The notes beneath the pieces were generated by a model. That model had not been told where the DNA came from. It searched no databases and was given only the letters and a program-made list of their open reading frames with translations. 64,000 nt of DNA, taken from assembly GCF_002153425.1 (NCBI RefSeq), contig NZ_KZ119600.1, positions 2,239,222-2,303,221 of the forward strand, written 5' to 3'. This DNA is from Litchfieldia alkalitelluris (GTDB lineage Bacteria > Bacillota > Bacilli > Bacillales > Salisediminibacteriaceae). The translations under genes and the position numbers were made by a program. Shown here one piece after another: positions 1 through 64,000 of the stretch (within the stretch, counting starts at the first letter, position 1; each line of letters starts with the position of its first letter).

Positions 1-26
1 ATAGCCATAGAAAAAGGAGTGAGCTT

Positions 27-527
27 ATGGATATGGAAAGAAGAATCCCACTTCCAATTTTTATTATAGTGATAATCCAATGTATTGTTTTATTGGGCCA
101 TGCTTTTTACTTTGGGTTCATCGGTTGGAACTGGGGCTTCAATGAAAGATTTATTAATTATATTGTTAATGATAGCTTCTTTCTTATCTTAATAATGGTT
201 GCACTCGTTGGCTTACTCCTTCATAAAACTTGGTCATGGTGGATGAGTACTATAATATTTGCTATGCTTTTTTTATCCAATTTCATTTCATTAATCGGGC
301 TGTTTATTGCACAACTAGATATGACGGGGTATTCCTTTTCAATAGCTAGTATGTTTTACGACATATTAATACTTTTTTCATTTTTTATCGGACTTGTACT
401 TCTTTTTTTACCCTACATTCGAAAAAAATACAGCGTGTCCATATCAACTGGACAAACGATATTTTTTGTTGGGGTAGGTGCGATCATTTTATATATGTTA
501 TATTTTATTTTAATGATTATTATATAA
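27..527 (+). CDS. Hypothetical multi-pass membrane protein
   Basis: A 166-residue protein I do not recognise. Four or five hydrophobic stretches (about residues 8-30, 48-66, 70-95, 108-130 and 143-166) separated by short polar loops make it an integral membrane protein. A strong Shine-Dalgarno AAAGGAG lies 6-8 bases before the ATG, so the start is secure. It is 43 bases upstream of the aminotransferase in the same direction with no terminator seen between, so they may be cotranscribed. No function can be assigned. Confidence 0.7.
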   Translation: MDMERRIPLPIFIIVIIQCIVLLGHAFYFGFIGWNWGFNERFINYIVNDSFFLILIMVALVGLLLHKTWSWWMSTIIFAMLFLSNFISLIGLFIAQLDMTGYSFSIASMFYDILILFSFFIGLVLLFLPYIRKKYSVSISTGQTIFFVGVGAIILYMLYFILMIII

Positions 528-570
528 TCTTGTTAGAAAACAAACTGGCTTTGAAGGTAGGTAAATACAA

Positions 571-1728
571 ATGGAAAATTTAATAAACTCAAATGTTAAA
601 AATATCGAGATATCAGGAATAAGACAGTTCTTTAATAGAGTTGCTCAATTTCCTGATGCTGTACAATTGACACTTGGTCAGCCAGATTTTTTTACTCCAA
701 ATCATATAAAAGAGGCTGCAAAAACAGCAATTGATAACAACAAGACTACATACACTAAAAATGCAGGAACACCTGAGTTACTAGAGGCAGCAAGTGAGTT
801 TTTGCAACAAAAATATGGGTTGCGATACAAACCTGAAACTGAAATTATCACGACAGTAGGTGCGTCACAAGCTATTGATGTTACGATGAGGACCATCCTT
901 GAACCACAAACGGAAGTTATTCTACCAGGACCCGTTTATCCAGCATACGCCCCCATTATAACGCTTTGCGGTGCTAAGCCTGTATACATCGACACGAGGG
1001 AAACGGATTTTGTCATAACTGTAGATCAATTAAGAGAGGCGATGACAGAAAGGACCAGGGCAGTAATACTACCTTATCCGTCGAATCCTACTGGCGCGGT
1101 CTTAACGGTTGCTCGTGGTCAGGAATTGGCTGAATATCTTAAAGAACAAGACGTATTTATTATTTCAGATGAAATATATTCAGAATTAAATTACGATAAC
1201 GAACATGTTTCCATTGCCCAATTTGATGGAATGAAGGAAAAGACAATCGTCATTAATGGCTTATCTAAATCTCATTCAATGACTGGTTGGCGTGTAGGCT
1301 TTGCCTTTGGACCAGAATATATAATGAAACATATGATAAAGGTTCATCAATATAATGTAAGTTGCACTTCCTCTGTATCCCAAGAGGCAGCACTAGCAGC
1401 TTTAACTAATGGATTAGGGGATCCTGATGAAATGAAGGACGAATATATGCTGAGACGTGATTATATGTTGGAACGGTTAGAGAAAATGGGGATTCCAACG
1501 CGAAGACCTTCTGGTGCATTTTACGTTTTCCCAGATATTTCAGCAACCGGATTATCCTCTTTTGACTTTGCTATTCGCCTTCTTGAAGAAGAAAAGCTTG
1601 CGGTTGTTCCTGGCGATGCGTTTTCCTATTTAGGTGAGGGATATATTCGCTTATCATACGCGTATGATATGAATGCATTGAAGGAGGCTCTAGATCGTTT
1701 AGAACGGTTTTGGAAAAAAATTGCTTAA
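571..1728 (+). CDS. patA: PatA-type pyridoxal-phosphate aminotransferase (fold type I)
   Basis: A 385-residue class I/II aminotransferase that closely resembles Bacillus PatA along its length. That enzyme is assigned as N-acetyl-L,L-diaminopimelate aminotransferase (lysine and peptidoglycan precursor pathway) or as a general aromatic-type aminotransferase. Visible landmarks are SNPTG (about 171-175, with the PLP-contacting Asn172), the Asp200/Tyr203 pair in SDEIYSE, and the Schiff-base Lys233 in GLSKSHSMTGWRVG. It is soluble and cytoplasmic. The substrate cannot be read from the sequence, so the biochemical role rests on family resemblance. Confidence 0.85.
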   Translation: MENLINSNVKNIEISGIRQFFNRVAQFPDAVQLTLGQPDFFTPNHIKEAAKTAIDNNKTTYTKNAGTPELLEAASEFLQQKYGLRYKPETEIITTVGASQAIDVTMRTILEPQTEVILPGPVYPAYAPIITLCGAKPVYIDTRETDFVITVDQLREAMTERTRAVILPYPSNPTGAVLTVARGQELAEYLKEQDVFIISDEIYSELNYDNEHVSIAQFDGMKEKTIVINGLSKSHSMTGWRVGFAFGPEYIMKHMIKVHQYNVSCTSSVSQEAALAALTNGLGDPDEMKDEYMLRRDYMLERLEKMGIPTRRPSGAFYVFPDISATGLSSFDFAIRLLEEEKLAVVPGDAFSYLGEGYIRLSYAYDMNALKEALDRLERFWKKIA

Positions 1729-1752
1729 CTATTAGAGAAGGGGGGTTCTAAA

Positions 1753-2424
1753 ATGTGTGGGAGATTTACACTTTATGCAGATCCTGACTTTTTAGAAGGC
1801 TATTTTGACCTTGAAAATGGTGAAGACCTATACTGGGAGCCACGCTATAACATTGCTCCAGGTCAGAATATTTTTACTGTTGTCCAAGGGAAAGACAGGC
1901 TTCGCGGTGGTTTAATGAAATGGGGATTAATCCCTCCCTGGGCAAAGGATACCTCTATTGGCTATAGGATGATTAATGCTCGTTCCGAAACTGCTCATGA
2001 AAAGCCATCCTTTCGTAAGAGTTTGAATAGAAAGCACTGTTTGATTGTTGCGAATGGATTTTATGAGTGGAAAAAGGTAGACGGTAAGAAACAACCTTTT
2101 TATATTCACTATACGAATGGAGAGCCAGTTGTAATGGCAGGAATTTGGGAACGATGGAAGCCTATATTAGGTGATGAAGTGATCTCTTGCTCTATTCTAA
2201 CTACTGAAGCCAATGAGTTCATGAGCACCCTTCACCATAGAATGCCAGTCCTTCTCTCGCAAGATAAATGGAAGAGTTGGCTTAATCCAACGGGAAATAG
2301 TCCTGAAGACTTGAGAAAAAAATATTTTCGCCCTATTACATCTGAAGCTTTAGATGCATATGAAGTCTCTACCATTGTAAATAATGCAAGGAATGAATCA
2401 CCAATATGTATAGAAGCAATTTAA
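1753..2424 (+). CDS. SRAP (YedK/HMCES-like) abasic-site protein
   Basis: A 223-residue SOS-response-associated peptidase family protein. It begins MCGRFT, so Cys2 becomes the N-terminal catalytic cysteine after Met removal. In this family that cysteine forms a thiazolidine crosslink with abasic sites in single-stranded DNA. The conserved INARSET (about 74-80), NGFYEW (about 101-106) and LHHRMPV (about 160-166) blocks are all present, and the length is normal. It follows patA by 24 bases with a strong GGGGGG-type ribosome site, so the two are probably cotranscribed. A terminator overlaps its stop codon. Confidence 0.9.
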   Translation: MCGRFTLYADPDFLEGYFDLENGEDLYWEPRYNIAPGQNIFTVVQGKDRLRGGLMKWGLIPPWAKDTSIGYRMINARSETAHEKPSFRKSLNRKHCLIVANGFYEWKKVDGKKQPFYIHYTNGEPVVMAGIWERWKPILGDEVISCSILTTEANEFMSTLHHRMPVLLSQDKWKSWLNPTGNSPEDLRKKYFRPITSEALDAYEVSTIVNNARNESPICIEAI

Positions 2425-2460
2425 AACACCTTCCCAGCATGGGAGGGTGTTTTAAATTTT
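2423..2460 (+). terminator. Rho-independent terminator after SRAP gene
   Basis: Arms AAAACACCTTCCCA (2423-2436) and TGGGAGGGTGTTTT (2440-2453) pair almost perfectly around a 3-base loop and overlap the TAA stop at 2422-2424. An A/T-rich run follows. Confidence 0.85.
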
Positions 2461-2689
2461 GAAAAGTTAAGACCTTTAAATAATTTTTCTGAAAAGATAC
2501 TTAAATAGTTTTATAATATAAGGCTTGTCCATTAATGATACTCAAAATAGATTCAATTTTGCTGCTTAACAATTCCCCATAAAAAAGAATATGAATAAAA
2601 ATTATAAGTAAATAAAGGTGATTAGTACAAGTTTAAAAAGGGAAGAGAATAATTTGTATACAATATTTTTAATTATTGAACGATATGTT

Positions 2690-2718
2690 TTGAGTAAATA
2701 ATTCTATAGTGCTAAAAT
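2690..2718 (+). promoter_or_regulatory. Candidate sigma-A promoter for odhAB
   Basis: TTGAGT (2690-2695), 17 bases, then TAAAAT (2713-2718), in the 417-base gap before odhA. It would give a leader of about 115 bases. The 8-mer TATAGTGC occurs on the -10 spacer (about 2705) and again about 40 bases downstream (2745), which could be paired regulator sites. The rest of the 2461-2841 gap is A/T-rich with no other gene visible. Confidence 0.5.
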
Positions 2719-2841
2719 ATGGTTAGGGTATTTTACACTATCGTTATAGTGCTTATCTATTCCGAAAAAAAATACATCGATAGCAGCAAAGAAGGGAATA
2801 TTCATTAGCTTGTGACGAACAATACTGGAGGTTTGGGATGA

Positions 2842-5730
2842 ATGGGTAGAAGTGGAATTCGTTTTGACGAAGGTTGGAGTCAGTTTTACGGACCTAATCT
2901 TGGCTATATGCTTGAAGTTTATGATGATTTTATGGATAATCCGAACTCTGTAGATTCAGATATTCAATATTTTTTCAAAAAATGGGGTGCACCTCCTGTA
3001 TCAAATACAGAGACAATCGATTTACATTCTATGAAAAAAGAAATGGGAACTTCCATTGCACAAACTCATATACAAGAGATGCATACGTTAGCTAATGCTA
3101 TGAAACTTGCAGATTCAATTAGGAGAAACGGACATCGAATTGCAAATATATCTCCAGTTGATAAAAGAAGTAAGGATGACCTTTTTGCACTTGAAAAATT
3201 TGATTTAACGGAAGAACAATTAAAAAGTGTTCCAGCAGAATTTCTTACTTCTGATGCCCCAAAAGATGTGAAAAATGGGGTAGATGCAGTGAATCATTTG
3301 AAGAAAGTTTATACAGATACAATGGCATTCGAATTCAAACAAGTACATGATATGGAGGAACGCAACTGGCTAATTCAAATGGTGGAGTCAGGTGATTATC
3401 AGTCTATTTTGAAGAAAAACGATAAACTTCAACTCCTGGAACGACTATCGAAAGTAGAAGGATTTGAACATTTTCTACACAAAACATTTGTTGGACAGAA
3501 AAGATTCTCCATTGAAGGGTTAGACTCAATGGTTCCAATGCTAGACAAAGTTATTAGAGAATCAGTGGCGGACGGTACTAAGAAAGTATTGATTGGAATG
3601 GCTCATAGAGGCCGACTCAATGTTCTGGCCCATGTCCTTGGTAAACCATACGAGATGATATTTTCCGAGTTTCACGATGCGCCTAGTAAGGAATTAGTTC
3701 CATCAGAAGGTTCTATTGGTATTAATTTCGGGTGGACTGGAGATGTGAAATATCATTTAGGGGCAGACCGAGAAATTAAAGAAAGTGCAGTAGAAGCTAC
3801 AATTACTTTAGCAAATAACCCGAGTCATCTTGAATTCGTAAACCCTGTCGTTGAAGGTTTCGCACGGGCAGCCCAGGATAACCGTGAAAAACCAGGGTAT
3901 CCAGAGCAAAATAAAAATAAAGCATTACCTATTTTAATCCATGGTGATGCAGCCTTTCCTGGTCAAGGAGTAGTAGCTGAAACACTTAATTTAGGAAAAC
4001 TTAATGGCTATTCGACAGGTGGTACCGTTCACATTATTGCAAACAATATGATTGGTTTTACAACAACGAGTTCAGATTCCAGGTCAACTAGTTATGCAAG
4101 TGACTTAGCGAAGGGGTTTGAAATTCCTATTGTCCATGTGAATGCCGATGATCCTGAAGCTTGTCTCGCTGTAATGAATTTAGCTTACCAATATAGACGA
4201 AAGTTTAATAAGGATATTGTGATTGATCTAATTGGTTATCGAAGATATGGTCATAATGAAATGGATGAACCAATGACAACACAACCAAATCTATATAAAC
4301 GCATTAAGGAGCATGATACGGTTGCAACCTTATATGGGAAGAAATTAGTTGAAGATAAATTACTCAGTCATGAGGAAATTGTAACCATAAAAGAAGATTT
4401 CCAAAGAAAATTAAGCAACCAATTCGAAAAGGTGAAAGCAAGAAAAAAAGTTGAGCCACAAGCAGGGGATTTACAACCACCTAATGTAGTGGAAACAAAT
4501 ATAAACACTATAGATACTAAAGTCAATCTTGAAATATTAAAGAAAATCAATGAAGAATTACTTCAGTTCCCAGAATCATTTCATGTTTTTCCTAAGCTGG
4601 AGAAAATTCTTAAAAGAAGACTTCGCGCCTTTGAAAAAGGAGGTACCATTGATTGGGCACTGGCAGAGGCTTTAGCACTTGCAACTATTAATAGTGAGGG
4701 CACACCAATAAGATTAACAGGACAGGATACGGAACGTGGAACTTTTTCACAACGTCATTTAGTTCTACATGACTATGAAACAGATGATATTTATTCACCA
4801 ATACATGGTATGCCTTCTGCTAATGCCTCCTTTGCTATTTATAACAGCCCATTGTCAGAGATGGCCTGTGTAGGATTTGAGTATGGATATAATGTTCATG
4901 CACCAGAAACCTTAACGATCTGGGAAGCACAATACGGAGACTTTGCGAATGGGGCTCAGGTCATCTTTGATCAGTTTATATCTGGAGGTCGGGCTAAATG
5001 GGGGCAAAAGTCTGGATTAGTGTTACTATTGCCACACGGATATGAAGGGCAAGGACCAGAGCATTCAAGTGGCCGTTTAGAAAGGTTCTTGCAGTTAGCA
5101 GCAGAAAATAATTGGCACGTGGCAAACTTGACTAAGGCTAGTCAATACTTTCATATTCTAAGGCGTCAAGCAGAACTACTTGGGAAAAATGAAGTCCGAC
5201 CACTTGTAATTATGGCACCTAAGAGTCTGTTGCGAAATCAAACAGTTGCATCTAGCCCAGAGGAATTAAGTAGTGGCAAGTTTCAACCACTCATGTTGCA
5301 GCCTTTTAACACAGATAAAGATAATGGAAAAGTCACACGAGTGGTCTTATGCTCTGGCAAAATTGGAGTAGAATTAGAAGAATTAATGAAGGAGAATGAA
5401 TACCAACATACACAAGATTGGTTACAAGTTGCTAGAGTAGAAGAACTTTATCCTTTTCCTTCAAAACAGGTTTTACAATTGAAAGAGAAATTCCCTAACG
5501 TTTCAGAATGGGTTTGGATTCAGGAGGAGCCAATGAATATGGGTGCCTGGAACTATGTTTTCCCATACTTGAAAGAATTAGGAGGGGACGATGTTAAAGT
5601 GAAATATATAGGACGTCCACGCCGCTCGAGTACAGCAGAAGGAGATCCTAAAGCACATAAAAAAGAACAGAAGCGAATATTGGATGCGGCTCTCAGTCAA
5701 CCAGCCGAAGGGAGAGATAATCATGAGTGA
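2842..5730 (+). CDS. odhA: 2-oxoglutarate dehydrogenase E1 component
   Basis: A 962-residue thiamine-diphosphate-dependent E1 subunit of the 2-oxoglutarate dehydrogenase complex. It decarboxylates 2-oxoglutarate and succinylates the lipoyl arm of OdhB in the TCA cycle. The length matches Bacillus OdhA. The region around residues 365-402 ([16 protein letters not shown] then NNMIGFTT) is the ThDP/Mg-binding motif, and the C-terminal transketolase-like half carries [14 protein letters not shown]. The ATG at 2842 is served by GGAGG at 2827-2831. Another ATG at 2838 opens only a 3-codon ORF (ATG AAT GGG TAG) overlapping the true start. The gene ends with TGA and overlaps odhB by 8 bases. Confidence 0.96.
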
Positions 5731-7006
5731 AGTAAAAGTACCAGAATTAGCTGAATCCGTTACTGAAGGAACGATTGCTGAATGGTTAAAAAATCCAGGG
5801 GATTTCGTGGAGCAAGGGGAAAACTTAGTAGAATTAGAAACGGATAAAGTAAATGTTGAGATTGCAGCAGAAGAATCTGGCGTTTTAAAAGAGGTGTTTG
5901 GTGAACCAGGTGACACTGTTTACGTTGGTGATGTAATTGCTAAAATTGATACAAAGGCTGAAGGACATAGTGGTTCAATTGAAAATGATGGTACAAATAA
6001 GGATAAAGACAATAGTAAGTCTAATAACACTGGAGCTGGAGACGATGTCCCTAATGGTGAAGAAAGGACAGAGAGACCTATTGCTTCCCCAGCAGCAAGG
6101 AAATTAGCAAGGGAAAAAGGGATTGACCTTCAAGAAGTAAGAACTCGGGATCCTTTAGGTAGAGTAAGACAAGACGATATTCATGAACATTTATCTCATA
6201 AGAATGAAACATCAAAGTCTAAAGATAAAGAGAAACAAGATCAGAACTCCAATCAAGCATCTTCATCTGTTTCAAATCAAGGAACTACACAAGAAGAATC
6301 ATCTAAGGAAGTAGAAAGAATTCGAATGTCACGCCGTCGTCAGACGATTGCTAAGAGGTTAGTTGAAGCACAACAAACTGCTGCCATGCTAACCACGTTT
6401 AATGAAGTGGATATGACGAACCTGATGAATCTCCGTAAGCGTCGAAAAGATAAATTTCAAGAAGACCATGGGGTAAAACTAGGCTTTATGTCATTTTTCA
6501 CAAAAGCTGTAATAGGTGCCTTGAAGAAGTACCCATATGTAAATGCAGAAATACAAGGAGATGAGATACTTCTAAAAAAATACTACGATATTGGAGTGGC
6601 AGTTTCAACTGATGACGGTCTCGTTGTTCCAGTGGTACGCGATGCGGACCGGCTAGACTTTGCAGGAATCGAGAAGGAAGTTGGAAGGCTTGCAGAGAAG
6701 GCCCATCAGAAGAAATTATCATTACCTGATCTTCAAGGTGGCTCCTTTACTATAACAAATGGTGGGGTGTTCGGTTCCTTATGGTCGACTCCTATCTTAA
6801 ATACTCCACAAGTAGGAATTTTAGGTATGCATAAAGTACAAATGCGGCCAGTAGCCATTGATGAAGAACGATTTGAGAACCGTCCGATGATGTATATCGC
6901 CTTATCGTATGATCACAGAATTATAGATGGAAAAGATGCTGTAGGTTTCCTAGTTAAGGTGAAAGAGTTAATAGAGGATCCAGAATCGTTATTACTCGAG
7001 GGATAA
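5723..7006 (+). CDS. odhB: Dihydrolipoyl succinyltransferase (E2 of OGDH complex)
   Basis: A 427-residue E2 core subunit that transfers succinyl from lipoyl-lysine to CoA. The order is: lipoyl domain (1-75) with lipoylated Lys42 in ETDKVN; charged linker; peripheral subunit-binding domain (about 118-155); a second long Ser/Asn/Lys linker; catalytic CAT domain from about 205 with the active-site DHRIIDG (His398, Asp402). The start is the ATG at 5723 behind GGGAGAG, because the family begins [12 protein letters not shown]. Upstream in-frame starts would add a tail encoded by odhA. It is translationally coupled to odhA by the 8-base overlap. The E3 gene is not in this window. Confidence 0.96.
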
Positions 7007-7027
7007 TTAAAGTTTAATGTTTGAAAT

Positions 7028-7070
7028 AAGGTTTCGGTTGGGTGTTTCTTTAGCCTCTCCGAAACCTTTT
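7028..7070 (+). terminator. Terminator of odhAB
   Basis: AAGGTTTCGG (7028-7037) pairs with CCGAAACCTT (7059-7068) across a 21-base loop, 20 bases after the odhB stop. Confidence 0.7.
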
Positions 7071-7194
7071 AAATAGCTCTGATATAGGATAATGTTGATA
7101 TTAAACACTTTAAATTTTTTGTGGAAGGTATGCCTGTCTCTTCCTCTACAAGCAAATGCTCTGTAGTATATCCGTCGAGACAACTCGAAGCTTA

Positions 7195-7375
7195 CTCGTG
7201 ATGTAAACGCTCGTTCCTGCGGGATTAAAGGCAGGGGTAAGACCCCGCAGATGCAAAGCATCGAGGAGGATTACCAGCCGCCCGCGGCAAAGAAGACACT
7301 GCGAAAGTTGAGCAGATGTCGCACTTGTACCTTGCGTGAAAGCGAGTACCTGTAACAAAAAATCAACATCCAAGT
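7195..7375 (+). repeat. Dispersed Bacillaceae intergenic repeat, copy 1
   Basis: G/C-rich island in an A/T-rich gap (7007-7434 holds no gene). It carries the hallmark blocks TTCCTGCGGG, ACCCCGCAG, GAGGAGG, CCCGCGGCAAAG and AAATCAACATC that recur in intergenic repeats of many Bacillus-group genomes. Positions 7284-7349 match 55929-55994 in the opposite orientation with only a few differences, and a fragment of the left part recurs near 28490-28545. The element probably folds into a branched hairpin. Its function is unknown. Confidence 0.75.
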
Positions 7376-7434
7376 TGAACAGAGCCTTTTTAAAAATTAT
7401 CCTATGATCAAGCATCAGATTTTTTAAAACACAA

Positions 7435-8019
7435 CTACTGAATACTTTCACTAAATACTGTTTCTATTTGATATTTAAGTTCGAGAAAAAGAGGTGGTAC
7501 TGGATGAAGTCCTTCCACTAGTGCCTTATACATGCTGGAGTAATACCAAAACTGACTTTCTTTATTGGCCTTAAAGCTATCCCATATCTTTTCACCATAC
7601 TTCATTTTTGTGTCTAATAAAGAGGTGACATTATGAAGTTTATCGGCAAGGATTACATAACGAAGTGACAAAGGGGCTTCAGTAACTTTTTCAATAGTAG
7701 CAGTTTTCCTATCTAACCAAGATTTTGACTTGTCAGCTTCAGATGCACCTTCAACAAGGGTCATGATCCTTTGTCCGAATCGCTCTTCGATTTCCGAGAG
7801 GGTTGTGTCAGTATCTTCCCAGACGTCGTGCAAAATAATTGCAATTACAATATTTTCCTGTTCTTTTGGAGTAAATCCTTCCCGAACTAGAGCTGGTTGA
7901 ATATACAAAGCAGCTGTAAAGGGGTGTGTTACGAATGGGACAGGGTCTGCTTTTCTCATTTGACCATCATGAACCTTTGCAGCAAATAAAACAGCTTCAT
8001 GTATTCTTAAAAAATTCAC
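7435..8019 (-). CDS. HD-domain hydrolase, RelA/SpoT-like ppGpp hydrolase family
   Basis: A 194-residue soluble protein with the metal-binding layout of the SpoT/MESH1 hydrolase domain. His32 (FVTHP), His64-Asp65 and Glu68-Asp69 (ILHDVWEDTD) are followed by the helix KSWLDRKTATIE and then the distal Asp in LADKLHN (about 125). No synthetase, TGS or ACT domain is present, so it would be a stand-alone hydrolase. The start is GTG at 8017-8019 behind GGAGGT at 8-base spacing. It is 18 bases downstream of the SDR gene and probably shares its transcript. The physiological substrate is not known from sequence. Confidence 0.75.
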   Translation of the reverse strand: MNFLRIHEAVLFAAKVHDGQMRKADPVPFVTHPFTAALYIQPALVREGFTPKEQENIVIAIILHDVWEDTDTTLSEIEERFGQRIMTLVEGASEADKSKSWLDRKTATIEKVTEAPLSLRYVILADKLHNVTSLLDTKMKYGEKIWDSFKANKESQFWYYSSMYKALVEGLHPVPPLFLELKYQIETVFSESIQ

Positions 8020-8037
8020 TATAGTTACCTCCGAACT

Positions 8038-9135
8038 TTAATATATTTTTATATATTTTTCTTCTCTGTGCTTGTTTTCTCTATAGTATTGAACCATCTT
8101 TTTTACTGTTTTATCGAATCGTGGACAGTCAATGCCACTACCACGAAGATCATTTCTAGCTGTACGAGTGTCATAAACTGAATGGCAATCGAAATAAGGT
8201 AAAGATTCTCTCTCTACTCGTAACCATTTTCTTACTGTACCAATGCGCATCATACTATTTGCAATAGAAAAAGGAATTTTACCTCGAGGTTTGCGATTAA
8301 TAAACTCCTTCGCCAACATCTCATAAACTTCTTTCATTAAAAAAGGAGCAGGATCGGTTAAATGATAAGTTTTATTTACACCTTTTGGTAAATGACTCAA
8401 ATAAATCGTTGCACGGATTACATAATCTACTGGTACGAAATTACCTTCAGCCTCTCCAGATCCTATGTAGGGGATAACTGGTAAAAACTTCAAACGATCA
8501 AATAAATGTAGCATGAAATATGGACCATCATATTTCACCGTTGCCCCAGTTATGGAATGTCCCCTAACGATGCCTGGCCTTATAATTGTCGTAGGAATAT
8601 CATTCATACGATCCCTAACTATTACCTCGGCTTCATACTTTGTACGTTCGTAATGGTTTTTAAACTGTTGATTCATAACTAATTCTTTTTCGTAAATACG
8701 ACCTTCTCTTTTGCCGGAAACATAAGCAGTACTAAAATAAATATATCTAGCAATATTCTTCATCTGATCAACAAATTCAGTAACATTTCTCGTTCCGTTT
8801 ACATTGACCAATTCAGCAGAATTTTTGTCTACAGCAAGATCATAAATAGCAGCAAGGTGAAAGGCATGAGTGACAACAGACTTTAACTTCTGTGTGAATT
8901 CCTCAGTTACACCTATATTAGGCTTTGTTATATCTCCCGTAACAATCGTAAAATTATTAATTGATAAGCCAGTTTCGTCACTAATCACGTTTAAATCATA
9001 ATCTGCTTTTTCACGCATGTTAGGTAGACATAATAAATAAATGTGTCCAATTTCCTTGTTTTCCCTGATGATTTCTCTCATTAATTCTCCAGCTAAAAAT
9101 CCAGGAAATCCTGTGATGAAGTATGTATTGCTCAT
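8038..9135 (-). CDS. Extended SDR family oxidoreductase (male-sterility/epimerase-like)
   Basis: A 365-residue NAD(P)-binding protein. The N-terminal Rossmann motif is TGFPGFLAGEL (about 8-18), followed by GDITKP, then STAYVSG and the catalytic YxxxK in YERTKYEAE (about 161-169), then IIRPGIV. This is the layout of extended SDRs related to fatty-acyl-CoA reductase and thioester reductase domains. There are no membrane segments. GGGGTGA precedes the ATG. It heads a probable two-gene minus-strand unit with the HD hydrolase. The substrate cannot be deduced. Confidence 0.8.
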   Translation of the reverse strand: MSNTYFITGFPGFLAGELMREIIRENKEIGHIYLLCLPNMREKADYDLNVISDETGLSINNFTIVTGDITKPNIGVTEEFTQKLKSVVTHAFHLAAIYDLAVDKNSAELVNVNGTRNVTEFVDQMKNIARYIYFSTAYVSGKREGRIYEKELVMNQQFKNHYERTKYEAEVIVRDRMNDIPTTIIRPGIVRGHSITGATVKYDGPYFMLHLFDRLKFLPVIPYIGSGEAEGNFVPVDYVIRATIYLSHLPKGVNKTYHLTDPAPFLMKEVYEMLAKEFINRKPRGKIPFSIANSMMRIGTVRKWLRVERESLPYFDCHSVYDTRTARNDLRGSGIDCPRFDKTVKKMVQYYRENKHREEKYIKIY

Positions 9136-9198
9136 TGATTCACCCCGATATTATTTAATTATTTTTATTAACACTATCTGAATATTCATAATAAGTAA

Positions 9199-9210
9199 TT
9201 CAATATTGAA
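9199..9210. promoter_or_regulatory. Short palindrome in divergent promoter region
   Basis: TTCAATATTGAA is a perfect 12-base palindrome in the 265-base gap between the divergent SDR and TVP38-family genes. It is a possible operator with no direct support beyond symmetry and location. The same gap holds ATTTGTATACAATA (9320-9333). Confidence 0.25.
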
Positions 9211-9400
9211 CTGCCGTTTTCCTTGTTTTTATGATTTTATAGGTAGAGGTGAGCATAAAAGGGAGTTGTTATAAAGGTGCATTCAAGTAAATTTACTCGT
9301 AACTTAATAATCAATGATTATTTGTATACAATACCAATTATCACTTTTATTAAGCATAAGCTGCTGTATAGATAGTAAAATTAAAGGGGCAAAAAGGTAA

Positions 9401-10075
9401 ATGAACAAAAAAATGATACTACAGATAAGTTTGATTCTAACTATTCTAGCAACTATATTTTGTTCAAGTTATATTTTTTCTGAAGTTACACCTTCTGATA
9501 TTCAATCTAAACTCCTTTCATTTAATCGGTTATCCCCTATCATCCTTGTTTCACTTTTTATCATTAGGCCCTTCATTTTTTTTCCTGCATCTATTTTGGC
9601 AGTCGCTGCTGGCCTAACGTTTGGGCCAATTTACGGTTCGTTGATTGCATATTTCGGTTCACTTTGTGGTGCTAGTTTATCATTTATAGTAGGGAGAAAA
9701 CTGAAAGGAAACTTTAAAATCAGTAGGTGGAGCGGGGATAGAGTAGAAAAGCTTCAGAAGAAAATTGAAGAAGATGGCTTTTATCTCGTTTTTATCATGA
9801 GAATTTTACCAGTAATTAATTTTGATTTTGTAAGCTATGTCTCTGGATTATCGAAAGTACGATTTAAACAATATATATTAGGAACAATCGTTGGCATCAT
9901 ACCAGGAACTATTACTTTAAATTTGATTGGCGCGTCCTTGGTTACTATGAATTGGAAGTTAATTCTTCTGACAAGCCTATTATTACTCACTACATTTACC
10001 ATATCAATATTAGTTCGTAAAAGACTTTTCCAGAAAAATTTGTTGTTACAATTTTTCTTCGGAAGTAAAAATTAA
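9401..10075 (+). CDS. TVP38/TMEM64 (DedA-like) family membrane protein
   Basis: A 224-residue polytopic protein with the SNARE-associated/VTT domain. The first TM segment is at about 5-25. The re-entrant RPFIFFPASILAVAAGLTFGP segment spans about 55-76 and is followed by GSLCGASLSFIVGR. RILPVINFDFVSYVSGLSKV (about 128-147) matches the second conserved block, and further TM segments follow. Members act in membrane homeostasis, and lipid scrambling is shown for eukaryotic relatives. The bacterial role is unclear. A weak AAAAGG-type ribosome site precedes the ATG. Confidence 0.8.
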   Translation: MNKKMILQISLILTILATIFCSSYIFSEVTPSDIQSKLLSFNRLSPIILVSLFIIRPFIFFPASILAVAAGLTFGPIYGSLIAYFGSLCGASLSFIVGRKLKGNFKISRWSGDRVEKLQKKIEEDGFYLVFIMRILPVINFDFVSYVSGLSKVRFKQYILGTIVGIIPGTITLNLIGASLVTMNWKLILLTSLLLLTTFTISILVRKRLFQKNLLLQFFFGSKN

Positions 10076-10194
10076 TTGATTTGTTTTCTGTTTCCCCCAA
10101 CATTGTTTTAGAATGAAAATAAGTAATGGTGAAACTTTAAATTGAAATGTTCGTAAGTAAAGTAATGAGGAGAACCATTCGGGGGGATTATGTT

Positions 10195-10740
10195 TTGTCC
10201 ATACTTTTTGATTCAAGGTTAGGAGAGGTTCTTGACCTTTTGTTGCTCGTTAGTATTTTGACATTTATACTAAGATTTTTTATAAAGAAAAAAAGTGTTT
10301 TATTCATTATTATGTTTACTTTTACACTGATAATTGGCCTTCTTTGGCATAACTCACTGTTTAAAACCTTTGACGATATTGCACCAACACTACATGACGA
10401 GGAAATGATTAGGGATGTAAGGATAACAGTGAATGAAGGGCATGATGATATATTTTATAGTGATGCGACCTTTGTTTTAACAGAAGAGGAAGAAGTGGAA
10501 CGTCTCCTTGAAGATTTATCAGAAATAGAATTAAAGAAACTAGACCACTTTGACTACGGCTTTGACAGAGATTATAAGGTTGATATTAATGTAATTGTTG
10601 ATAGAGGTAATGTCAGAAGATTAGAACAAATAGATCTGTATATTGATGATGAGTATCTCAACAACTATGAAATAATTAGTAATACCAATCATTTGAAAAC
10701 AATTGAAGAACTTGTTGAAAAATATCATGTTAAGGAATAA
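10195..10740 (+). CDS. Hypothetical membrane-anchored protein
   Basis: Unrecognised protein of 181 residues from the TTG at 10195, which has GGGGGG at 10181-10186 (8-base spacing). The longer in-frame ATG at 10147 (197 residues) lacks a ribosome site. Two N-terminal membrane spans (about residues 10-28 and 35-52) are followed by an acidic extracytoplasmic or cytoplasmic domain of about 125 residues rich in Asp and Glu (LTEEEEVERLLEDLSEIE). No catalytic motif was seen. It lies downstream of the TVP38-family gene, ahead of a hairpin shared with the convergent minus-strand genes. Confidence 0.65.
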   Translation: MSILFDSRLGEVLDLLLLVSILTFILRFFIKKKSVLFIIMFTFTLIIGLLWHNSLFKTFDDIAPTLHDEEMIRDVRITVNEGHDDIFYSDATFVLTEEEEVERLLEDLSEIELKKLDHFDYGFDRDYKVDINVIVDRGNVRRLEQIDLYIDDEYLNNYEIISNTNHLKTIEELVEKYHVKE

Positions 10741-10759
10741 ACACCAGTTGAGTGAAGAG

Positions 10760-10797
10760 GCTGGGACAATTTCACATAAACACTTTATGTCCCAGCT
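10760..10797. terminator. Hairpin between convergent genes (GGCTGGGAC-type)
   Basis: GCTGGGACA (10760-10768) pairs with TGTCCCAGC (10789-10797), 9 perfect pairs around a 20-base loop, in the gap between convergent genes. The T-run is weak on both sides. The same GCTGGGAC core recurs at 46971-47096, so it is also a repeated intergenic motif. Confidence 0.55.
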
Positions 10798-10801
10798 ATA
10801 A

Positions 10802-11116
10802 TCATTCTTTTTGATACTGCAAATAACCTATTGCCAACCCTGTTAGGAGAACAAGATACAAGAGAGATAGCCCAAGCCACTCAGATCCTTCAACAATTGG
10901 TAGTGCTATGATACTGCAAGTATTCACTACGATGATTCTAGTTATCCACGTTATGTTCATTTGTTTTAAAAAAAGAATGTATGCTCCTATGCTAACTATA
11001 AGCATGTAGGTCACAACAGCAAAGTAGGGATAAAGACTAAAAAATGATGCGCTATAAAACAGATAAGTAAGACCTCCGAAAAAAAGGAAGGAGAATACGA
11101 GATAGTCTTTATTCAT
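10802..11116 (-). CDS. Small hypothetical membrane protein
   Basis: A 104-residue, almost entirely hydrophobic protein with four predicted spans (about 5-22, 26-45, 52-70 and 77-97). I do not recognise the family. The ATG at 11116 is preferred because AAAGGA lies about 10 bases upstream, whereas the TTG at 11125 touches that site. It follows rarD by 25 bases and is probably in the same transcript. Confidence 0.6.
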   Translation of the reverse strand: MNKDYLVFSFLFFGGLTYLFYSASFFSLYPYFAVVTYMLIVSIGAYILFLKQMNITWITRIIVVNTCSIIALPIVEGSEWLGLSLLYLVLLTGLAIGYLQYQKE

Positions 11117-11141
11117 TAATATCAAATCCTTTTATAAGTAA

Positions 11142-12095
11142 CTAAGCTTTAGCTTTCGAGATGTGTTTATCTACAATGATAAGTGCATCTCTTTTTAGTT
11201 TTTTTGAAACTTGATATTTACTTACTGAAAACATAATAAGTGCCAACCAGATGATTCCGAATGTAATGAAATGAACGAGAGAGAATGTCTCATCATATAG
11301 GAAAACACCTAGTAGAAGCATCATCGTTGGTGCGATATATTGTAAAAACCCAAGTAATGATAAGGGAATTCTTTTTGCAGAAGCACCAAAAAAGAGCAGT
11401 GGTGCTGCAGTAGCCAAACCAGCACCAATAAGTAACCACAAAGTAGTAAAATCACTTAAATAAAACATGCTATACAAACCACCGTGTTGTAAGCTAAGGA
11501 ACAATAATGCAAATGGTAAGACGATTAATGTTTCCATTGCTAGGCCACTAAGGGAACCAACTTGAACGATTTTTTTCAATAAGCCATAAAAACCAAAACT
11601 AAAAGCTAATCCTAGGGCCACATATGGAAATGTTCCTAGAGAAACCGTTAATATAGTGACTGCAACTCCAGCGAGCGCGACAGATAACCACTGCACTTTC
11701 GTTAGCTTCTCTTTTAAAAGGAAAACGCCTAGTAAAACGCTCACTAAAGGATTAATATAATATCCAAGGCTAGCTCGAACAATGTGATTATTTGTTACGG
11801 ACCAAATATATATATACCAGTTTGCAGTGATGAAAACTGCCGAAAGGATCACTCCAATAAGTAATCTTGGATTTTTAATTATTTGTTTTAGTTCATTAAG
11901 AAATGAGGGACCTCTACCAATTACGATTAAAAGTATCATTAATAAAATGAAGGACCATAAAATGCGGTGGGCAAGTACTTCTTGTGCAGGTATATGGTCT
12001 AGCCATTTCCAATAGATAGGGAGAGCTCCCCATAAAATATAAGCGCAGGCTCCAGCAAGAACGCCTGTTTTGATAGAATGTTGTTCATTGTTCAT
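11142..12095 (-). CDS. rarD: RarD-type EamA family transporter
   Basis: A 317-residue, roughly ten-span membrane protein of the drug/metabolite transporter superfamily. The N-terminus GVLAGACAYILWGALPIYWKWL, followed by EVLAHRILWS, is characteristic of RarD. Two EamA repeats are visible (about 10-150 and 155-300). The substrate of RarD proteins is unestablished. A GAGGA ribosome site lies 7 bases before the ATG. It is 21 bases downstream of the APH-like gene, in a minus-strand run of four genes. Confidence 0.85.
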   Translation of the reverse strand: MNNEQHSIKTGVLAGACAYILWGALPIYWKWLDHIPAQEVLAHRILWSFILLMILLIVIGRGPSFLNELKQIIKNPRLLIGVILSAVFITANWYIYIWSVTNNHIVRASLGYYINPLVSVLLGVFLLKEKLTKVQWLSVALAGVAVTILTVSLGTFPYVALGLAFSFGFYGLLKKIVQVGSLSGLAMETLIVLPFALLFLSLQHGGLYSMFYLSDFTTLWLLIGAGLATAAPLLFFGASAKRIPLSLLGFLQYIAPTMMLLLGVFLYDETFSLVHFITFGIIWLALIMFSVSKYQVSKKLKRDALIIVDKHISKAKA

Positions 12096-12116
12096 AATAG
12101 TTCCTCATTTATTGTT

Positions 12117-13130
12117 TTAGTTAATTACTGTGTTATAGATCATATCATATGGTAGCTCAACTATTGGTTTATTTCCAATAATTCGATTTCTGATAGAACT
12201 GATCATTGATTTCCGTTCGCTTGTTAATTGTGAACCTTCCCATTCTTCTTGCAAAACAACATAGAGTACAACATCTCGAAACTTTAAAAATAAAGGAAGG
12301 TTATTTAAATCATCTTTAGAAATATGATTCTCAGCCAAGTATCCTTTAAGAAAGTGTGTAAAAAAGTTTACTGAAAATGTAGGGAAACTTATTTTTGAAT
12401 TCTCTAAATACCAGGCAGTATAATAAACTGGCATAGCCAAATCATGAACAATGTAATTGTAAGCACAGTCATCAAAATCAAACATCCATAGTTTTTTACC
12501 GTCAAAGAAAAAGTTTCCGGAATGCAGGTCAGTGTGAGTGAGCATGTATGTTTGCTTTAATTTTGGCAGCGATACAATCTCATCAAATAATAATTTAGCT
12601 TGCTTTTTTACTTCACAATCTTCAGTGGAAAACTTTGATAATAAAGTACGGGACATTTCCATATAATCTTCCCTTGGAATGATATTTGTTAAAGGTGTGT
12701 ATGTACTTGTTAATCGATGTAACTCACCTATCCCTTTTCCCCAACTATAAAAAAGATTCATATCCTTCATGTTTTCTGTTATTTTTATCATACTGCCTTT
12801 AGCTTTTTCAAATACACTCACATAAAACTGTGTATCACCCGCAGTGATTTCTTCTACTAATATTTGATTGGCTGAAGGGATTGGACCACAAACTGTTGAT
12901 CCTTGTTTTTTTAAGAAAGTAAGCCAATCCAATTCGGCTTTTATTTGTTCGACAGATCGATGTGAGGAGTGACAAAAACGAATGACGTATTCTACATCTG
13001 CTATGTTTCCGCTATAAATAAAATTCTCAAATCCAGCTAATTCTTCTAGTGAATTGGTGTCCATTCTAAATTTTTGAGCACCATCGTATAGTACTTTCTT
13101 CGTAAAATATTTCTTCGCTATTTTTTTCAT
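12117..13130 (-). CDS. Aminoglycoside-phosphotransferase-like kinase (APH family)
   Basis: A 337-residue protein-kinase-like-fold phosphotransferase. The Brenner motif HTDLHSGNFFF provides catalytic Asp201 and Asn206, and MFDFDDC provides the metal-binding Asp218. Relatives include homoserine kinase type II and spore CotS-like proteins. Nothing here indicates antibiotic resistance, and a small-molecule kinase role is more likely. GGGAGGTG precedes the ATG at 6-base spacing. It lies 24 bases after the aromatic-acid-exporter-like gene. Confidence 0.8.
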   Translation of the reverse strand: MKKIAKKYFTKKVLYDGAQKFRMDTNSLEELAGFENFIYSGNIADVEYVIRFCHSSHRSVEQIKAELDWLTFLKKQGSTVCGPIPSANQILVEEITAGDTQFYVSVFEKAKGSMIKITENMKDMNLFYSWGKGIGELHRLTSTYTPLTNIIPREDYMEMSRTLLSKFSTEDCEVKKQAKLLFDEIVSLPKLKQTYMLTHTDLHSGNFFFDGKKLWMFDFDDCAYNYIVHDLAMPVYYTAWYLENSKISFPTFSVNFFTHFLKGYLAENHISKDDLNNLPLFLKFRDVVLYVVLQEEWEGSQLTSERKSMISSIRNRIIGNKPIVELPYDMIYNTVIN

Positions 13131-13153
13131 CTCGGCACCTCCCGTTTTATAAC

Positions 13154-14206
13154 TTATCTTTCGTCAGATCTACTATTAGAGAAAAGTTGATGAAGCTCTT
13201 CCAAAGAGTCATGGATAGAAAGCAATTCATAGAAAACAACAGTTTTTTCATGAAAGTGATGAAAATATTTCGGGTTACGTCTATGTCCAGAACTATACTC
13301 ATATTTAAGGTATTGATCTAATTCATAGATTGTATAAAAATACTCATCTGTAATGGGTTCATTTAAATGTAGTAAGAAATAACTGATGGATTCAGCTGTT
13401 TCACTTAATATTTTTTGTTCATAGTCATTAAAATTTATCGTTTTATTAATAAATTGTAAGTTTCCAAGATGTAATGTCATTTTATCAAGTATGAATATAG
13501 TCTTTTCAAGCTTTTGAAACTTTTTATATTCACTAAATTTTATCTTATGAAACTTCCATTCTTCTTTTTGAAAGTAAAGAAGTTCAATTGTTTTTTCAAG
13601 GTCAGATTTTAATAGCTGATACATTTTATCTGGTACTTGTTTTTTTTCAGTGTTATTATTTGCTTTTAATAGCTTATTGACAGTTTGAATTAATACGTTA
13701 GCGAGACCCGATATATGATGTTCTGTCTTAGATGTAATATCAGCAATATATTTTGGTGGTAGAACAAATAAATTTACTATTGTAGAAACGGTCAAACCTA
13801 TCATCGTTGTGCCTAATCGGGACAAGAATGCTAAAAAATAGTGATCATGTATATCAGGAATCATTGCAACTGCTGTTAATGTGGCAACAAGGGTTCCTTC
13901 TTTTAAATTTAGTTTCTGGCATAAAATGATTGTAAGGACAGCAGCTAACATAAATGTAATAGGGGAATTTCCCAATAATCCTACAAACAATGCTGCTAAT
14001 GCAGCACCTATTGCAGAGGCTGGAAAACGTACTAATCCTTTTCTAAGTGAATCTGATGCAGTTGGTTCAATGGTAACAATAGCTGCAATGACAGCAAATT
14101 CTGCTGGTAGATTTAACTTTATACAAATGAATGCGGTGATAAAAACAGCGATTGCCGTCTTAATGATGCGATTTCCAATCCACTTTTTTCTTAATGACTG
14201 TATCAT
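13154..14206 (-). CDS. Aromatic acid exporter family (ArAE/FUSC-like) membrane protein
   Basis: A 350-residue protein with an N-terminal membrane domain of five or six close-packed spans (about 10-145), including IVTIEPTASDSLRKGLVRFPASAIGAALA, the typical ArAE pattern. A long helical cytoplasmic C-terminal domain (about 150-350) carries coiled-coil-like Lys/Glu-rich stretches. The ATG at 14206 has GGAG at 9-base spacing. An in-frame extension to 14317 would add 37 polar residues and has no ribosome site. The substrate is unknown. It is the first gene of the minus-strand run ending near 10802. Confidence 0.75.
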   Translation of the reverse strand: MIQSLRKKWIGNRIIKTAIAVFITAFICIKLNLPAEFAVIAAIVTIEPTASDSLRKGLVRFPASAIGAALAALFVGLLGNSPITFMLAAVLTIILCQKLNLKEGTLVATLTAVAMIPDIHDHYFLAFLSRLGTTMIGLTVSTIVNLFVLPPKYIADITSKTEHHISGLANVLIQTVNKLLKANNNTEKKQVPDKMYQLLKSDLEKTIELLYFQKEEWKFHKIKFSEYKKFQKLEKTIFILDKMTLHLGNLQFINKTINFNDYEQKILSETAESISYFLLHLNEPITDEYFYTIYELDQYLKYEYSSGHRRNPKYFHHFHEKTVVFYELLSIHDSLEELHQLFSNSRSDER

Positions 14207-14428
14207 ATTATAAGACTCCAATACTATGTTTATATAAAGCTCAACTATAGACTGTTTACTCTTTTTAATTGTATAGTAAATTGTCTCTGAAGGTAAGGTC
14301 ATCCAATTAAGGAACATGAATTCTTCTAAATATGCAACGACAAAGATTCCTAAAAAACATCATATCCGATACAATATAAGGATAGAGATAGAGTTGATTA
14401 TTATGTTGAGGAATACAATACAATGATA

Positions 14429-14466
14429 GTGAAGTTGCGACTCTAGCGACAAGCGATACTTCACGA
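14429..14466. other. Imperfect inverted repeat in exporter-addB gap
   Basis: GTGAAGT (about 14430-14436) and ACTTCAC (about 14458-14464) form a 7-base arm hairpin with some inner G/C pairing. It lies in the divergent gap 14207-14595, which holds no gene I can support. Confidence 0.3.
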
Positions 14467-14544
14467 ATCAGCTTCTTGTTTTTTCGAGAAAAGCGTCTAC
14501 CAGTAACGGATTCGAATAATAACCCAATAAATTGAAATCAAGTG

Positions 14545-14563
14545 TTAAAGGATCATCCTTTAA
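14545..14563. promoter_or_regulatory. 19-base palindrome upstream of addB
   Basis: TTAAAGGAT-C-ATCCTTTAA is perfectly symmetric and ends 32 bases before the addB start, between it and any upstream promoter. It could be an operator or a leader hairpin. No regulator can be named. Confidence 0.35.
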
Positions 14564-14595
14564 GTTTGTATAAATATTAATAATGAGGTGACACG

Positions 14596-17500
14596 ATGAC
14601 AGTCTCATTCCTTTTAGGAAGAACAGGGGCAGGGAAGACTACTCAAATCTTACATGACATTATCAAAAAAATAGAGTCTGATCCAAAAGGAACTCCAATT
14701 ATTTATCTTGTTCCAGATCAAATGACCTTCCAATCAGAAGTAAATCTCGTAAAGAAATCAAATGGTGGGATGACTAGGGTTCAAGTATTAAGCTTTTCTA
14801 GATTAGCCTTAAGAATTCTGCAAGAAACAGGTGGAGTATCTAGATATCACCTTCAAAAAACTGGGATTCATATGCTCCTAAGAAAAATTGTGGAGCAAAA
14901 TAAGGGAACGTTTAATGTGTTTGGCCGTTCAGCTAATGCTAATGGTTTCATAGATCAATTGGAACAGATGGTCACGGAACTGAAAAGATATAATATTAGC
15001 CAGGATAATCTTAATGAACGGTACGATGACCTGGTTAAAAAAGATAATAAACGCCCACAAGAAGTTGTTTTACAGGAAAAGTTACACGACATAAAAGTCG
15101 TATACGAAGCCTTTGAGCAAGAACTCAGTAAACATTATCTTGGATCCGAAGATTACTTAGCATTATTAGCTGAACAAATACCAAAATCAAGCTATTTAAG
15201 AGAAGCAGAAATATACGTTGACGGTTTTCATAGTTTTACTCCACTTGAAAATCTTGTTCTTGTAGAACTTATGAAACATTGTCCAAAAATAACATTTGCA
15301 TTAACCATGGAAAAGTATGATTTAGATGCACCTATTCATGAGTTAGACCTATTTTTTGAAACGGCAAAGACATTTCAAGAATTAAACGACTTATGTGAAG
15401 ATAATAATATTTCTGTGACTGAGCCGATTCTTTTTTCAAAACAGCATCGGTTTAATAGTCCTGCAATCGCCCATATTGAGAGAAACTATGACACTCGTCC
15501 TCCAGAAAATAGTGAGGAGGTTGATGGTGTTCATATAATCAGTGCTGTTCACCGTAGGAGTGAAGTGGAAGGTGTAGCTCGGGAGATCCTTCATCTTGTT
15601 AGGGATAAAAACTATCGGTTCCAAAATATAGCTATTCTCTTAAGGAACATGGGTGATTATGTAGATTTATTAGAGACTATTTTTGAGGATTACTCTATTC
15701 CTTTATTTTTGGATGAAAAGCGATCAATGTTAAATCATCCTGTAATTGAGTTTATTCGTTCATCCCTTGAAATTATCCATGGCCATTGGAGATATGAAGC
15801 TGTTTTCCGTTGTTTTAAAACAGATTTACTTTTTCCAATCGATAGGGAGATTAAGCAGATGCGAGAAAGAGTGGACCAAATGGAAAACTACGTACTTTCT
15901 TATGGAATTCAAGGATATAGGTGGTATCAAAAAGAACCTTGGACATACCGGAGAGTTAGAACTTCTGCTGATGGAGAAAAGAAGAGAACGGAAACGGAAG
16001 AGAAATTTGAAAGAGAACTCAATGAACTACGTGGACAATTAACAGAACCACTTATTCAATTTGAAAGAAAAATGAAGCGAGCTAAATCAGTACGAGAACA
16101 ATGTGAGACATTGTATTTATTTTTAGAGGAATGTGAAGTGCCTAAGAAACTTGAAAATATGAGAAAGTCTTCTGAAGAGATGGGGGAATTAAGATTATCT
16201 CGAGAACATGATCAAGTTTGGTCTGCCGTAATAGATTTATTAGACCAAATGGTAGAAATGGCAGGAAACGAAAAAGTCTCCTTCGATATGTTTCGAACGA
16301 TGCTAGATTCAGGACTTGAAAGTATTAAATTTGCAATTATTCCCCCTGCCCTTGATCAAGTAATTGTAGCTGATATGGAACGTTCGAGATTATCAGACAT
16401 TCAGTGTGCTTTTATTATGGGTGTTAATGAAGGAGTCATTCCTGCAAAACCTGATGATGGCAGCATTATTTCAGAAGAAGAGAGGGATTTACTCCAACAA
16501 GGTGGTACATCATTAGCTCCAGGGAGTACGAGACAACTCTTAAATGAAAACTTTATTATTTATATGGCAAAGAGTACCCCTTCAGACAGACTCTATCTTA
16601 CTTACCCACTAGCGGATGACGAGGGTAAAAGTTTACAGCCGTCCATTGTTATAAAACGAATGAAAGATTTCTTTCCGAACTTAAAGGAAAGACTCTCTCT
16701 TCAGGAGCCTACAGAAGTACCTGTTGGGGAACAACTTCAATTTGTTAGTACTCCGTGGAAAAGTTTGTCGATGTTAACATATCAGCTTCAAGCATGGAAG
16801 AAAGGATATCCAATCGGAGAATTTTGGTGGGACGTATATAACTGGTATGCCGATTCCATTGTTTATAAGAACCAGGCAAAAATGGTACTGAAGAGTTTGT
16901 TTTATAATAACAAACCTAAACAATTAACAAGTGATATGACAGAAAAACTTTATGGAAATCATATTCAAACAAGTGTATCGAGAATGGAGCAATATCAGTC
17001 ATGTCCATTTGCTCAGTTTGCCAACTATGGATTACAACTTAAGGAACGAGAAACTTATAAACTGGAGGCTCCTGATGTTGGAACACTTTTTCATGCTGCG
17101 CTTAAAGAAATGGCAGAGCATCTTAGAAAAAATGGACGCGACTTTTCAAATCTTACAAAAGAGGAGTGCAAAACTCTTTCCAAAGAGGTTGTGAATAATT
17201 TAGCACCAAAGATTCAAAGGGAAATTCTACTAAGTTCAAATAAATACAATTATATTAAACAGAAGCTTGAGGAAGTGGTAGCGAGGGCCTCATCAGTTCT
17301 TTCTGCCCAATCAAAGGTATCTGGTTTTTCTCCTGTCGGTTTAGAGGTTGGTTTCGGTCCAGGAAAGGAGCTGCCACCCTTAACCTTCCAATTAGAGAAT
17401 GGCAGTACGATGGAACTTGTAGGTCGAATTGACCGTGTAGATCAGTCTACTAATGGTGGGCTTTTACTGAGAATAATAGATTATAAATCTAGCAAGAAAG

Positions 17501-18099
17501 ACGTTCAGTTAATGGATGTATATTACGGACTTGCCTTACAAATGTTGATTTATTTAGATGTTGTAATCACCTTTTCTGAAAACTGGCTAGGGACAAAGGC
17601 ATCTCCTGCTGGTGTTTTATATTTCCATGTTCACAATCCACTTTTGCAAGCAAAGGAAACGTTGACATTGGAACAAATAGAGCAGGAGCTTTTTAAACAA
17701 TTTAAAATGAAAGGCTTAATTGCTGCAGATCCTGAAGTGGCTAGGCTAATGGATGAAAATATTGATGGCGGGCGTTCAAATATAATTCCAGCAGGACTCA
17801 AAAAAAATGGAGAATTTTATTCTGGTTCCTCGATTATATCAAATAGCGATTACGAGGCATTAAGACAGTATTTAAGAAAAAAAATAGTTGAAATTGGATC
17901 CTCTATCACGTCTGGTTCAGTAGACATTAAACCAGTGAAAAATAAACAACACACTGCTTGTACCTTCTGTTCATTTAAACCAGTGTGTCAATTTGACCCA
18001 ACTGAAATAAATGAATATCGTACAGTACCCAAATTGAAGGATGAAGAGATATTAACGATAATCCGTGAAGAAGGAGGTTCTAAGGTTGAAGATAAATAA
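14596..18099 (+). CDS. addB: ATP-dependent helicase/deoxyribonuclease subunit B
   Basis: A 1167-residue AddB subunit of the AddAB helicase-nuclease, which resects double-strand breaks to Chi and loads RecA. The N-terminal Walker A is GRTGAGKTT (about 8-16). The C-terminal RecB-like nuclease domain includes the IDYKSS motif (about residue 962). Four cysteines expected to hold the 4Fe-4S staple are present: CPFAQF (about 803) and the CTFCSFKPVC cluster near 1124-1133. The length matches Bacillus AddB. GAGGTGA precedes the ATG. The gene overlaps addA by 14 bases from the preferred addA start, which implies coupled translation. Confidence 0.96.
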   Translation: MTVSFLLGRTGAGKTTQILHDIIKKIESDPKGTPIIYLVPDQMTFQSEVNLVKKSNGGMTRVQVLSFSRLALRILQETGGVSRYHLQKTGIHMLLRKIVEQNKGTFNVFGRSANANGFIDQLEQMVTELKRYNISQDNLNERYDDLVKKDNKRPQEVVLQEKLHDIKVVYEAFEQELSKHYLGSEDYLALLAEQIPKSSYLREAEIYVDGFHSFTPLENLVLVELMKHCPKITFALTMEKYDLDAPIHELDLFFETAKTFQELNDLCEDNNISVTEPILFSKQHRFNSPAIAHIERNYDTRPPENSEEVDGVHIISAVHRRSEVEGVAREILHLVRDKNYRFQNIAILLRNMGDYVDLLETIFEDYSIPLFLDEKRSMLNHPVIEFIRSSLEIIHGHWRYEAVFRCFKTDLLFPIDREIKQMRERVDQMENYVLSYGIQGYRWYQKEPWTYRRVRTSADGEKKRTETEEKFERELNELRGQLTEPLIQFERKMKRAKSVREQCETLYLFLEECEVPKKLENMRKSSEEMGELRLSREHDQVWSAVIDLLDQMVEMAGNEKVSFDMFRTMLDSGLESIKFAIIPPALDQVIVADMERSRLSDIQCAFIMGVNEGVIPAKPDDGSIISEEERDLLQQGGTSLAPGSTRQLLNENFIIYMAKSTPSDRLYLTYPLADDEGKSLQPSIVIKRMKDFFPNLKERLSLQEPTEVPVGEQLQFVSTPWKSLSMLTYQLQAWKKGYPIGEFWWDVYNWYADSIVYKNQAKMVLKSLFYNNKPKQLTSDMTEKLYGNHIQTSVSRMEQYQSCPFAQFANYGLQLKERETYKLEAPDVGTLFHAALKEMAEHLRKNGRDFSNLTKEECKTLSKEVVNNLAPKIQREILLSSNKYNYIKQKLEEVVARASSVLSAQSKVSGFSPVGLEVGFGPGKELPPLTFQLENGSTMELVGRIDRVDQSTNGGLLLRIIDYKSSKKDVQLMDVYYGLALQMLIYLDVVITFSENWLGTKASPAGVLYFHVHNPLLQAKETLTLEQIEQELFKQFKMKGLIAADPEVARLMDENIDGGRSNIIPAGLKKNGEFYSGSSIISNSDYEALRQYLRKKIVEIGSSITSGSVDIKPVKNKQHTACTFCSFKPVCQFDPTEINEYRTVPKLKDEEILTIIREEGGSKVEDK

Positions 18100-21000
18100 A
18101 AAGCCAGAAGGAGCTCTTTGGACAGATGATCAGTGGAAGGCAATTGACGCTGTAGGTAACAATATACTTGTTGCTGCTGCTGCTGGTAGTGGTAAAACTG
18201 CAGTATTAGTTGAGAGAATTATCCGCAAAATTGTAGATCCAGAAAATCAAGTGGATGTAGATAGATTACTTGTTGTTACCTTCACTAATGCTGCAGCTGC
18301 AGAAATGAGAAACAGAATCGGAGAAGCAATTGAAAAAGAATTGAAAAGTAACCCAAGTTCTATGCACTTAAGGAAACAGCTTTCCTTACTAAATCGTGCA
18401 AATATATCTACATTGCATTCTTTTTGTATGAAAGTAATACGCCAGTTTTATTATGAAGTACAAGTTGACCCGAAATTTCGATTATTGGATGCCACAGAAG
18501 GTGAATTAATTCGTGAGGAAATTATCGATGATTTATTTGAAGAGGAATACGGAAAAGACAACAACGAGGTTTTCTTTGAGGTAGTTGATAAATACAGTGG
18601 AGATCGAACGGATGATGCATTAAGACAGCTTATTCGTAAACTATACGACTTCTCTCGATCACACCCATCACCTGATGCTTGGCTTGATGAAATGGTACAA
18701 ACATACACACTTGATGATGTTCATCAAATTGAGGAGTTACCTTGGTCAGAGGAATTATTATCGGACGTGAAACTTCAACTAAATGGAGCCATTTCTTGGT
18801 TAGAAAAGGGAATGGATATCACGAAAGAACCAGACGGACCAGGGAAATATGGCGAAAACTTCGAAGAAGACCTGGTTGCAGTGAAATCCCTATTAAGTGC
18901 GTCTTCTTGGTCGGAAATGTATGATCTATTTCAAAGTATCAGTCTTTTTGGAAGGTTGAAGTCGATTTCCAAAAAAGAACTGGTTAACGAAGAATTAAAG
19001 GAGCGGGCTAAAAATCTTCGGGAGCAGGCAAAAAAACTAGTTGAGGGAATTAAAAAGGAACTATTTAATAAAGCGCCTAACACAATGCTACAAGAGCTTA
19101 AAGAAATGGCTCCCACAGTAGAGATGATAGTAGATCTAGTAAAAAATTTCTCTAAACGATATATGGAAGAGAAGAGAGAGAAAGCAGTGTTGGATTTCAA
19201 TGATTTAGAGCACTTGTCATTATCTATATTAGGTAATGAAAATGTAAAAACAGGAACATGGCTTCCGACTAAAAACGCAAATGAATTTCAAGATCACCTA
19301 GTGGAAGTACTTGTGGACGAATACCAAGATACAAATCATGTACAAGAGACGATATTGAAACTAATATCCAATGGAAGTAACCTCTTTATGGTGGGTGATG
19401 TAAAGCAAAGTATTTATAAATTCCGACTTGCGGAACCTTCCCTGTTCCTGTCAAAATATAAACTCTTTACAAAAGAAGGAGATGGACCTGGTTGGCGTAT
19501 TGATTTAGCGAAAAATTTTCGGAGTAGAAAAGAAGTGCTAGATAGTACAAACTATATTTTTCGTCAAATTATGGACGAAACTGTAGGTGAAATTTCATAC
19601 GATGAAGACGCTGAATTGAGACTAGGCAATAAAGACTATCCTGAACAAGGTGGTTTAGAAACAGAGCTTGCTGTTATAAACAAGGGTAAGCCTTTAGCAA
19701 TACAGGAACCAGGGGATGAACAGATTACATTAGAAGAAGATTTAGAAACCTCTCAGATGGAAACAAGATATATGATTAGTCAAATCAAGAAACTGATAAA
19801 AGAAGAATATCCCGTATATGACAAAAATATAAAAAAAACACGACCAATAACATATCGGGATATTGTTATTCTCATGCGTTCCATGCCTTGGGCTGCAACC
19901 ATCATGGAAGAGTGTAAAAAAGAGGGTATACCAATTTATGCAGAATTGTCAAAAGGTTATTTTGAGGCAGTAGAAGTACAAGTAATGATGTCACTTTTAA
20001 GGGTTATTGATAATCCTTATCAAGATATCCCCCTTGCTTCGGTTCTACGTTCCCCAATCTATCACTTTGACGAAAGAAAACTGGCCCACGTCCGAATTAT
20101 GGATAAACATGGTACTTATTACGATGCTTTAAAGATAACAGCGGAAGATTCACCAGATGAAGAAATACGGCTAAAAGCGAAAGACTTTATCACTAAAGTG
20201 GAGAAGTGGAGAACGAAGGCAAGATCTGGATCTTTATCTGAATTAATCTGGGAATTGTATCGTGAAACAGGTTACTTTGATTATGTTGGTGGAATGCCTG
20301 GTGGAAAACAAAGACAGGCAAACTTACGCGCCTTATACGATAGAGCTAGGGCTTATGAAACAACGTCCTTTAGAGGTCTTTTCCGATTTCTGCGCTTTAT
20401 TGAAAGAATGCAGGAAAGAGGAGATGATCTTGGGACAGCACGAGCACTTGGGGAGCAAGAAGATGTTGTAAGAATTATGACTATCCATAAAAGTAAAGGT
20501 CTAGAATTTCCCGTCGTCTTTGTAGCTGGAATGAATAAAAAGTTTAATATGCAAGATCTTCACTCCTCATATTTATTGCATAAAGATTTAGGATTTGGTT
20601 CTAAATATATTGATCCTAAGTTAAGGGTTACCTATCCTTCATTGCCACAACTAGCTATTAAAAAGAGAATGCATTTAGAAACATTAGCAGAAGAGATGCG
20701 TGTTCTTTACGTAGCATTGACACGTGCAAAGGAGAAGCTTATCCTTATTGGTACCGTAAATGAAGGGGAAAAAAGCTTGGAGAAGTGGAAAGAATTTGTA
20801 GGCGAAGATCAATGGCTACTCCCTGCAGTAGACCGTCAAAAAGCAAACAGTTTCTTAGACTGGGTAGGACCTGCAGTATTAAGGCATAATACCTCCGTTC
20901 AATTTTTTAATGGAGGAGAGTCTAATAAGTCTGTATGTGAAGCTGTTCGAGAAGATCCATCGAAGTGGTCACTTACATTTGTAGAACAGGATGAATTACA

Positions 21001-21817
21001 ATTATCCAATGAGAAGACCGAACAGATGGGAGGCTCAATAGAGGATTCTATCGTTAAGATGGAGCCAGTTCCATTTGGTAGTGATAAAAGGGAATTAATT
21101 GAAGCAAGATTGTCATGGAAATATGACTTTGAAAATGCAGCAATTCATCGCTCAAAACAGACGGTTAGTGAGTTAAAGCAAGAGCTAAATGATGATTACA
21201 GTGAAAAGCAATTTATTTCTGGTTTTCAGTCAAAGTTTGCAGACAGACCAAAGTTTTTACAAGAGAAATCTTTAAGTGCAACAGAAATTGGTACAGTTAT
21301 GCATACGATCATGCAACACCTATCTATTGATGAAAAACCAACGAAAGAAAGTATTAAAGAGAAGATAAACTCGATGATTATCCAGGAACTATTAACAAAG
21401 GAACAGGCTGAAGTAGTTAATGTCGAAAAAATCTCGGCTTTCTTTGAAACAAAGATAGGTTTGCGCTTGCTCAAAGCCAATTGGGTAGAGCGTGAAATAC
21501 CATTTAGCTTAGGCATTCCTGCTTCCAAAGCTTATGCAACATGGGTTGGTAATGAAGATAATATAGTTTTAATTCAAGGTGTTATCGACTGTGTTTTTGA
21601 AGATGAAGAAGGTAAATTAGTTCTTCTTGATTACAAAACTGACACAATTGATGGGAAGTTTGCTGGTGGTTTCGATGAGGCGAAAGAAGTATTTAAAGAG
21701 CGATATGGTATTCAGTTGTCATTATACCGACAAGCATTGGAAACAATATGGCGTGAAAAAATTGATCAGGCTTACCTATATTTCTTTGATGGTGGACACG
21801 TACTAGAAATGGAATGA
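18086..21817 (+). CDS. addA: ATP-dependent helicase/nuclease subunit A
   Basis: A 1243-residue UvrD-like 3'-5' helicase with a C-terminal RecB-family nuclease, partner of AddB. Walker A is AAAGSGKT (about 31-38), TNAAAAEM follows, the DEYQDT Walker B is near 418, and the nuclease motif is LLDYKTD near 1187. The start is TTG at 18086, with AAGGAGG at 18071-18077 and 8-base spacing. It gives the family N-terminus (WTDDQW at 12-17). The upstream GTG at 18065 would lie before the ribosome site. The gene ends in TGA, showing that TGA works as a normal stop here. Confidence 0.96.
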   Translation: MKINKKPEGALWTDDQWKAIDAVGNNILVAAAAGSGKTAVLVERIIRKIVDPENQVDVDRLLVVTFTNAAAAEMRNRIGEAIEKELKSNPSSMHLRKQLSLLNRANISTLHSFCMKVIRQFYYEVQVDPKFRLLDATEGELIREEIIDDLFEEEYGKDNNEVFFEVVDKYSGDRTDDALRQLIRKLYDFSRSHPSPDAWLDEMVQTYTLDDVHQIEELPWSEELLSDVKLQLNGAISWLEKGMDITKEPDGPGKYGENFEEDLVAVKSLLSASSWSEMYDLFQSISLFGRLKSISKKELVNEELKERAKNLREQAKKLVEGIKKELFNKAPNTMLQELKEMAPTVEMIVDLVKNFSKRYMEEKREKAVLDFNDLEHLSLSILGNENVKTGTWLPTKNANEFQDHLVEVLVDEYQDTNHVQETILKLISNGSNLFMVGDVKQSIYKFRLAEPSLFLSKYKLFTKEGDGPGWRIDLAKNFRSRKEVLDSTNYIFRQIMDETVGEISYDEDAELRLGNKDYPEQGGLETELAVINKGKPLAIQEPGDEQITLEEDLETSQMETRYMISQIKKLIKEEYPVYDKNIKKTRPITYRDIVILMRSMPWAATIMEECKKEGIPIYAELSKGYFEAVEVQVMMSLLRVIDNPYQDIPLASVLRSPIYHFDERKLAHVRIMDKHGTYYDALKITAEDSPDEEIRLKAKDFITKVEKWRTKARSGSLSELIWELYRETGYFDYVGGMPGGKQRQANLRALYDRARAYETTSFRGLFRFLRFIERMQERGDDLGTARALGEQEDVVRIMTIHKSKGLEFPVVFVAGMNKKFNMQDLHSSYLLHKDLGFGSKYIDPKLRVTYPSLPQLAIKKRMHLETLAEEMRVLYVALTRAKEKLILIGTVNEGEKSLEKWKEFVGEDQWLLPAVDRQKANSFLDWVGPAVLRHNTSVQFFNGGESNKSVCEAVREDPSKWSLTFVEQDELQLSNEKTEQMGGSIEDSIVKMEPVPFGSDKRELIEARLSWKYDFENAAIHRSKQTVSELKQELNDDYSEKQFISGFQSKFADRPKFLQEKSLSATEIGTVMHTIMQHLSIDEKPTKESIKEKINSMIIQELLTKEQAEVVNVEKISAFFETKIGLRLLKANWVEREIPFSLGIPASKAYATWVGNEDNIVLIQGVIDCVFEDEEGKLVLLDYKTDTIDGKFAGGFDEAKEVFKERYGIQLSLYRQALETIWREKIDQAYLYFFDGGHVLEME

Positions 21818-21862
21818 GGGGACTCTGATTACTAATTTAATCTATAGCGAAAGATTAAAATG

Positions 21863-21893
21863 AACCTTAGGGAATTTTCCTTAAGGTTTTTTA
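21863..21893 (+). terminator. Terminator of addBA
   Basis: AACCTTAGGGAA (21863-21874) pairs with TTCCTTAAGGTT (21877-21888, one G-U pair), followed by TTTT. The remaining gap up to 22145 is A/T-rich and holds the promoter for the next gene. Confidence 0.85.
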
Positions 21894-22002
21894 TTCCGCT
21901 TTGATAGGCATTTAATATGCAGTTTCTAGCTTAATATCAAGCATTTCATTCTCCAATTATTAAAAAAATAAAATATTTAGAAATTTATTTTTTAAAAAGG
22001 GG

Positions 22003-22031
22003 TTGAATTAAAAAAAATACTGTTATATAAT
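22003..22031 (+). promoter_or_regulatory. Sigma-A promoter for the four-CxxC small protein
   Basis: TTGAAT (22003-22008), exactly 17 bases, then TATAAT (22026-22031). Near-consensus, about 115 bases upstream of the small ORF. Confidence 0.6.
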
Positions 22032-22145
22032 ACGAAACATGTTCATTACTGTATTATAACACAATGAATCGGATGTGACTTTGGAACAATAACTAATCTA
22101 TAACAGTAATTGGAACTTTATTATTAAATTAGGAGGAAGATACAG

Positions 22146-22313
22146 ATGAATTGTGAAAAGTGTAGCGGTAATGGGGAAGTCGGTTGTCAAAAATGCCACA
22201 GTGGTTCTATGTACAAAATGAGTAATGGGGAAATGTCAGAAAGGTGTGACCATTGCGAAGGAACTGGGATCGTTCATTGTTATCAATGTGCAGGGAGTGG
22301 AAGGATAGATTAA
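22146..22313 (+). CDS. Small DnaJ-type zinc-finger-like protein, four CxxC motifs
   Basis: A 55-residue ORF below common length cut-offs but well supported: AGGAGGA 8-9 bases before the ATG and a near-consensus promoter upstream. It contains four CxxC knuckles: CEKCSGNG (3-10), CQKCHSG (14-20), CDHCEGTG (34-41) and CYQCAGSG (45-52). This is the CxxCxGxG pattern of the DnaJ central zinc-binding domain without J or C-terminal domains. It should bind two zinc ions. It may act as a small redox or chaperone-like protein, which is inference. It precedes isocitrate lyase by about 207 bases. Confidence 0.75.
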   Translation: MNCEKCSGNGEVGCQKCHSGSMYKMSNGEMSERCDHCEGTGIVHCYQCAGSGRID

Positions 22314-22473
22314 TAAATTTGTGTTATGGGACAGTTACCTTGAAATCTATAAGGAGAAAACATTTTTATCAAAGTTTAATTGTTGTATTACAGGGGGGCT
22401 ATATCTATCAGATATGTAGTTTTCTAGCCTAATAGATATAAATTTATAAAAATGAATCTGTTAATGTGTGCAA

Positions 22474-22492
22474 TAGCCTAACTCATAGGCTA
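22474..22492 (+). promoter_or_regulatory. Leader hairpin upstream of isocitrate lyase
   Basis: TAGCCTA-ACTCA-TAGGCTA is a perfect 7-base-pair stem ending 28 bases before the aceA start and just before its AAGGGG ribosome site. It may affect translation or mRNA stability. Confidence 0.35.
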
Positions 22493-22520
22493 ATAAATAA
22501 TATAAAAGGGGTGCAATAAT

Positions 22521-23801
22521 ATGAATGAAAATCAAGTTTTACAAGAAATTGAAATGGAATGGTCTAGACCGAGATGGGAAGGGATAACTCGTCCTTATTC
22601 CCCGAAGGATGTTTATAAATTAAGGGGATCTCTTATGGTTGAGCATACATTGGCTCGTCGAGGTGCTGAAAAACTTTGGTCTATGGTTAATGAAAAAGAT
22701 GATTATGTAAAAGCATTGGGGGCATTAACAGGAAATCAGGCAATGCAGCAAGTGAAGGCTGGCTTAAGAGCTATCTACTTGAGTGGTTGGCAAGTTGCTG
22801 CTGATGCAAATCTTTCAGGACAGATGTATCCTGATCAAAGTTTATATCCAGCTACAAGTGTTCCACATGTAGTTAAGCGTATAAATCAAGCACTTACACG
22901 TGCTGATCAAATTGAGCACAGTGAAGGTGGGGCAAAAAGAGACTGGTTTGTTCCAATTGTAGCAGATGCAGAAGCTGGATTTGGCGGAACACTAAATGTG
23001 TTTGAGCTTATGAAGAACATGATCGAAGCTGGTGCTGCAGCAGTTCACTTTGAAGATCAATTGTCTTCTGAAAAAAAATGTGGTCACCTTGGTGGAAAGG
23101 TATTACTACCAACACAACAGGCAATAGGTAACTTAATATCTGCAAGATTAGCAGCTGATGTAATGGGGGTTCCAACGATAATCATTGCTAGAACAGATGC
23201 AAATGCTGCTAATCTAATTACTAGTGATGTAGATGAATACGATCGCGCGTTTATTCGTGATGAAAGAACGGTAGAAGGTTTTTATCGTACAAATGAAGGT
23301 ATTGAGCAAGCTATTCATAGAGGATTGGCTTACGCTCCATATGCGGACATGATTTGGTGTGAAACAGCTGAACCGAATCTTGATGAAGCTAGGCAATTTG
23401 CTGAAGCGATTCATGCAAAATATCCAGGGAAACTATTGGCTTATAACTGTTCGCCTTCATTTAATTGGAAGAAAAAGTTAGATGATGTTACAATTTCTCG
23501 ATTCCAAGATGAGCTTAGTAAAATGGGTTACAAGTTTCAGTTTGTTACTTTGGCTGGATTCCATGCACTTAATCACAGCATGTTCCAACTTGCAAAAGGT
23601 TACAACGAAAGTGGCATGACAGCTTATTCTAGACTTCAAGAAGCAGAATTTATTAGCGAGAAGGACGGATATACAGCTACAAAACATCAAAGGGAAGTGG
23701 GAACTGGATACTTTGATGCAGTATCAACAATCATATCTGGTGGAACATCATCGACAACTGCATTGACTGGTTCAACAGAAGAAGAACAATTTACTAGCTA
23801 A
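22521..23801 (+). CDS. aceA: Isocitrate lyase
   Basis: A 426-residue isocitrate lyase that cleaves isocitrate to succinate and glyoxylate, the first step of the glyoxylate shunt for growth on acetate or fatty acids. The catalytic signature KKCGHLGGK is present with Cys187. It also has the metal-binding [10 protein letters not shown] (about 154-163), TDANAANL and the NCSPSFNW motif near residue 314. The length is typical of bacterial enzymes. AAAAGGGGTG precedes the ATG. Malate synthase, the usual partner, is not in this window. Confidence 0.95.
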
Positions 23802-23892
23802 AAAATTCAAGCAATTAGTCTTGTGTTCATAGGATTGTAACATTTAGACAGTAAAAATAATGATATAGCTGAAAAGTAATTCATTTTTTCCT

Positions 23893-23929
23893 CCAATCAT
23901 TTTATAATACAAACAGATAAAATGATTGG
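23893..23929 (+). promoter_or_regulatory. 13-base inverted repeat over promoter/ribosome site of DUF952 gene
   Basis: CCAATCATTTTAT (23893-23905) and ATAAAATGATTGG (23917-23929) are perfect inverted arms. With one G-U pair the helix extends to 16 pairs and covers the GGGGGAG ribosome site. The left arm overlaps TATAAT (23903-23908). It is either an operator on the -10 region or, if transcription starts upstream, a hairpin that hides the ribosome site. Confidence 0.45.
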
Positions 23930-23942
23930 GGGAGTTTATAAA

Positions 23943-24269
23943 ATGATATATCATTTATTATCTATGAAAGAATGGGAACGAGCTAAAGGTGAAGGAGTAT
24001 ATTGGCCTGAAGAACTTGATAAAAAAGGTTATATTCACTGCTTGACAGAGGAGCAGTTACACAGTGAGGGGGACACTGTACTTTTAAAAGAAGAAGGGGA
24101 TATCATTCTTTTGAAAATATACTCTCATGAATTAGAGAGTTTAGTTGTTTTAGAGGATACAACTGAGTCTGGTAAATTATATCCTCATGTTTATGGTCAT
24201 ATTAATTTAAATGCAATTAAAGAAGTGAGCGTATATAAAGGGATAGGAGCAATTCAAAAATTATCATAA
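23943..24269 (+). CDS. DUF952 family protein
   Basis: A 108-residue cytoplasmic protein of the DUF952 (glutathione-S-transferase-like fold, function unknown) family. It shows the usual N-terminus IYHLLSMKEWERAKGEGVYWPEEL, then GYIHCLTEEQL and, at the end, LYPHVYGHINLNAI. The ATG at 23943 follows GGGGGAG at about 8-base spacing. An upstream in-frame start at 23922 lies inside the inverted repeat and is unlikely. Single gene with its own terminator. Confidence 0.8.
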   Translation: MIYHLLSMKEWERAKGEGVYWPEELDKKGYIHCLTEEQLHSEGDTVLLKEEGDIILLKIYSHELESLVVLEDTTESGKLYPHVYGHINLNAIKEVSVYKGIGAIQKLS

Positions 24270-24293
24270 ATAGTCTTTTCCAATCCATACAAA

Positions 24294-24331
24294 GTGCTCT
24301 AGCCTTAATATTAGCTAGAGCACCTTTTTTT
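24294..24331 (+). terminator. Strong terminator between convergent genes
   Basis: GTGCTCTAGC (24294-24303) and GCTAGAGCAC (24314-24323) are perfect arms around a 10-base loop, followed by a run of seven T. It can also serve the convergent ABC-F gene, although the opposite T-run is weak. Confidence 0.9.
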
Positions 24332-24341
24332 ACTCTGTCAT

Positions 24342-25943
24342 TTATTTTTTCTTTGCTGTCTTCATTTCAACGTATTCATCATATGAAATTTCTTTATCGA
24401 AGACACCAGATTCTTGAATTTCAATCACTCTGTTCGCAATGGATTGATTAAACTGATGGTCGTGTGAAGTGAAAATGATTGCTCCTTTAAAATTGATTAG
24501 CCCATTATTTAAAGCGGTGATGGACTCTAAATCAAGGTGATTAGTTGGATCATCAAGCATTAGAACATTAGCTCCACTCAACATCATTTTTGAAAGCATA
24601 CAGCGAACCTTTTCCCCTCCAGAAAGTACGCTTGCCTTCTTCTTAGCTTCTTCTCCAGAGAAAAGCATTCTCCCTAGGAAACCACGTAGGAAAGTCTCAG
24701 TTTGGTCTTCAGGAGAGTACTGGCGAAGCCAATCTACTAAATCCAATTCACAGCCTTCAAAATACTTGGCGTTATCTTTAGGGAAATAAGATTGTGAAGT
24801 TGTAATACCCCATTTATAACTTCCACTGTCAGGCTCCATTTCACCAGCTAGAATTTTTAATAAAGTTGTTTTCGCAATGTCTCTTGTACCAACAAGGGCA
24901 ACTTTATCATCTTTATTTAATACAAAACTTACATTATCAAGAATCTTCACGCCATCAATTGTTTTTGTTAAACCTTCTACGGTAAGTAGATCATTACCAA
25001 TTTCTCGTTCAGGCTTAAAATGTACATAAGGATATTTACGAGATGATGGTTTAATATCATCTAACTCTATTTTGTCAAGAAGCTTCTTTCGAGAAGTAGC
25101 TTGTTTCGATTTTGAAGCATTTGCACTAAATCGGGCTACGAAAGCCTGAAGCTCTTTAATTTTTTCTTCCTTCTTTTTATTCTGTTCTTGAGCCATACGA
25201 AGGGCAAGTTGACTTGACTCGTACCAGAAGTCATAGTTCCCTACATAAACTTGAATTTTTCCGAAATCTAAATCGGCAATATGTGTACACACCTTATTTA
25301 AAAAGTGACGGTCATGTGATACAACTATAACTGTGTTTTCAAAGTTAATTAAGAATTCTTCTAACCATTGGATTGCTTCAATATCAAGGTGGTTAGTAGG
25401 CTCGTCCAATAATAAAACATCAGGATTACCGAAAAGAGCTTGTGCAAGTAAAACTTTTACCTTTTCATTACCAGAAAGTTCTGCCATTTTCTTTTGATGG
25501 AGGTCCTCACCAATTCCAAGACCTTTTAAGAGGATGGCAGCATCAGATTCAGCTTCGTATCCATTTATTTCTGCAAACTCGCCTTCAAGTTCTGCTGCAC
25601 GCATACCATCTTCATCTGAAAAATCAGCTTTCATATAAATCTCATTTTTCTCATTCATCACTTCATACAAGCGTTTATGTCCCATCATAACAACATCTAG
25701 AACAACATGATCTTCATACTCGAAATGGTTTTGTTTTAAAACGGCCATTCTTTGTCCTGAAGGCATATGCACGTCACCAGATTGAGAGTCAAGCTCCCCT
25801 GATAAAATCTTTATGAATGTGGATTTACCAGCACCATTTGCACCGATCAAACCATAGCAGTTACCTGGCGTAAATTTAATATTTACATCTTCAAAAAGCT
25901 TTCGATCTCCAAATCGTAAGCTAACATTTGTTACTGTAATCAT
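24342..25943 (-). CDS. ykpA: ABC-F ATPase, YkpA/YbiT subgroup
   Basis: A 533-residue soluble protein with two ABC domains and no membrane segments, a ribosome-associated ABC-F protein. Domain 1 has Walker A GANGAGKST (about 34-42) and LLLDEPTNHLD. A charged linker (about 245-290, KKKEEKIKELQAF) separates the domains. Domain 2 has a degenerate Walker A, GTRDIAKTT, and Walker B LMLDDPTNHLD with Asp in place of the usual catalytic Glu. The signature in domain 1 reads LSGNEK and in domain 2 LSGGEK. The conserved KWGITTSQSYFPKDN region identifies the YkpA/YbiT subgroup. Monocistronic. Confidence 0.9.
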   Translation of the reverse strand: MITVTNVSLRFGDRKLFEDVNIKFTPGNCYGLIGANGAGKSTFIKILSGELDSQSGDVHMPSGQRMAVLKQNHFEYEDHVVLDVVMMGHKRLYEVMNEKNEIYMKADFSDEDGMRAAELEGEFAEINGYEAESDAAILLKGLGIGEDLHQKKMAELSGNEKVKVLLAQALFGNPDVLLLDEPTNHLDIEAIQWLEEFLINFENTVIVVSHDRHFLNKVCTHIADLDFGKIQVYVGNYDFWYESSQLALRMAQEQNKKKEEKIKELQAFVARFSANASKSKQATSRKKLLDKIELDDIKPSSRKYPYVHFKPEREIGNDLLTVEGLTKTIDGVKILDNVSFVLNKDDKVALVGTRDIAKTTLLKILAGEMEPDSGSYKWGITTSQSYFPKDNAKYFEGCELDLVDWLRQYSPEDQTETFLRGFLGRMLFSGEEAKKKASVLSGGEKVRCMLSKMMLSGANVLMLDDPTNHLDLESITALNNGLINFKGAIIFTSHDHQFNQSIANRVIEIQESGVFDKEISYDEYVEMKTAKKK

Positions 25944-26079
25944 TTATTTCTCATCCTCTTCATGTAATGTCTTTGAAATTATAACATGGAAATGAAAGAA
26001 AGACGAGGGTTGTTGTCGTCACAGGCCTAAAGCTACGGCATATATTATTGTATAAGGTGAAGGGAAAGGAGACATGTTT

Positions 26080-26511
26080 ATGTATTCTTCAATGAATCAA
26101 TCTATGAATGGAGATATGAGTCAATTTATAACGGACTTACAAAATGCCATTGATGGTGAATATAGTGCAATACAATGCTATGAAAAAATGGCTAAGCAGG
26201 CTTCGAACAAAAAAGAAATGGAGCAAATACTCGAAATACGTGAAGATGAGTTGAAGCATTACGAACAATTTTCACAAATATTTACTGCGTTGACTGGTCA
26301 TCAATATACTCCAGAGTTGTTGGAAACATGCCCTGATAATTATAGGATTGCATTACTTAAGGCATTTGAAAGTGAACAAAAGTCAACAGATTTCTATTTG
26401 GATCTATCCGATAAAGCTCCACAAGCTTATATGAGAAGGATATTTCGAAGGGCCGCTGCAGATGAGCAACAACACGCAGTATGGTTTCTGTCCTATTTAA
26501 CAATTCGATAG
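26080..26511 (+). CDS. Ferritin-like (rubrerythrin-type) domain protein
   Basis: A 143-residue four-helix protein. Metal-ligand-like residues sit in the ferritin/rubrerythrin arrangement: DGEYSAIQCYEKMA (about 25-38), REDELKHYEQF (about 58-68), FESEQKSTDFY and ADEQQHAVWF near the C-terminus. It lacks the rubredoxin domain. The ATG at 26080 has AAAGGAG at 8-base spacing. The ATG at 26074 would be only 2 bases away. It probably binds a di-iron centre for iron or peroxide handling. Related proteins in bacilli are sometimes sporulation-linked. Confidence 0.75.
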   Translation: MYSSMNQSMNGDMSQFITDLQNAIDGEYSAIQCYEKMAKQASNKKEMEQILEIREDELKHYEQFSQIFTALTGHQYTPELLETCPDNYRIALLKAFESEQKSTDFYLDLSDKAPQAYMRRIFRRAAADEQQHAVWFLSYLTIR

Positions 26512-26520
26512 ATATATTTA

Positions 26521-26567
26521 AGAAACAAAGGCATAGAGAACACATTCTCCACGCCTTTGTTTCTTTT
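26521..26567. terminator. Bidirectional terminator, ferritin-like gene / pepF
   Basis: AGAAACAAAGGC (26521-26532) pairs perfectly with GCCTTTGTTTCT (26553-26564), with T-runs on both strands, between convergent genes. Confidence 0.85.
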
Positions 26568-26572
26568 GGTTA

Positions 26573-28378
26573 CTAAGTATAGCTGTTTTCTAATTCATCA
26601 ATTAATGATCCTACATAAGCGACAGCTTCTCGAATTGTATCTGGGTTAGACATATCGACTCCTGCATGGTTCATTAGTTCAAGGGGCTCCATCGTACCAC
26701 CAGCCTTTAACACTTCTAACCAACGGTCAACGACAGGCTGACCTTCCTCTTTTATTCGTTTAGCCACTGCTGTAGAGGCAGTTAGTCCTGCAGAGTAAGT
26801 GTACGGGTATAACCCCATGTAGTAATGTGGTTGTCTCATCCACGTGAGTCCCGCTGCCTCATCCAATTCAACAGCATCACCCCAGAATCCAGATAAAACG
26901 TCACGTTTTAATCCAGTTAAAACAGATGCAGTTAGGGGTTTTCCTTCTTCAGCATGGGAATAAACTCTTCTTTGAAATTCCCCTTCAAGTAAATGAGTTA
27001 CAAAGTTATGATAATAAGTCCCAAGTAGTTGAAGGATCACCCAACGTTTCATTTGATTGCTATTTGATTTTTCCATTAAATGGTTGGCCAGTAACAACTC
27101 ATTTATTGTTGAGGGAGCTTCAATAAAGTAAAGTGATGGTCTAGTATCCGCGATACGCTGATGTTTGTTTGCAAGGTAGAAGTGACCAGCATGTCCTAGT
27201 TCGTGTGCGAGTATAAAAGCACCTCTCATAGTATCTTTCCATGTCATTAGGATATAGGGGTGTGAGCCATATGGACTTGAACAAAAAGCTCCTGTCATTT
27301 TACCAATATTATCAGCTCGATCTACCCATCTTTCAGATAATCCCTTTTTTATCATCTCTGTATATTCAGTTCCCATTACACCGAGAGCCTCAATAATTAT
27401 TTCAGACACTTTTTCATAAGTTGTTTCAGGTTGAAACTCAGGATCTAATGGAGCTTTTAGATCACAAAACTTCATTGTATCTAGACCTAATAATCGTTTT
27501 TTCAGCTTGACAAATTTTTGCATGTGCGGTGCCAACTCATTATAAATAATATCTAACTGATTTTCGTACATTTGCTTGTTGACCTTTTGTGGGTGTAAAA
27601 GCATATCTGTAGCTGACTCATAATTTCTTAATTTAGCCATAGTAACTTGCTTCTTCACTTCAGTTGCATATACAGTTGCATATGTATTTTCGTATTTTTT
27701 TAATGTGTTTACAAACGAATGATACGCATTCCTTCGTTCACGAGTGTTTGGTGAGATTTCATACTGATCTTCAAATTTGGCGAATGAAAGGGGAGTCTTT
27801 TGCCCTTTATCATCTAAAAATACATCAAAGGTCATGTCAGATGATTTACTTGCTGAATAAATTTTGTATGGTGCACCATGAAGTTCGCCAAGAGCTGCAA
27901 GTGCTTCTTCAGTTTCTGCAGATAAAGAATGAGCTTTTTTAGCTAAAATATCGTTAATAGGGATTTGATAATTCTTAAGTTCAGGTAATTCTGCAAAGTA
28001 TTCTTTTATTTTGTCCTTTGATAAAGTTAGTACTTCCGACTCAATAAAAGAAGTAGCACTATTTAATTTTGTTACTACAGACATCATTAGGGCGTAGTTT
28101 TTTTGTGAATCTGGATTCGTGCCGTCTTCAGCCATTTTTAAGTTTGCATAAGTGGCAACAAGTACAACCCTTTCTTTCAACTTTTCTTGTGCCTCAAAAC
28201 ATTTAAATAAGTTTTCAGCACTTTCATGGAAAGTTCCTTTATATTCAACAACACTGGTTATTGAATTTTCGATTGATTCTAATTCTGTCATCCAGTCTTG
28301 GACTGTCGTAAATAAATCCTCAATTTTCCAAGTTTCTTCTTTAGGTATATCTTGTCTTTTTGTTAGACCACTAGGCAT
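26573..28378 (-). CDS. pepF: Oligoendopeptidase F (M3B zinc peptidase)
   Basis: A 601-residue cytosolic metallopeptidase cleaving oligopeptides. The zinc motif is HELGH (His392, Glu393, His396) within LAHELGHAGHF, with the third ligand Glu in SYFIEAPSTINE about 25 residues on. The N-terminus PSGLTKRQDIPKEETWKIEDLF is family-typical, and the length equals Bacillus PepF. GGGAGATGAT precedes the ATG. It is a single gene ending at a bidirectional terminator. Confidence 0.95.
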   Translation of the reverse strand: MPSGLTKRQDIPKEETWKIEDLFTTVQDWMTELESIENSITSVVEYKGTFHESAENLFKCFEAQEKLKERVVLVATYANLKMAEDGTNPDSQKNYALMMSVVTKLNSATSFIESEVLTLSKDKIKEYFAELPELKNYQIPINDILAKKAHSLSAETEEALAALGELHGAPYKIYSASKSSDMTFDVFLDDKGQKTPLSFAKFEDQYEISPNTRERRNAYHSFVNTLKKYENTYATVYATEVKKQVTMAKLRNYESATDMLLHPQKVNKQMYENQLDIIYNELAPHMQKFVKLKKRLLGLDTMKFCDLKAPLDPEFQPETTYEKVSEIIIEALGVMGTEYTEMIKKGLSERWVDRADNIGKMTGAFCSSPYGSHPYILMTWKDTMRGAFILAHELGHAGHFYLANKHQRIADTRPSLYFIEAPSTINELLLANHLMEKSNSNQMKRWVILQLLGTYYHNFVTHLLEGEFQRRVYSHAEEGKPLTASVLTGLKRDVLSGFWGDAVELDEAAGLTWMRQPHYYMGLYPYTYSAGLTASTAVAKRIKEEGQPVVDRWLEVLKAGGTMEPLELMNHAGVDMSNPDTIREAVAYVGSLIDELENSYT

Positions 28379-28486
28379 CGTATCATCTCCCTTATTTTAA
28401 TATTTCGTAATACGAATTATATTACATTATACTATAAATTTTCCTGTATGCATCCCGAAATAAAAGTTTTTTCTAAATGTTTCAAT

Positions 28487-28545
28487 AACGAGTAGTGGGA
28501 TACTAGACTCCTGCGGGATGGAAGGCAGGGGAAACCGAGTAGGTT
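28487..28545. repeat. Fragment of dispersed intergenic repeat, copy 3
   Basis: The block ACTCCTGCGGG followed by GGCAGGGG and ACCGAGTAGG resembles the left half of the repeat at 7195-7375. It is truncated and lies in the 286-base gap upstream of pepF. Confidence 0.5.
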
Positions 28546-28591
28546 GTAGTGAGTTCAATTACAATTAAAAATAAATAAAGGATATCCATGT

Positions 28592-28630
28592 AAAAAGGAT
28601 GGAGTCACATTTTTAAAGTGAGTCCATCCT
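28592..28630 (-). terminator. Terminator of the 514-residue membrane protein gene
   Basis: On the minus strand AGGATGGACTCAC pairs with GTGACTCCATCCT (one mismatch) and is followed by TTTTT, 35 bases after the stop codon. Confidence 0.8.
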
Positions 28631-28664
28631 CTATATAACGCATATAATATTAGTTTTGCTTTGT

Positions 28665-30209
28665 TTATATGAAAAACAATGCTCCAAGAATACCAACTAG
28701 TCCAATGATTGCTAAAACATAAACTGGTTTTATAGGCATCTCTCCGTTGTTTTCCATCGCTCTACCAAACATAAAGAACACAACTGGGTGAACAAGGAAA
28801 GGCATAGAGAAGATAAATGGAATCAATAAGGCAGCATTTGCTCCAAACATTCCTTCCTGAATCGCTGCAAATAAACCAAAGTGAGAAATACCACTAGCTT
28901 GAGCCATTGCTGCGAAATCCATTTGGATAGCTCCTAAAGAAAGTAATGTTAATCCTCCGAACACAGCCGTTAATTGCCAGCCAAAGGAAAACTGAATGAG
29001 AGCATTAACTTCTTTTCGATCTTCATTATTTGCTTTCCTAAGATTTTTTAAGGAAAGCACAGTTAAAAAGATCCCAATTGCTACAATAATGAGAGAGGGC
29101 ACCATCCAAAGACTTTCCCGTTCAGCACTAATTGCTAAAATTGAAAATACAAAAACATGCCCAAAGAATGGGATGTTAATCATAATTGGTGCACGTTGTG
29201 CAGCTATTTTCCCGAAGTCACCAGCTGTACATGCCCCTGTTAGACCGGAGTGAGACAATGCCCCAGCCATACCAGGCGCTAGATTCCTTGCATTTGCAGT
29301 TCTTGCAAAGAACATGATTAATGCAATTCCACCAAACATCCAGAAAAGCTGGCCAAAGAAACCATATGCAATGACAGAATTCATCCCTTCAACCGAAAAA
29401 GCTTCTCCGATACGAGATCCACCTACCATAAAGTTTGCTGCAAGTACTACAGGGATACCAGCAAAGAGTAATGCTCTTACTGTAGGGCCGAACGACCATT
29501 TATAAAATAATGCACCTAAAGCAGCAGAAATCATCATAGCAAAGAAAATTTGTGGTAAAGCAATGATGGCTTGAACTGCAGTTGCGATATGAAATGATAA
29601 GAATAACACAGCTACAATTATCGCTATTTCTAGCAGTCCTTTTCTTATATAGAGATGTTTATTTTTAATTTTTGCCTTGTTATCAATAAAAACAATTGCT
29701 CCAACTAATCCAATATACGCAATTAAGGGATAATATCCGCTCAATAAGGTATTTGAATTGTTAAGCAATATTCTCATTACCCCCTCAATTCCTAACAAAA
29801 TAAAGAAAGAACGGATAATAAAAATAAATTGTGTGCTGCTTGTACCTAGTACCAGTTCTTCATCTGATGGAACCATTAAATCGTCAGTATCGAGACTTTT
29901 GTTCCCAAAAATCTTTCTCAACTCTTGTCCACCAACAAAGAATGTCACTGTTAACGCAATGATTGTAGTATTAGCCATTAAGTTCACGAATGGGAACTCT
30001 ACTAGACCTGGTGTCGCTACATCACTCATTACTAAAATATAACCCATTGCCAATCCAAAGATAACGATGATAAGGATTGGTGAATACCTAGTTCCTGCAA
30101 CTACAGTTCTAGCAATCAAAACCATAGGAACTAAAAAGAATAGTAAAATCCAAAACTGATTTAATAACTGTAAGTGCGTAATTTGTTCAATTACATGATT
30201 AATATCCAT
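28665..30209 (-). CDS. Uncharacterised polytopic membrane protein, possible secondary transporter
   Basis: A 514-residue protein with about 13-14 membrane spans. I do not recognise the family with confidence. A short acidic loop (about 108-125, SLDTDDLMVPSDEELVLG) interrupts an otherwise hydrophobic chain. The middle (about 315-350) holds a Gly/Ala/Ser-rich segment, MAGALSHSGLTGACTAGDFG, of the kind seen in ion-coupled transporter cores such as GltS-like carriers. GGAGT precedes the ATG. It is divergent from the ABC importer operon, which could indicate related substrates, but this is inference only. Confidence 0.6.
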   Translation of the reverse strand: MDINHVIEQITHLQLLNQFWILLFFLVPMVLIARTVVAGTRYSPILIIVIFGLAMGYILVMSDVATPGLVEFPFVNLMANTTIIALTVTFFVGGQELRKIFGNKSLDTDDLMVPSDEELVLGTSSTQFIFIIRSFFILLGIEGVMRILLNNSNTLLSGYYPLIAYIGLVGAIVFIDNKAKIKNKHLYIRKGLLEIAIIVAVLFLSFHIATAVQAIIALPQIFFAMMISAALGALFYKWSFGPTVRALLFAGIPVVLAANFMVGGSRIGEAFSVEGMNSVIAYGFFGQLFWMFGGIALIMFFARTANARNLAPGMAGALSHSGLTGACTAGDFGKIAAQRAPIMINIPFFGHVFVFSILAISAERESLWMVPSLIIVAIGIFLTVLSLKNLRKANNEDRKEVNALIQFSFGWQLTAVFGGLTLLSLGAIQMDFAAMAQASGISHFGLFAAIQEGMFGANAALLIPFIFSMPFLVHPVVFFMFGRAMENNGEMPIKPVYVLAIIGLVGILGALFFI

Positions 30210-30511
30210 GTTGAAACTCCTTCACAATAAATTTCTCACAATTGTATATATTATCTTAATTGAAGACTAAGGTAAACGACATATTGTACAATTGTTTTAC
30301 AATTTTTCAACAGTTTTATATATAATAGGTTGAAATTCGTCGAAACCGGCTAATTATTACTATATTTATCATGACCAATCATAGCAATTTAATTAATATG
30401 TTGATAAAAGTCTGTTGTGTAATAGTTAACTTACTGAATATAATTAAGCGAATAAAATAAACTATAATAGTATCAATTGGCTTCTAAATAAATAAAATAG
30501 GCTCATGCTTA

Positions 30512-30540
30512 TTGACAGTTTGAAACACCCATCATATACT
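30512..30540 (+). promoter_or_regulatory. Near-consensus sigma-A promoter of the ABC importer operon
   Basis: TTGACA (30512-30517), 17 bases, TATACT (30535-30540), with a leader of about 60 bases. The divergent gap 30210-30605 is otherwise A/T-rich. No riboswitch-like fold was recognised. Confidence 0.7.
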
Positions 30541-30605
30541 ATTAATATTAATTCCGACCAAGAATATAAGAATTATAGATTATCCTTGAATTAGGGGGAT
30601 TGGAT

Positions 30606-31451
30606 ATGGAGCAAGTTCTAATTAAGAAGGTTGAAAAAACATTTGAAAATAAGGAAAAAAAACAATCATTTACTGTTTTTGATGATATAAACTTAACAGT
30701 CAATCCTGGTGAATTTTTATCATTACTAGGACCTTCTGGTTGTGGAAAGTCTACATTGTTAAATATTATTGCAGGTCTTGATCAAGCGACGAATGGAGAA
30801 GTGTATGTAGGCGAAAAATTAATTAAAACCCCAGGTTCTGACCGAGGTGTAGTTTTCCAAGAAGCAGCACTAATGCCGTGGATGTCAGTGATTGAAAACG
30901 TTATGTTTGCACTTCGGAAAAAAATGAAAAAGGAAGAAGCAAAGGAGCATGCAAAGAAATATTTGAAATTAGTTCACTTGAGTAAATTTATGAACTCTTA
31001 TCCACATGAGCTATCAGGTGGTATGAAGCAAAGGGTATCAATTGCAAGAGCATTAGCTATGGACCCAAAGATATTATTGATGGATGAACCGTTTGGTGCT
31101 TTAGATGAACAAACGAGATCAATGCTCCACCGCGAGGTTCAATATATTTGGGAAGAAACTAAAAAAACCATTGTGTTTGTTACACATAATATTAGGGAAG
31201 CAATTATGCTCTCGGACCGAATAGTTCTAATGGGAACCCGTCCAGGTGGTATTAGGAAAATTTACGATGTAACCATTCCAAGACCAAGGGTAATTACTTC
31301 ACCAGAATTTGTGAAATTAGAAGAGGATATTATGTCTATTTTAGGCGGAGAAATTGAGAAAGTGATGAGGGAGGAAATGGGTGATGACTTCAATAGTAAG
31401 AAGGCTTCTCTTCTTTACGGTACTAATAACAATATGGGAGACAACATATAG
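30606..31451 (+). CDS. ABC importer ATP-binding protein (nitrate/sulfonate/taurine type)
   Basis: A 281-residue ATPase. It has Walker A GPSGCGKST, the Q-loop at VVFQEAALMPWM, signature LSGGMKQR and Walker B ILLMDEPFGALDEQ, then the H-loop THN. FQEAALMPWMSV and the ALDEQTR tail match the SsuB/TauB/NrtD group. The ATG at 30606 has AGGGGGA 6-7 bases upstream. The TTG at 30600 abuts that site. Its last 68 bases overlap the permease gene in another frame. Energises uptake with the following permease and lipoprotein. Confidence 0.9.
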   Translation: MEQVLIKKVEKTFENKEKKQSFTVFDDINLTVNPGEFLSLLGPSGCGKSTLLNIIAGLDQATNGEVYVGEKLIKTPGSDRGVVFQEAALMPWMSVIENVMFALRKKMKKEEAKEHAKKYLKLVHLSKFMNSYPHELSGGMKQRVSIARALAMDPKILLMDEPFGALDEQTRSMLHREVQYIWEETKKTIVFVTHNIREAIMLSDRIVLMGTRPGGIRKIYDVTIPRPRVITSPEFVKLEEDIMSILGGEIEKVMREEMGDDFNSKKASLLYGTNNNMGDNI

Positions 31452-32151
31452 AGTTAACCAAGAGCTGGCTTTCTGGTCTACAAACATGTTTCCGTCGCCA
31501 TTACTATCTGTAAAACAACTATATACAGGATTTTTTGAGACTGGGATTTTAACAGTTGCATTAACAGAAAGTATGCAGAGAATTGCCATAGGGTTTACAT
31601 TAGCTGTGATTATCGGTTCTATATTAGGTATATTAATAGGAACTTCCAAGCTTGCTGATGAAACTTTAGGTACATTAGTCATAGCATTACAGTCCGTTCC
31701 AAGTATTGTATGGCTGCCACTTGCTCTAGTTATGTTCCATGGTGGAGCCGCTGCTATACTCTTTGTTGTTGTATTAGGTGGTACATGGCCTATGACAATG
31801 AATATGAGGATGGGTATAAAAAATGTGCAACCTATATTAATTAGGGCTGCTAGAACGATGGGATATAATCGCACTGAGTTAATTTGGAAAGTAATGATTC
31901 CAGCATCTATCCCATCTGCTTTAACTGGGGCAAGACTTGCTTGGGCTTTTGCGTGGCGTGCATTAATGGCTGCAGAGTTAATTGGTCGTGGAGGGCTAGG
32001 AAGAACATTAATGGATGCAAGGGACTTCTTTAATATGGAAATGGTTATTGCAATTATGATTATTATTTCAGTAATAGGATTAGTTATGGAATACTTTGTT
32101 TTTAGTAAAATTGAGAAGCGTGTGTTATCTAGATGGGGTTTAGCTAAATAA
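31384..32151 (+). CDS. ABC importer permease (SsuC/TauC-like)
   Basis: A 255-residue permease with about six spans and the binding-protein-dependent EAA motif region near 165-190 (RAARTMGYNRTELIWKVMIPASIPSALTGARLAWAFAWR), which docks on the ATPase. The ATG at 31384 follows GGGAGG by 9 bases. The GTG at 31381 is also possible. The start lies 68 bases inside the ATPase gene, an unusually long overlap that implies tight coupling. Confidence 0.9.
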   Translation: MTSIVRRLLFFTVLITIWETTYRVNQELAFWSTNMFPSPLLSVKQLYTGFFETGILTVALTESMQRIAIGFTLAVIIGSILGILIGTSKLADETLGTLVIALQSVPSIVWLPLALVMFHGGAAAILFVVVLGGTWPMTMNMRMGIKNVQPILIRAARTMGYNRTELIWKVMIPASIPSALTGARLAWAFAWRALMAAELIGRGGLGRTLMDARDFFNMEMVIAIMIIISVIGLVMEYFVFSKIEKRVLSRWGLAK

Positions 32152-32196
32152 TTAATTATAAATAACAACTAAAGGATTACAGGGGAGGATTTCAGA

Positions 32197-33237
32197 ATGA
32201 AAAAGCTTCATTATTTATTTCTTACATTAGCAGGATTACTTTTTCTAACTGCTTGCGGAGAAGGTGATCAAGATGGATCTCAAACGACAGGTGATACTGA
32301 TGGAGAATCGATTGAAGCATCAGGTGATGTTAATATTGGGTATTTCCCAAATTTAGACCATGCAGCAGCAATCGTTGGAAAAGAAAAAGGGTTCTTTGAA
32401 GAAGAAATGCAAAACTATGATTTAGAATTCGTAAACTTTCCCAATGGAAATGACTTTATTGAAGCATTGGATGTTGGAAATATTGATTTAGGTTATGTAG
32501 GCCCAGGACCTGCTATCAACTACTATTTAGCTGGTGGGGATGTTGTAGTTATAGGTGCAGCAGCCAATGGTGCAACTTTAATAGTTTCCCGTGAAGATTC
32601 AGGTATTTATTCATTAGAAGATTTTGATGGTAGTTCATTCTGTACTCCAGGGAATGGTTGTACTCATAATGTTCAGTTAGAAATAATGCTAAATGAACTA
32701 GGATTAGTATCTAATCGACTTGGTGGAACAGTAGAACATCAGTCTCGTGTTAATCCAGCGAATATGGTAGCCATGTTTGAACAAGGGCAAATTGATGCTG
32801 CTGCGGCACCAGAACCTTGGGGTACTTTATTAGAGGTTGAACACAATGCCAATGTAGTTGCAGAGTGGGATGAAGTATTTTTAGGTGAAGAGCTAGCAAG
32901 TGTGGTTATTGTTACAACGAATGAGTTTTTACAAGCTAATCCAGAAGCGGTTGAGCAAGCTCTTAGGGCTCACAAACGTGCTGTAGACTTTGCCCATGAA
33001 AATACGAGCGAAACGTTAGAAACAGTAAATGACCTCATTTATAGCCTTTCACAAACACGGTTATCAAATGAAGTTCTAGAAAGAGCGTGGGAGCGTATGG
33101 AAGTCACAACTGAGACACATGGTGATGCATTACAAAAATGGGCTACTGCTTCTTATGAATTACAGTTCTTAAATGACGAACCAGACCTTGATGGATTTGT
33201 TGATACTTCAATACTAGATAGTATTGTATCTGAATAA
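32197..33237 (+). CDS. ABC importer substrate-binding lipoprotein (NMT1/SsuA-like)
   Basis: A 346-residue lipoprotein. The signal peptide MKKLHYLFLTLAGLLFLTAC has lipobox LTAC, so the mature protein starts at Cys20 and is membrane-anchored. An acidic Gly/Asp/Ser linker is followed by the fold: VNIGYFPNLDHAAAIVGKEKGFF, IDLGYVGPGPAINYYL, and APEPWGTLL. The equivalent of the usual ATPQLG ligand loop reads CTPGNGCTHNVQ with two cysteines. The substrate is probably a sulfonate, nitrate, bicarbonate or similar small anion or precursor, and cannot be settled from sequence. GGGGAGG precedes the ATG. Confidence 0.88.
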   Translation: MKKLHYLFLTLAGLLFLTACGEGDQDGSQTTGDTDGESIEASGDVNIGYFPNLDHAAAIVGKEKGFFEEEMQNYDLEFVNFPNGNDFIEALDVGNIDLGYVGPGPAINYYLAGGDVVVIGAAANGATLIVSREDSGIYSLEDFDGSSFCTPGNGCTHNVQLEIMLNELGLVSNRLGGTVEHQSRVNPANMVAMFEQGQIDAAAAPEPWGTLLEVEHNANVVAEWDEVFLGEELASVVIVTTNEFLQANPEAVEQALRAHKRAVDFAHENTSETLETVNDLIYSLSQTRLSNEVLERAWERMEVTTETHGDALQKWATASYELQFLNDEPDLDGFVDTSILDSIVSE

Positions 33238-33243
33238 TATTGT

Positions 33244-33279
33244 AACCCCCTTAGCCAATGTTTGGCCTAAGGGGGTTTT
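33244..33279 (+). terminator. Terminator of ABC importer operon
   Basis: AACCCCCTTAGCCAA pairs with TTGGCCTAAGGGGGTT (one bulged base), followed by TTTT, 6 bases after the stop. Confidence 0.92.
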
Positions 33280-33471
33280 AATATAGTAGCGTAGACGAGT
33301 TTGTGGATTTTCTACTATATGTAACAGAACAATCGCAACATATATAACAGAAAATACATACATAGCTTATACCAGGTTAATCAAGCATAAATTGGATATA
33401 AAATCAATACTATAGATACTTGAAATACTTTTTTTCACAAATAGTTCATAATGAAAACGCTATCAATAAAA

Positions 33472-33489
33472 ATGTGAAGAACTTCACAA
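33472..33489. promoter_or_regulatory. Rex-like operator 1 upstream of adhE
   Basis: ATGTGAAGAACTTCACAA matches the Rex box TTGTGAA-N4-TTCACAA at all but one specified position. It lies immediately before TTGACA (33492-33497), a good -35 element, whose -10 could be CATACT (18-base spacing); TATAAT at 33521 is further away. Rex represses fermentation genes until NADH/NAD+ rises. Confidence 0.7.
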
Positions 33490-33584
33490 TTTTGACAAAC
33501 AAATTTAACCATTTTCATACTATAATCGAGTTGTAGGTAAGGAACTTAATATAAAAATAAATTTTAAAAATTTTTTAAGTCATA

Positions 33585-33602
33585 ATGTGAAATTATTCAC
33601 AT
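33585..33602. promoter_or_regulatory. Rex-like operator 2 upstream of adhE
   Basis: ATGTGAAATTATTCACAT has the same TGTGAA-N4-TTCACA core, 20 bases before the adhE start and next to its GAGGAGGGG ribosome site, downstream of the candidate promoter. Confidence 0.65.
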
Positions 33603-33621
33603 ATGACGAGGAGGGGTTAAC

Positions 33622-36225
33622 ATGGCAGTTGAGGAAAAAGGTATTAAGAAAATGAGCACAGCTATAGAGATGGTAGACGGTCTAGTCCAAAATGCACAAA
33701 AAGCTTATAAAGAATTTCTTAACTTCGATCAAGAAAGTATAGACAAGATTGTTAAAGAAATGGCATTAGCTGGATTAGATCAACATATGCCTCTTGCTAA
33801 AATGGCTGTAGAAGAAACTAAAAGAGGTGTATACGAGGACAAAATTATAAAAAACATTTTTGCAACAGAATATATTTATAACGCAATTAAATATAACAAA
33901 ACAGTTGGAATTATCTCAGAGAATGAACATGAAGAGATTATTGAAATTGCTGAGCCAGTTGGAGTAGTTGCAGGTGTAACTCCAGTTACAAATCCAACTT
34001 CCACAACAATGTTCAAGATTTTAATAGCAATTAAAACTCGTAATCCAATAATCTTTGCTTTCCACCCATCAGCTCAAAAATGTAGCTCCAATGCAGCTAA
34101 TATTCTTTATCAAGCAGCGTTGAAAGCTGGGGCACCAGAACATTGTATTCAATGGATTGAAAAGCCATCTATTGAAGGGACACAGCAATTGATGAATCAC
34201 GAAGGTGTCGCTGTTGTTTTAGCAACTGGTGGAGCAGGAATGGTAAAATCCGCATACTCAACTGGTAAACCAGCACTTGGTGTTGGTCCAGGTAACGTAC
34301 CATGTTACATTGAAAAAACAGCTATCGTGAAGCAAGCAGTTAATGACCTAATTCTTTCAAAAACTTTTGATAACGGAATGATTTGTGCTTCGGAACAAGC
34401 AGTAATTATTGACAAAGAAATTTATAACGAAGCGAAACAAGAGCTTATAAAAAATAACTGTCACTTCTTAACAAAGGACGAAATAAAAAAATTAGAAGGC
34501 CTAGCGTTCCCAGGCAACGGTTGTGCAGTAAACGCTGATATCGTTGGTAAATCTGCTTACAATATAGCTAAAATGGCTGGTGTTGAAGTAGACCCTGCTA
34601 CAAAGATCTTAATAGCTGAACTAAATGGAGTTGGAGAAGCATACCCACTATCTAGAGAAAAATTAAGTCCAGTTCTTGCTTGTTATAAAGTAAATAGTAC
34701 TGATGAAGGTTTCAAACGTGCGGAAGAAATGCTTGAATTCGGAGGACTTGGTCACTCTGCTGTTATTCACACTTACGATGGAGAAGTTTTACGACAATTT
34801 GGCCTTAGAATGAAAGCTGGTAGAATCATTAATAATAGCCCTTCATCACAAGGTGCTATTGGGGATATATATAATGGATATCTACCATCATTAACATTAG
34901 GTTGTGGATCTCATGGGAAGAACTCTGTATCTCAAAACGTAGGTACGTTAAATCTAATAAACTATAAAAAGGTAGGAATCAGAAAAAACAATATGCAATG
35001 GTTTAAAGTTCCACCAAAAATTTACTTTGAAAAGAACTCAACTCAATATTTAGAAAAAATGCCGAACATCTCTCGAGTATTAATTGTAACTGATCCAATG
35101 ATGGTTAAAATGGGATACGTTGATAAAATTAAATACTACTTGAATAAACGTCAAGAGCCAGTACAATTACAAGTATTTTCCGATGTAGAACCAGACCCAT
35201 CTATTGAAACTGTAATGGCTGGTGCTGAAATGATGAAAAGTTTCGAGCCAGACGCGATCATCGCCCTTGGTGGAGGATCTCCAATGGACGCTGCTAAAGG
35301 AATGTGGTTATTCTACGAGCACCCAGAGGTGGACTTCCATGGTATTAAACAAAAATTCTTAGACATTCGTAAGCGTGTGTTTAAATATCCTAAACTAGGA
35401 ATGAAAGCTCAGTTTATCGCAATACCTACTACATCTGGTACTGGATCAGAAGTAACTTCTTTCTCTGTTATTACTGATAAATCTAATAATGTGAAATATC
35501 CATTAGCAGATTATGAGTTGACGCCAGACGTTGCAATCGTAGACCCAACATTTGTAAAATCTGTTCCAAAATCTGTTACAGCTGACACAGGTATGGACGT
35601 ATTAACACATGCGATTGAGGCTTATGTATCTGTTATGGCAAATGATTATACAGACGGATTAGCAATGAAAGCAATTCAACTTGTGTTTGAATATTTACCA
35701 AAAGCTTATGAAAACGGTAATAACGAGCTTGCACGTGAAAAAATGCATAATGCATCAACGATTGCAGGTATGGCCTTTGCTAATGCATTCTTAGGTATTA
35801 ATCACAGCTTAGCTCACAAGATGGGTGCAGAATTCCATATTGCACATGGCCGTGCTAACACAATTCTTATGCCGCACGTTATTCGTTACAATGCAACTCG
35901 TCCTACTAAATTCACTGCTTTCCCTAAATATGGGCACTTCAAAGCAGATGAGAGATATGCAGAGATTGCTAAAATGCTAGGATTACCAGCTAGTACTACA
36001 GAAGAAGGTGTAGAAAGCCTTGCACAAGCTGTCACTAAACTTGCTAAGCAACTTGATATACCAATGAGCATTGCTGCATGTGGTGTAACTAAAAAAGAGT
36101 TTGAAGATAGAGTTGATTATTTAGCAGATAAGGCATTTGAAGACCAATGTACTACTGCAAATCCTAAATTACCATTAGTAACTGAATTAGCAGAGATTTA
36201 CCGTCAAGCATACAAAGGAGTTTAA
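33622..36225 (+). CDS. adhE: Bifunctional acetaldehyde-CoA / alcohol dehydrogenase
   Basis: An 867-residue fusion. The N-terminal aldehyde dehydrogenase half (about 1-440) reduces acetyl-CoA, with the catalytic Cys in [10 protein letters not shown] near residue 255. The C-terminal iron-dependent alcohol dehydrogenase half (about 455-867) has [10 protein letters not shown] and the metal-binding histidine region [25 protein letters not shown]. Together they make ethanol from acetyl-CoA and regenerate NAD+ under fermentation. The length is normal for AdhE. Two Rex-like operators upstream suggest redox control. Codons are fairly optimised compared with its neighbours, consistent with high expression. 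Confidence 0.96.
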
Positions 36226-36293
36226 TGAAAAAAAGTCTAGGACTAAATGTTAAGTAGTTCCGTTTAGAGGGAGAAAACTAAAAATGGTACAGC

Positions 36294-36335
36294 AAAACCG
36301 AGACCTTTTCACTATGTGAAATTGTCTCGGTTTTT
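36294..36335 (+). terminator. Terminator of adhE
   Basis: AAAACCGAGAC (36294-36304) pairs with GTCTCGGTTTTT (36324-36335) around an inner TCAC/GTGA pairing. Confidence 0.85.
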
Positions 36336-36433
36336 ATTATAAATTAATACTATGAAAAATGTTCTTAAACTCCCTCATTTTAATACTGCGGTGGGGGGGA
36401 TGATTTATTGAGGGGAGGTAGTGAAATTTTGAA

Positions 36434-36456
36434 ATAAGCGGAGTATTTCCGCTTAT
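36434..36456. repeat. Short palindromic repeat near IS left end
   Basis: ATAAGCGGA-GTATT-TCCGCTTAT is a 9-base-pair palindrome. Related degenerate copies (AAATAAACGGAGTTTTTCC near 36484) lie beside it. The rest of 36226-36580 has no gene. Confidence 0.5.
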
Positions 36457-36580
36457 GCTCTAGAATTGCGGTTGGTTCGTGTTAAATAAACGGAGTTTTT
36501 CCCTTTAAGCAAAGTAAAATGGCTTATTTTCACGACTTTTTAATAAATAGCCAGAATTTCTCCTTCTATTCCAGTGATTA

Positions 36581-38547
36581 TAAATAAGCGGAATTTCGAG
36601 ACTGTCGATTTATTGTAGTTTATTTCACTTCTATCCCTTATTTCACAAACTTCTTGGCTTTTATTGAGTTTTTTCACAAAGTTTCACTATTTTAATGCTT
36701 TCTGCCCTTTTTAAGGCCTTCGATATTGTCCTAATTTACCTAATTTGGGCAGACGGGGGCCTTTATCCGATTTTCGCATTTTTTATAACGGTAAAAAGGC
36801 TTTATAGGTTCAGCTAATTTCTTCACTATTATTTTCAAGTTGATAACCATTGCCGTCAATTTAGATGTTATCCTTAATGATTCTCTCCCTCTTGTTCTTG
36901 GTTTCCTGAGTCCATGATGGTTGGCTGCTTCATTATTCGTTCTTTCCACATCGTACCGATCCCTTAATGCATCTTTTCCAACTTCAGTTAAATTATAGGA
37001 TTTTCCTTGTTCCATTATTTCATAGTAATCACTGATAAAAACGGTACGACCTTTTTCATTGGTTGTACATTGTTCAAATAGTGGACAAACTTGACAAGTT
37101 TTCGCTTCGAATTTGAATTGATTCCCTTGATTTACGTTATTTCGCACTTTCTTAGAAGTCGAATACCCTTGAGGACAGATGACCTCATCCAAATTGGCAT
37201 CATAAACAAACCAATCGCTTTCTAATAACCCCGTTGGATTTTTATATTTTTGTATAGGAGCTGTCATTAAAATTTTCATTCCTTGTATTTTCTGACGATT
37301 TTCACCTGTGCCATAGGCCGTATCACCTATGAGCTGTTTCGGTGCAATTCCGTAACTACCTATCATTTCTTTCACCATTGGACCAAGACGCTCTCCGTCC
37401 CACTCATTGCCTGGAATGGGTTCAATATTCAAGACTAATCCGTTCTCCCTCGACTCTAAGACTTGGATTTTATCTCCGGTAAACTTCAAGGATTTCGATT
37501 TATATCCACTCCGAATTTCTGGATCATAGGCACTTCGAATTCGATCTTTTGGTTTTTCTTTTTTTGATAATTCTTGGTACTGGGGTTGTCCCTGTTCGGC
37601 CCCTTCGTGCTTATCCTGATCAATTGATTTAGTGTTTTCCTGTAAAATTTGATAGAGAATGGCTTGAAGTTCCAAACAACGAAGTTGTTGTTTTGATTTC
37701 TTCCATGTCCAGAATATAGGTTTTACTTTTTCATTTTCTAGCCAATGTAACAGGCTATAGGCTTCCACCACCAGGCGACTAAATAATACCAATCGTCGCT
37801 TTTCAGGTATTTGATCCGAGAGTGGCTTCATAAAGCTTTTGAGTGCACAATCCTTTTGAAGATAGGTATACAGCTTTGGATATGTACGTTCGATGTGATG
37901 AATAATTTGAAGGATTCCTTGTTGGATTAAGCGATACGACCCTACTTTGGCAATGTTAGCATACGTATGAAAGGAATCAATAAGCCAACGATCATCTTCT
38001 TTCCCCCACAGCCCTTTGTCTAAAGCTTGGGAAAGAATGTGGTGGTGACACGCATCAAATAGGGCAGAACCCATGCGATCTCGATCGAGCCCTAAGGTAC
38101 TATGGTCGAAACCGTTAAAAGCAACGGGCACTCCCAAAAAACGTTTTATATGTAGATGATAAAGAATGGCCACTTCCATTTCACGATCAGAGTAATTGTG
38201 ATAGCGTTGAGCAAAATGAATCTTTAATTTAAGAGAAGGAGCATAAGGACGTTGTCCTTTAGAGGAATACAAGGATGCACAGAGTTCATCTGCAAAGGAA
38301 AAGTCAATCACTTGTTCTACTCGGCTCCAGAAAGGATGGGAAGGGACTGAAGAGAAAACTTCATAATCTGCGAAAGACAACTGACCAAATGTTTTATATT
38401 GAATATGAGCCATCACGATCACTCCATATATAAGATTTGTCTTAATTTTACCTTAGATATGGAGGAAAGTGATGAGTTAATGAAAAAAGTATGTGAAATA
38501 GGAGATTATTATGAGTTAATCGACAGTCTCATTTCTCCACTTATTTA
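36581..38547. mobile_element. IS1182-family-like insertion sequence
   Basis: About 1967 bases bounded by imperfect 32-base terminal inverted repeats (36581-36612 and 38516-38547). These share TAAATAAG at the outer ends and GAGACTGTCGATT at the inner ends. The single minus-strand transposase fills most of it. No target duplication was found by eye. IS1182 members are known to insert near palindromes, and palindromic AAGCGGA repeats lie just outside the left end. The transposase is intact, so the element may be active. Confidence 0.75.
36740..38413 (-). CDS. IS1182-family DDE transposase
   Basis: A 557-residue transposase. The N-terminal DUF772-type domain (about 30-110, PYAPSLKLKIHFAQRYHNYSDREMEVA) and the C-terminal DDE part with IGDTAYGTGENR, followed by QVCPLFEQCT and YDVERTNNEAANHHGLRKPRTRGRES (the Glu-containing end of the triad), place it in IS1182. 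The ATG at 38413 has GGAGTGAT at 8-base spacing. GTG starts further up are less likely. No frameshift was seen. It is the only gene of the element. Confidence 0.88.
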   Translation of the reverse strand: MAHIQYKTFGQLSFADYEVFSSVPSHPFWSRVEQVIDFSFADELCASLYSSKGQRPYAPSLKLKIHFAQRYHNYSDREMEVAILYHLHIKRFLGVPVAFNGFDHSTLGLDRDRMGSALFDACHHHILSQALDKGLWGKEDDRWLIDSFHTYANIAKVGSYRLIQQGILQIIHHIERTYPKLYTYLQKDCALKSFMKPLSDQIPEKRRLVLFSRLVVEAYSLLHWLENEKVKPIFWTWKKSKQQLRCLELQAILYQILQENTKSIDQDKHEGAEQGQPQYQELSKKEKPKDRIRSAYDPEIRSGYKSKSLKFTGDKIQVLESRENGLVLNIEPIPGNEWDGERLGPMVKEMIGSYGIAPKQLIGDTAYGTGENRQKIQGMKILMTAPIQKYKNPTGLLESDWFVYDANLDEVICPQGYSTSKKVRNNVNQGNQFKFEAKTCQVCPLFEQCTTNEKGRTVFISDYYEIMEQGKSYNLTEVGKDALRDRYDVERTNNEAANHHGLRKPRTRGRESLRITSKLTAMVINLKIIVKKLAEPIKPFYRYKKCENRIKAPVCPN

Positions 38548-38711
38548 CGCAACTCATTTCTGGTTACTCAAGTTCAACCTAATTCAACTCTATTTTAGAT
38601 AGGCAAATAGTAGTTACTTTAACATACAAAATAATTATTGAATAATGAGTATTAGTCTGTTGTTTTTTAGTGCGATATTTCGGAGTTCAATTAGAGACTA
38701 AATTAAGGGAA

Positions 38712-38777
38712 AACCTTGTTATATCAATAAAAATTCCTAGTATAATTAGCTATCTATTTGGACTAGGAATTAAGGTT
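38712..38777. other. Long imperfect stem-loop in gap upstream of 97-residue ORF
   Basis: AATTCCTAGT (38732-38741) and ACTAGGAATT (38762-38771) form a perfect 10-base-pair stem. AACCTT (38712) and AAGGTT (38772) could extend it. The gap 38548-38951 has no gene. This may be a terminator remnant or repeat scar. Confidence 0.3.
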
Positions 38778-38951
38778 ATATTTGTATTTTTCTCCTCACG
38801 AACATAACTACTTAAATAAAGGTCCTAGACTCTTTTTCAATGTGAAGCCTTATAATCACCATACAATTAAGTAATTGCCTCAAAGATTGTCCTTCAGTTA
38901 TTATTTAAATTAACCCTAAAGAGTAAATGAAATTGATAAGGAGAGAAGATC

Positions 38952-39245
38952 ATGACTGCAATGTATTTCTTTGGAGGAATGCTAGTCATTCTTCAGCTCA
39001 TAATCGCCTATTCAGCGCATGTGAATAGGAAATCTAATACAAAGACTAAATATATTTTTTCGTATGTACAATTATGTATAGGAATTTTTTTAGTTCCTGT
39101 TAGTTCAATCTTCAGTCAATGGGGGCAAATATTACTTGCCAGTGTTGGGGTTACCATGATTCTTACATCCCTATTAGTAATTCCTTTGATTACTATAATA
39201 TTTAACAGTACTAGTTTTGAGAGGAAAGCAAGATCAAAGATATAA
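38952..39245 (+). CDS. Small hypothetical membrane protein
   Basis: A 97-residue protein with three predicted spans (about 3-20, 35-52 and 58-85) and a basic tail (SFERKARSKI). Not recognised. AAGGAGAG lies 8 bases before the ATG, and a strong terminator follows 6 bases after the stop, so it looks like a genuine single-gene unit. Confidence 0.65.
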   Translation: MTAMYFFGGMLVILQLIIAYSAHVNRKSNTKTKYIFSYVQLCIGIFLVPVSSIFSQWGQILLASVGVTMILTSLLVIPLITIIFNSTSFERKARSKI

Positions 39246-39250
39246 TCTTA

Positions 39251-39302
39251 AAAAACACTCACCCAAACAGGATCATATATATCCTTATGGGTGAGTGTTT
39301 TT
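39251..39302. terminator. Bidirectional terminator
   Basis: AAAAACACTCACCCA (39251-39265) and TGGGTGAGTGTTTTT (39288-39302) are perfect 15-base arms between convergent genes. Confidence 0.9.
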
Positions 39303-39336
39303 AATTCGTAAATTGAAAGAGGCAAAGTTTCAAATA

Positions 39337-39861
39337 TTAAACAGCAGGTCTCCAATATATTTCTCCGTATTTTTCATTTTCTAATAGGGAAACTTGGAAA
39401 TTGTGCTTTTTATAGAAATGAACTAGTCGATCAAGATGTTCCCAATCCCTTTCCACTATGTCTCCTTTAATTATATTGACATTTTGCTCTAAAGCATGCT
39501 CCTTTAAAAACTTCATACATACAGAGCCATATCCACGATTCTCTACACCACGTATATCATCAATATGAATCATATGATTATCTTTATATTGAGCATGAAT
39601 GGAAAAATCCCATGTTCCACGATAAGGGGTGTCGCAATCATGAAGCATGATTCTACAAACATTTCCATCATCCATACTGTACACGATGACCCATTTATCC
39701 TCTTTCGTAAGTTCAATACCAAGTATTTGGTTACGTTTAGCAATTTCCTTCATATTCTCTTTCATTCGGAAAATTTGAAACTCTAATTCTTCAAATTCTT
39801 CAATTATCTTTTCTTTCTTTTTGTCTTCCTTCCTTTCGAAAGCAGACATCTCAGAAAGCAT
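39337..39861 (-). CDS. GNAT-like protein with N-terminal coiled coil
   Basis: A 174-residue protein. The first 55 residues are highly charged and helical (KKKEKIIEEFEELEFQIFRMKENMKEIAKR), likely a coiled coil. The rest resembles an acetyltransferase fold. IHIDDIRGVENRGYGSVCMKFLKEHA fits the acetyl-CoA pyrophosphate loop (R/G-x-x-G-x-G/A), and LVHFYKKHNFQV fits the C-terminal GNAT strand. The start at 39861 has GGAGG 7 bases upstream. The ATG at 39876 lies before that site. The substrate is unknown. Confidence 0.65.
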   Translation of the reverse strand: MLSEMSAFERKEDKKKEKIIEEFEELEFQIFRMKENMKEIAKRNQILGIELTKEDKWVIVYSMDDGNVCRIMLHDCDTPYRGTWDFSIHAQYKDNHMIHIDDIRGVENRGYGSVCMKFLKEHALEQNVNIIKGDIVERDWEHLDRLVHFYKKHNFQVSLLENEKYGEIYWRPAV

Positions 39862-40079
39862 AAAACTCCCTCCCATTAATACCTATTCTTTATGTTTACG
39901 TTCACTCATACAATTAAAGTATTTTACTAAATATTACTAAGTTTTTCAAGGTATATATACTATATTTTTCGGTGAAAAAGATGTGATAAAAATCTTATGA
40001 AATATTGGGTTTAAATTATATGTAATAAGTAAATATAGGTAGGTAAGGAATAAACTAAAGGACAAGGGAGGAGTTAGTC

Positions 40080-40502
40080 ATGTCTGAGAAGATTTTAACT
40101 ACAAAAGCAACTGTAAAAGGTGGACGTGAAGGTCATGTGAAATCTGATAATGGTGTGATTGATCTTGATCTATCTATGCCAAAGGGAAGTGAAATACCAC
40201 CTGACACAACTAATCCAGAACAGTTGTTTGCTGCTGGATACGCAGCGTGTTATGATGGAGCATTAAACCTAATGGCCTCTAGATCAAAAAAGACAATAGA
40301 TTCAACAATAGAAGCTGAGGTGAGTTTATTAAAAGATGAAAGTGATGGTGGATTTAAAATAGGAGTTACTTTACATGTAAATATAAGTGGAGTATCTCAA
40401 GCAGAAGGCGAAGAGCTTGCTCAAAAAGCACATGAGTTCTGTCCATATTCTAAAGCAACAAAAGGTAACATAGATGTTAATTTGGAAGTGCATGCAAGCT
40501 AA
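40080..40502 (+). CDS. ohr: Ohr-type organic hydroperoxide reductase
   Basis: A 140-residue OsmC/Ohr family thiol peroxidase that reduces organic hydroperoxides. The two redox cysteines are Cys57 (AAGYAACYDGAL) and Cys121 (HEFCPYSKATKGN), both in the exact Ohr context. The length is typical. GGGAGGAG precedes the ATG. No OhrR gene is adjacent and I see no clear OhrR box upstream. A compact terminator follows. Confidence 0.92.
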   Translation: MSEKILTTKATVKGGREGHVKSDNGVIDLDLSMPKGSEIPPDTTNPEQLFAAGYAACYDGALNLMASRSKKTIDSTIEAEVSLLKDESDGGFKIGVTLHVNISGVSQAEGEELAQKAHEFCPYSKATKGNIDVNLEVHAS

Positions 40503-40518
40503 TTAAATAACAAACTTA

Positions 40519-40548
40519 ACTACCGTAGCATTATGCGGTAGTTTTTTC
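40519..40548 (+). terminator. Terminator of ohr
   Basis: AACTACCG (40518-40525) pairs with CGGTAGTT (40536-40543), followed by TTTT. Confidence 0.85.
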
Positions 40549-40688
40549 TATATAAATTGGTAAGTTGAAAAAGAAGGGAAATCAAAGCATTTTTATTGAT
40601 TAATATTTAAATTCGTGCAATAATTCATACTAAACACATATGAATAATTATATACCTATTTTTTTGTTGGAAAGAGAGGTTGATATTT

Positions 40689-41105
40689 ATGAAGGGAATT
40701 CCCGTAACTTTAGTGAAGGCTAATCAATTAATGTTAGTGTTGTTAACTTTAACTTCTATACTTTTTCAAAATATTTATATTGTTATGTTTACCTTTGGTT
40801 TAATAGTGTTATCACTTATTTTTGGACCGCGTGCTAATGTTGCTATGCAGATTGCCAAATGGGTAATAAAAGACCTTAAGAATGATGAGACAGAAGCTGT
40901 TGTATTATTAAGATTTAATCAGATTATTGCATCGTCTCTTCTATTCATTGCAATAATTACTTTTTTGATTACGCAGCATTGGATAGCTTGGGTGTTCGTC
41001 GGCATGGTGACTGTAGCAGCTAGTATCGCTCTCGCGGGCTTTTGTATAGGGTGTTTTTTATATTATCAATATAAAAGACTTCTATATAAATCCTCACAAA
41101 GTTAA
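40689..41105 (+). CDS. DUF4395 family membrane protein
   Basis: A 138-residue protein of the DUF4395 family. Hydrophobic segments cover about 10-48, 75-100 and 103-128, with a basic loop, FGPRANVAMQIAKWVIKDL, between. The family hallmark GFCIGCFLYYQYKR lies near the C-terminus, with a CxxC-like cysteine pair in the membrane boundary. The ATG at 40689 has AGAGAGGT 8 bases upstream. Function unknown. Members often occur near thiol or redox genes, and ohr is the preceding gene. Confidence 0.75.
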   Translation: MKGIPVTLVKANQLMLVLLTLTSILFQNIYIVMFTFGLIVLSLIFGPRANVAMQIAKWVIKDLKNDETEAVVLLRFNQIIASSLLFIAIITFLITQHWIAWVFVGMVTVAASIALAGFCIGCFLYYQYKRLLYKSSQS

Positions 41106-41110
41106 ATAAA

Positions 41111-41148
41111 AGCATCCTCACTAAAATAACTGTGGGGATGCTATTTTT
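41111..41148 (+). terminator. Terminator of DUF4395 gene
   Basis: AGCATCCTCAC pairs with GTGGGGATGCT (minor bulge), followed by ATTTTT. Confidence 0.8.
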
Positions 41149-41221
41149 AATACCGTTGAGATTCCGCCAAGTCTTTTCGAACATCGCTCTCCAAGTTATG
41201 ATATAGAAAGAGGTGATTAAA

Positions 41222-41333
41222 ATGAGTAGAACCTTTTGAGTTTTATCTGAAAATGGGTTTCTCCATTGCGGGAGTTCTTCCTGATGCTAACGGAAGAGGA
41301 AAACCAGATATATTTCTTGCGAAAAAAGTGTGA
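41222..41333 (+). pseudogene. Remnant of a GNAT acetyltransferase gene
   Basis: A ribosome site (AGAGGTGA) and ATG at 41222 open MSRTF then stop. One frame over, 41238-41333 encodes the 31-residue tail EFYLKMGFSIAGVLPDANGRGKPDIFLAKKV with stop. This matches the conserved C-terminus of many GNAT acetyltransferases (FYEKxGF...DANGxGKPDIxMAK). The middle of the gene is missing, so this is an internally deleted relic rather than a gene with one mutation. The rest of 41150-41473 holds nothing else. Confidence 0.6.
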
Positions 41334-41473
41334 TTGATGTCTTTACATACGAATAATTATTTTAATTCATAAAATGACTAAAAAGTTTAGAAATCCATAC
41401 ATGCTTTCCATCAGATATAACAAACTAAATGAAGAACTACAATGTTATTAAATTCATGATGGAGGTTAAATGT

Positions 41474-42100
41474 ATGATTAGAAAATTATTACTTTCAACA
41501 TTAATGATGTTACTTATTTTTCCAATGATGGCTGGAGCTCAAGAAATCAAATTTTTTGATGATCCGCCGTTTGAGCATTACAAAGTATCTCCAGGTGATT
41601 CCTTTTGGTTTATTGGTCAACGATATAATGTAGATTATAAGAGATTGATGCAACTAAACCCTGACATTGACCCATTAAATATGCAGGTTGGTGAAGTGAT
41701 CCGTCTTAAGGAAGCGGCTGAGCATCATTCTCAGTTTGAAGAACAAGTAGTTTCTCTTGTAAACCAACAACGGCGACAAAATGGGTTGCAACCTTTACAG
41801 CACCGCGCTGATTTGAAAAATGTTGCACATAAGAAGGCAGAAGATATGATCAATTCAAATTACTTCTCACATAACAGCCCTAACTACGGATCACCTTTTG
41901 ATATGCTTCGAACATATGGAATTAATTACCGTTCTGCTGCTGAAAATATTGCAAAGGGACAGACTACTCCTGAACAAGTTATGAATTCCTGGATGAATTC
42001 TCCTGGACATCGTCGAAATATATTAAATGGTGACTTTGATACAATTGGTGTTGGATTTTATCGTGGTGCATGGGTTCAATTGTTTATACGCGCTAGATAA
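41474..42100 (+). CDS. Secreted LysM-CAP (SCP/PR1-like) domain protein
   Basis: A 208-residue exported protein. The signal peptide (1-22, ending MMAGAQ) is followed by a LysM peptidoglycan-binding domain (about 35-78, HYKVSPGDSFWFIGQRYNVDYKRLMQLNP). A C-terminal CAP domain (about 88-208) has HKKAEDM, YFSHNSPNYGSPF, AAENIAKG and SWMNSPGHRRNIL. This architecture matches Bacillus YkwD/SafA-like cell-wall or spore-coat proteins. The ATG at 41474 has GGAGG at 8-base spacing. The upstream ATG at 41429 would spoil the signal peptide. Confidence 0.88.
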   Translation: MIRKLLLSTLMMLLIFPMMAGAQEIKFFDDPPFEHYKVSPGDSFWFIGQRYNVDYKRLMQLNPDIDPLNMQVGEVIRLKEAAEHHSQFEEQVVSLVNQQRRQNGLQPLQHRADLKNVAHKKAEDMINSNYFSHNSPNYGSPFDMLRTYGINYRSAAENIAKGQTTPEQVMNSWMNSPGHRRNILNGDFDTIGVGFYRGAWVQLFIRAR

Positions 42101-42120
42101 ATGAAATACTTTATATTTGT

Positions 42121-42145
42121 AAGGATTGGGTAAATTCCCAGTCCT
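42121..42145 (+). terminator. Terminator of LysM-CAP gene
   Basis: AGGATTGGG pairs with CCCAGTCCT (one G-T pair) around a 6-base loop, followed by TTTT. Confidence 0.85.
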
Positions 42146-42256
42146 TTTTAGTTTTTACAGTTATCATATTAATTAAGGAAGAGACAGGCTTACCTTAAAC
42201 TTAAAATCAAAGGTGTCAATGATCAACATTATCCATTAACAGAGCCACTATAAAAA

Positions 42257-42284
42257 AACATGCGATTAATTTAATCACATGTTT
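42257..42284. repeat. 28-base palindromic hairpin
   Basis: AAACATGCGATTAA and TTAATCACATGTTT are near-perfect arms just left of the MITE-like element. It may be a terminator-like scar. Confidence 0.4.
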
Positions 42285-42302
42285 AGAACTGAAGTATATA
42301 AT

Positions 42303-42557
42303 TTAACACCGTTTGGGACCCAACCACTCACATATCAGAATGTAGTGATCACTATTTTATACAGTTACATTTCCCTAGAAAACCTTGGGCTACTTTTACA
42401 CTCAAGTGTATGTGTGTCGCTTCCATCATTTTACATTTCCCGATTATCATAGTAGGAGTAGCTAATACATACTAAGAGGGAATCTAAATTAATACTTCTA
42501 AAAAAATTCGTTTAATATTCGGAAACAACTTCATGGTTGAGCCTCAAACGGTGTTAA
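42303..42557. mobile_element. MITE-like non-coding element, 255 bases
   Basis: The ends are 24-base inverted repeats with three mismatches (42303-42326 and 42534-42557; outer TTAACACCGTTTG). They are flanked by the direct repeat ATAAT (42298-42302 and 42558-42562), a plausible 5-base target duplication. The inside has no ORF. This is the structure of a miniature inverted-repeat transposable element moved by a transposase elsewhere. It fills most of the 533-base gap. Confidence 0.7.
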
Positions 42558-42633
42558 ATAATTCTTGTTTTCTTTATCTATCCTTTACCCATAATCCTGA
42601 ATAATATTGTGAACAGATTGTGACAACTTGTTA

Positions 42634-43680
42634 TTATTCAATATTTATATAAATGGTGTCTATGGCGTTGTAACCATAACCTTTTTGATTCCAATATGCT
42701 CTAAATGGCTGTGTAGAACCAGTACTATCAGTTGCTTTTGCCCGAATGGAGTAGTGACCTTTATGTTTAACCTTCCACTTATAGCTCCAAGGTGTCCATG
42801 TATAGCCTTGACTGTTTTTCTTTAAATCAGCACTAATCCATTCACTATCATTAATACTAACGGCAACTTCTACTATTTTTCCTTTTCCCGACCAAGATAT
42901 CCCTTTAATTTCATGCTCTCCAACTCCAAGTTTTGAAAAGTTTAATGGTTGTTGAATAGTAGTATTAACATTTACGGTTGTTACTGGAAAGGCATTATCT
43001 TTATTGGTTTTATTTGGATAGTAAACATAGTCATCTGTCTGGAAAGGGCCAGAGAAAGGTTTTTCTACGAGGTAAATATTTTTTAACCACTTAACAGAGG
43101 CCATTGCATACCATTGAGGCACAATTAATCTTAATGGTCCACCCCGTTTAAAAGATAGGGGACTCCCATTGTATTCATAAGCAATTATGGTATCTGAGTG
43201 GAGGGCCTTTGATATGGGAAGACTCCTTATAAATGAGGCATGTTTACCATCTGGCCTTTCACCGAAATCATATCCTTCGAAAACAACTTCTTGGACATTT
43301 GATTTTATTCCTGTATATTTAAACAATTCATTTAAGGTAATCCCTCTCCATGTCCCTTGACTAATAGCCCCATTTTCCCACTGTTCGCCGTAAACTCTCG
43401 GTTCAAATTTAGACCGTTTATTTCCTGCACATTCAAGCATAACTTTTAATGATTTACTTTTCATTTGTTTAAAATGCTCAAAGTGAAAAACTAGGGGTTT
43501 ATATACTTCACCGTATATTCGGAGTGAAATTTTACTGTTTAGTGTTGGGTAAGGGAAGTGATTACGTATAAAGAATAAATTTTCTGAAGTAGATAGGCTT
43601 TTTAAAAAATGTATTGGTGACTCCTGGACTTCTGGGTCTGTGCTACGCGTAGTCCTAAAAAGTCTATTCTTGTCGTTCAT
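42634..43680 (-). CDS. Sulfite-oxidase-family molybdopterin enzyme
   Basis: A 348-residue protein with an oxidoreductase molybdopterin-binding domain (about 45-220) and a Mo-co dimerisation domain (about 230-348). The Mo-ligand Cys84 sits in MLECAGNKRS. The substrate-side motifs YEYNGSPLSFKRGGPLRLIVPQWYAMASVKW are present. There is no signal peptide or twin-arginine motif, so it is probably cytoplasmic, unlike many sulfite oxidases. It starts 24 bases after the TGA-containing peroxiredoxin and has its own GAGGAGG. The two are probably cotranscribed. Confidence 0.88.
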   Translation of the reverse strand: MNDKNRLFRTTRSTDPEVQESPIHFLKSLSTSENLFFIRNHFPYPTLNSKISLRIYGEVYKPLVFHFEHFKQMKSKSLKVMLECAGNKRSKFEPRVYGEQWENGAISQGTWRGITLNELFKYTGIKSNVQEVVFEGYDFGERPDGKHASFIRSLPISKALHSDTIIAYEYNGSPLSFKRGGPLRLIVPQWYAMASVKWLKNIYLVEKPFSGPFQTDDYVYYPNKTNKDNAFPVTTVNVNTTIQQPLNFSKLGVGEHEIKGISWSGKGKIVEVAVSINDSEWISADLKKNSQGYTWTPWSYKWKVKHKGHYSIRAKATDSTGSTQPFRAYWNQKGYGYNAIDTIYINIE

Positions 43681-43704
43681 GATGTCCTCCTCAGAATAAA
43701 CTAT

Positions 43705-44334
43705 TTAATATTTCCCAATGTCTGATGGATTAGGTTCAATTCCGTTTAATCCAGGTACCCAGTTGGCAGGTACGCCTTTGCCAGTACTTTCATTGTATTG
43801 TATGCCTTTCACCATTCTTAGTAACTCCTGAGCGTTTCTTCCTATTTCTTTAGGATAAATCATTTTAGATTCAATAATTCCTGTTGGGTTAATGATCAAT
43901 GTTGCCCTATATGCAGCTCCCGATCCTTCATCCAATACGCGATAGGCTCTACTAATCCAATGGTTACGATCACTCACTAGTGGATATGTAACTCTACTAG
44001 CTGCGGCCGATGTTTCAGTAAATACTTTATGGGAGTATACACTATCAGTACTAATTCCAAGAACTTCTGTATTTATGGCGTTAAACTCATGATGATGAGC
44101 AGCAACTGCTGCTAGTTCAGTAGGTCATACAAAAGTGAAGTCACTGCCATAAAAAAATAAAATAAGCCATGAACCACGGAATTGATCAAGTCTAATTTTC
44201 TTTATACTTCCATTAACATATGATTCTGCTTCAAAAATAGGAGCAATATCACCTAAGGTTGCCTCAAAAGTTCTTGGATACTTCTGTAATTCTTCAACCG
44301 TTATTATATTTTTTTCATATCCATGTTTATTCAT
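43705..44334 (-). CDS. Candidate selenocysteine peroxiredoxin (in-frame TGA at codon 70)
   Basis: One continuous frame of 209 residues interrupted only by TGA at 44127-44125, in the context FTFV-U-PTELAAVAAHH. In AhpC/Prx1-type peroxiredoxins that position is the peroxidatic cysteine of FTFVCPTE. Everything after it is intact: LGISTDSVYSH, YPLVSDRN, SRAYRVL, the NPTGIIESK strand and GVPANWVPG near the end. No other Cys occurs in the protein, so without selenocysteine it would have no catalytic thiol. The ATG at 44334 has GGGAGGTG at 6-base spacing. Peroxiredoxins are an established selenoprotein family. Standard callers would report two fragments (44125-44343 and 43705-43977). The alternative is a nonsense pseudogene. 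Confidence 0.8.
44098..44113 (-). promoter_or_regulatory. Candidate bacterial SECIS of the peroxiredoxin gene
   Basis: Starting 11 bases after the UGA, AGCAGC-AGUU-GCUGCU folds as a perfect 6-base-pair stem with a 4-base loop whose second base is G. The loop begins 18 bases after UGA. These values fit the general bacterial SECIS pattern (hairpin inside the coding region just after UGA, G in the first two loop positions). Confidence 0.6.
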
Positions 44335-44564
44335 TACATACACCTCCCATGTTCAATGTTATAACTAATTGATATATATTCCACTTTTAAGGATTATTTA
44401 CTGATTTTTTCAGGACATCAAGACAAGTTCGTAACATAACGACTTTCACAGCAGCAATACTAAAAAAATATAGTATGATTTTAGACTGTCGTGTAGGGGG
44501 TTGAGTTGACTTGGATAAATATAACATTCATATATTTCTTAAAGCCATAAACAATAGGACTACA

Positions 44565-44585
44565 CTGATATTATTACAATATCAG
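44565..44585 (+). other. Leader hairpin of the SASP gene
   Basis: CTGATATT-ATTAC-AATATCAG is a perfect 8-base-pair stem about 30 bases before the SASP start. Possibly an mRNA-stabilising structure. No clear sigma-G promoter could be fixed. Confidence 0.4.
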
Positions 44586-44614
44586 AATTCAAAATTTCGA
44601 AAGGAGAATGTAAC

Positions 44615-44821
44615 ATGGCAACAAACAACAACAACTCAAACAATCTTGTAGTACCTGGAGTGCAACAAGCACTTGATCAAATGAAATATGAGATTGCACA
44701 AGAATTTGGTGTAAACCTTGGGCCAGATTCTCCTGCACGAGCAAACGGGTCAGTAGGTGGCGAGATTACTAAGCGCCTAGTACAACAAGCAGAGCAACAA
44801 TTCGGTGGACCAAAAGCTTAA
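44615..44821 (+). CDS. Alpha/beta-type small acid-soluble spore protein
   Basis: A 68-residue DNA-binding spore protein. It has the family core [46 protein letters not shown], including the GPR germination protease site region YEIAQEFG (about 29-36). It saturates and protects spore DNA, and is degraded at germination. A strong AAAGGAG ribosome site and an immediate terminator fit a highly expressed single gene. Its presence shows the organism forms endospores. Confidence 0.97.
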
Positions 44822-44834
44822 TATAATGGATATT

Positions 44835-44864
44835 AGAGTACAAGGGCTTCCTTGTACTCTTTTT
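44835..44864 (+). terminator. Terminator of SASP gene
   Basis: AGAGTACAAGG-GCTT-CCTTGTACTCT is a perfect 11-base-pair stem followed by TTTT. Confidence 0.95.
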
Positions 44865-44962
44865 ATTTAATTCGGGACAAAAGTAGGATATACCGGCGAC
44901 AAGTAATGACAACATTCTTAAATTCTCCTAAGTATAATTGTAAAAAGAGGAGGGGGACACTA

Positions 44963-45859
44963 ATGGACGAGCCTATTATCATATATGATTTGAAACAGGA
45001 ATTACATAATCAAGATATCCATTATTTGTTAAAGAGGGAGAATGTAAATATTTGTTTTTTTCGATTTGTTGGCGGGAACCCCAGTGAAACGGATGAAGTT
45101 TTTAAGCAACTATACAGGTTAAAAGATAGTAGAACAATTGTCTTTGGAATATTCCGTTTCCCTTTTCGTTTTGAGGGAAAGCAGCGTATGGAAATTGCCA
45201 TCGATCAATACTTTAAGCTGAAAAAAGTGTGTGATTCCATCATATATTTTTATAGTGATGGAATGATGGAGACTTTAGAAGAAGGAACTTCTATTCGAGA
45301 CGCAAATATATTATTTGAAGAGTTTGAGAAAGCACCAATCAGGGCAATTGAAGAAATGGTAAAGAATACAGGAGATATAAATATTGATATTAGAGATATA
45401 CAATCATTTATTAGAAACAAAGATGGAGCTTTATTTGTTAGAACTTTTGAAGGGAATTCCTTCGATGAACCGTTAAAACACTTAATTTCAACACCATATT
45501 TATCACAAAACTTTGCTGAGGGTAATCAATTAATGGTAAATATAGGATATACAAATGATGTAGATATGGATGCCTTTCGCCAAATAAATTTACGTATCAA
45601 TGATCTCTTTCATAAAATGGAGATATTTAAGATTGGAAGCTATTTAATGGACAAGCCCGGGAGAAGACTAAAAATCACTGTTATGGCAAATGGTATAGTA
45701 GACCCATTTGAACAAAAAGAGGATACGAAAAACCTCCCATTATATCGATACTGGTTTGCTAATAAATGGAGAAAAGTAACACAGAAGGAAAAACAAAATG
45801 ATTGGTTTTCTGTAATGAATAAAACTGCAGAAACAATAAAAAAGGACAGGCTCCAATAG
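44963..45859 (+). CDS. Divergent FtsZ/tubulin-like protein lacking the GTP-binding signature
   Basis: A 298-residue protein that aligns by eye with the second half of FtsZ. TIVFGIFRFPFRFEGKQR matches the FtsZ TVGVVTRPFxFEGxxR. CDSIIYFYSDGMME follows. TGDINIDIRDIQSFIRNKDGALF matches [23 protein letters not shown] with the T7 NxDxxD (Asn140, Asp142, Asp145) kept. NQLMVNIGYTNDVDMDAFRQI and LKITVMANGI end the domain. The tubulin signature GGGTGTG is replaced by VGGNPSE (36-42), and the upstream Rossmann part is largely missing, so GTP binding is unlikely. GAGGAGGGGG precedes the ATG at 44963. Its role is unknown; it may modulate FtsZ or act in sporulation. Confidence 0.7.
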   Translation: MDEPIIIYDLKQELHNQDIHYLLKRENVNICFFRFVGGNPSETDEVFKQLYRLKDSRTIVFGIFRFPFRFEGKQRMEIAIDQYFKLKKVCDSIIYFYSDGMMETLEEGTSIRDANILFEEFEKAPIRAIEEMVKNTGDINIDIRDIQSFIRNKDGALFVRTFEGNSFDEPLKHLISTPYLSQNFAEGNQLMVNIGYTNDVDMDAFRQINLRINDLFHKMEIFKIGSYLMDKPGRRLKITVMANGIVDPFEQKEDTKNLPLYRYWFANKWRKVTQKEKQNDWFSVMNKTAETIKKDRLQ

Positions 45860-45875
45860 TGGGTCTGTCCTTTAA
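45841..45875 (+). terminator. Weak terminator after FtsZ-like gene
   Basis: AAAGGACAG (45841-45849) pairs with CTGTCCTTT (45865-45873). The stop codon lies in the loop and the T-run is short. Confidence 0.55.
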
Positions 45876-45896
45876 ACATATTCTACTTTAACTGCA

Positions 45897-45927
45897 ACTT
45901 TACATTAAAAATGTAAAGTACTATAAT
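45897..45927 (+). promoter_or_regulatory. Promoter with perfect operator-like inverted repeat, ring-cleaving dioxygenase
   Basis: The -35 TTTACA (45899-45904), 17 bases, and -10 TATAAT (45922-45927). A perfect inverted repeat ACTTTACATT-AAA-AATGTAAAGT (45897-45919) covers the -35 and spacer, the classic position for a repressor. It does not resemble the MhqR box I know for B. subtilis homologues. Confidence 0.7.
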
Positions 45928-45969
45928 AAAGTAAGTGTAAAAATATTATTTTTAAGGGGAGAAAAATAG

Positions 45970-46953
45970 ATGGTTAAATCCTTACTTGGCATTCACCATG
46001 TTTCAGCGATAACTAAAGATGCAAAAGCTAATTATGACTTTTATACAAAAATACTTGGTCTCCGTCTAGTAAAAAAAACAGTTAATCAAGATGAGACATC
46101 TATGTACCATTTATTTTATGCAGATGAGAAGGGAAATCCAGGGACAGATTTAACTTTCTTTGAAATACCTAACGCAGGGAAAACTTTTAAAGGTACAAAC
46201 AGTATTTCTGGAACTTCGTTAAGAGTGGTGAATGATGAGGCATTAAGATACTGGAAAAAACGTTTTGAAGATTATAATATTGAACATGAAGCTATTACAT
46301 TCTTAAATAAATGTGCAGTAATTCCTTTCTGTGATCCGGAAGGACAACGGTTATTTATTATTTCAGATGAAAATAACAGTGGAGTGGAAGGTGGAAAACC
46401 TTGGACTAATAGCCCTGTACCTGAAAATGTTGGAATCATTGGATTAGGGCCTACCTTTCTAACTGTATCTAGACTTGATCGGACAGAAAGAGTATTAACT
46501 GATATATTGGGCTTTAGAAAAACAGAATCATATTTTGCTGAAATAGAAGAAAAAGAGCGTAAAGTAAATGTTTTTGAAACTGGTAAAGGTGGGAATGGTG
46601 CAGAAGTCCACGTAATCGAAGTAAAGGATGCTCCTCGCGAACGTCCAGGGAAAGGTAGCGTGCACCATGTGGCATTTCGGGTGGAAAATGAAAAGGAATT
46701 ACATAAGTGGGTAGAAAAATTAAATAATGCCGGTATAGCTAATTCAGGGTTTGTTGAAAGATATTACTTTAAATCACTTTATTTTCGAGAACCAAACGGG
46801 ATTCTTTTCGAATTAGCTACTGATGGCCCTGGGTTTGAAACGGACGAGGAATATGAAACCCTCGGAGAGACTTTAGCTCTCCCACCTTATTTAGAGAATA
46901 AGCGAGATTCAATTGAAGCTAAACTAAAACCATTGGATACAACTAAAAGCTAA
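45970..46953 (+). CDS. Ring-cleaving dioxygenase, MhqO/MhqA-like (glyoxalase superfamily)
   Basis: A 327-residue protein of two VOC modules (about 5-140 and 150-290). Metal-ligand candidates are in IHHVSAITKD (His9), HHVAFRV (about 235) and the Glu in NGILFELATDGPGF. The C-terminal LPPYLENKRDSIEAKLKPL is typical of the YkcA/YdfO/MhqO group, which degrades quinones and hydroquinones in thiol stress. GGGGAGA precedes the ATG. The operator-like repeat upstream suggests induction by an electrophile-sensing repressor. Confidence 0.85.
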   Translation: MVKSLLGIHHVSAITKDAKANYDFYTKILGLRLVKKTVNQDETSMYHLFYADEKGNPGTDLTFFEIPNAGKTFKGTNSISGTSLRVVNDEALRYWKKRFEDYNIEHEAITFLNKCAVIPFCDPEGQRLFIISDENNSGVEGGKPWTNSPVPENVGIIGLGPTFLTVSRLDRTERVLTDILGFRKTESYFAEIEEKERKVNVFETGKGGNGAEVHVIEVKDAPRERPGKGSVHHVAFRVENEKELHKWVEKLNNAGIANSGFVERYYFKSLYFREPNGILFELATDGPGFETDEEYETLGETLALPPYLENKRDSIEAKLKPLDTTKS

Positions 46954-46964
46954 GTTTTAAATAG

Positions 46965-47098
46965 AGAAGAAGGCTGGGACATAAGTGTTAAACATATAGA
47001 ACTACTCGAACATTTCACTTCGGAAATACTTCTTTTTCCGCCGCGATTGTTGTTGTTCGAAATTTCTGTTAAACACTTTTAGTTAGTTCCCAGCCTCT
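46965..47098. repeat. Large inverted-repeat structure, GGCTGGGAC family
   Basis: The left end AAGAAGGCTGGGACATAAGTG and the right end, whose reverse complement starts AAAGAGGCTGGGAACTAAC, form the outer stem, and GTGTTAAACA / TGTTAAACAC lie inside. The same outer motif is seen at 10760-10797 and, degenerate, near 49419. It sits in the 314-base gap before zwf and may terminate the dioxygenase transcript. Confidence 0.6.
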
Positions 47099-47267
47099 TT
47101 CATCCACCTATCGATAGCTTCAATGTTTTAATTTATTTAGGAAAAGGGCTTGTTATTGAATTTACTATTATTATAATGGGGACATTATGAAGGGCTATAT
47201 CAGTGCAATATACAATGCAAAGTTATATACTTAATTCATCTCAATTTTACATAGGGGAGACTAGCTT

Positions 47268-48761
47268 ATGATAACAAATGAAAGAGAACAGCCAAAGACT
47301 ACAATTGTGATTTTTGGTGCAACAGGAGATTTAGCGAAAAGAAAACTTTTCCCATCCTTATTTAATTTATATAAAAAAGGAAATATATCTGAAGATTTCG
47401 CTGTAGTTGGAGTTGCTAGGAGGGAATGGACTAACGAAATATTAAGGGAAAAGGTTTGTGAATCAATTGCAAACGTTGCTGAGTCAACAGATCAAGAAAG
47501 GGCGCAATTTGCTACACATTTTCACTACCTACCATTTGATGTAACTGGTAAAGAATCTTATAAGCAATTAAATGAGTTATTAACAGATTTAGAAACCGAA
47601 TTTAAAATACCAGGAAACAGAATATTTTATATGGCCATGGCTCCTGAGTTTTTCGGAACAATTGCTTCTAATCTAAAAACAGAAGGTGTTACAGAGACAA
47701 ATGGCTGGACAAGACTTGTCATTGAGAAACCGTTCGGACATAATCTAGAATCAGCAAAACAACTAAATAGCGAGATACGGGAAGCGTTTAATGAAGGTGA
47801 TATTTATAGAATTGACCATTATCTTGGAAAGGAAATGGTTCAAAATATAGAAGTTATACGTTTTGCAAATGCCCTTTTTGAACCGTTGTGGAACAATCGC
47901 TATATTTCTAATATTCAAATTACCTCTAGTGAACATCTTGGAGTGGAAGATAGGGGAGGATATTATGAAAAATCAGGTGCATTAAGGGACATGGTTCAAA
48001 ATCATATGCTACAAATGGTAAGTTTATTGGCAATGGATCCACCTATTCGCTTAACAACAGATGAAATAAGAAGTGAGAAAATAAAAGTCCTAAGAGCATT
48101 ACGAACAATCGATGAAAGGGAAGTTAATCAATTCTTTGTTCGTGGACAATATGGTCCTGGGATAGTGAAAGAGACAGAGGTACCAGGTTATAGAAGTGAA
48201 AACAATGTTAATCCAAATTCAAGAACTGAAACTTTCGTAGCAGGTAAGCTAATGATTGATAACCATCGTTGGGCCGGTGTTCCATTTTATATCCGTACTG
48301 GAAAACGAATGAAGCTTAAATCGACGAAGATTGTAGTTCAATTTAAGGAACTACCAATGAATCTTTATTTTGATAAAAATAAAGATTATCTCCGTCCGAA
48401 TTTACTAATTATTCATATACAACCAGATGAGGGTATTTCTCTTATATTAAATGGTAAAAAAGTTGGTCCAACTGGTGAAACAACTCCGGTAAAATTAGAT
48501 TATAGTAATGATGGGGTTGATGCAGGAAATACACCTGAAGCATATGAAAGGTTATTATACGATTGTATGCTGGGTGATGCTGCGAACTTTACGCACTGGG
48601 ACGAAGTGGATTTATCTTGGACATATGTCGATAAAATTTCAAAAGCGTGGGAGCTAAGCGATAAAAGTATCCCATTATATCCATCGGGAACAATGGGGCC
48701 AATTGAGTCAGAAGAATTATTAATAAAGGATGGATTTAAGTGGTGGCCAATTACAGATTAG
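47268..48761 (+). CDS. zwf: Glucose-6-phosphate 1-dehydrogenase
   Basis: A 497-residue enzyme making 6-phosphogluconolactone and NADPH, the entry to the oxidative pentose phosphate pathway. The N-terminal NADP fold GATGDLAKRKLFPSL (about 17-31), the substrate signature RIDHYLGKE starting near residue 181, and the NRYISNIQI region are all present. The length is normal. GGGGAGA precedes the ATG. The next gene starts 22 bases on. 6-phosphogluconate dehydrogenase (gndA) lies about 3.5 kb away on the other strand beyond ectABC. Confidence 0.96.
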   Translation: MITNEREQPKTTIVIFGATGDLAKRKLFPSLFNLYKKGNISEDFAVVGVARREWTNEILREKVCESIANVAESTDQERAQFATHFHYLPFDVTGKESYKQLNELLTDLETEFKIPGNRIFYMAMAPEFFGTIASNLKTEGVTETNGWTRLVIEKPFGHNLESAKQLNSEIREAFNEGDIYRIDHYLGKEMVQNIEVIRFANALFEPLWNNRYISNIQITSSEHLGVEDRGGYYEKSGALRDMVQNHMLQMVSLLAMDPPIRLTTDEIRSEKIKVLRALRTIDEREVNQFFVRGQYGPGIVKETEVPGYRSENNVNPNSRTETFVAGKLMIDNHRWAGVPFYIRTGKRMKLKSTKIVVQFKELPMNLYFDKNKDYLRPNLLIIHIQPDEGISLILNGKKVGPTGETTPVKLDYSNDGVDAGNTPEAYERLLYDCMLGDAANFTHWDEVDLSWTYVDKISKAWELSDKSIPLYPSGTMGPIESEELLIKDGFKWWPITD

Positions 48762-48783
48762 TTTTTGTGAGAGGAGAGTTACG

Positions 48784-49404
48784 ATGAAAGTTATTGATAT
48801 TAGCACATCCGTTTACGAAGGAATGCCTGTATATAAAAATAAGCCTGAAAAACAACCTGAAATTACAACTGTAACTAATGGTCATGTTACTGAATCGAGA
48901 ATCACTATGGATCTTCATACTGGAACGCATATAGATTCTCCGCTTCATATGATTAATGAGGGACCAGGATTTGAAACGGTAGAACTTGAAAAGTTAGTAG
49001 GACCATGCAAAGTATTTGATCTTACAAAGGTAAATGATGGAATAACTTCTGAAGATCTTGAGAAATTAGATATTCAAAATAATGATTTTGTTTTATTTAA
49101 AACAAAAAATTCATTTGATAAAGAATTTAATTTTGATTTTGTTTACTTAGAAGAAAGCGGGGCCAAATTCCTTACAGAAAAGAAAATCCGAGGAGTCGGA
49201 ATAGATGCATTAGGAGTTGAAAGGAGTCAACCTGGTCACCCAACACATAAAACTTTATTTAATCATAATGTTATTGTAATAGAAGGACTAAGATTACAAG
49301 ACGTTGCAGAAGGGGAGTACTTAATGGTAGCATCACCATTAAAACTTGTCGGGACAGACGCATCACCAGCAAGAGTATTGCTTATTGATGGTTTAAGCGT
49401 ATAG
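48784..49404 (+). CDS. Cyclase family (KynB/arylformamidase-like) hydrolase
   Basis: A 206-residue metal-dependent hydrolase. The family motif HxGTHxDxPxH is present as LHTGTHIDSPLHMI (about 39-52), with the later VGIDALGVERSQPGHPTHKTLF. Relatives hydrolyse N-formylkynurenine or cyclic amides. The substrate here is unknown, as there are no tryptophan-degradation genes nearby. The ATG at 48784 has GAGGAG 7-8 bases upstream. Probably cotranscribed with zwf. Confidence 0.82.
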   Translation: MKVIDISTSVYEGMPVYKNKPEKQPEITTVTNGHVTESRITMDLHTGTHIDSPLHMINEGPGFETVELEKLVGPCKVFDLTKVNDGITSEDLEKLDIQNNDFVLFKTKNSFDKEFNFDFVYLEESGAKFLTEKKIRGVGIDALGVERSQPGHPTHKTLFNHNVIVIEGLRLQDVAEGEYLMVASPLKLVGTDASPARVLLIDGLSV

Positions 49405-49520
49405 TATAAATGAGGTTTTCCCATAAGAGGCTGGAACAACTCAGCTCGTTCAGGGAGAACCTCTTTATTTTCAGCTAAAAGCCTCTGTCTATTTGAGCTC
49501 CTTTTACTGTTGGTTGCGAG

Positions 49521-49560
49521 AAAAAAAGGCTATCCAAAGCGATATGCTTTTGGATAGCCT
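49521..49560 (-). terminator. Terminator of ectABC
   Basis: On the minus strand GGCTATCCAAAAGC pairs with GCTTTGGATAGCC around a 5-base loop and is followed by seven T, just after the ectC stop. Confidence 0.93.
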
Positions 49561-49569
49561 CATGTATGT

Positions 49570-49956
49570 TTATTCTTTTATTAATGGGTATACGCCGTTC
49601 TTATCATGTGTTTCTTTACCTGTGATAGGTGGATTAAATACACAAACCATACGCATATCAGTTTTAGCACGTAATAGATGTTCATCATGCTCATCTAACG
49701 CATAAATAGAATTTGCTGAGATAGGGTGTACTTTATTGTCTTTTAGTGTTTCTACTTCACCTTCACCTTCGATACAATATACTGCCTCAAGGTGATTTTG
49801 ATACCAAATATGAGTTTCCGTTCCAGCTTTAATGATTGTATCATGTACAGAATATCCCATGCCATCTTTTGCTAAAAGAAGTCTGCGACTAGTCCAGTTC
49901 TCTCCTTTAACTTCTTGTTCTGTTCCAATGATATCTTCTAATTTTACTACTTTCAT
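49570..49956 (-). CDS. ectC: L-ectoine synthase
   Basis: A 128-residue cupin enzyme closing the ring of N-gamma-acetyl-diaminobutyrate to form ectoine, the last step. [12 protein letters not shown], the [17 protein letters not shown] block and the metal-cupin region [21 protein letters not shown] (about 49-70) match EctC closely. Ectoine is a cytoplasmic compatible solute against salt stress. Third gene of the operon, 50 bases after ectB, with GGAGGAC before the ATG. No ectD hydroxylase follows. Confidence 0.96.
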
Positions 49957-50006
49957 TTTGTTGTCCTCCTGAGTTTTAGTTAAGTTTTAGTTTCCTAGTT
50001 TATTAA

Positions 50007-51290
50007 TTAATTCGTAACTAGTTCTTTTTTCTTAATGATCGTTTTAATACTATCTTCTATAATATTAAATCCTTTTTCTAAACCTTCCTCATCAATCGTT
50101 AGTGGAGGGAATAGTTTAAATACTTGATCATCAACACCTGAAGTTTCCATAATTAATCCTTTCTCAAACGCTACAGCTGCAATCTTTGCTGCAAGACCTT
50201 CTACTGGCGTTTCAATACCTTGCATGAAGCCACGGCCTTTCACTTTACCTTCAAGCTCTGGGTATTTTTTTACTAGTCCTTCTAAGAATTGAGTAATCAT
50301 CTCAGACTTCTTCAAGATACTATTTTCAAACGACTTATCTTCCCAATAGGTTAGGGACTCTGTTGCTGTAACAAATGCGTGATTATTACCTCGGAATGTT
50401 CCATTATGTTCACCAGGGTTCCAAATATCCAATTCTGGTTTACATAGAGTTAATGCTAATGGGCTTCCAAAACCACCAATTGATTTTGACAAACAAATGA
50501 TGTCTGGATTAATACCTGCTGGTTCAAAGGAGAAGAAAGTACCTGTACGACCAACGCCTGCTTGCACATCGTCAATGATTAACAAAATACCGTATTTATT
50601 ACAAATCTTTTCTACTCTTTTTAGCCATTCATATCTAGCAGCATTAATTCCACCTTCACCTTGGACTGTCTCGAGAATCATTGCGGCTGGTAATTCAACA
50701 CCACTGCCTCCATCTTCTAAGAAGCGTTCGAGATACTCCAGGGTGTCGAGGTCTTCATTTACAAAATTATCAAACGGCATTGTTACAACATTTTGTAACG
50801 GAATTCCAGCACCTTTACGTTTTGCGGAGTTACCAGTTACAGATAGTGATCCAATTGTCATACCATGAAAACCATTTGTAAAGCTAATAATATCTGTTCT
50901 TCCAGTTACTTTTCTAGCTAATTTCAGGGCACTTTCAACTGTATTAGTTCCAGTTGGCCCAGGGAACATTACTTTATATTCCATATCTCTTGGTTTTAAA
51001 ATGACATCATTAAATTTTTTCAGAAACTCTGTTTTTGCTTTAGTAGCCATATCAAGTGAATGGGTAATACCATCATCCATAATGTATTCAACGAGTTTCT
51101 TCTTCATTTTTGGATCATTATGTCCATAGTTTAGAGCTCCTGCTCCAGCAAAAAAGTCTATATATTCCTTGCCATCCATATCCCACATTTTATGTCCGAC
51201 AGCCTTTGTAAATACAGTAGGAAAACTCCTTACATAGCTTCTTACAGATGATTCAAGTTCCTCTATAATCTTCAAATTGTCATTTAACAT
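50007..51290 (-). CDS. ectB: Diaminobutyrate-2-oxoglutarate transaminase
   Basis: A 427-residue class III PLP aminotransferase converting aspartate semialdehyde and glutamate to L-2,4-diaminobutyrate, the first ectoine step. PLP-binding Lys269 is in CLSKSIGG, the Asp in [13 protein letters not shown] (238-250) holds the pyridine ring, and [17 protein letters not shown] (111-127) is the phosphate/substrate region. Typical EctB length. GGAGGGATAAA precedes the ATG. 50-base spacings on both sides fit one ectABC transcript. Confidence 0.96.
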
Positions 51291-51340
51291 TTTATCCCTC
51301 CGGTTTTATATAAAGCATTATGCTTAGTAATTCCATTGGT

Positions 51341-51853
51341 TTACTTGGTTAAAGGTCCGACACGATACATTAGTTCTGCTTCATGCTTGCCTTCTTCTGG
51401 AAAGAGATCTTCTGAGAAAAAGTCGTCAACTTTACATTCTGTATTATGATCTCTTGCTAGTCTTAAGAACAATGACTGTGAGGCAACATTAGTTGGAGTA
51501 ACAGTAGCCTCTAAAAAACGTATGTTTTTACATTTTACTCTTGAGAGGAGATCATTCAACATTTTTGATGCAATACCTTTTCCCCGTTGAGACTCGTGAA
51601 CGCCAACTTGCCATATAAAAATGACATCTGGGCGGTTTGGAGGAATAAAACCAGTAATAAACCCAACTAATTTATCCTCTTCTTTCGCAACAACACATGT
51701 ATCTGAAAAAAATTCACACATCATTATATACTTATACGGAGAATTTTGATCGAGTGTTGATTGGTTCACTAAATCCCACATATCAGATCCATCACTAGTG
51801 GTTGGTTCTGAGAATGTCACAACTTTTTGCAATGTTTCAGTATTATTAGTCAT
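51341..51853 (-). CDS. ectA: Diaminobutyrate acetyltransferase
   Basis: A 170-residue GNAT enzyme making N-gamma-acetyl-diaminobutyrate, the second step of ectoine synthesis. SDGSDMWDLVNQS, the YIMMCEFFSDTCVVA segment and the acetyl-CoA loop VHESQRGKGIASKML (about 99-113) are typical of EctA. AAGGTGG precedes the ATG. First gene of ectABC. A lysC-type aspartokinase, often linked to ect operons, is not present. Confidence 0.95.
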   Translation of the reverse strand: MTNNTETLQKVVTFSEPTTSDGSDMWDLVNQSTLDQNSPYKYIMMCEFFSDTCVVAKEEDKLVGFITGFIPPNRPDVIFIWQVGVHESQRGKGIASKMLNDLLSRVKCKNIRFLEATVTPTNVASQSLFLRLARDHNTECKVDDFFSEDLFPEEGKHEAELMYRVGPLTK

Positions 51854-51948
51854 TTGATTTTCCCACCTTGAAAATCAAGCAAATTTTTATTTAGAATAAA
51901 AAATCCGCCTCCTTTAATTTTCTACAACAACTATTACGAACATAATTA

Positions 51949-51977
51949 ATGTTAATAAGAAATGAACTTTTTATCAA
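51949..51977 (-). promoter_or_regulatory. Candidate promoter of ectABC
   Basis: On the minus strand TTGATA (51977-51972), 17 bases, TAACAT (51954-51949), about 95 bases before ectA. The gap 51854-52240 is A/T-rich with no gene. I could not find a convincing sigma-B-type promoter. Confidence 0.4.
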
Positions 51978-52229
51978 ATCGATTTAAACTCCATTAATAG
52001 TTGTATATTGGTTAATACTACCTTCACCTTGAGATAAGCTTAATATGTTATTTATTACTCCTGTATTGTTATGTTTTCTGCCAATTAAAACAAAAGCGAC
52101 AAAATAATCGGAATTTCTACTATTGTTTTATAAAAATAATTATTTAAAAAATTAAGAAGAATGTATACAAGTTGTAATTTCATTCAATAAATAGATGAAA
52201 ATAGGTGTAAATGAGAGGGGAGAGGGTTT

Positions 52230-52277
52230 ATTAAAAAGAAAAAGAGGAGCATCTTATTTTGGAACAAGATACTCCTC
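52230..52277 (-). terminator. Terminator of gndA
   Basis: GAGGAGTATCTT pairs with AAGATGCTCCTC (one mismatch) on the minus strand and is followed by TTTTTCTTTTT. Confidence 0.88.
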
Positions 52278-52290
52278 CTATTTTAAAAAA

Positions 52291-53703
52291 CTAATTATCT
52301 AACCAATTTGTATGGAATGTGCCTTCTTTATCAATTCTTTTATAAGTATGTGCACCAAAGTAATCCCTTTGAGCCTGTAATAAGTTTGCAGGAAGTCTTT
52401 CTAAACGATAACTGTCGTAATAAGAGAGTGCCCCAGAGAAAGCTGGTACTGGAATACCCCGTTGAACTGCAAGGGTAATTACATCCCTTAGTGCTTGCTG
52501 GTAGTTATCTGCAATGTCTTTAAAATATGGATCTAAGAGTAAATTTGCTAAGTCTGGATTATTCTCATAGGCTTTTTTTATGTTTTGGAGAAAACCTGCA
52601 CGAATAATGCATCCACCTCTAAAAATCATAGCGATATTGCCATACTGTAAATTCCATTCATATTCATCCGATGCTGCTTTTAATTGCGCAAATCCTTGGG
52701 CATAAGAACAAATCTTACTTAAATAAAGCGCTTGTCTAATTGATTCAATAATTTCTTTTTTGTTTTCTACTTCTGGTTTAACTTCAGGTCCTGAAAGAAT
52801 CTTACTTGCGGCCACCCTTTCTGTTTTTAAGGCAGATAAGAATCGAGCAAATACTGACTCTGTAATAATTGGTAGGGGAACACCTAAATCAAGGGCACTT
52901 TGGCTTGTCCACTTTCCAGTTCCTTTTTGTCCAGCAGTATCTAAAATAACATCAACGAGTGGTTTTCCTGTATCAGCGTCAGTCTTAGTGAAAATATCGG
53001 CAGTTATTTCAATCAAATAACTATCAAGTTCGCCTTTATTCCATTCTGCAAAAATCGTATGTAGTTCTTCAGCAGTCAAGCCTAAGGCATGTTTCATAAT
53101 AAAATATGCTTCACAAATTAGTTGCATGTCACCATACTCTATGCCATTGTGCACCATTTTAACATAATGTCCTGCTCCATCAGGTCCGATATAAGTACAG
53201 CATGGGTCACCATTTACCTTTGCAGAGATATCTTTCAACATAGGTTCCACTAGCTCGTAAGCTTCCTGTTGTCCACCAGGCATGATGGATGGCCCTTTTA
53301 GTGCGCCTTCTTCTCCCCCTGAAACACCAGTTCCGATAAAATTAATGCCTTTTTCTGATAAGTATTTATTACGTCTGATTGTATCTTTAAAAAATGTATT
53401 TCCACCATCAATTAGAATATCGTCTTTATCTAAATAAGGAAGGAGAGAGTCGATTGCTTTATCAGTAACCTCACCAGCTTGAACCATCAACATAATTTTA
53501 CGAGGAACCTCAAGTGAGTTTACAAATTCCTCTATTGTATATGTTCCAACTACATTTTTCCCATCATTAGTATTCACAATCTCTCTTACACGATCAGCTG
53601 AAATGTCGTATAGGGAAACTGAGTAGCCTTTACTCTCAAAATTCAGCGCTAAACTCTTTCCCATCACACCTACACCTAAAACCCCAATATGTTGTTTAAC
53701 CAT
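52291..53703 (-). CDS. gndA: 6-phosphogluconate dehydrogenase, decarboxylating
   Basis: A 470-residue NADP-dependent enzyme producing ribulose-5-phosphate, CO2 and NADPH. N-terminal [16 protein letters not shown], the substrate region [21 protein letters not shown] (about 126-146), [13 protein letters not shown] (catalytic Lys about 183) and the C-terminal FHTNW match the 470-residue GndA class rather than the shorter form. The start is the ATG at 53703. The GTG at 53706 one codon earlier is equally compatible with AAGGG. Single gene. Confidence 0.95.
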
Positions 53704-53836
53704 CACGTTACATCCCTTCTATCTATTAAAAAATTTTACTATTGATATTACTATACACATTTTATCTTTAGTTTGCATGGTTCAAGTCATTATTATTATA
53801 AACTTTCCGGGGGAGAGCCGGCTGTCATTTAATCAA

Positions 53837-54772
53837 TCACGGATTTAGGTAGAATATTACAACATAAAGCATAGGGAGAGTAATCATAGATAATATAGTT
53901 GTGATGGAAACACCGAATGCTGCAAATGCTGAGTCCGCTCCATATTTTTCTGCAAATATGGCTGTAGTGGGAGCAGATGGCATGCCAGAAACTAATACAG
54001 CAACAACAAATACTTCAAAATGAAGAGATGGGAAAAATATAAATGGGATAAGTAGTAAAGGAACAAGGATAAGCTTAGTAAAGGAAGCGATCCAAATATA
54101 CTTATTTAATAATAATGATAAAAGCTTTTTCCATGGGAGTTGCCCTATGATACTTCCAATCAAAAGCATGGATAGGGGGATCGTAGTCATTCCAATACTC
54201 TCTAGTGTCTCTCCTACTATAAAAGGCAAGCTAATAGGTAATGCTATAATGATTAATCCAATGAATGTAGCCAATAGTCCAGGAGTTAATATAGCTTGTT
54301 TAATCGAGATCCGGTTGTTCGGTGCCACTAAGAAAATGCCATATGTCCAAATTAGAAGTAAGTAGAATATATTAAAAATAGCGACGTAAAATACACCACT
54401 CTCACCTAAGAGCATAAAGATGATGGCATATCCAATAAAGCCTTGATTTCCAAATACCATCAATGATTGGTATACACCTTTGCGTTCATTATCAAGACCA
54501 CTATACTTAGCAAATTGATATGCTAAAATACATGCTCCAAATAGAGCGAAAGCGGATAAAAAGAGTAACCAAAGTATGTCTACTCTCAGTGAGTTGTTCA
54601 TAGGAAAATCCATTGAAGAAAGAATTAGGGCAGGTAAAGTGATGTACATAACAATTTGTGTAAGAACTTTATTGGAATGAACATCCAGTATGCCAATAGC
54701 TTTAGCAATAAAGCCTATAATTGCAATTAAATATAGTATTAACATTTCTTGCGTGAAATCTAATATAGGCAT
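53837..54772 (-). CDS. AEC (auxin efflux carrier) family transporter
   Basis: An integral membrane protein of about 311 residues with roughly ten spans in two five-span halves, and polar GNQGFIGYA near the middle and SGMPSAPTTAIFAEKYG near the end, typical of AEC/MleP-like carriers of dicarboxylates or other organic acids. The substrate is not predictable. The start is ambiguous: the ATG at 54772 follows AAGGGTGAT closely, and a GTG at 54781 or ATG at 54778 would add 2-3 residues. Confidence 0.8.
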   Translation of the reverse strand: MPILDFTQEMLILYLIAIIGFIAKAIGILDVHSNKVLTQIVMYITLPALILSSMDFPMNNSLRVDILWLLFLSAFALFGACILAYQFAKYSGLDNERKGVYQSLMVFGNQGFIGYAIIFMLLGESGVFYVAIFNIFYLLLIWTYGIFLVAPNNRISIKQAILTPGLLATFIGLIIIALPISLPFIVGETLESIGMTTIPLSMLLIGSIIGQLPWKKLLSLLLNKYIWIASFTKLILVPLLLIPFIFFPSLHFEVFVVAVLVSGMPSAPTTAIFAEKYGADSAFAAFGVSITTILSMITLPMLYVVIFYLNP

Positions 54773-54920
54773 TTGCATCACCCTTGATTACTTTATGCAC
54801 TCACGAAATAAGTGTTAATGCTCATAGTAATTCATCGTTAGTTTTCTAACACTACATAAAAAATGATCAAATTTTTTATACTAAATGTAGTTGTAAAATA
54901 ATTCGAAATTGGGGATAAAA

Positions 54921-55886
54921 ATGACATTAATAAGACTAGGTTATGTAGCAATGAGTGTGGAACTAAAAAATAGTTCTCCGTCCCAGACAATGACTTATAA
55001 TCAATTTGAAAAAATAAGTGATCGTAACATGGCCATGAAGAAGCTAGAACGAATTGCAGAGTCAAACCTTAAGAATTGTTTAAGGTTATTAAAGCATAAT
55101 CTTGCCCACGATATTTATTTTTTTCGGTTTAGTTCTAAACTGATTCCACTTGCTACACATGAAGAATTAATTGATTGGAAATATATGAGGGCAATCAAAA
55201 GTGACTTAATAGCACTTGGTGAATTTATTGAGAAACATCAGATGAGAGTGGACTTTCACCCAGATCATTTTGTCATATTAAACTCAACAAAAGAAGATAT
55301 TCTTAAAGCATCATTAAACAATTTAAAGTTATTCTATTATCTCCTCAAAGGGATGGGCCTGAATCCTGAACAGCGGTGTGTGATGCATGTAGGTGGGGGG
55401 TATAAGGATAAAGAAACAGCATTAGAAAATTTTATAGAAAACTGGTCAAACATACAAAGACAAATTCAACAGATGATCATGCTAGAAAATGATGACAAAA
55501 CATTCACGTTAAAAGATACTTTATATATATGTGAAAAATTAGGTGTTCCATTAGTATTTGATTATCATCATCATCTAGCAAATAACGATGGTGAAGATTG
55601 GACCAGTGAATGGGATAGGGTTGTTAATACATGGAATAACACAACCTTTCCTATAAAAATGCATATATCTAGTCCTAAAAGCGAGAGTCAGTTTAGATAT
55701 CATGCAGATTACGTTGATCCTCAGATGTTCCTGAAGTTTTTGAAGGAAATAGACGGTTCTATCCCACAAATTGACTGTATGATTGAAGCAAAACAAAAGG
55801 ACCATGCACTTTTTCGTTTAATGAGAGATTTGGAGGCGACGGGCGCAATTGAAAAAATTGATGGGGCATCATTTACTTTAAAGTAA
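54921..55886 (+). CDS. uvsE: UV damage endonuclease UvsE (UVDE)
   Basis: A 321-residue TIM-barrel endonuclease that nicks DNA 5' to UV photoproducts, typically with a role in spore UV resistance. It has the full-length pattern of Bacillus UvsE: IRLGYVAMS, FRFSSKLIPLATH (about 67-79), VDFHPDHF (metal His), VMHVGGGYKDKETA, LENDDKTFTL, VFDYHHH, KMHISSPKSE and the C-terminal MIEAKQKDHALFRLMRDL. The ATG at 54921 follows TTGGGGA. Adjacent repeats and a candidate selenoprotein lie downstream. Confidence 0.93.
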   Translation: MTLIRLGYVAMSVELKNSSPSQTMTYNQFEKISDRNMAMKKLERIAESNLKNCLRLLKHNLAHDIYFFRFSSKLIPLATHEELIDWKYMRAIKSDLIALGEFIEKHQMRVDFHPDHFVILNSTKEDILKASLNNLKLFYYLLKGMGLNPEQRCVMHVGGGYKDKETALENFIENWSNIQRQIQQMIMLENDDKTFTLKDTLYICEKLGVPLVFDYHHHLANNDGEDWTSEWDRVVNTWNNTTFPIKMHISSPKSESQFRYHADYVDPQMFLKFLKEIDGSIPQIDCMIEAKQKDHALFRLMRDLEATGAIEKIDGASFTLK

Positions 55887-55904
55887 GTCTCCCTGGCAAT
55901 AGAT

Positions 55905-56092
55905 CTTGTTGGAAACAAACGTCGGTTTACTCGCTTTCATGCAAGGTACAAGTGTGACATCTGCTCATACTTCGCAGTGTCTTCTTTGCTGTGGAGAGCC
56001 GGCAAGCCGCTTCGAGCTACGCTCTGCAGGGGCTTGCCCTTCCTCCTTTTCCACAGGAGTCTGCATTGGTGATCCTCAATCGAGCCGGCTTT
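55905..56092 (-). repeat. Dispersed Bacillaceae intergenic repeat, copy 2
   Basis: Reverse-oriented copy of the element at 7195-7375. Positions 55929-55994 match the earlier copy (AGCAAAGAAGACACTGCGAA, then GAGCAGATGT, CACTTGTACCTTGC, TGAAAGCGAGTA on the minus strand). The remainder (GGCAAGCC, GCTTCGAGCTACGCTC) is diverged. It lies between uvsE and the HesB-like gene, about 65 bases before the latter. Confidence 0.75.
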
Positions 56093-56159
56093 GTACTATT
56101 AATCTAACAAGTAGTTTGGTTTAATAAATATACAAACGATGATTTGGAGGTGTTAATAG

Positions 56160-56435
56160 ATGAAGATATCAAGAGATGCTTATGAATTTCTTTTACAACT
56201 TTTAGAAAAGCAAAAAGGTAATAAAACATTTCGTATTGGATTTAATGAAAAAAGCACATGAGGTGCATCTAAATTTAACATAACTCTGGATGAGTTAAAA
56301 GAGAGTGATAACAAAGTCAATGTAAATCAATTATGTTTTCTTTTATCTAACGATGTTAAAAGGAAAATTGATAGTCTTTATATCGTGCTCCAAGATGGGA
56401 AACTGAGATTATTAGATAATAAGGAGGAAGATTAA
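56160..56435 (+). CDS. Candidate HesB-like selenoprotein (in-frame TGA at codon 34)
   Basis: A 91-residue frame, open except for TGA at 56259-56261. N-terminal KISRDAYEFLLQLLEK is followed by TFRIGFNEKST-U-GASKFNITLDEL. In HesB/IscA-like proteins this spot is the conserved Cys-Gly of the beta-strand turn followed by a xLxLDE strand, and HesB-like proteins with Sec at exactly that Cys are known. The rest (VNVNQLCFLLSNDVKRKIDSLYIVL) fits the fold. GGAGGTG lies 8 bases before the ATG. Because TGA splits it into pieces shorter than common cut-offs, it would be missed entirely. The alternative is a nonsense pseudogene. Role presumably Fe-S or redox-related. Confidence 0.75.
56281..56297 (+). promoter_or_regulatory. 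Candidate bacterial SECIS of the HesB-like gene
   Basis: UAACUC-UGGAU-GAGUUA is a perfect 6-base-pair stem with a 5-base loop containing GG at positions 2-3. The loop starts 26 bases after the UGA, within the range accepted for bacterial SECIS elements. Confidence 0.6.
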
Positions 56436-56542
56436 TATAGATAGAGTGGAATCTATAGCCATTTACATGATTATTTGAAACTTCTGTTAGTGCTGTTCGT
56501 ATATAAAAGAAATCAAATAACACCACTAAAGGAGGGTTATAA

Positions 56543-57892
56543 TTGAGATGGAAATATAATGTTTTATATATGATACTTCTACTCTATACATTTCTCCTTT
56601 TTTCAGCATGTAGTTTTCTTGATAAAGGGGACCCTGAAATATTAGGACAAGAAGTCATAACTTTGTATTCTGAAGGAGAGTTTGAAAATGCCTATAAAAA
56701 CTATTTCTCTAATAGCTGGAAAGATGCGAATACACCTGAGGAGATGGAGTCTGAGTGGACAGATCACACTTCCGAAATGGGTGATTTTATAGGTGTTAAT
56801 GAACTGATATCGAAGGAAAGCGTTAATTCTTCATATGTAGTAGAAGTTGCTGTGGAATATACAGACATCATTTTTGATGTCCGTCTTATTATGAATAAAG
56901 ACTACAAAATTACTAATCTACATATGGATCAAGGTATTGTAAATGCAGTAATGCCAGATAGCATTATAGAAGAAGAAGTTAAGATTGGTGAAGGTACAGA
57001 GTTTGAGCTTATGGGAACATTAACATTACCCAATAATTCCGATGTTTCATTTCCAGTTGCAGTTATTGTTCACGGATCAGGTCCTATTGACAGAGATGGA
57101 ACAGCTTATTCTTATAAGGCATATAGAGATATAGCTTGGGGATTAGCTGGTAGGGGAGTAGGAGTATTAAGGTACGATAAACGAACGTATGTTTATGGTG
57201 GTTTGATGCATGAGCAAGGGCTAACAAGTATTACTATAAGGGAAGAAGTAATTGATGATGCCTTAGCTGCCTTAGATCTCTTAAAGAACGATAGTAGGAT
57301 CGATTCAGAGCAGTTATATCTTATTGGTCACAGTTTAGGAGGAATGCTAGCTCCTAAGATTTCCTTAGAATATGATAATTTATCAGGAATGATTATGATG
57401 GCAGGATCGCCACGTTCTTTATGGGACATTATTTACGATCAAAATATAAATATTTTAAATACAGGGATTTATGATGAGGAAGAGCGTGAAATTCTTCGTG
57501 AACAACTTGAATTGGAACGTGAAAAAAGCATAGTACTTTTAGAGGAGGCTAAGGAAGAGAAGTTAATGAATGAAACCATCTTTGGGCTTCCTGCAACATA
57601 TATGTATGATTTAGAACAATATAAGCCCAGTGAGATAGTAGATGATTTAAAAATACCAATGTTTGTGTTACAAGGGGAGGATGACTTCCAAGTACTTAAG
57701 GAAGCTGATTTCAATAAATGGCAGAGTTTATTAGGAGAAAATGAACTAGCAACATTGAAAAGTTATCCTGGGCTTAATCATTTTTTTATAGAGTATGATG
57801 GCTTAGGAAAAGGTACGATAGAAGAATATGATATTCCTAATACCGTTGATGAAGAAGTGATTAATGATATTTCTCAATGGATTCTAAAATAG
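56543..57892 (+). CDS. Lipoprotein with DUF3887 domain fused to alpha/beta hydrolase
   Basis: A 449-residue exported protein starting at TTG (56543), which has AAAGGAGGG 5-6 bases upstream and yields a proper lipoprotein signal ending LLFSAC (Cys23). Residues about 28-130 are a DUF3887-like domain. About 140-449 is a serine hydrolase: HGSGPIDRDG oxyanion region, GVGVLRYDKR, nucleophile in IGHSLGGM (about 262), Asp in VLQGEDDFQV and His in GLNHFF. It probably acts on the outer membrane face on small esters or peptides. The next gene encodes a lone DUF3887 lipoprotein. Confidence 0.82.
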   Translation: MRWKYNVLYMILLLYTFLLFSACSFLDKGDPEILGQEVITLYSEGEFENAYKNYFSNSWKDANTPEEMESEWTDHTSEMGDFIGVNELISKESVNSSYVVEVAVEYTDIIFDVRLIMNKDYKITNLHMDQGIVNAVMPDSIIEEEVKIGEGTEFELMGTLTLPNNSDVSFPVAVIVHGSGPIDRDGTAYSYKAYRDIAWGLAGRGVGVLRYDKRTYVYGGLMHEQGLTSITIREEVIDDALAALDLLKNDSRIDSEQLYLIGHSLGGMLAPKISLEYDNLSGMIMMAGSPRSLWDIIYDQNINILNTGIYDEEEREILREQLELEREKSIVLLEEAKEEKLMNETIFGLPATYMYDLEQYKPSEIVDDLKIPMFVLQGEDDFQVLKEADFNKWQSLLGENELATLKSYPGLNHFFIEYDGLGKGTIEEYDIPNTVDEEVINDISQWILK

Positions 57893-57902
57893 GAGGAGTA
57901 AT

Positions 57903-58295
57903 ATGAAGAAGCTGTTTTTTTTAGTAATATTGATAGTTCTAATGTTAGTATTTACCGCTTGTAATGATGAAAACAATGAAAATAATGAAAATAATGATGG
58001 TCACAGGGAAACTGCTGGTGAATTTCTACAACTTGTTACAAGTGAGGAATTTGATGAAGCTGTATCCTATTTTGATGAAACAATGTCAGATGGATTATCT
58101 AGTGCGGAGTTAAGTGAAATCTGGGATTTGCTCTTGATACAAGCTGGGGCATTTATTGATTATGAATATAATCGAACAGAGGAAATAGACGATTTAAAGC
58201 GAGTTGTCTATACGGGATTGTTTGAAGCTACAGAGGTTACATTTTTAGTAGTTGTCGATGAAGATCAAAAGGTAGCAGGTTTTTTTATACAATAA
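57903..58295 (+). CDS. Small DUF3887-like lipoprotein
   Basis: A 130-residue lipoprotein. Signal MKKLFFLVILIVLMLVFTAC ends in a lipobox with Cys20. An Asn/Glu tract (NDENNENNENND) is followed by one DUF3887-like domain (about 35-130), resembling the N-terminal domain of the preceding hydrolase (AGEFLQLVTSEEFDEAVSYF versus the equivalent upstream segment). GGAGGAG serves the ATG, 10 bases after the hydrolase stop, so the two are cotranscribed. It probably arose by domain duplication. Confidence 0.75.
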   Translation: MKKLFFLVILIVLMLVFTACNDENNENNENNDGHRETAGEFLQLVTSEEFDEAVSYFDETMSDGLSSAELSEIWDLLLIQAGAFIDYEYNRTEEIDDLKRVVYTGLFEATEVTFLVVVDEDQKVAGFFIQ

Positions 58296-58400
58296 GAACG
58301 CTCACGATGGCAATTGAAAATGTTACTAGTAATTGAATGAGCGGGAAGCGAATGGACTGAAACGATAACCAACACAAGATTTGTAATTTCACGGTAGACA

Positions 58401-58434
58401 GTAAAAAAGACTGCTGGGAGATCCCAACAGTCTT
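58401..58434 (-). terminator. Terminator between convergent genes (minus-strand orientation)
   Basis: AAGACTGTTGGG pairs with CCCAGCAGTCTT (one mismatch) and is followed on the minus strand by TTTTTTAC, about 50 bases after the cell-wall hydrolase stop. It may also stop the lipoprotein transcript. Confidence 0.75.
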
Positions 58435-58483
58435 AGTGCTTTGAAGAGGATTTGATCAAGCCAAGCTCTAAAGCTTTTTTAGT

Positions 58484-59059
58484 TTATTTTGCAAATACAT
58501 GGTTTCCAATTGTTATCGTGTGCTGGCGTGTTGCGTTCCAATGATTGGTTGCTGTAGTCGGATTATAGAAGAACAATGATCCATTACCTTGTCCACGAAA
58601 AGCGATAGCTTCGGCAACGGCTTTCTTCGCAGACTCTGTTGGTGTTTGGTTAATTGTGCCAGTATGAACCGGTGTAAATTGACCTGGATCATGAATAACC
58701 CCATTAATTGTGTTAGGAAAAAGCTCGCTATCTACTCTATTTAAAATAACGGTAGCAACTGCTACTTGCCCTGCATAAGGTTCTCCCTTTGCTTCAGCTG
58801 TAACTAATTGCTCCATTAAATGACGCTCTTGGCTACTGATAGGGTTTGGAATCGTCAGTGTATTACCAATGAATATTGTATATCCCCTTAAGCCATTAGC
58901 ATCTTTTATTTGATTGACAGAAACACCATAGTGTTGTGCAATGTTCCATAGTGTATCACCAGATTTTATGTTATGAACTGAAGAAGAAGCCTCAGCGGAC
59001 ATATTTACAGTGAAAATAAGTGATAAACTTAATGTTAATGTTAAAAGTAATTTTCGCAT
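58484..59059 (-). CDS. LysM plus SleB-type cell-wall hydrolase
   Basis: A 191-residue secreted enzyme. The signal peptide (1-24, ending AEA) is followed by a LysM domain (about 28-72, HNIKSGDTLWNIAQHYGVSVNQIKDANGL) and a Hydrolase_2/SleB catalytic domain (about 80-191) with the catalytic Glu in LVTAEAKGEPYAGQVAVATVILNRV, HDPGQFTPV and NGSLFFYNP. Similar to B. subtilis YkvT and SleB, lytic enzymes of spore cortex or vegetative peptidoglycan. Single gene. Confidence 0.88.
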   Translation of the reverse strand: MRKLLLTLTLSLSLIFTVNMSAEASSSVHNIKSGDTLWNIAQHYGVSVNQIKDANGLRGYTIFIGNTLTIPNPISSQERHLMEQLVTAEAKGEPYAGQVAVATVILNRVDSELFPNTINGVIHDPGQFTPVHTGTINQTPTESAKKAVAEAIAFRGQGNGSLFFYNPTTATNHWNATRQHTITIGNHVFAK

Positions 59060-59242
59060 CGTATAACCTCCAAATAAATTTATTAAGTTATCCTTGCATG
59101 CATACTAGATTAACAGGTTTATAGATTCTCTTCATTAGGGGATAATTGGAAGTATTTGATAAATAAGTAAAGCTTAAATAATCTGTTCATTAAAAAATAT
59201 GGTTGAGCTTTTGAACTGATTAAATAAATCAAAAAATAATGA

Positions 59243-59284
59243 TTTGTTCAAAAAATGTGATGAGTATGTTATCATTTGAACAAA
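59243..59284 (+). promoter_or_regulatory. Inverted repeat upstream of moxR-like operon
   Basis: TTTGTTCAAA (59243-59252) and TTTGAACAAA (59275-59284) are perfect inverted 10-mers 22 bases apart. TTGTTC within the left arm could be a -35 with TGTTAT 17 bases on. Possible operator of the following operon. Confidence 0.4.
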
Positions 59285-59329
59285 CATACTATGAAAATAT
59301 GTAACTAAATAAACAAAGGAGTTTGATCA

Positions 59330-60307
59330 ATGTCAGCCGATTTAGAGGTCATACAGACACTAGCAGAAAGAGTTAAGGAAAATATTAATCGTGTTATTGT
59401 AGGAAAAGAAGAAACAGTGGACCAGCTTCTTGTTGCTATCATAACATCAGGCCACGTACTTTTAGAGGATGTACCTGGTACTGGGAAAACATTAATGGCT
59501 AAATCATTATCCAAATCATTAGATTCTAGTTTTAAAAGAATCCAATTTACTCCGGACCTTTTACCAACTGATGTAAGCGGTATCAATTTTTATAATCAAA
59601 AAAAAGCTGAGTTTGAATTTCGCCCAGGTCCTATATTTGCCAATATTGTTTTGGCAGATGAGATTAATCGAGCAACGCCAAGGACTCAGTCGGTCCTTTT
59701 AGAGTGTATGGAAGAAAGGCAAGTCACGATAGATGGTGACACAAGGTCATTAAATCGTCCATTCTTAGTTATAGCCACACAGAACCCAGTGGAAAGCCAG
59801 GGAACATTTCCATTACCTGAAGCGCAGTTAGACCGGTTCTTGTTAAAACTTAGTGTTGGATATCCTTCAAAGGAAGAAGGACTAGAAATACTAAAACGTT
59901 TTAAACAAAAGAGTCCATTAGAAGAGCTATCTGCTGTTGCAACGAACGAGGAAATTATCAATGCGCAAAATAGTTATTCATATGTCCATGTTAGTGAGGA
60001 GTTATTGAATTATATGATGGACATTATACATGAAACACGAAATCACCCTGATGTCGAATTAGGTGTTAGCCCCCGTGGTAGTCAAGCATTGCTAAAGGCA
60101 GTGCAGGCCTATGCAATTATCCAAGGTAGATCATATGTTATTCCAGATGATATAAAAGCGATGGCAAATCCTGTGTTAGCTCATCGTCTAGTCCTTAATC
60201 ATACGTCCAGATTCCAAGAAAATCAGAATGAAAAGATTATTGAGAGTGTATTAAATAATGTAACAGTGCCTTCTGAGGAGGAAGTATTGAAAGGGATTGA
60301 CAAATAA
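59330..60307 (+). CDS. MoxR-family AAA+ ATPase
   Basis: A 325-residue AAA+ chaperone-like ATPase. Walker A VPGTGKT (about 48-54), Walker B LADEINRA, sensor 1 ATQNPVE and the arginine-containing SPRGSQALLKA near the end are typical of MoxR. It works with the following DUF58 protein on an unknown client. Homologous to B. subtilis YeaC. AAAGGAG precedes the ATG. First gene of a three-gene operon with no spacing. Confidence 0.92.
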   Translation: MSADLEVIQTLAERVKENINRVIVGKEETVDQLLVAIITSGHVLLEDVPGTGKTLMAKSLSKSLDSSFKRIQFTPDLLPTDVSGINFYNQKKAEFEFRPGPIFANIVLADEINRATPRTQSVLLECMEERQVTIDGDTRSLNRPFLVIATQNPVESQGTFPLPEAQLDRFLLKLSVGYPSKEEGLEILKRFKQKSPLEELSAVATNEEIINAQNSYSYVHVSEELLNYMMDIIHETRNHPDVELGVSPRGSQALLKAVQAYAIIQGRSYVIPDDIKAMANPVLAHRLVLNHTSRFQENQNEKIIESVLNNVTVPSEEEVLKGIDK

Positions 60308-61450
60308 ATGGCAGTCCATTGGTTGATTGTTGTTACGATTATAATGGTTTTCTTCCAGGCGTATTTATTTAAAAAATGGGGACTTGCTGGAGTAAGCTAT
60401 AATAGATATTTTACGCAAAATGCTGTTTTTGAAGGTAATGATACTGAAATGGTGGAGGAAATTGTAAATAGAAAACTGTTACCAATTCCTTGGCTAAGGC
60501 TTGAGTCTAAAATGAGTTCACACTTATCATTTAATAAACAAGCTTCTCTAGCAGTGCTAGGTGATCAATTTCATAGAAGTTTTTTTAGCTTAATGGCTTT
60601 TCAAAAAATTCGTCGTAGACATAAGCTTACTTGTAGAAAAAGAGGCTATTACCAATTGCGAACGGCATCAATTTCAGTTGGAGATCCATTTGGCATAGAC
60701 CAGAAGAGTAAAACAGTGAACCTTAACTCGGACTTAATTGTTTATCCTAAGTTGCTTCCAATTGATAATATTCTGTTACCAACCAACAGCTGGCAGGGCG
60801 ATATTATTGTCCGTCGCTGGATTATGGATGATCCTTTTGTTTTCGCAGGAGTAAGGGATTATACATATGGAGATACAATGAAGTCCGTAAACTGGAGTGC
60901 AACAGCTCGTACAGGAAGATTACAAGTGAGCAAAAATGATTATACAGCGGACCATAAAATTATGATTTATCTTAATTTTGATGAAACAGAAGATATTTGG
61001 AAATCCATTAAAGATGAGGACCTATTTGAGAAAGGGATATCCTATGCTGCTTCGATTGCGGAGTACACGATTTCTAAAGGAATTCCTACAGGGTTTGGGT
61101 GCAACGCATATATAGACGATCCCCTAGAAAGATTAAAGAAAAGGAAAGACTCTATTAGGATAGAAGGTAAGAATGGTAAAGGTCATCTCATGTACATTCT
61201 AGAAACAATGGCTATGTTAAGAATAGATCGTAGCATGAATTTTAATCATTTCTTACAGGAGGACGTCGAGAGGAAGAGAAGAGATACTGATATTTTACTC
61301 ATCACAACCTTTGTCAGTGAGACGATGGAAAAGCATATTCGAACGTTAAGGGTCTTAGGGAATTCCATTGAGATAGTAGATTTAAATCAATTTAAAACAA
61401 GAGAGACTATAAACCAGGACGGTCCATCAGTAGGTGAGCAACATGGCTAA
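60308..61450 (+). CDS. DUF58 family protein (YeaD-like)
   Basis: A 380-residue protein with one N-terminal membrane span (about 3-20). It contains the DUF58 core RDYTYGDTMKSVNWSATARTGRLQVSKND (about 180-208) preceding a vWA-like domain. MoxR and DUF58 proteins are regularly paired. The start codon immediately follows the moxR stop, and its last 8 bases overlap the next gene. Ribosome site GGAGGAAGT lies in moxR. Confidence 0.88.
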   Translation: MAVHWLIVVTIIMVFFQAYLFKKWGLAGVSYNRYFTQNAVFEGNDTEMVEEIVNRKLLPIPWLRLESKMSSHLSFNKQASLAVLGDQFHRSFFSLMAFQKIRRRHKLTCRKRGYYQLRTASISVGDPFGIDQKSKTVNLNSDLIVYPKLLPIDNILLPTNSWQGDIIVRRWIMDDPFVFAGVRDYTYGDTMKSVNWSATARTGRLQVSKNDYTADHKIMIYLNFDETEDIWKSIKDEDLFEKGISYAASIAEYTISKGIPTGFGCNAYIDDPLERLKKRKDSIRIEGKNGKGHLMYILETMAMLRIDRSMNFNHFLQEDVERKRRDTDILLITTFVSETMEKHIRTLRVLGNSIEIVDLNQFKTRETINQDGPSVGEQHG

Positions 61451-62774
61451 AAAAACAATTCAAATATTATCAAACTGGCTTCAAGGTTGTATAGAATGGT
61501 TATGTGTTGCACCTTTATTGTTGGTGTTAGGTATTTTCCTTATTCCTAATGACATCATTATAATGTGGCTGGGTTATTTTCCTTTAATGATCCTAATTGG
61601 ATTATTGTTAAGAAGTGTTTTTAACAATAATAAACGATCATTATTTATTGTAGTCGTCCTAATAATTAACATAGTCATTTCATTCCTTTTGTTGGCAAGT
61701 TACCCATTAACTATTCTCACCACAATATTAGGTCTATTCTTTTCAGTAAGAGGTGGACTTTACGCCTACCGAGCAGAAGATGACTTATTTTCAATTTCCT
61801 ATTTGTGGTTGAGTATCGTGCTATATTTTATATCATATTTTGTGTTCAGTTTTGTAGATATGTTTCACGCATATACTAGTCTACTCACATGGCTGGGTGT
61901 TGTTGTAGTTTTTATAACATTATTTAAATCGAATAGTTCTCACATTCAAGATGAAACAAAAATTGATGGTAAAAAATCTAAATTAAATGCTCAACTGAAG
62001 TGGAAAAACAGAGTTTTTATCGGCATAACGATTGGGATAATCTTATTAATAATGAACTTTAGTATTGTACAGAATTTATTTCAAGGTGTTATTAACGTTA
62101 TTCGTTACTTATTTGAATGGTTATCATCATTAGTAAGTTTAAGGGAGGGTGCCGAGGAACATACTCCACCTCCTCAAGAATCAATTCCCTTTTTACCTGG
62201 TGATGAGGAGGTTGTGGAAAGTACTAGTATATTTGAATATATTTTAATTGGTCTTGGTTATATCCTTTTGGCACTAGCGATTGTGTTCTTTACGTACTTC
62301 TTATTTAAATTGCTTAAAAAACTATTTAGGTTCATATTTACATCAGTTAAGAATCTTATAGATAAATTGCTACTAAGAATGGAACATGATGATAATTCAC
62401 AAACATATATCGATGAAAAAGAGAGTGTAATAGATTGGAAGGATTGGCGATCTGAGTTAACTAACAATGCAAAGGATCGTTTCAACAGCCTCGTACAAAG
62501 GAAAGAAAAGTGGAGTAAATTAAAAAATAATGAGGAGAAAGTCCGTTACTTATATCGTGAGCTTTTAAATAATCAAATGAAGCTTGGCTATGACTTAAAA
62601 CGATACAATACACCAAATGAAACGTTAAGAGACTTTAATAATAAGGGTATATTAGAGGGGGAGGATGCAGAATTATTTGCTGAATCGTACAGTCAGGCAA
62701 AATACAGTAAAGACCAAATCAACGATAATGTAGTAGAACGCTTAAAGGTCGTTACAGGGAAGAAGAAAAAATAA
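61443..62774 (+). CDS. Membrane protein with DUF4129-like C-terminus (short YebA relative)
   Basis: A 443-residue protein with about six N-terminal spans (15-145), a central span (about 190-215), another at about 270-300, and a charged C-terminal tail (RYLYRELLNNQMKLGYDLKRYNTPNETLRDF) that resembles DUF4129. B. subtilis has a much longer transglutaminase-like YebA in this position. No transglutaminase Cys-His-Asp core is visible here. The ATG at 61443 has AGGTGAG upstream and overlaps the DUF58 stop. Third gene of the operon. Confidence 0.75.
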   Translation: MAKKTIQILSNWLQGCIEWLCVAPLLLVLGIFLIPNDIIIMWLGYFPLMILIGLLLRSVFNNNKRSLFIVVVLIINIVISFLLLASYPLTILTTILGLFFSVRGGLYAYRAEDDLFSISYLWLSIVLYFISYFVFSFVDMFHAYTSLLTWLGVVVVFITLFKSNSSHIQDETKIDGKKSKLNAQLKWKNRVFIGITIGIILLIMNFSIVQNLFQGVINVIRYLFEWLSSLVSLREGAEEHTPPPQESIPFLPGDEEVVESTSIFEYILIGLGYILLALAIVFFTYFLFKLLKKLFRFIFTSVKNLIDKLLLRMEHDDNSQTYIDEKESVIDWKDWRSELTNNAKDRFNSLVQRKEKWSKLKNNEEKVRYLYRELLNNQMKLGYDLKRYNTPNETLRDFNNKGILEGEDAELFAESYSQAKYSKDQINDNVVERLKVVTGKKKK

Positions 62775-62945
62775 ATTATGTTAACACTATCTTTTTGGTT
62801 TTATATATGGTATATTTAAGACACTTATTGTTGTTCGGTATTTGATTGAAGGAAGAAAAAGCTATTTTAGTAATTTCACCTTGAATGAATATGTAGAGCA
62901 AAAATTAGTAATACAAAGTGGCACAGCCGCACAGGAGGCAATAAC

Positions 62946-63143
62946 ATGGTACAAGGTACAGTTAAATGGTTTAACGCTGAAAAAGGATTTGGATTCATCG
63001 AAGTAGAAGGACAAGACGATGTATTCGTACACTTCTCTGCAATTCAAGGTGAAGGATTCAAAACTTTAGAAGAAGGCCAAACAGTTAATTTTGAAATCGA
63101 GCAAGGTCAACGTGGACCACAAGCTGCTAACGTTCAAAAATAA
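62946..63143 (+). CDS. cspD: CspA-family cold-shock protein
   Basis: A 65-residue single OB-fold nucleic-acid chaperone. RNP1 is KGFGFIE (13-19) and RNP2 VFVHF (26-30), both intact. [14 protein letters not shown] is closest to Bacillus CspB/CspD. It melts RNA structure in cold or in routine growth. AGGAGG lies 8 bases upstream of the ATG, and a terminator follows. Confidence 0.95.
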
Positions 63144-63150
63144 TTGGATT

Positions 63151-63181
63151 AAAAAGATTCCTCTCGAGGGATCTTTTTTAT
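63151..63181 (+). terminator. Terminator of csp gene
   Basis: AAAAAGATTCCTC pairs with GAGGGATCTTTTT (one mismatch), followed by TTA. Confidence 0.88.
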
Positions 63182-63220
63182 TTTATATACAAACAACTGA
63201 CATATTGAGGTGATATCCCC

Positions 63221-64000
63221 ATGGATCATAAGATTATTGAGCGGTTAAGTAAAATAGAAAAATACAATAAGATACATATCCTTTATGCTTGTGATTCTGG
63301 AAGTCATACATGGGGAGTTTCTTCTACTTCAAGTGATTTTGATGTACGTTTTATTTATGTACATCCTATGGAGCATTACTTAAAGATCGATGATATGAAA
63401 AATGATGTGGTTGAATCTCCCATAACTGAGGGTATAGAGTTAGTAGGGTGGGATCTTAGGAAATCACTTAGACTTCTAAGGAAATCAAATCCAACACTTT
63501 TGGAATGGTTAAACACTGATATTATATATTATGAAAATGAAAAGTTTAGCCAACATATGAAAAAGATGAGTCAAGACTGTTTTTCAAACAAAGCAACCCT
63601 TCACCATTATGTAAATATGGCAAGTAGAAATTATAAACCACTATATGAAAATGCCGCAACAATAAAGCAGTACTTAAACGTTTTAAGACCTCTACTTATG
63701 TGTATGTGGATTTACGAGCATAACAAGTTTCCTTCAACATTATCAATTCCTTTATTAGTTGATATGCTGATTAATGAAAAAAAAGAAAATAAACATTTAA
63801 ATAAGATAATACATGAATTAATTAACAATAAACAACATAATAAAAAAATGTTGGAGTCAATCTACAGTGATGATCTTAATAACTTCTTTGAGGAACAAAT
63901 TACGTTCCATAAGCAATTTGTTCAATCATTACCAAAAATGACTAAACCAATGTACCATACTTCTCAATTGGACCATTTTTTTCGGTTTGTTCTTAATGAA
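63221..64000 (+). CDS. Predicted nucleotidyltransferase (YcgL/COG3541-like), 3' end cut by window
   Basis: 260 codons to the window edge, with no stop yet. The N-terminus has the nucleotidyltransferase core CDSGSHTWGVSSTSSDFDVRFIYVHP (about 20-45). The Gly-Ser and Asp-x-Asp (SDFDVR) are kept, but the usual GSRAWG reads GSHTWG. EWLN and KKPLYEN-like helical regions follow as in YcgL. GAGGTGAT lies 7 bases before the ATG. Substrate unknown. Confidence 0.82.
   Translation, partial: MDHKIIERLSKIEKYNKIHILYACDSGSHTWGVSSTSSDFDVRFIYVHPMEHYLKIDDMKNDVVESPITEGIELVGWDLRKSLRLLRKSNPTLLEWLNTDIIYYENEKFSQHMKKMSQDCFSNKATLHHYVNMASRNYKPLYENAATIKQYLNVLRPLLMCMWIYEHNKFPSTLSIPLLVDMLINEKKENKHLNKIIHELINNKQHNKKMLESIYSDDLNNFFEEQITFHKQFVQSLPKMTKPMYHTSQLDHFFRFVLNE

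Follow-up and report, generated by a model that had tools for sequence, protein, structure and literature searches.

A probable AhpC-type peroxiredoxin selenoprotein of Bacillales and Clostridia with a UGA codon at the peroxidatic position

A 64-kb stretch of DNA, referred to here as the window, was found to contain a gene that very probably (roughly 0.94) encodes an AhpC-type peroxiredoxin selenoprotein in which the peroxidatic residue 70 would be selenocysteine (Sec). The decoding of a UGA codon as Sec had been proposed in an earlier note on this DNA and is supported by conservation of the codon in relatives, by the presence of the Sec machinery in the same genome and by a covarying hairpin. 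Two findings that the note had named as contrary to its proposal, a genome lacking tRNA-Sec or SelB and close relatives with Cys at this codon alongside other disabling mutations here, were sought, and neither search gave an adverse result. The features of the locus are as follows.

43705..44334, minus strand: putative Sec-containing AhpC-type peroxiredoxin gene (translation with TGA read as U, PF00578 match, AlphaFold model)
44125..44127, minus strand: in-frame UGA at codon 70, the peroxidatic residue, presumptively read as selenocysteine (TGA kept in homologues)
44098..44113, minus strand: candidate SECIS hairpin with a 6-bp stem and the loop AGUU (fold, covariation, model fit)
44341..44348, minus strand: GGGAGGTG, which we take to be ribosome-binding-site-like, 6 bases 5' of the ATG (from the sequence)
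42634..43680, minus strand: gene for a sulfite-oxidase-like molybdopterin protein (PF00174, 6.3e-46), 24 bases downstream of the peroxiredoxin stop

The peroxiredoxin gene starts with an ATG at 44334..44332, ends with a TAA stop at 43707..43705 and comprises 209 codons plus the stop. The strand, absent from the earlier note, is the minus strand; the plus-strand frame from 43705 is full of stops. Translation with TGA read as U bore out the description of a 209-codon AhpC-type frame whose sole break is the TGA at codon 70, and yielded one U, zero further internal stops, zero Cys and no other lesion. When all six frames of the window were scanned for stretches interrupted by a single in-frame TGA (40 or more codons ahead of the TGA and 60 or more behind it, with less than 40% overlap by any other ORF of at least 100 codons), only the peroxiredoxin gene was returned. 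The encoded protein matches PF00578 (AhpC-TSA) at 2.3e-34 and 118.4 bits against a cut-off of 26, and its best sequence matches are solved 2-Cys peroxiredoxins. In an alignment with one of these, Prx3, U70 pairs with the Cys of FTFVCPTE, and it likewise pairs with a Cys in the single Cys-containing homologue (L045) described below. Structure prediction with AlphaFold from alignment A1, which drops L065, L067, L077, L084 and L086 from the 33 loci of a contig scan, gave a mean pLDDT of 83.9, and the top Foldseek match of the model was human Prx3 (5jcg, E 2.6e-20). The protein is divergent, with an end branch of 0.43-0.55 in trees; it stays under the cut-off in all 11 NCBIfam families that it matched, and its match to PF10417 (1-cysPrx_C) is barely above the cut-off (21.9 vs 21.1).

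Residue counts were taken over 62 rows, the short L086 having been dropped from the 63 rows that were read. Thr67 is kept throughout, with Ser in a single row, and Arg143 and Arg166 are identical in 62/62 rows; Thr67 and Arg143 are presumably catalytic residues. The claim that the protein lacks a resolving Cys extends to the whole group, as the position equivalent to residue 188 (Val188 in the window protein) is never Cys in the 62 aligned rows, L045 included. In the PxxxTxxU motif the window protein has Gly63 in place of the active-site Pro, which is present in 9/62 rows of the group. In the excerpt of PMC13188914 this Pro is described as highly conserved. Despite Gly63, fold and profile place the window protein in the peroxiredoxin superfamily.

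Conservation of the UGA codon was assessed in a set of 199 related genomes that includes the window's own, and 30 matches were obtained at E <= 1e-45. Since all 30 were read individually, it could be established that TGA rather than Cys occupies codon 70 in close relatives, a point the earlier note had left to be checked: 29 matches contain one TGA and one contains Cys. A search of 397 genomes from the order, in part the same as those of the 199-genome set, gave 53 matches, 52 with one TGA and one, the same Cys form, with none; for 41 of the 53 matches the codon itself was read, and the remaining 12 were classified by stop count. A separate contig scan returned TGA in 33/33 loci, some of which share a genome with one another or with the 199-genome set. 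The gene for SelA occurs in 108/199 genomes, among them 29/29 TGA carriers, and is absent from the Cys carrier (Fisher 3e-9, kinship uncorrected). Retention of this UGA by many relatives within Bacillales and Clostridia argues for a genuine selenoprotein. The family is present in 22/135 sampled genera of the window's order and would appear broken in these genera if UGA recoding were disregarded. Two records of the family were observed in unusual settings. A Sec peroxiredoxin (L072) filed under the title Lutibacter sp. B2 (Bacteroidota) groups with clostridial rows in the tree and may represent a misnamed or contaminated assembly, or a transfer. In Cytobacillus spongiae the gene (L134, L135) lies on NZ_CP089998.1, a 690-kb replicon called a plasmid that also has dpaA.

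The genome from which the window is taken (4.88 Mb, 6 contigs) was searched for selA, selB and tRNA-Sec as a possible refutation, and all three are present, as is selD. Matches were scored at 446 bits for SelA, at 389 bits (above the cut-off) for SelB and at 414.9 bits against a cut-off of 125 for SelD (TIGR00476). The tRNA-Sec scores 55.1 bits, above the cut-off of the RNA family model, and ARAGORN also calls a tRNA-Sec with the anticodon TCA. As a measure of specificity, tRNA-Sec exceeded the cut-off in 5/14 control genomes and SelA in 2/14. ARAGORN called no tRNA-Sec in the 64-kb window or in the selD locus L008; the gene sits outside both and was found in L009. All four genes are clustered within ~16 kb (C1:2555860-2571422). 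The selD gene (13376-14395 of L008, with a hand-chosen start) itself contains an in-frame TGA within AGUGCKI, codon 7 reading from MSSKAG, and the selenophosphate synthetase of this genome is therefore probably a selenoprotein too. Sec or Cys is usual at the corresponding SelD position. A second peroxiredoxin gene (L005, G000:C1:3884224-3884598, minus strand) was observed to have an in-frame TGA at the peroxidatic position, in FTPGUIKEI, and thus probably encodes another Sec peroxiredoxin; L005 scores under the cut-off in each of its three listed NCBIfam families. Other peroxiredoxins of the same genome, L003 and L004, are free of stops.

The hairpin downstream of the UGA agrees with its first description, a perfect 6-bp stem with a G-containing loop: the stem is AGCAGC/GCUGCU, the loop is AGUU, and exactly 11 bases lie between the UGA and the stem. 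The spacing from UGA to loop is 17 bases, and folding energies of -8.5 and -9.8 kcal/mol were calculated. With these values of loop, stem and spacing the element fits the bacterial SECIS model in the published excerpt of PMC13188914. Folding energy by itself was rejected as proof of a SECIS element: compared with shuffled sequences the z scores were -1.7 and -2.1, and 15/200 and 11/200 shuffles fold at least equally well, which is too weak. Strong evidence comes from comparison among relatives, since the tested pairs join silent third codon positions. It was collected from 73 distinct TGA rows, which remain of 81 rows after removal of 7 duplicates and the Cys row. The silent Ala75-Ala78 pair is kept in 73/73 rows as A-U (56), G-C (11) or G-U (6) and never as A-C, while the silent Ala76-Val77 pair, the N1-N2 loop pair, is G-C in 43 rows and A-U in 30, with nothing else found. 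When the pair states are mapped on a protein tree of 77 rows, the former pair requires 7 changes and the latter at least 4, so that these changes are read as repeated events. Codon usage follows the same pattern: Ala codons of the 5' arm are purine-ended in 116/116 cases vs 307/687 for Ala codons elsewhere in the 58 genes examined, and the codons for Val77 and Ala78 are pyrimidine-ended in 58/58 rows. The loop is GGUC or AGUU in 73/73 rows, the outer pair between Leu74 and residue 79 forms in 60/73 (hand sum), and the minimum free energy is at most -7.5 kcal/mol in 66/73. In 12/73 rows, 10 of them from the clostridial group, the best predicted fold does not reach -7.5 kcal/mol or is unlike the expected hairpin. 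At the protein level, all 29 rows of alignment A1 share the sequence ELAAVA after the Sec.

A lone TGA in an otherwise standard frame could also signal a pseudogene, in which a recent nonsense mutation has struck an ordinary Cys peroxiredoxin, and the stop-free peroxiredoxins elsewhere in the genome would be compatible with such a loss. This explanation is extremely improbable: the window gene carries no other lesion, the same TGA recurs in 29/30 homologues, at every locus of the contig scan and, as one TGA per gene, in 52/53 matches of the order, silent hairpin sites co-vary, and the TGA tracks selA. Given the conserved TGA and the co-varying silent sites, the pseudogene explanation is therefore rejected. 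Alternatively, the UGA might be read by a near-cognate tRNA as Trp or another residue, or a truncated product of 69 residues might be functional. Some UGA readthrough does occur in Bacillus, and the present case was built from nucleotide and predicted protein sequences. Nevertheless, this is very improbable as well, since the UGA stands where the family has its catalytic nucleophile, the presence of the gene follows selA, the sole homologue from a selA-lacking genome carries Cys there, and residues past this codon (Arg143 and Arg166, for example) are identical in all aligned rows.

A third alternative would refine the selenoprotein reading without replacing it. A Cys is found at the alignment position of window residue 24 in 45/62 rows (37/46 Bacillales, 8/16 in the clostridial group) and is missing from the window protein; the Cys-free state is thus not a family trait. 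Combined with the finding that no row has Cys at the classical resolving position, this suggests an N-terminal Cys that might serve as an unusual resolving thiol in most relatives and that would have been lost in the lineage of the window. We consider this possible but unlikely, because 10/62 rows, the window protein and the N-terminally cut L084 among them, are Cys-free apart from Sec, and because several N-termini rest on start codons chosen by script (those of L027, L036, L065, L067 and L077 are unsure).

With the selenoprotein reading favored, a mechanism can be outlined for the window protein. SelB and Sec-tRNA would insert Sec at the UGA, steered by the hairpin 3' of it. By analogy with peroxiredoxin chemistry, the selenolate would attack peroxide and be converted to selenenic acid, which would be reduced by an outside thiol, either thioredoxin or bacillithiol together with bacilliredoxin. 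Reduction from outside appears quite likely on the same chemical grounds, because the group has no resolving Cys and the window protein has no Cys at all. The genome contains a gene of the BshC family, which belongs to bacillithiol synthesis, and one of PF06491, presumably the bacilliredoxin family, so that bacillithiol with bacilliredoxin joins thioredoxin as a candidate donor.

The single Cys homologue, L045, reads CPTELAAMAA and comes from genome G023, in which profile and RNA model searches found no selA, no SelB and no tRNA-Sec above the cut-off. Another genome of the same genus, G026, has SelB and tRNA-Sec above the cut-off. The hairpin region of L045 has the loop AAUG, an A-C combination at the Ala-Ala pair and merely 2 contiguous pairs adjoining the loop. 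In a tree of 101 rows L045 is placed among Sec forms inside a Bacillales clade (61 rows, support 99/93), its exact placement being less sure (forks 92/91 and 94/93, branch 0.69). Because it sits within the Sec clade, L045 probably represents a reversion from Sec to Cys that occurred after or together with the loss of the Sec machinery. The excerpted 2006 survey (PMC1794560) gives no Sec-to-Cys event for peroxiredoxin.

Bacterial peroxiredoxins with Sec at the peroxidatic residue are, as the earlier note had stated, already known from PrxU, from COG0450, which we take to be the AhpC-type COG, and from survey counts. The curated PrxU family NF040737 is presumably named after the PrxU protein of Soehling et al. 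2001, reportedly a selenocysteine-containing, thioredoxin-dependent peroxiredoxin of Eubacterium acidaminophilum; that paper is cited in PMC8533274. The window protein resembles PrxU in its AhpC-type sequence, in Sec at the peroxidatic position and in the lack of Cys in the last 35 residues, which holds for 22/22 PrxU rows (22 of 30 loci retrieved). Membership in the curated family was ruled out by score, all five proteins scored lying under the NF040737 cut-off of 270 bits (160.6 for the window protein and 154.7-197.8 for four relatives). In the 101-row tree, which leaves out 8/30 PrxU loci and 2/17 loci of L087-L103 and contains only two Cys outgroup rows, both long-branched, the PrxU rows form their own clade (100/97) apart from the window group. 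The active-site Pro is found in 22/22 PrxU rows, whereas 53/62 rows of the window group are without it. Typical 2-Cys AhpC proteins (TIGR03137; Prx3 and AhpC structures) have the same fold as the window protein, which keeps Thr67 and Arg143 but differs in having Sec for Cys and Val188 for the resolving Cys, and which scores 161.6 against the TIGR03137 cut-off of 272. An annotated relative is WP_225003809.1, a 'peroxiredoxin' of the Cytobacillus spongiae plasmid NZ_CP089998.1 with 61.7% identity over 89% of the window protein, whose RefSeq CDS is already annotated through the same TGA; it differs in its N-terminal Cys, its GGUC loop and the lack of a sulfite-oxidase-like neighbour within 4 kb.

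Published surveys were consulted in excerpt. The available part of the Sargasso Sea survey (PMC1088965) reports 22 COG0450-type Sec peroxiredoxin sequences; these 'Prx-like' selenoproteins likewise have Sec, are marine metagenome sequences and were likened to the window protein by description only. A 2016 survey (PMC5029168) counts, in its excerpt, 91 Sec peroxiredoxins in 78 organisms, and a section of PMC3091704 places a Sec peroxiredoxin in Clostridium sticklandii. In a passage of a 2023 review (PMC10298544) peroxiredoxins are termed 'not selenoproteins'. The 2006 survey mentioned above describes, in the part available, Deltaproteobacteria and Clostridia as selenoprotein-rich and lists just 3 selenoproteins in Bacillales. 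A literature search for selenoproteins of Fictibacillus found no paper. Sec peroxiredoxins as a kind are already known; judged from the sequences compared, the window group is distinct from PrxU, with unusual active-site features. It appears somewhat probable that the group constitutes a separate clade of one-selenol peroxiredoxins in Bacillales and Clostridia from which the resolving Cys and, in most members, the active-site Pro have disappeared, and whose ELAAVA sequence has been frozen by the SECIS element within the gene. If so, G023 would be a natural experiment in which the machinery was lost, Sec reverted to Cys and the SECIS persists as a decaying fossil. Sec and Cys forms with and without the machinery would provide a clean test of the benefit of Sec to a peroxiredoxin that lacks a resolving Cys.

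The gene neighbourhood was also inspected. The downstream sulfite-oxidase-like gene is possibly co-transcribed with the peroxiredoxin gene. Its product matches the SorA, SoxC and SorT models far below their cut-offs (200.9 of 600 bits for NCBIfam SorA). A sulfite-oxidase-like homologue adjoins the peroxiredoxin gene in 1/80 loci (L025, from the same genus), many of the loci having only 1.5 kb of flank, and a conserved operon of the two genes was accordingly not seen outside the genus. Inspection by eye of the ORF lists around 10 homologues revealed no neighbour common to all ten; the related loci L063, L068 and L070 do have neighbours in common. Upstream, a divergent gene of 68 codons (window 44615-44821) encodes a small acid-soluble spore protein, as judged from its PF00269 match (4.2e-22). 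An OsmC-like gene is located together with a DUF4395 gene at window positions 40080-41105, a few kb from the peroxiredoxin gene; organic peroxides are frequent substrates of OsmC proteins.
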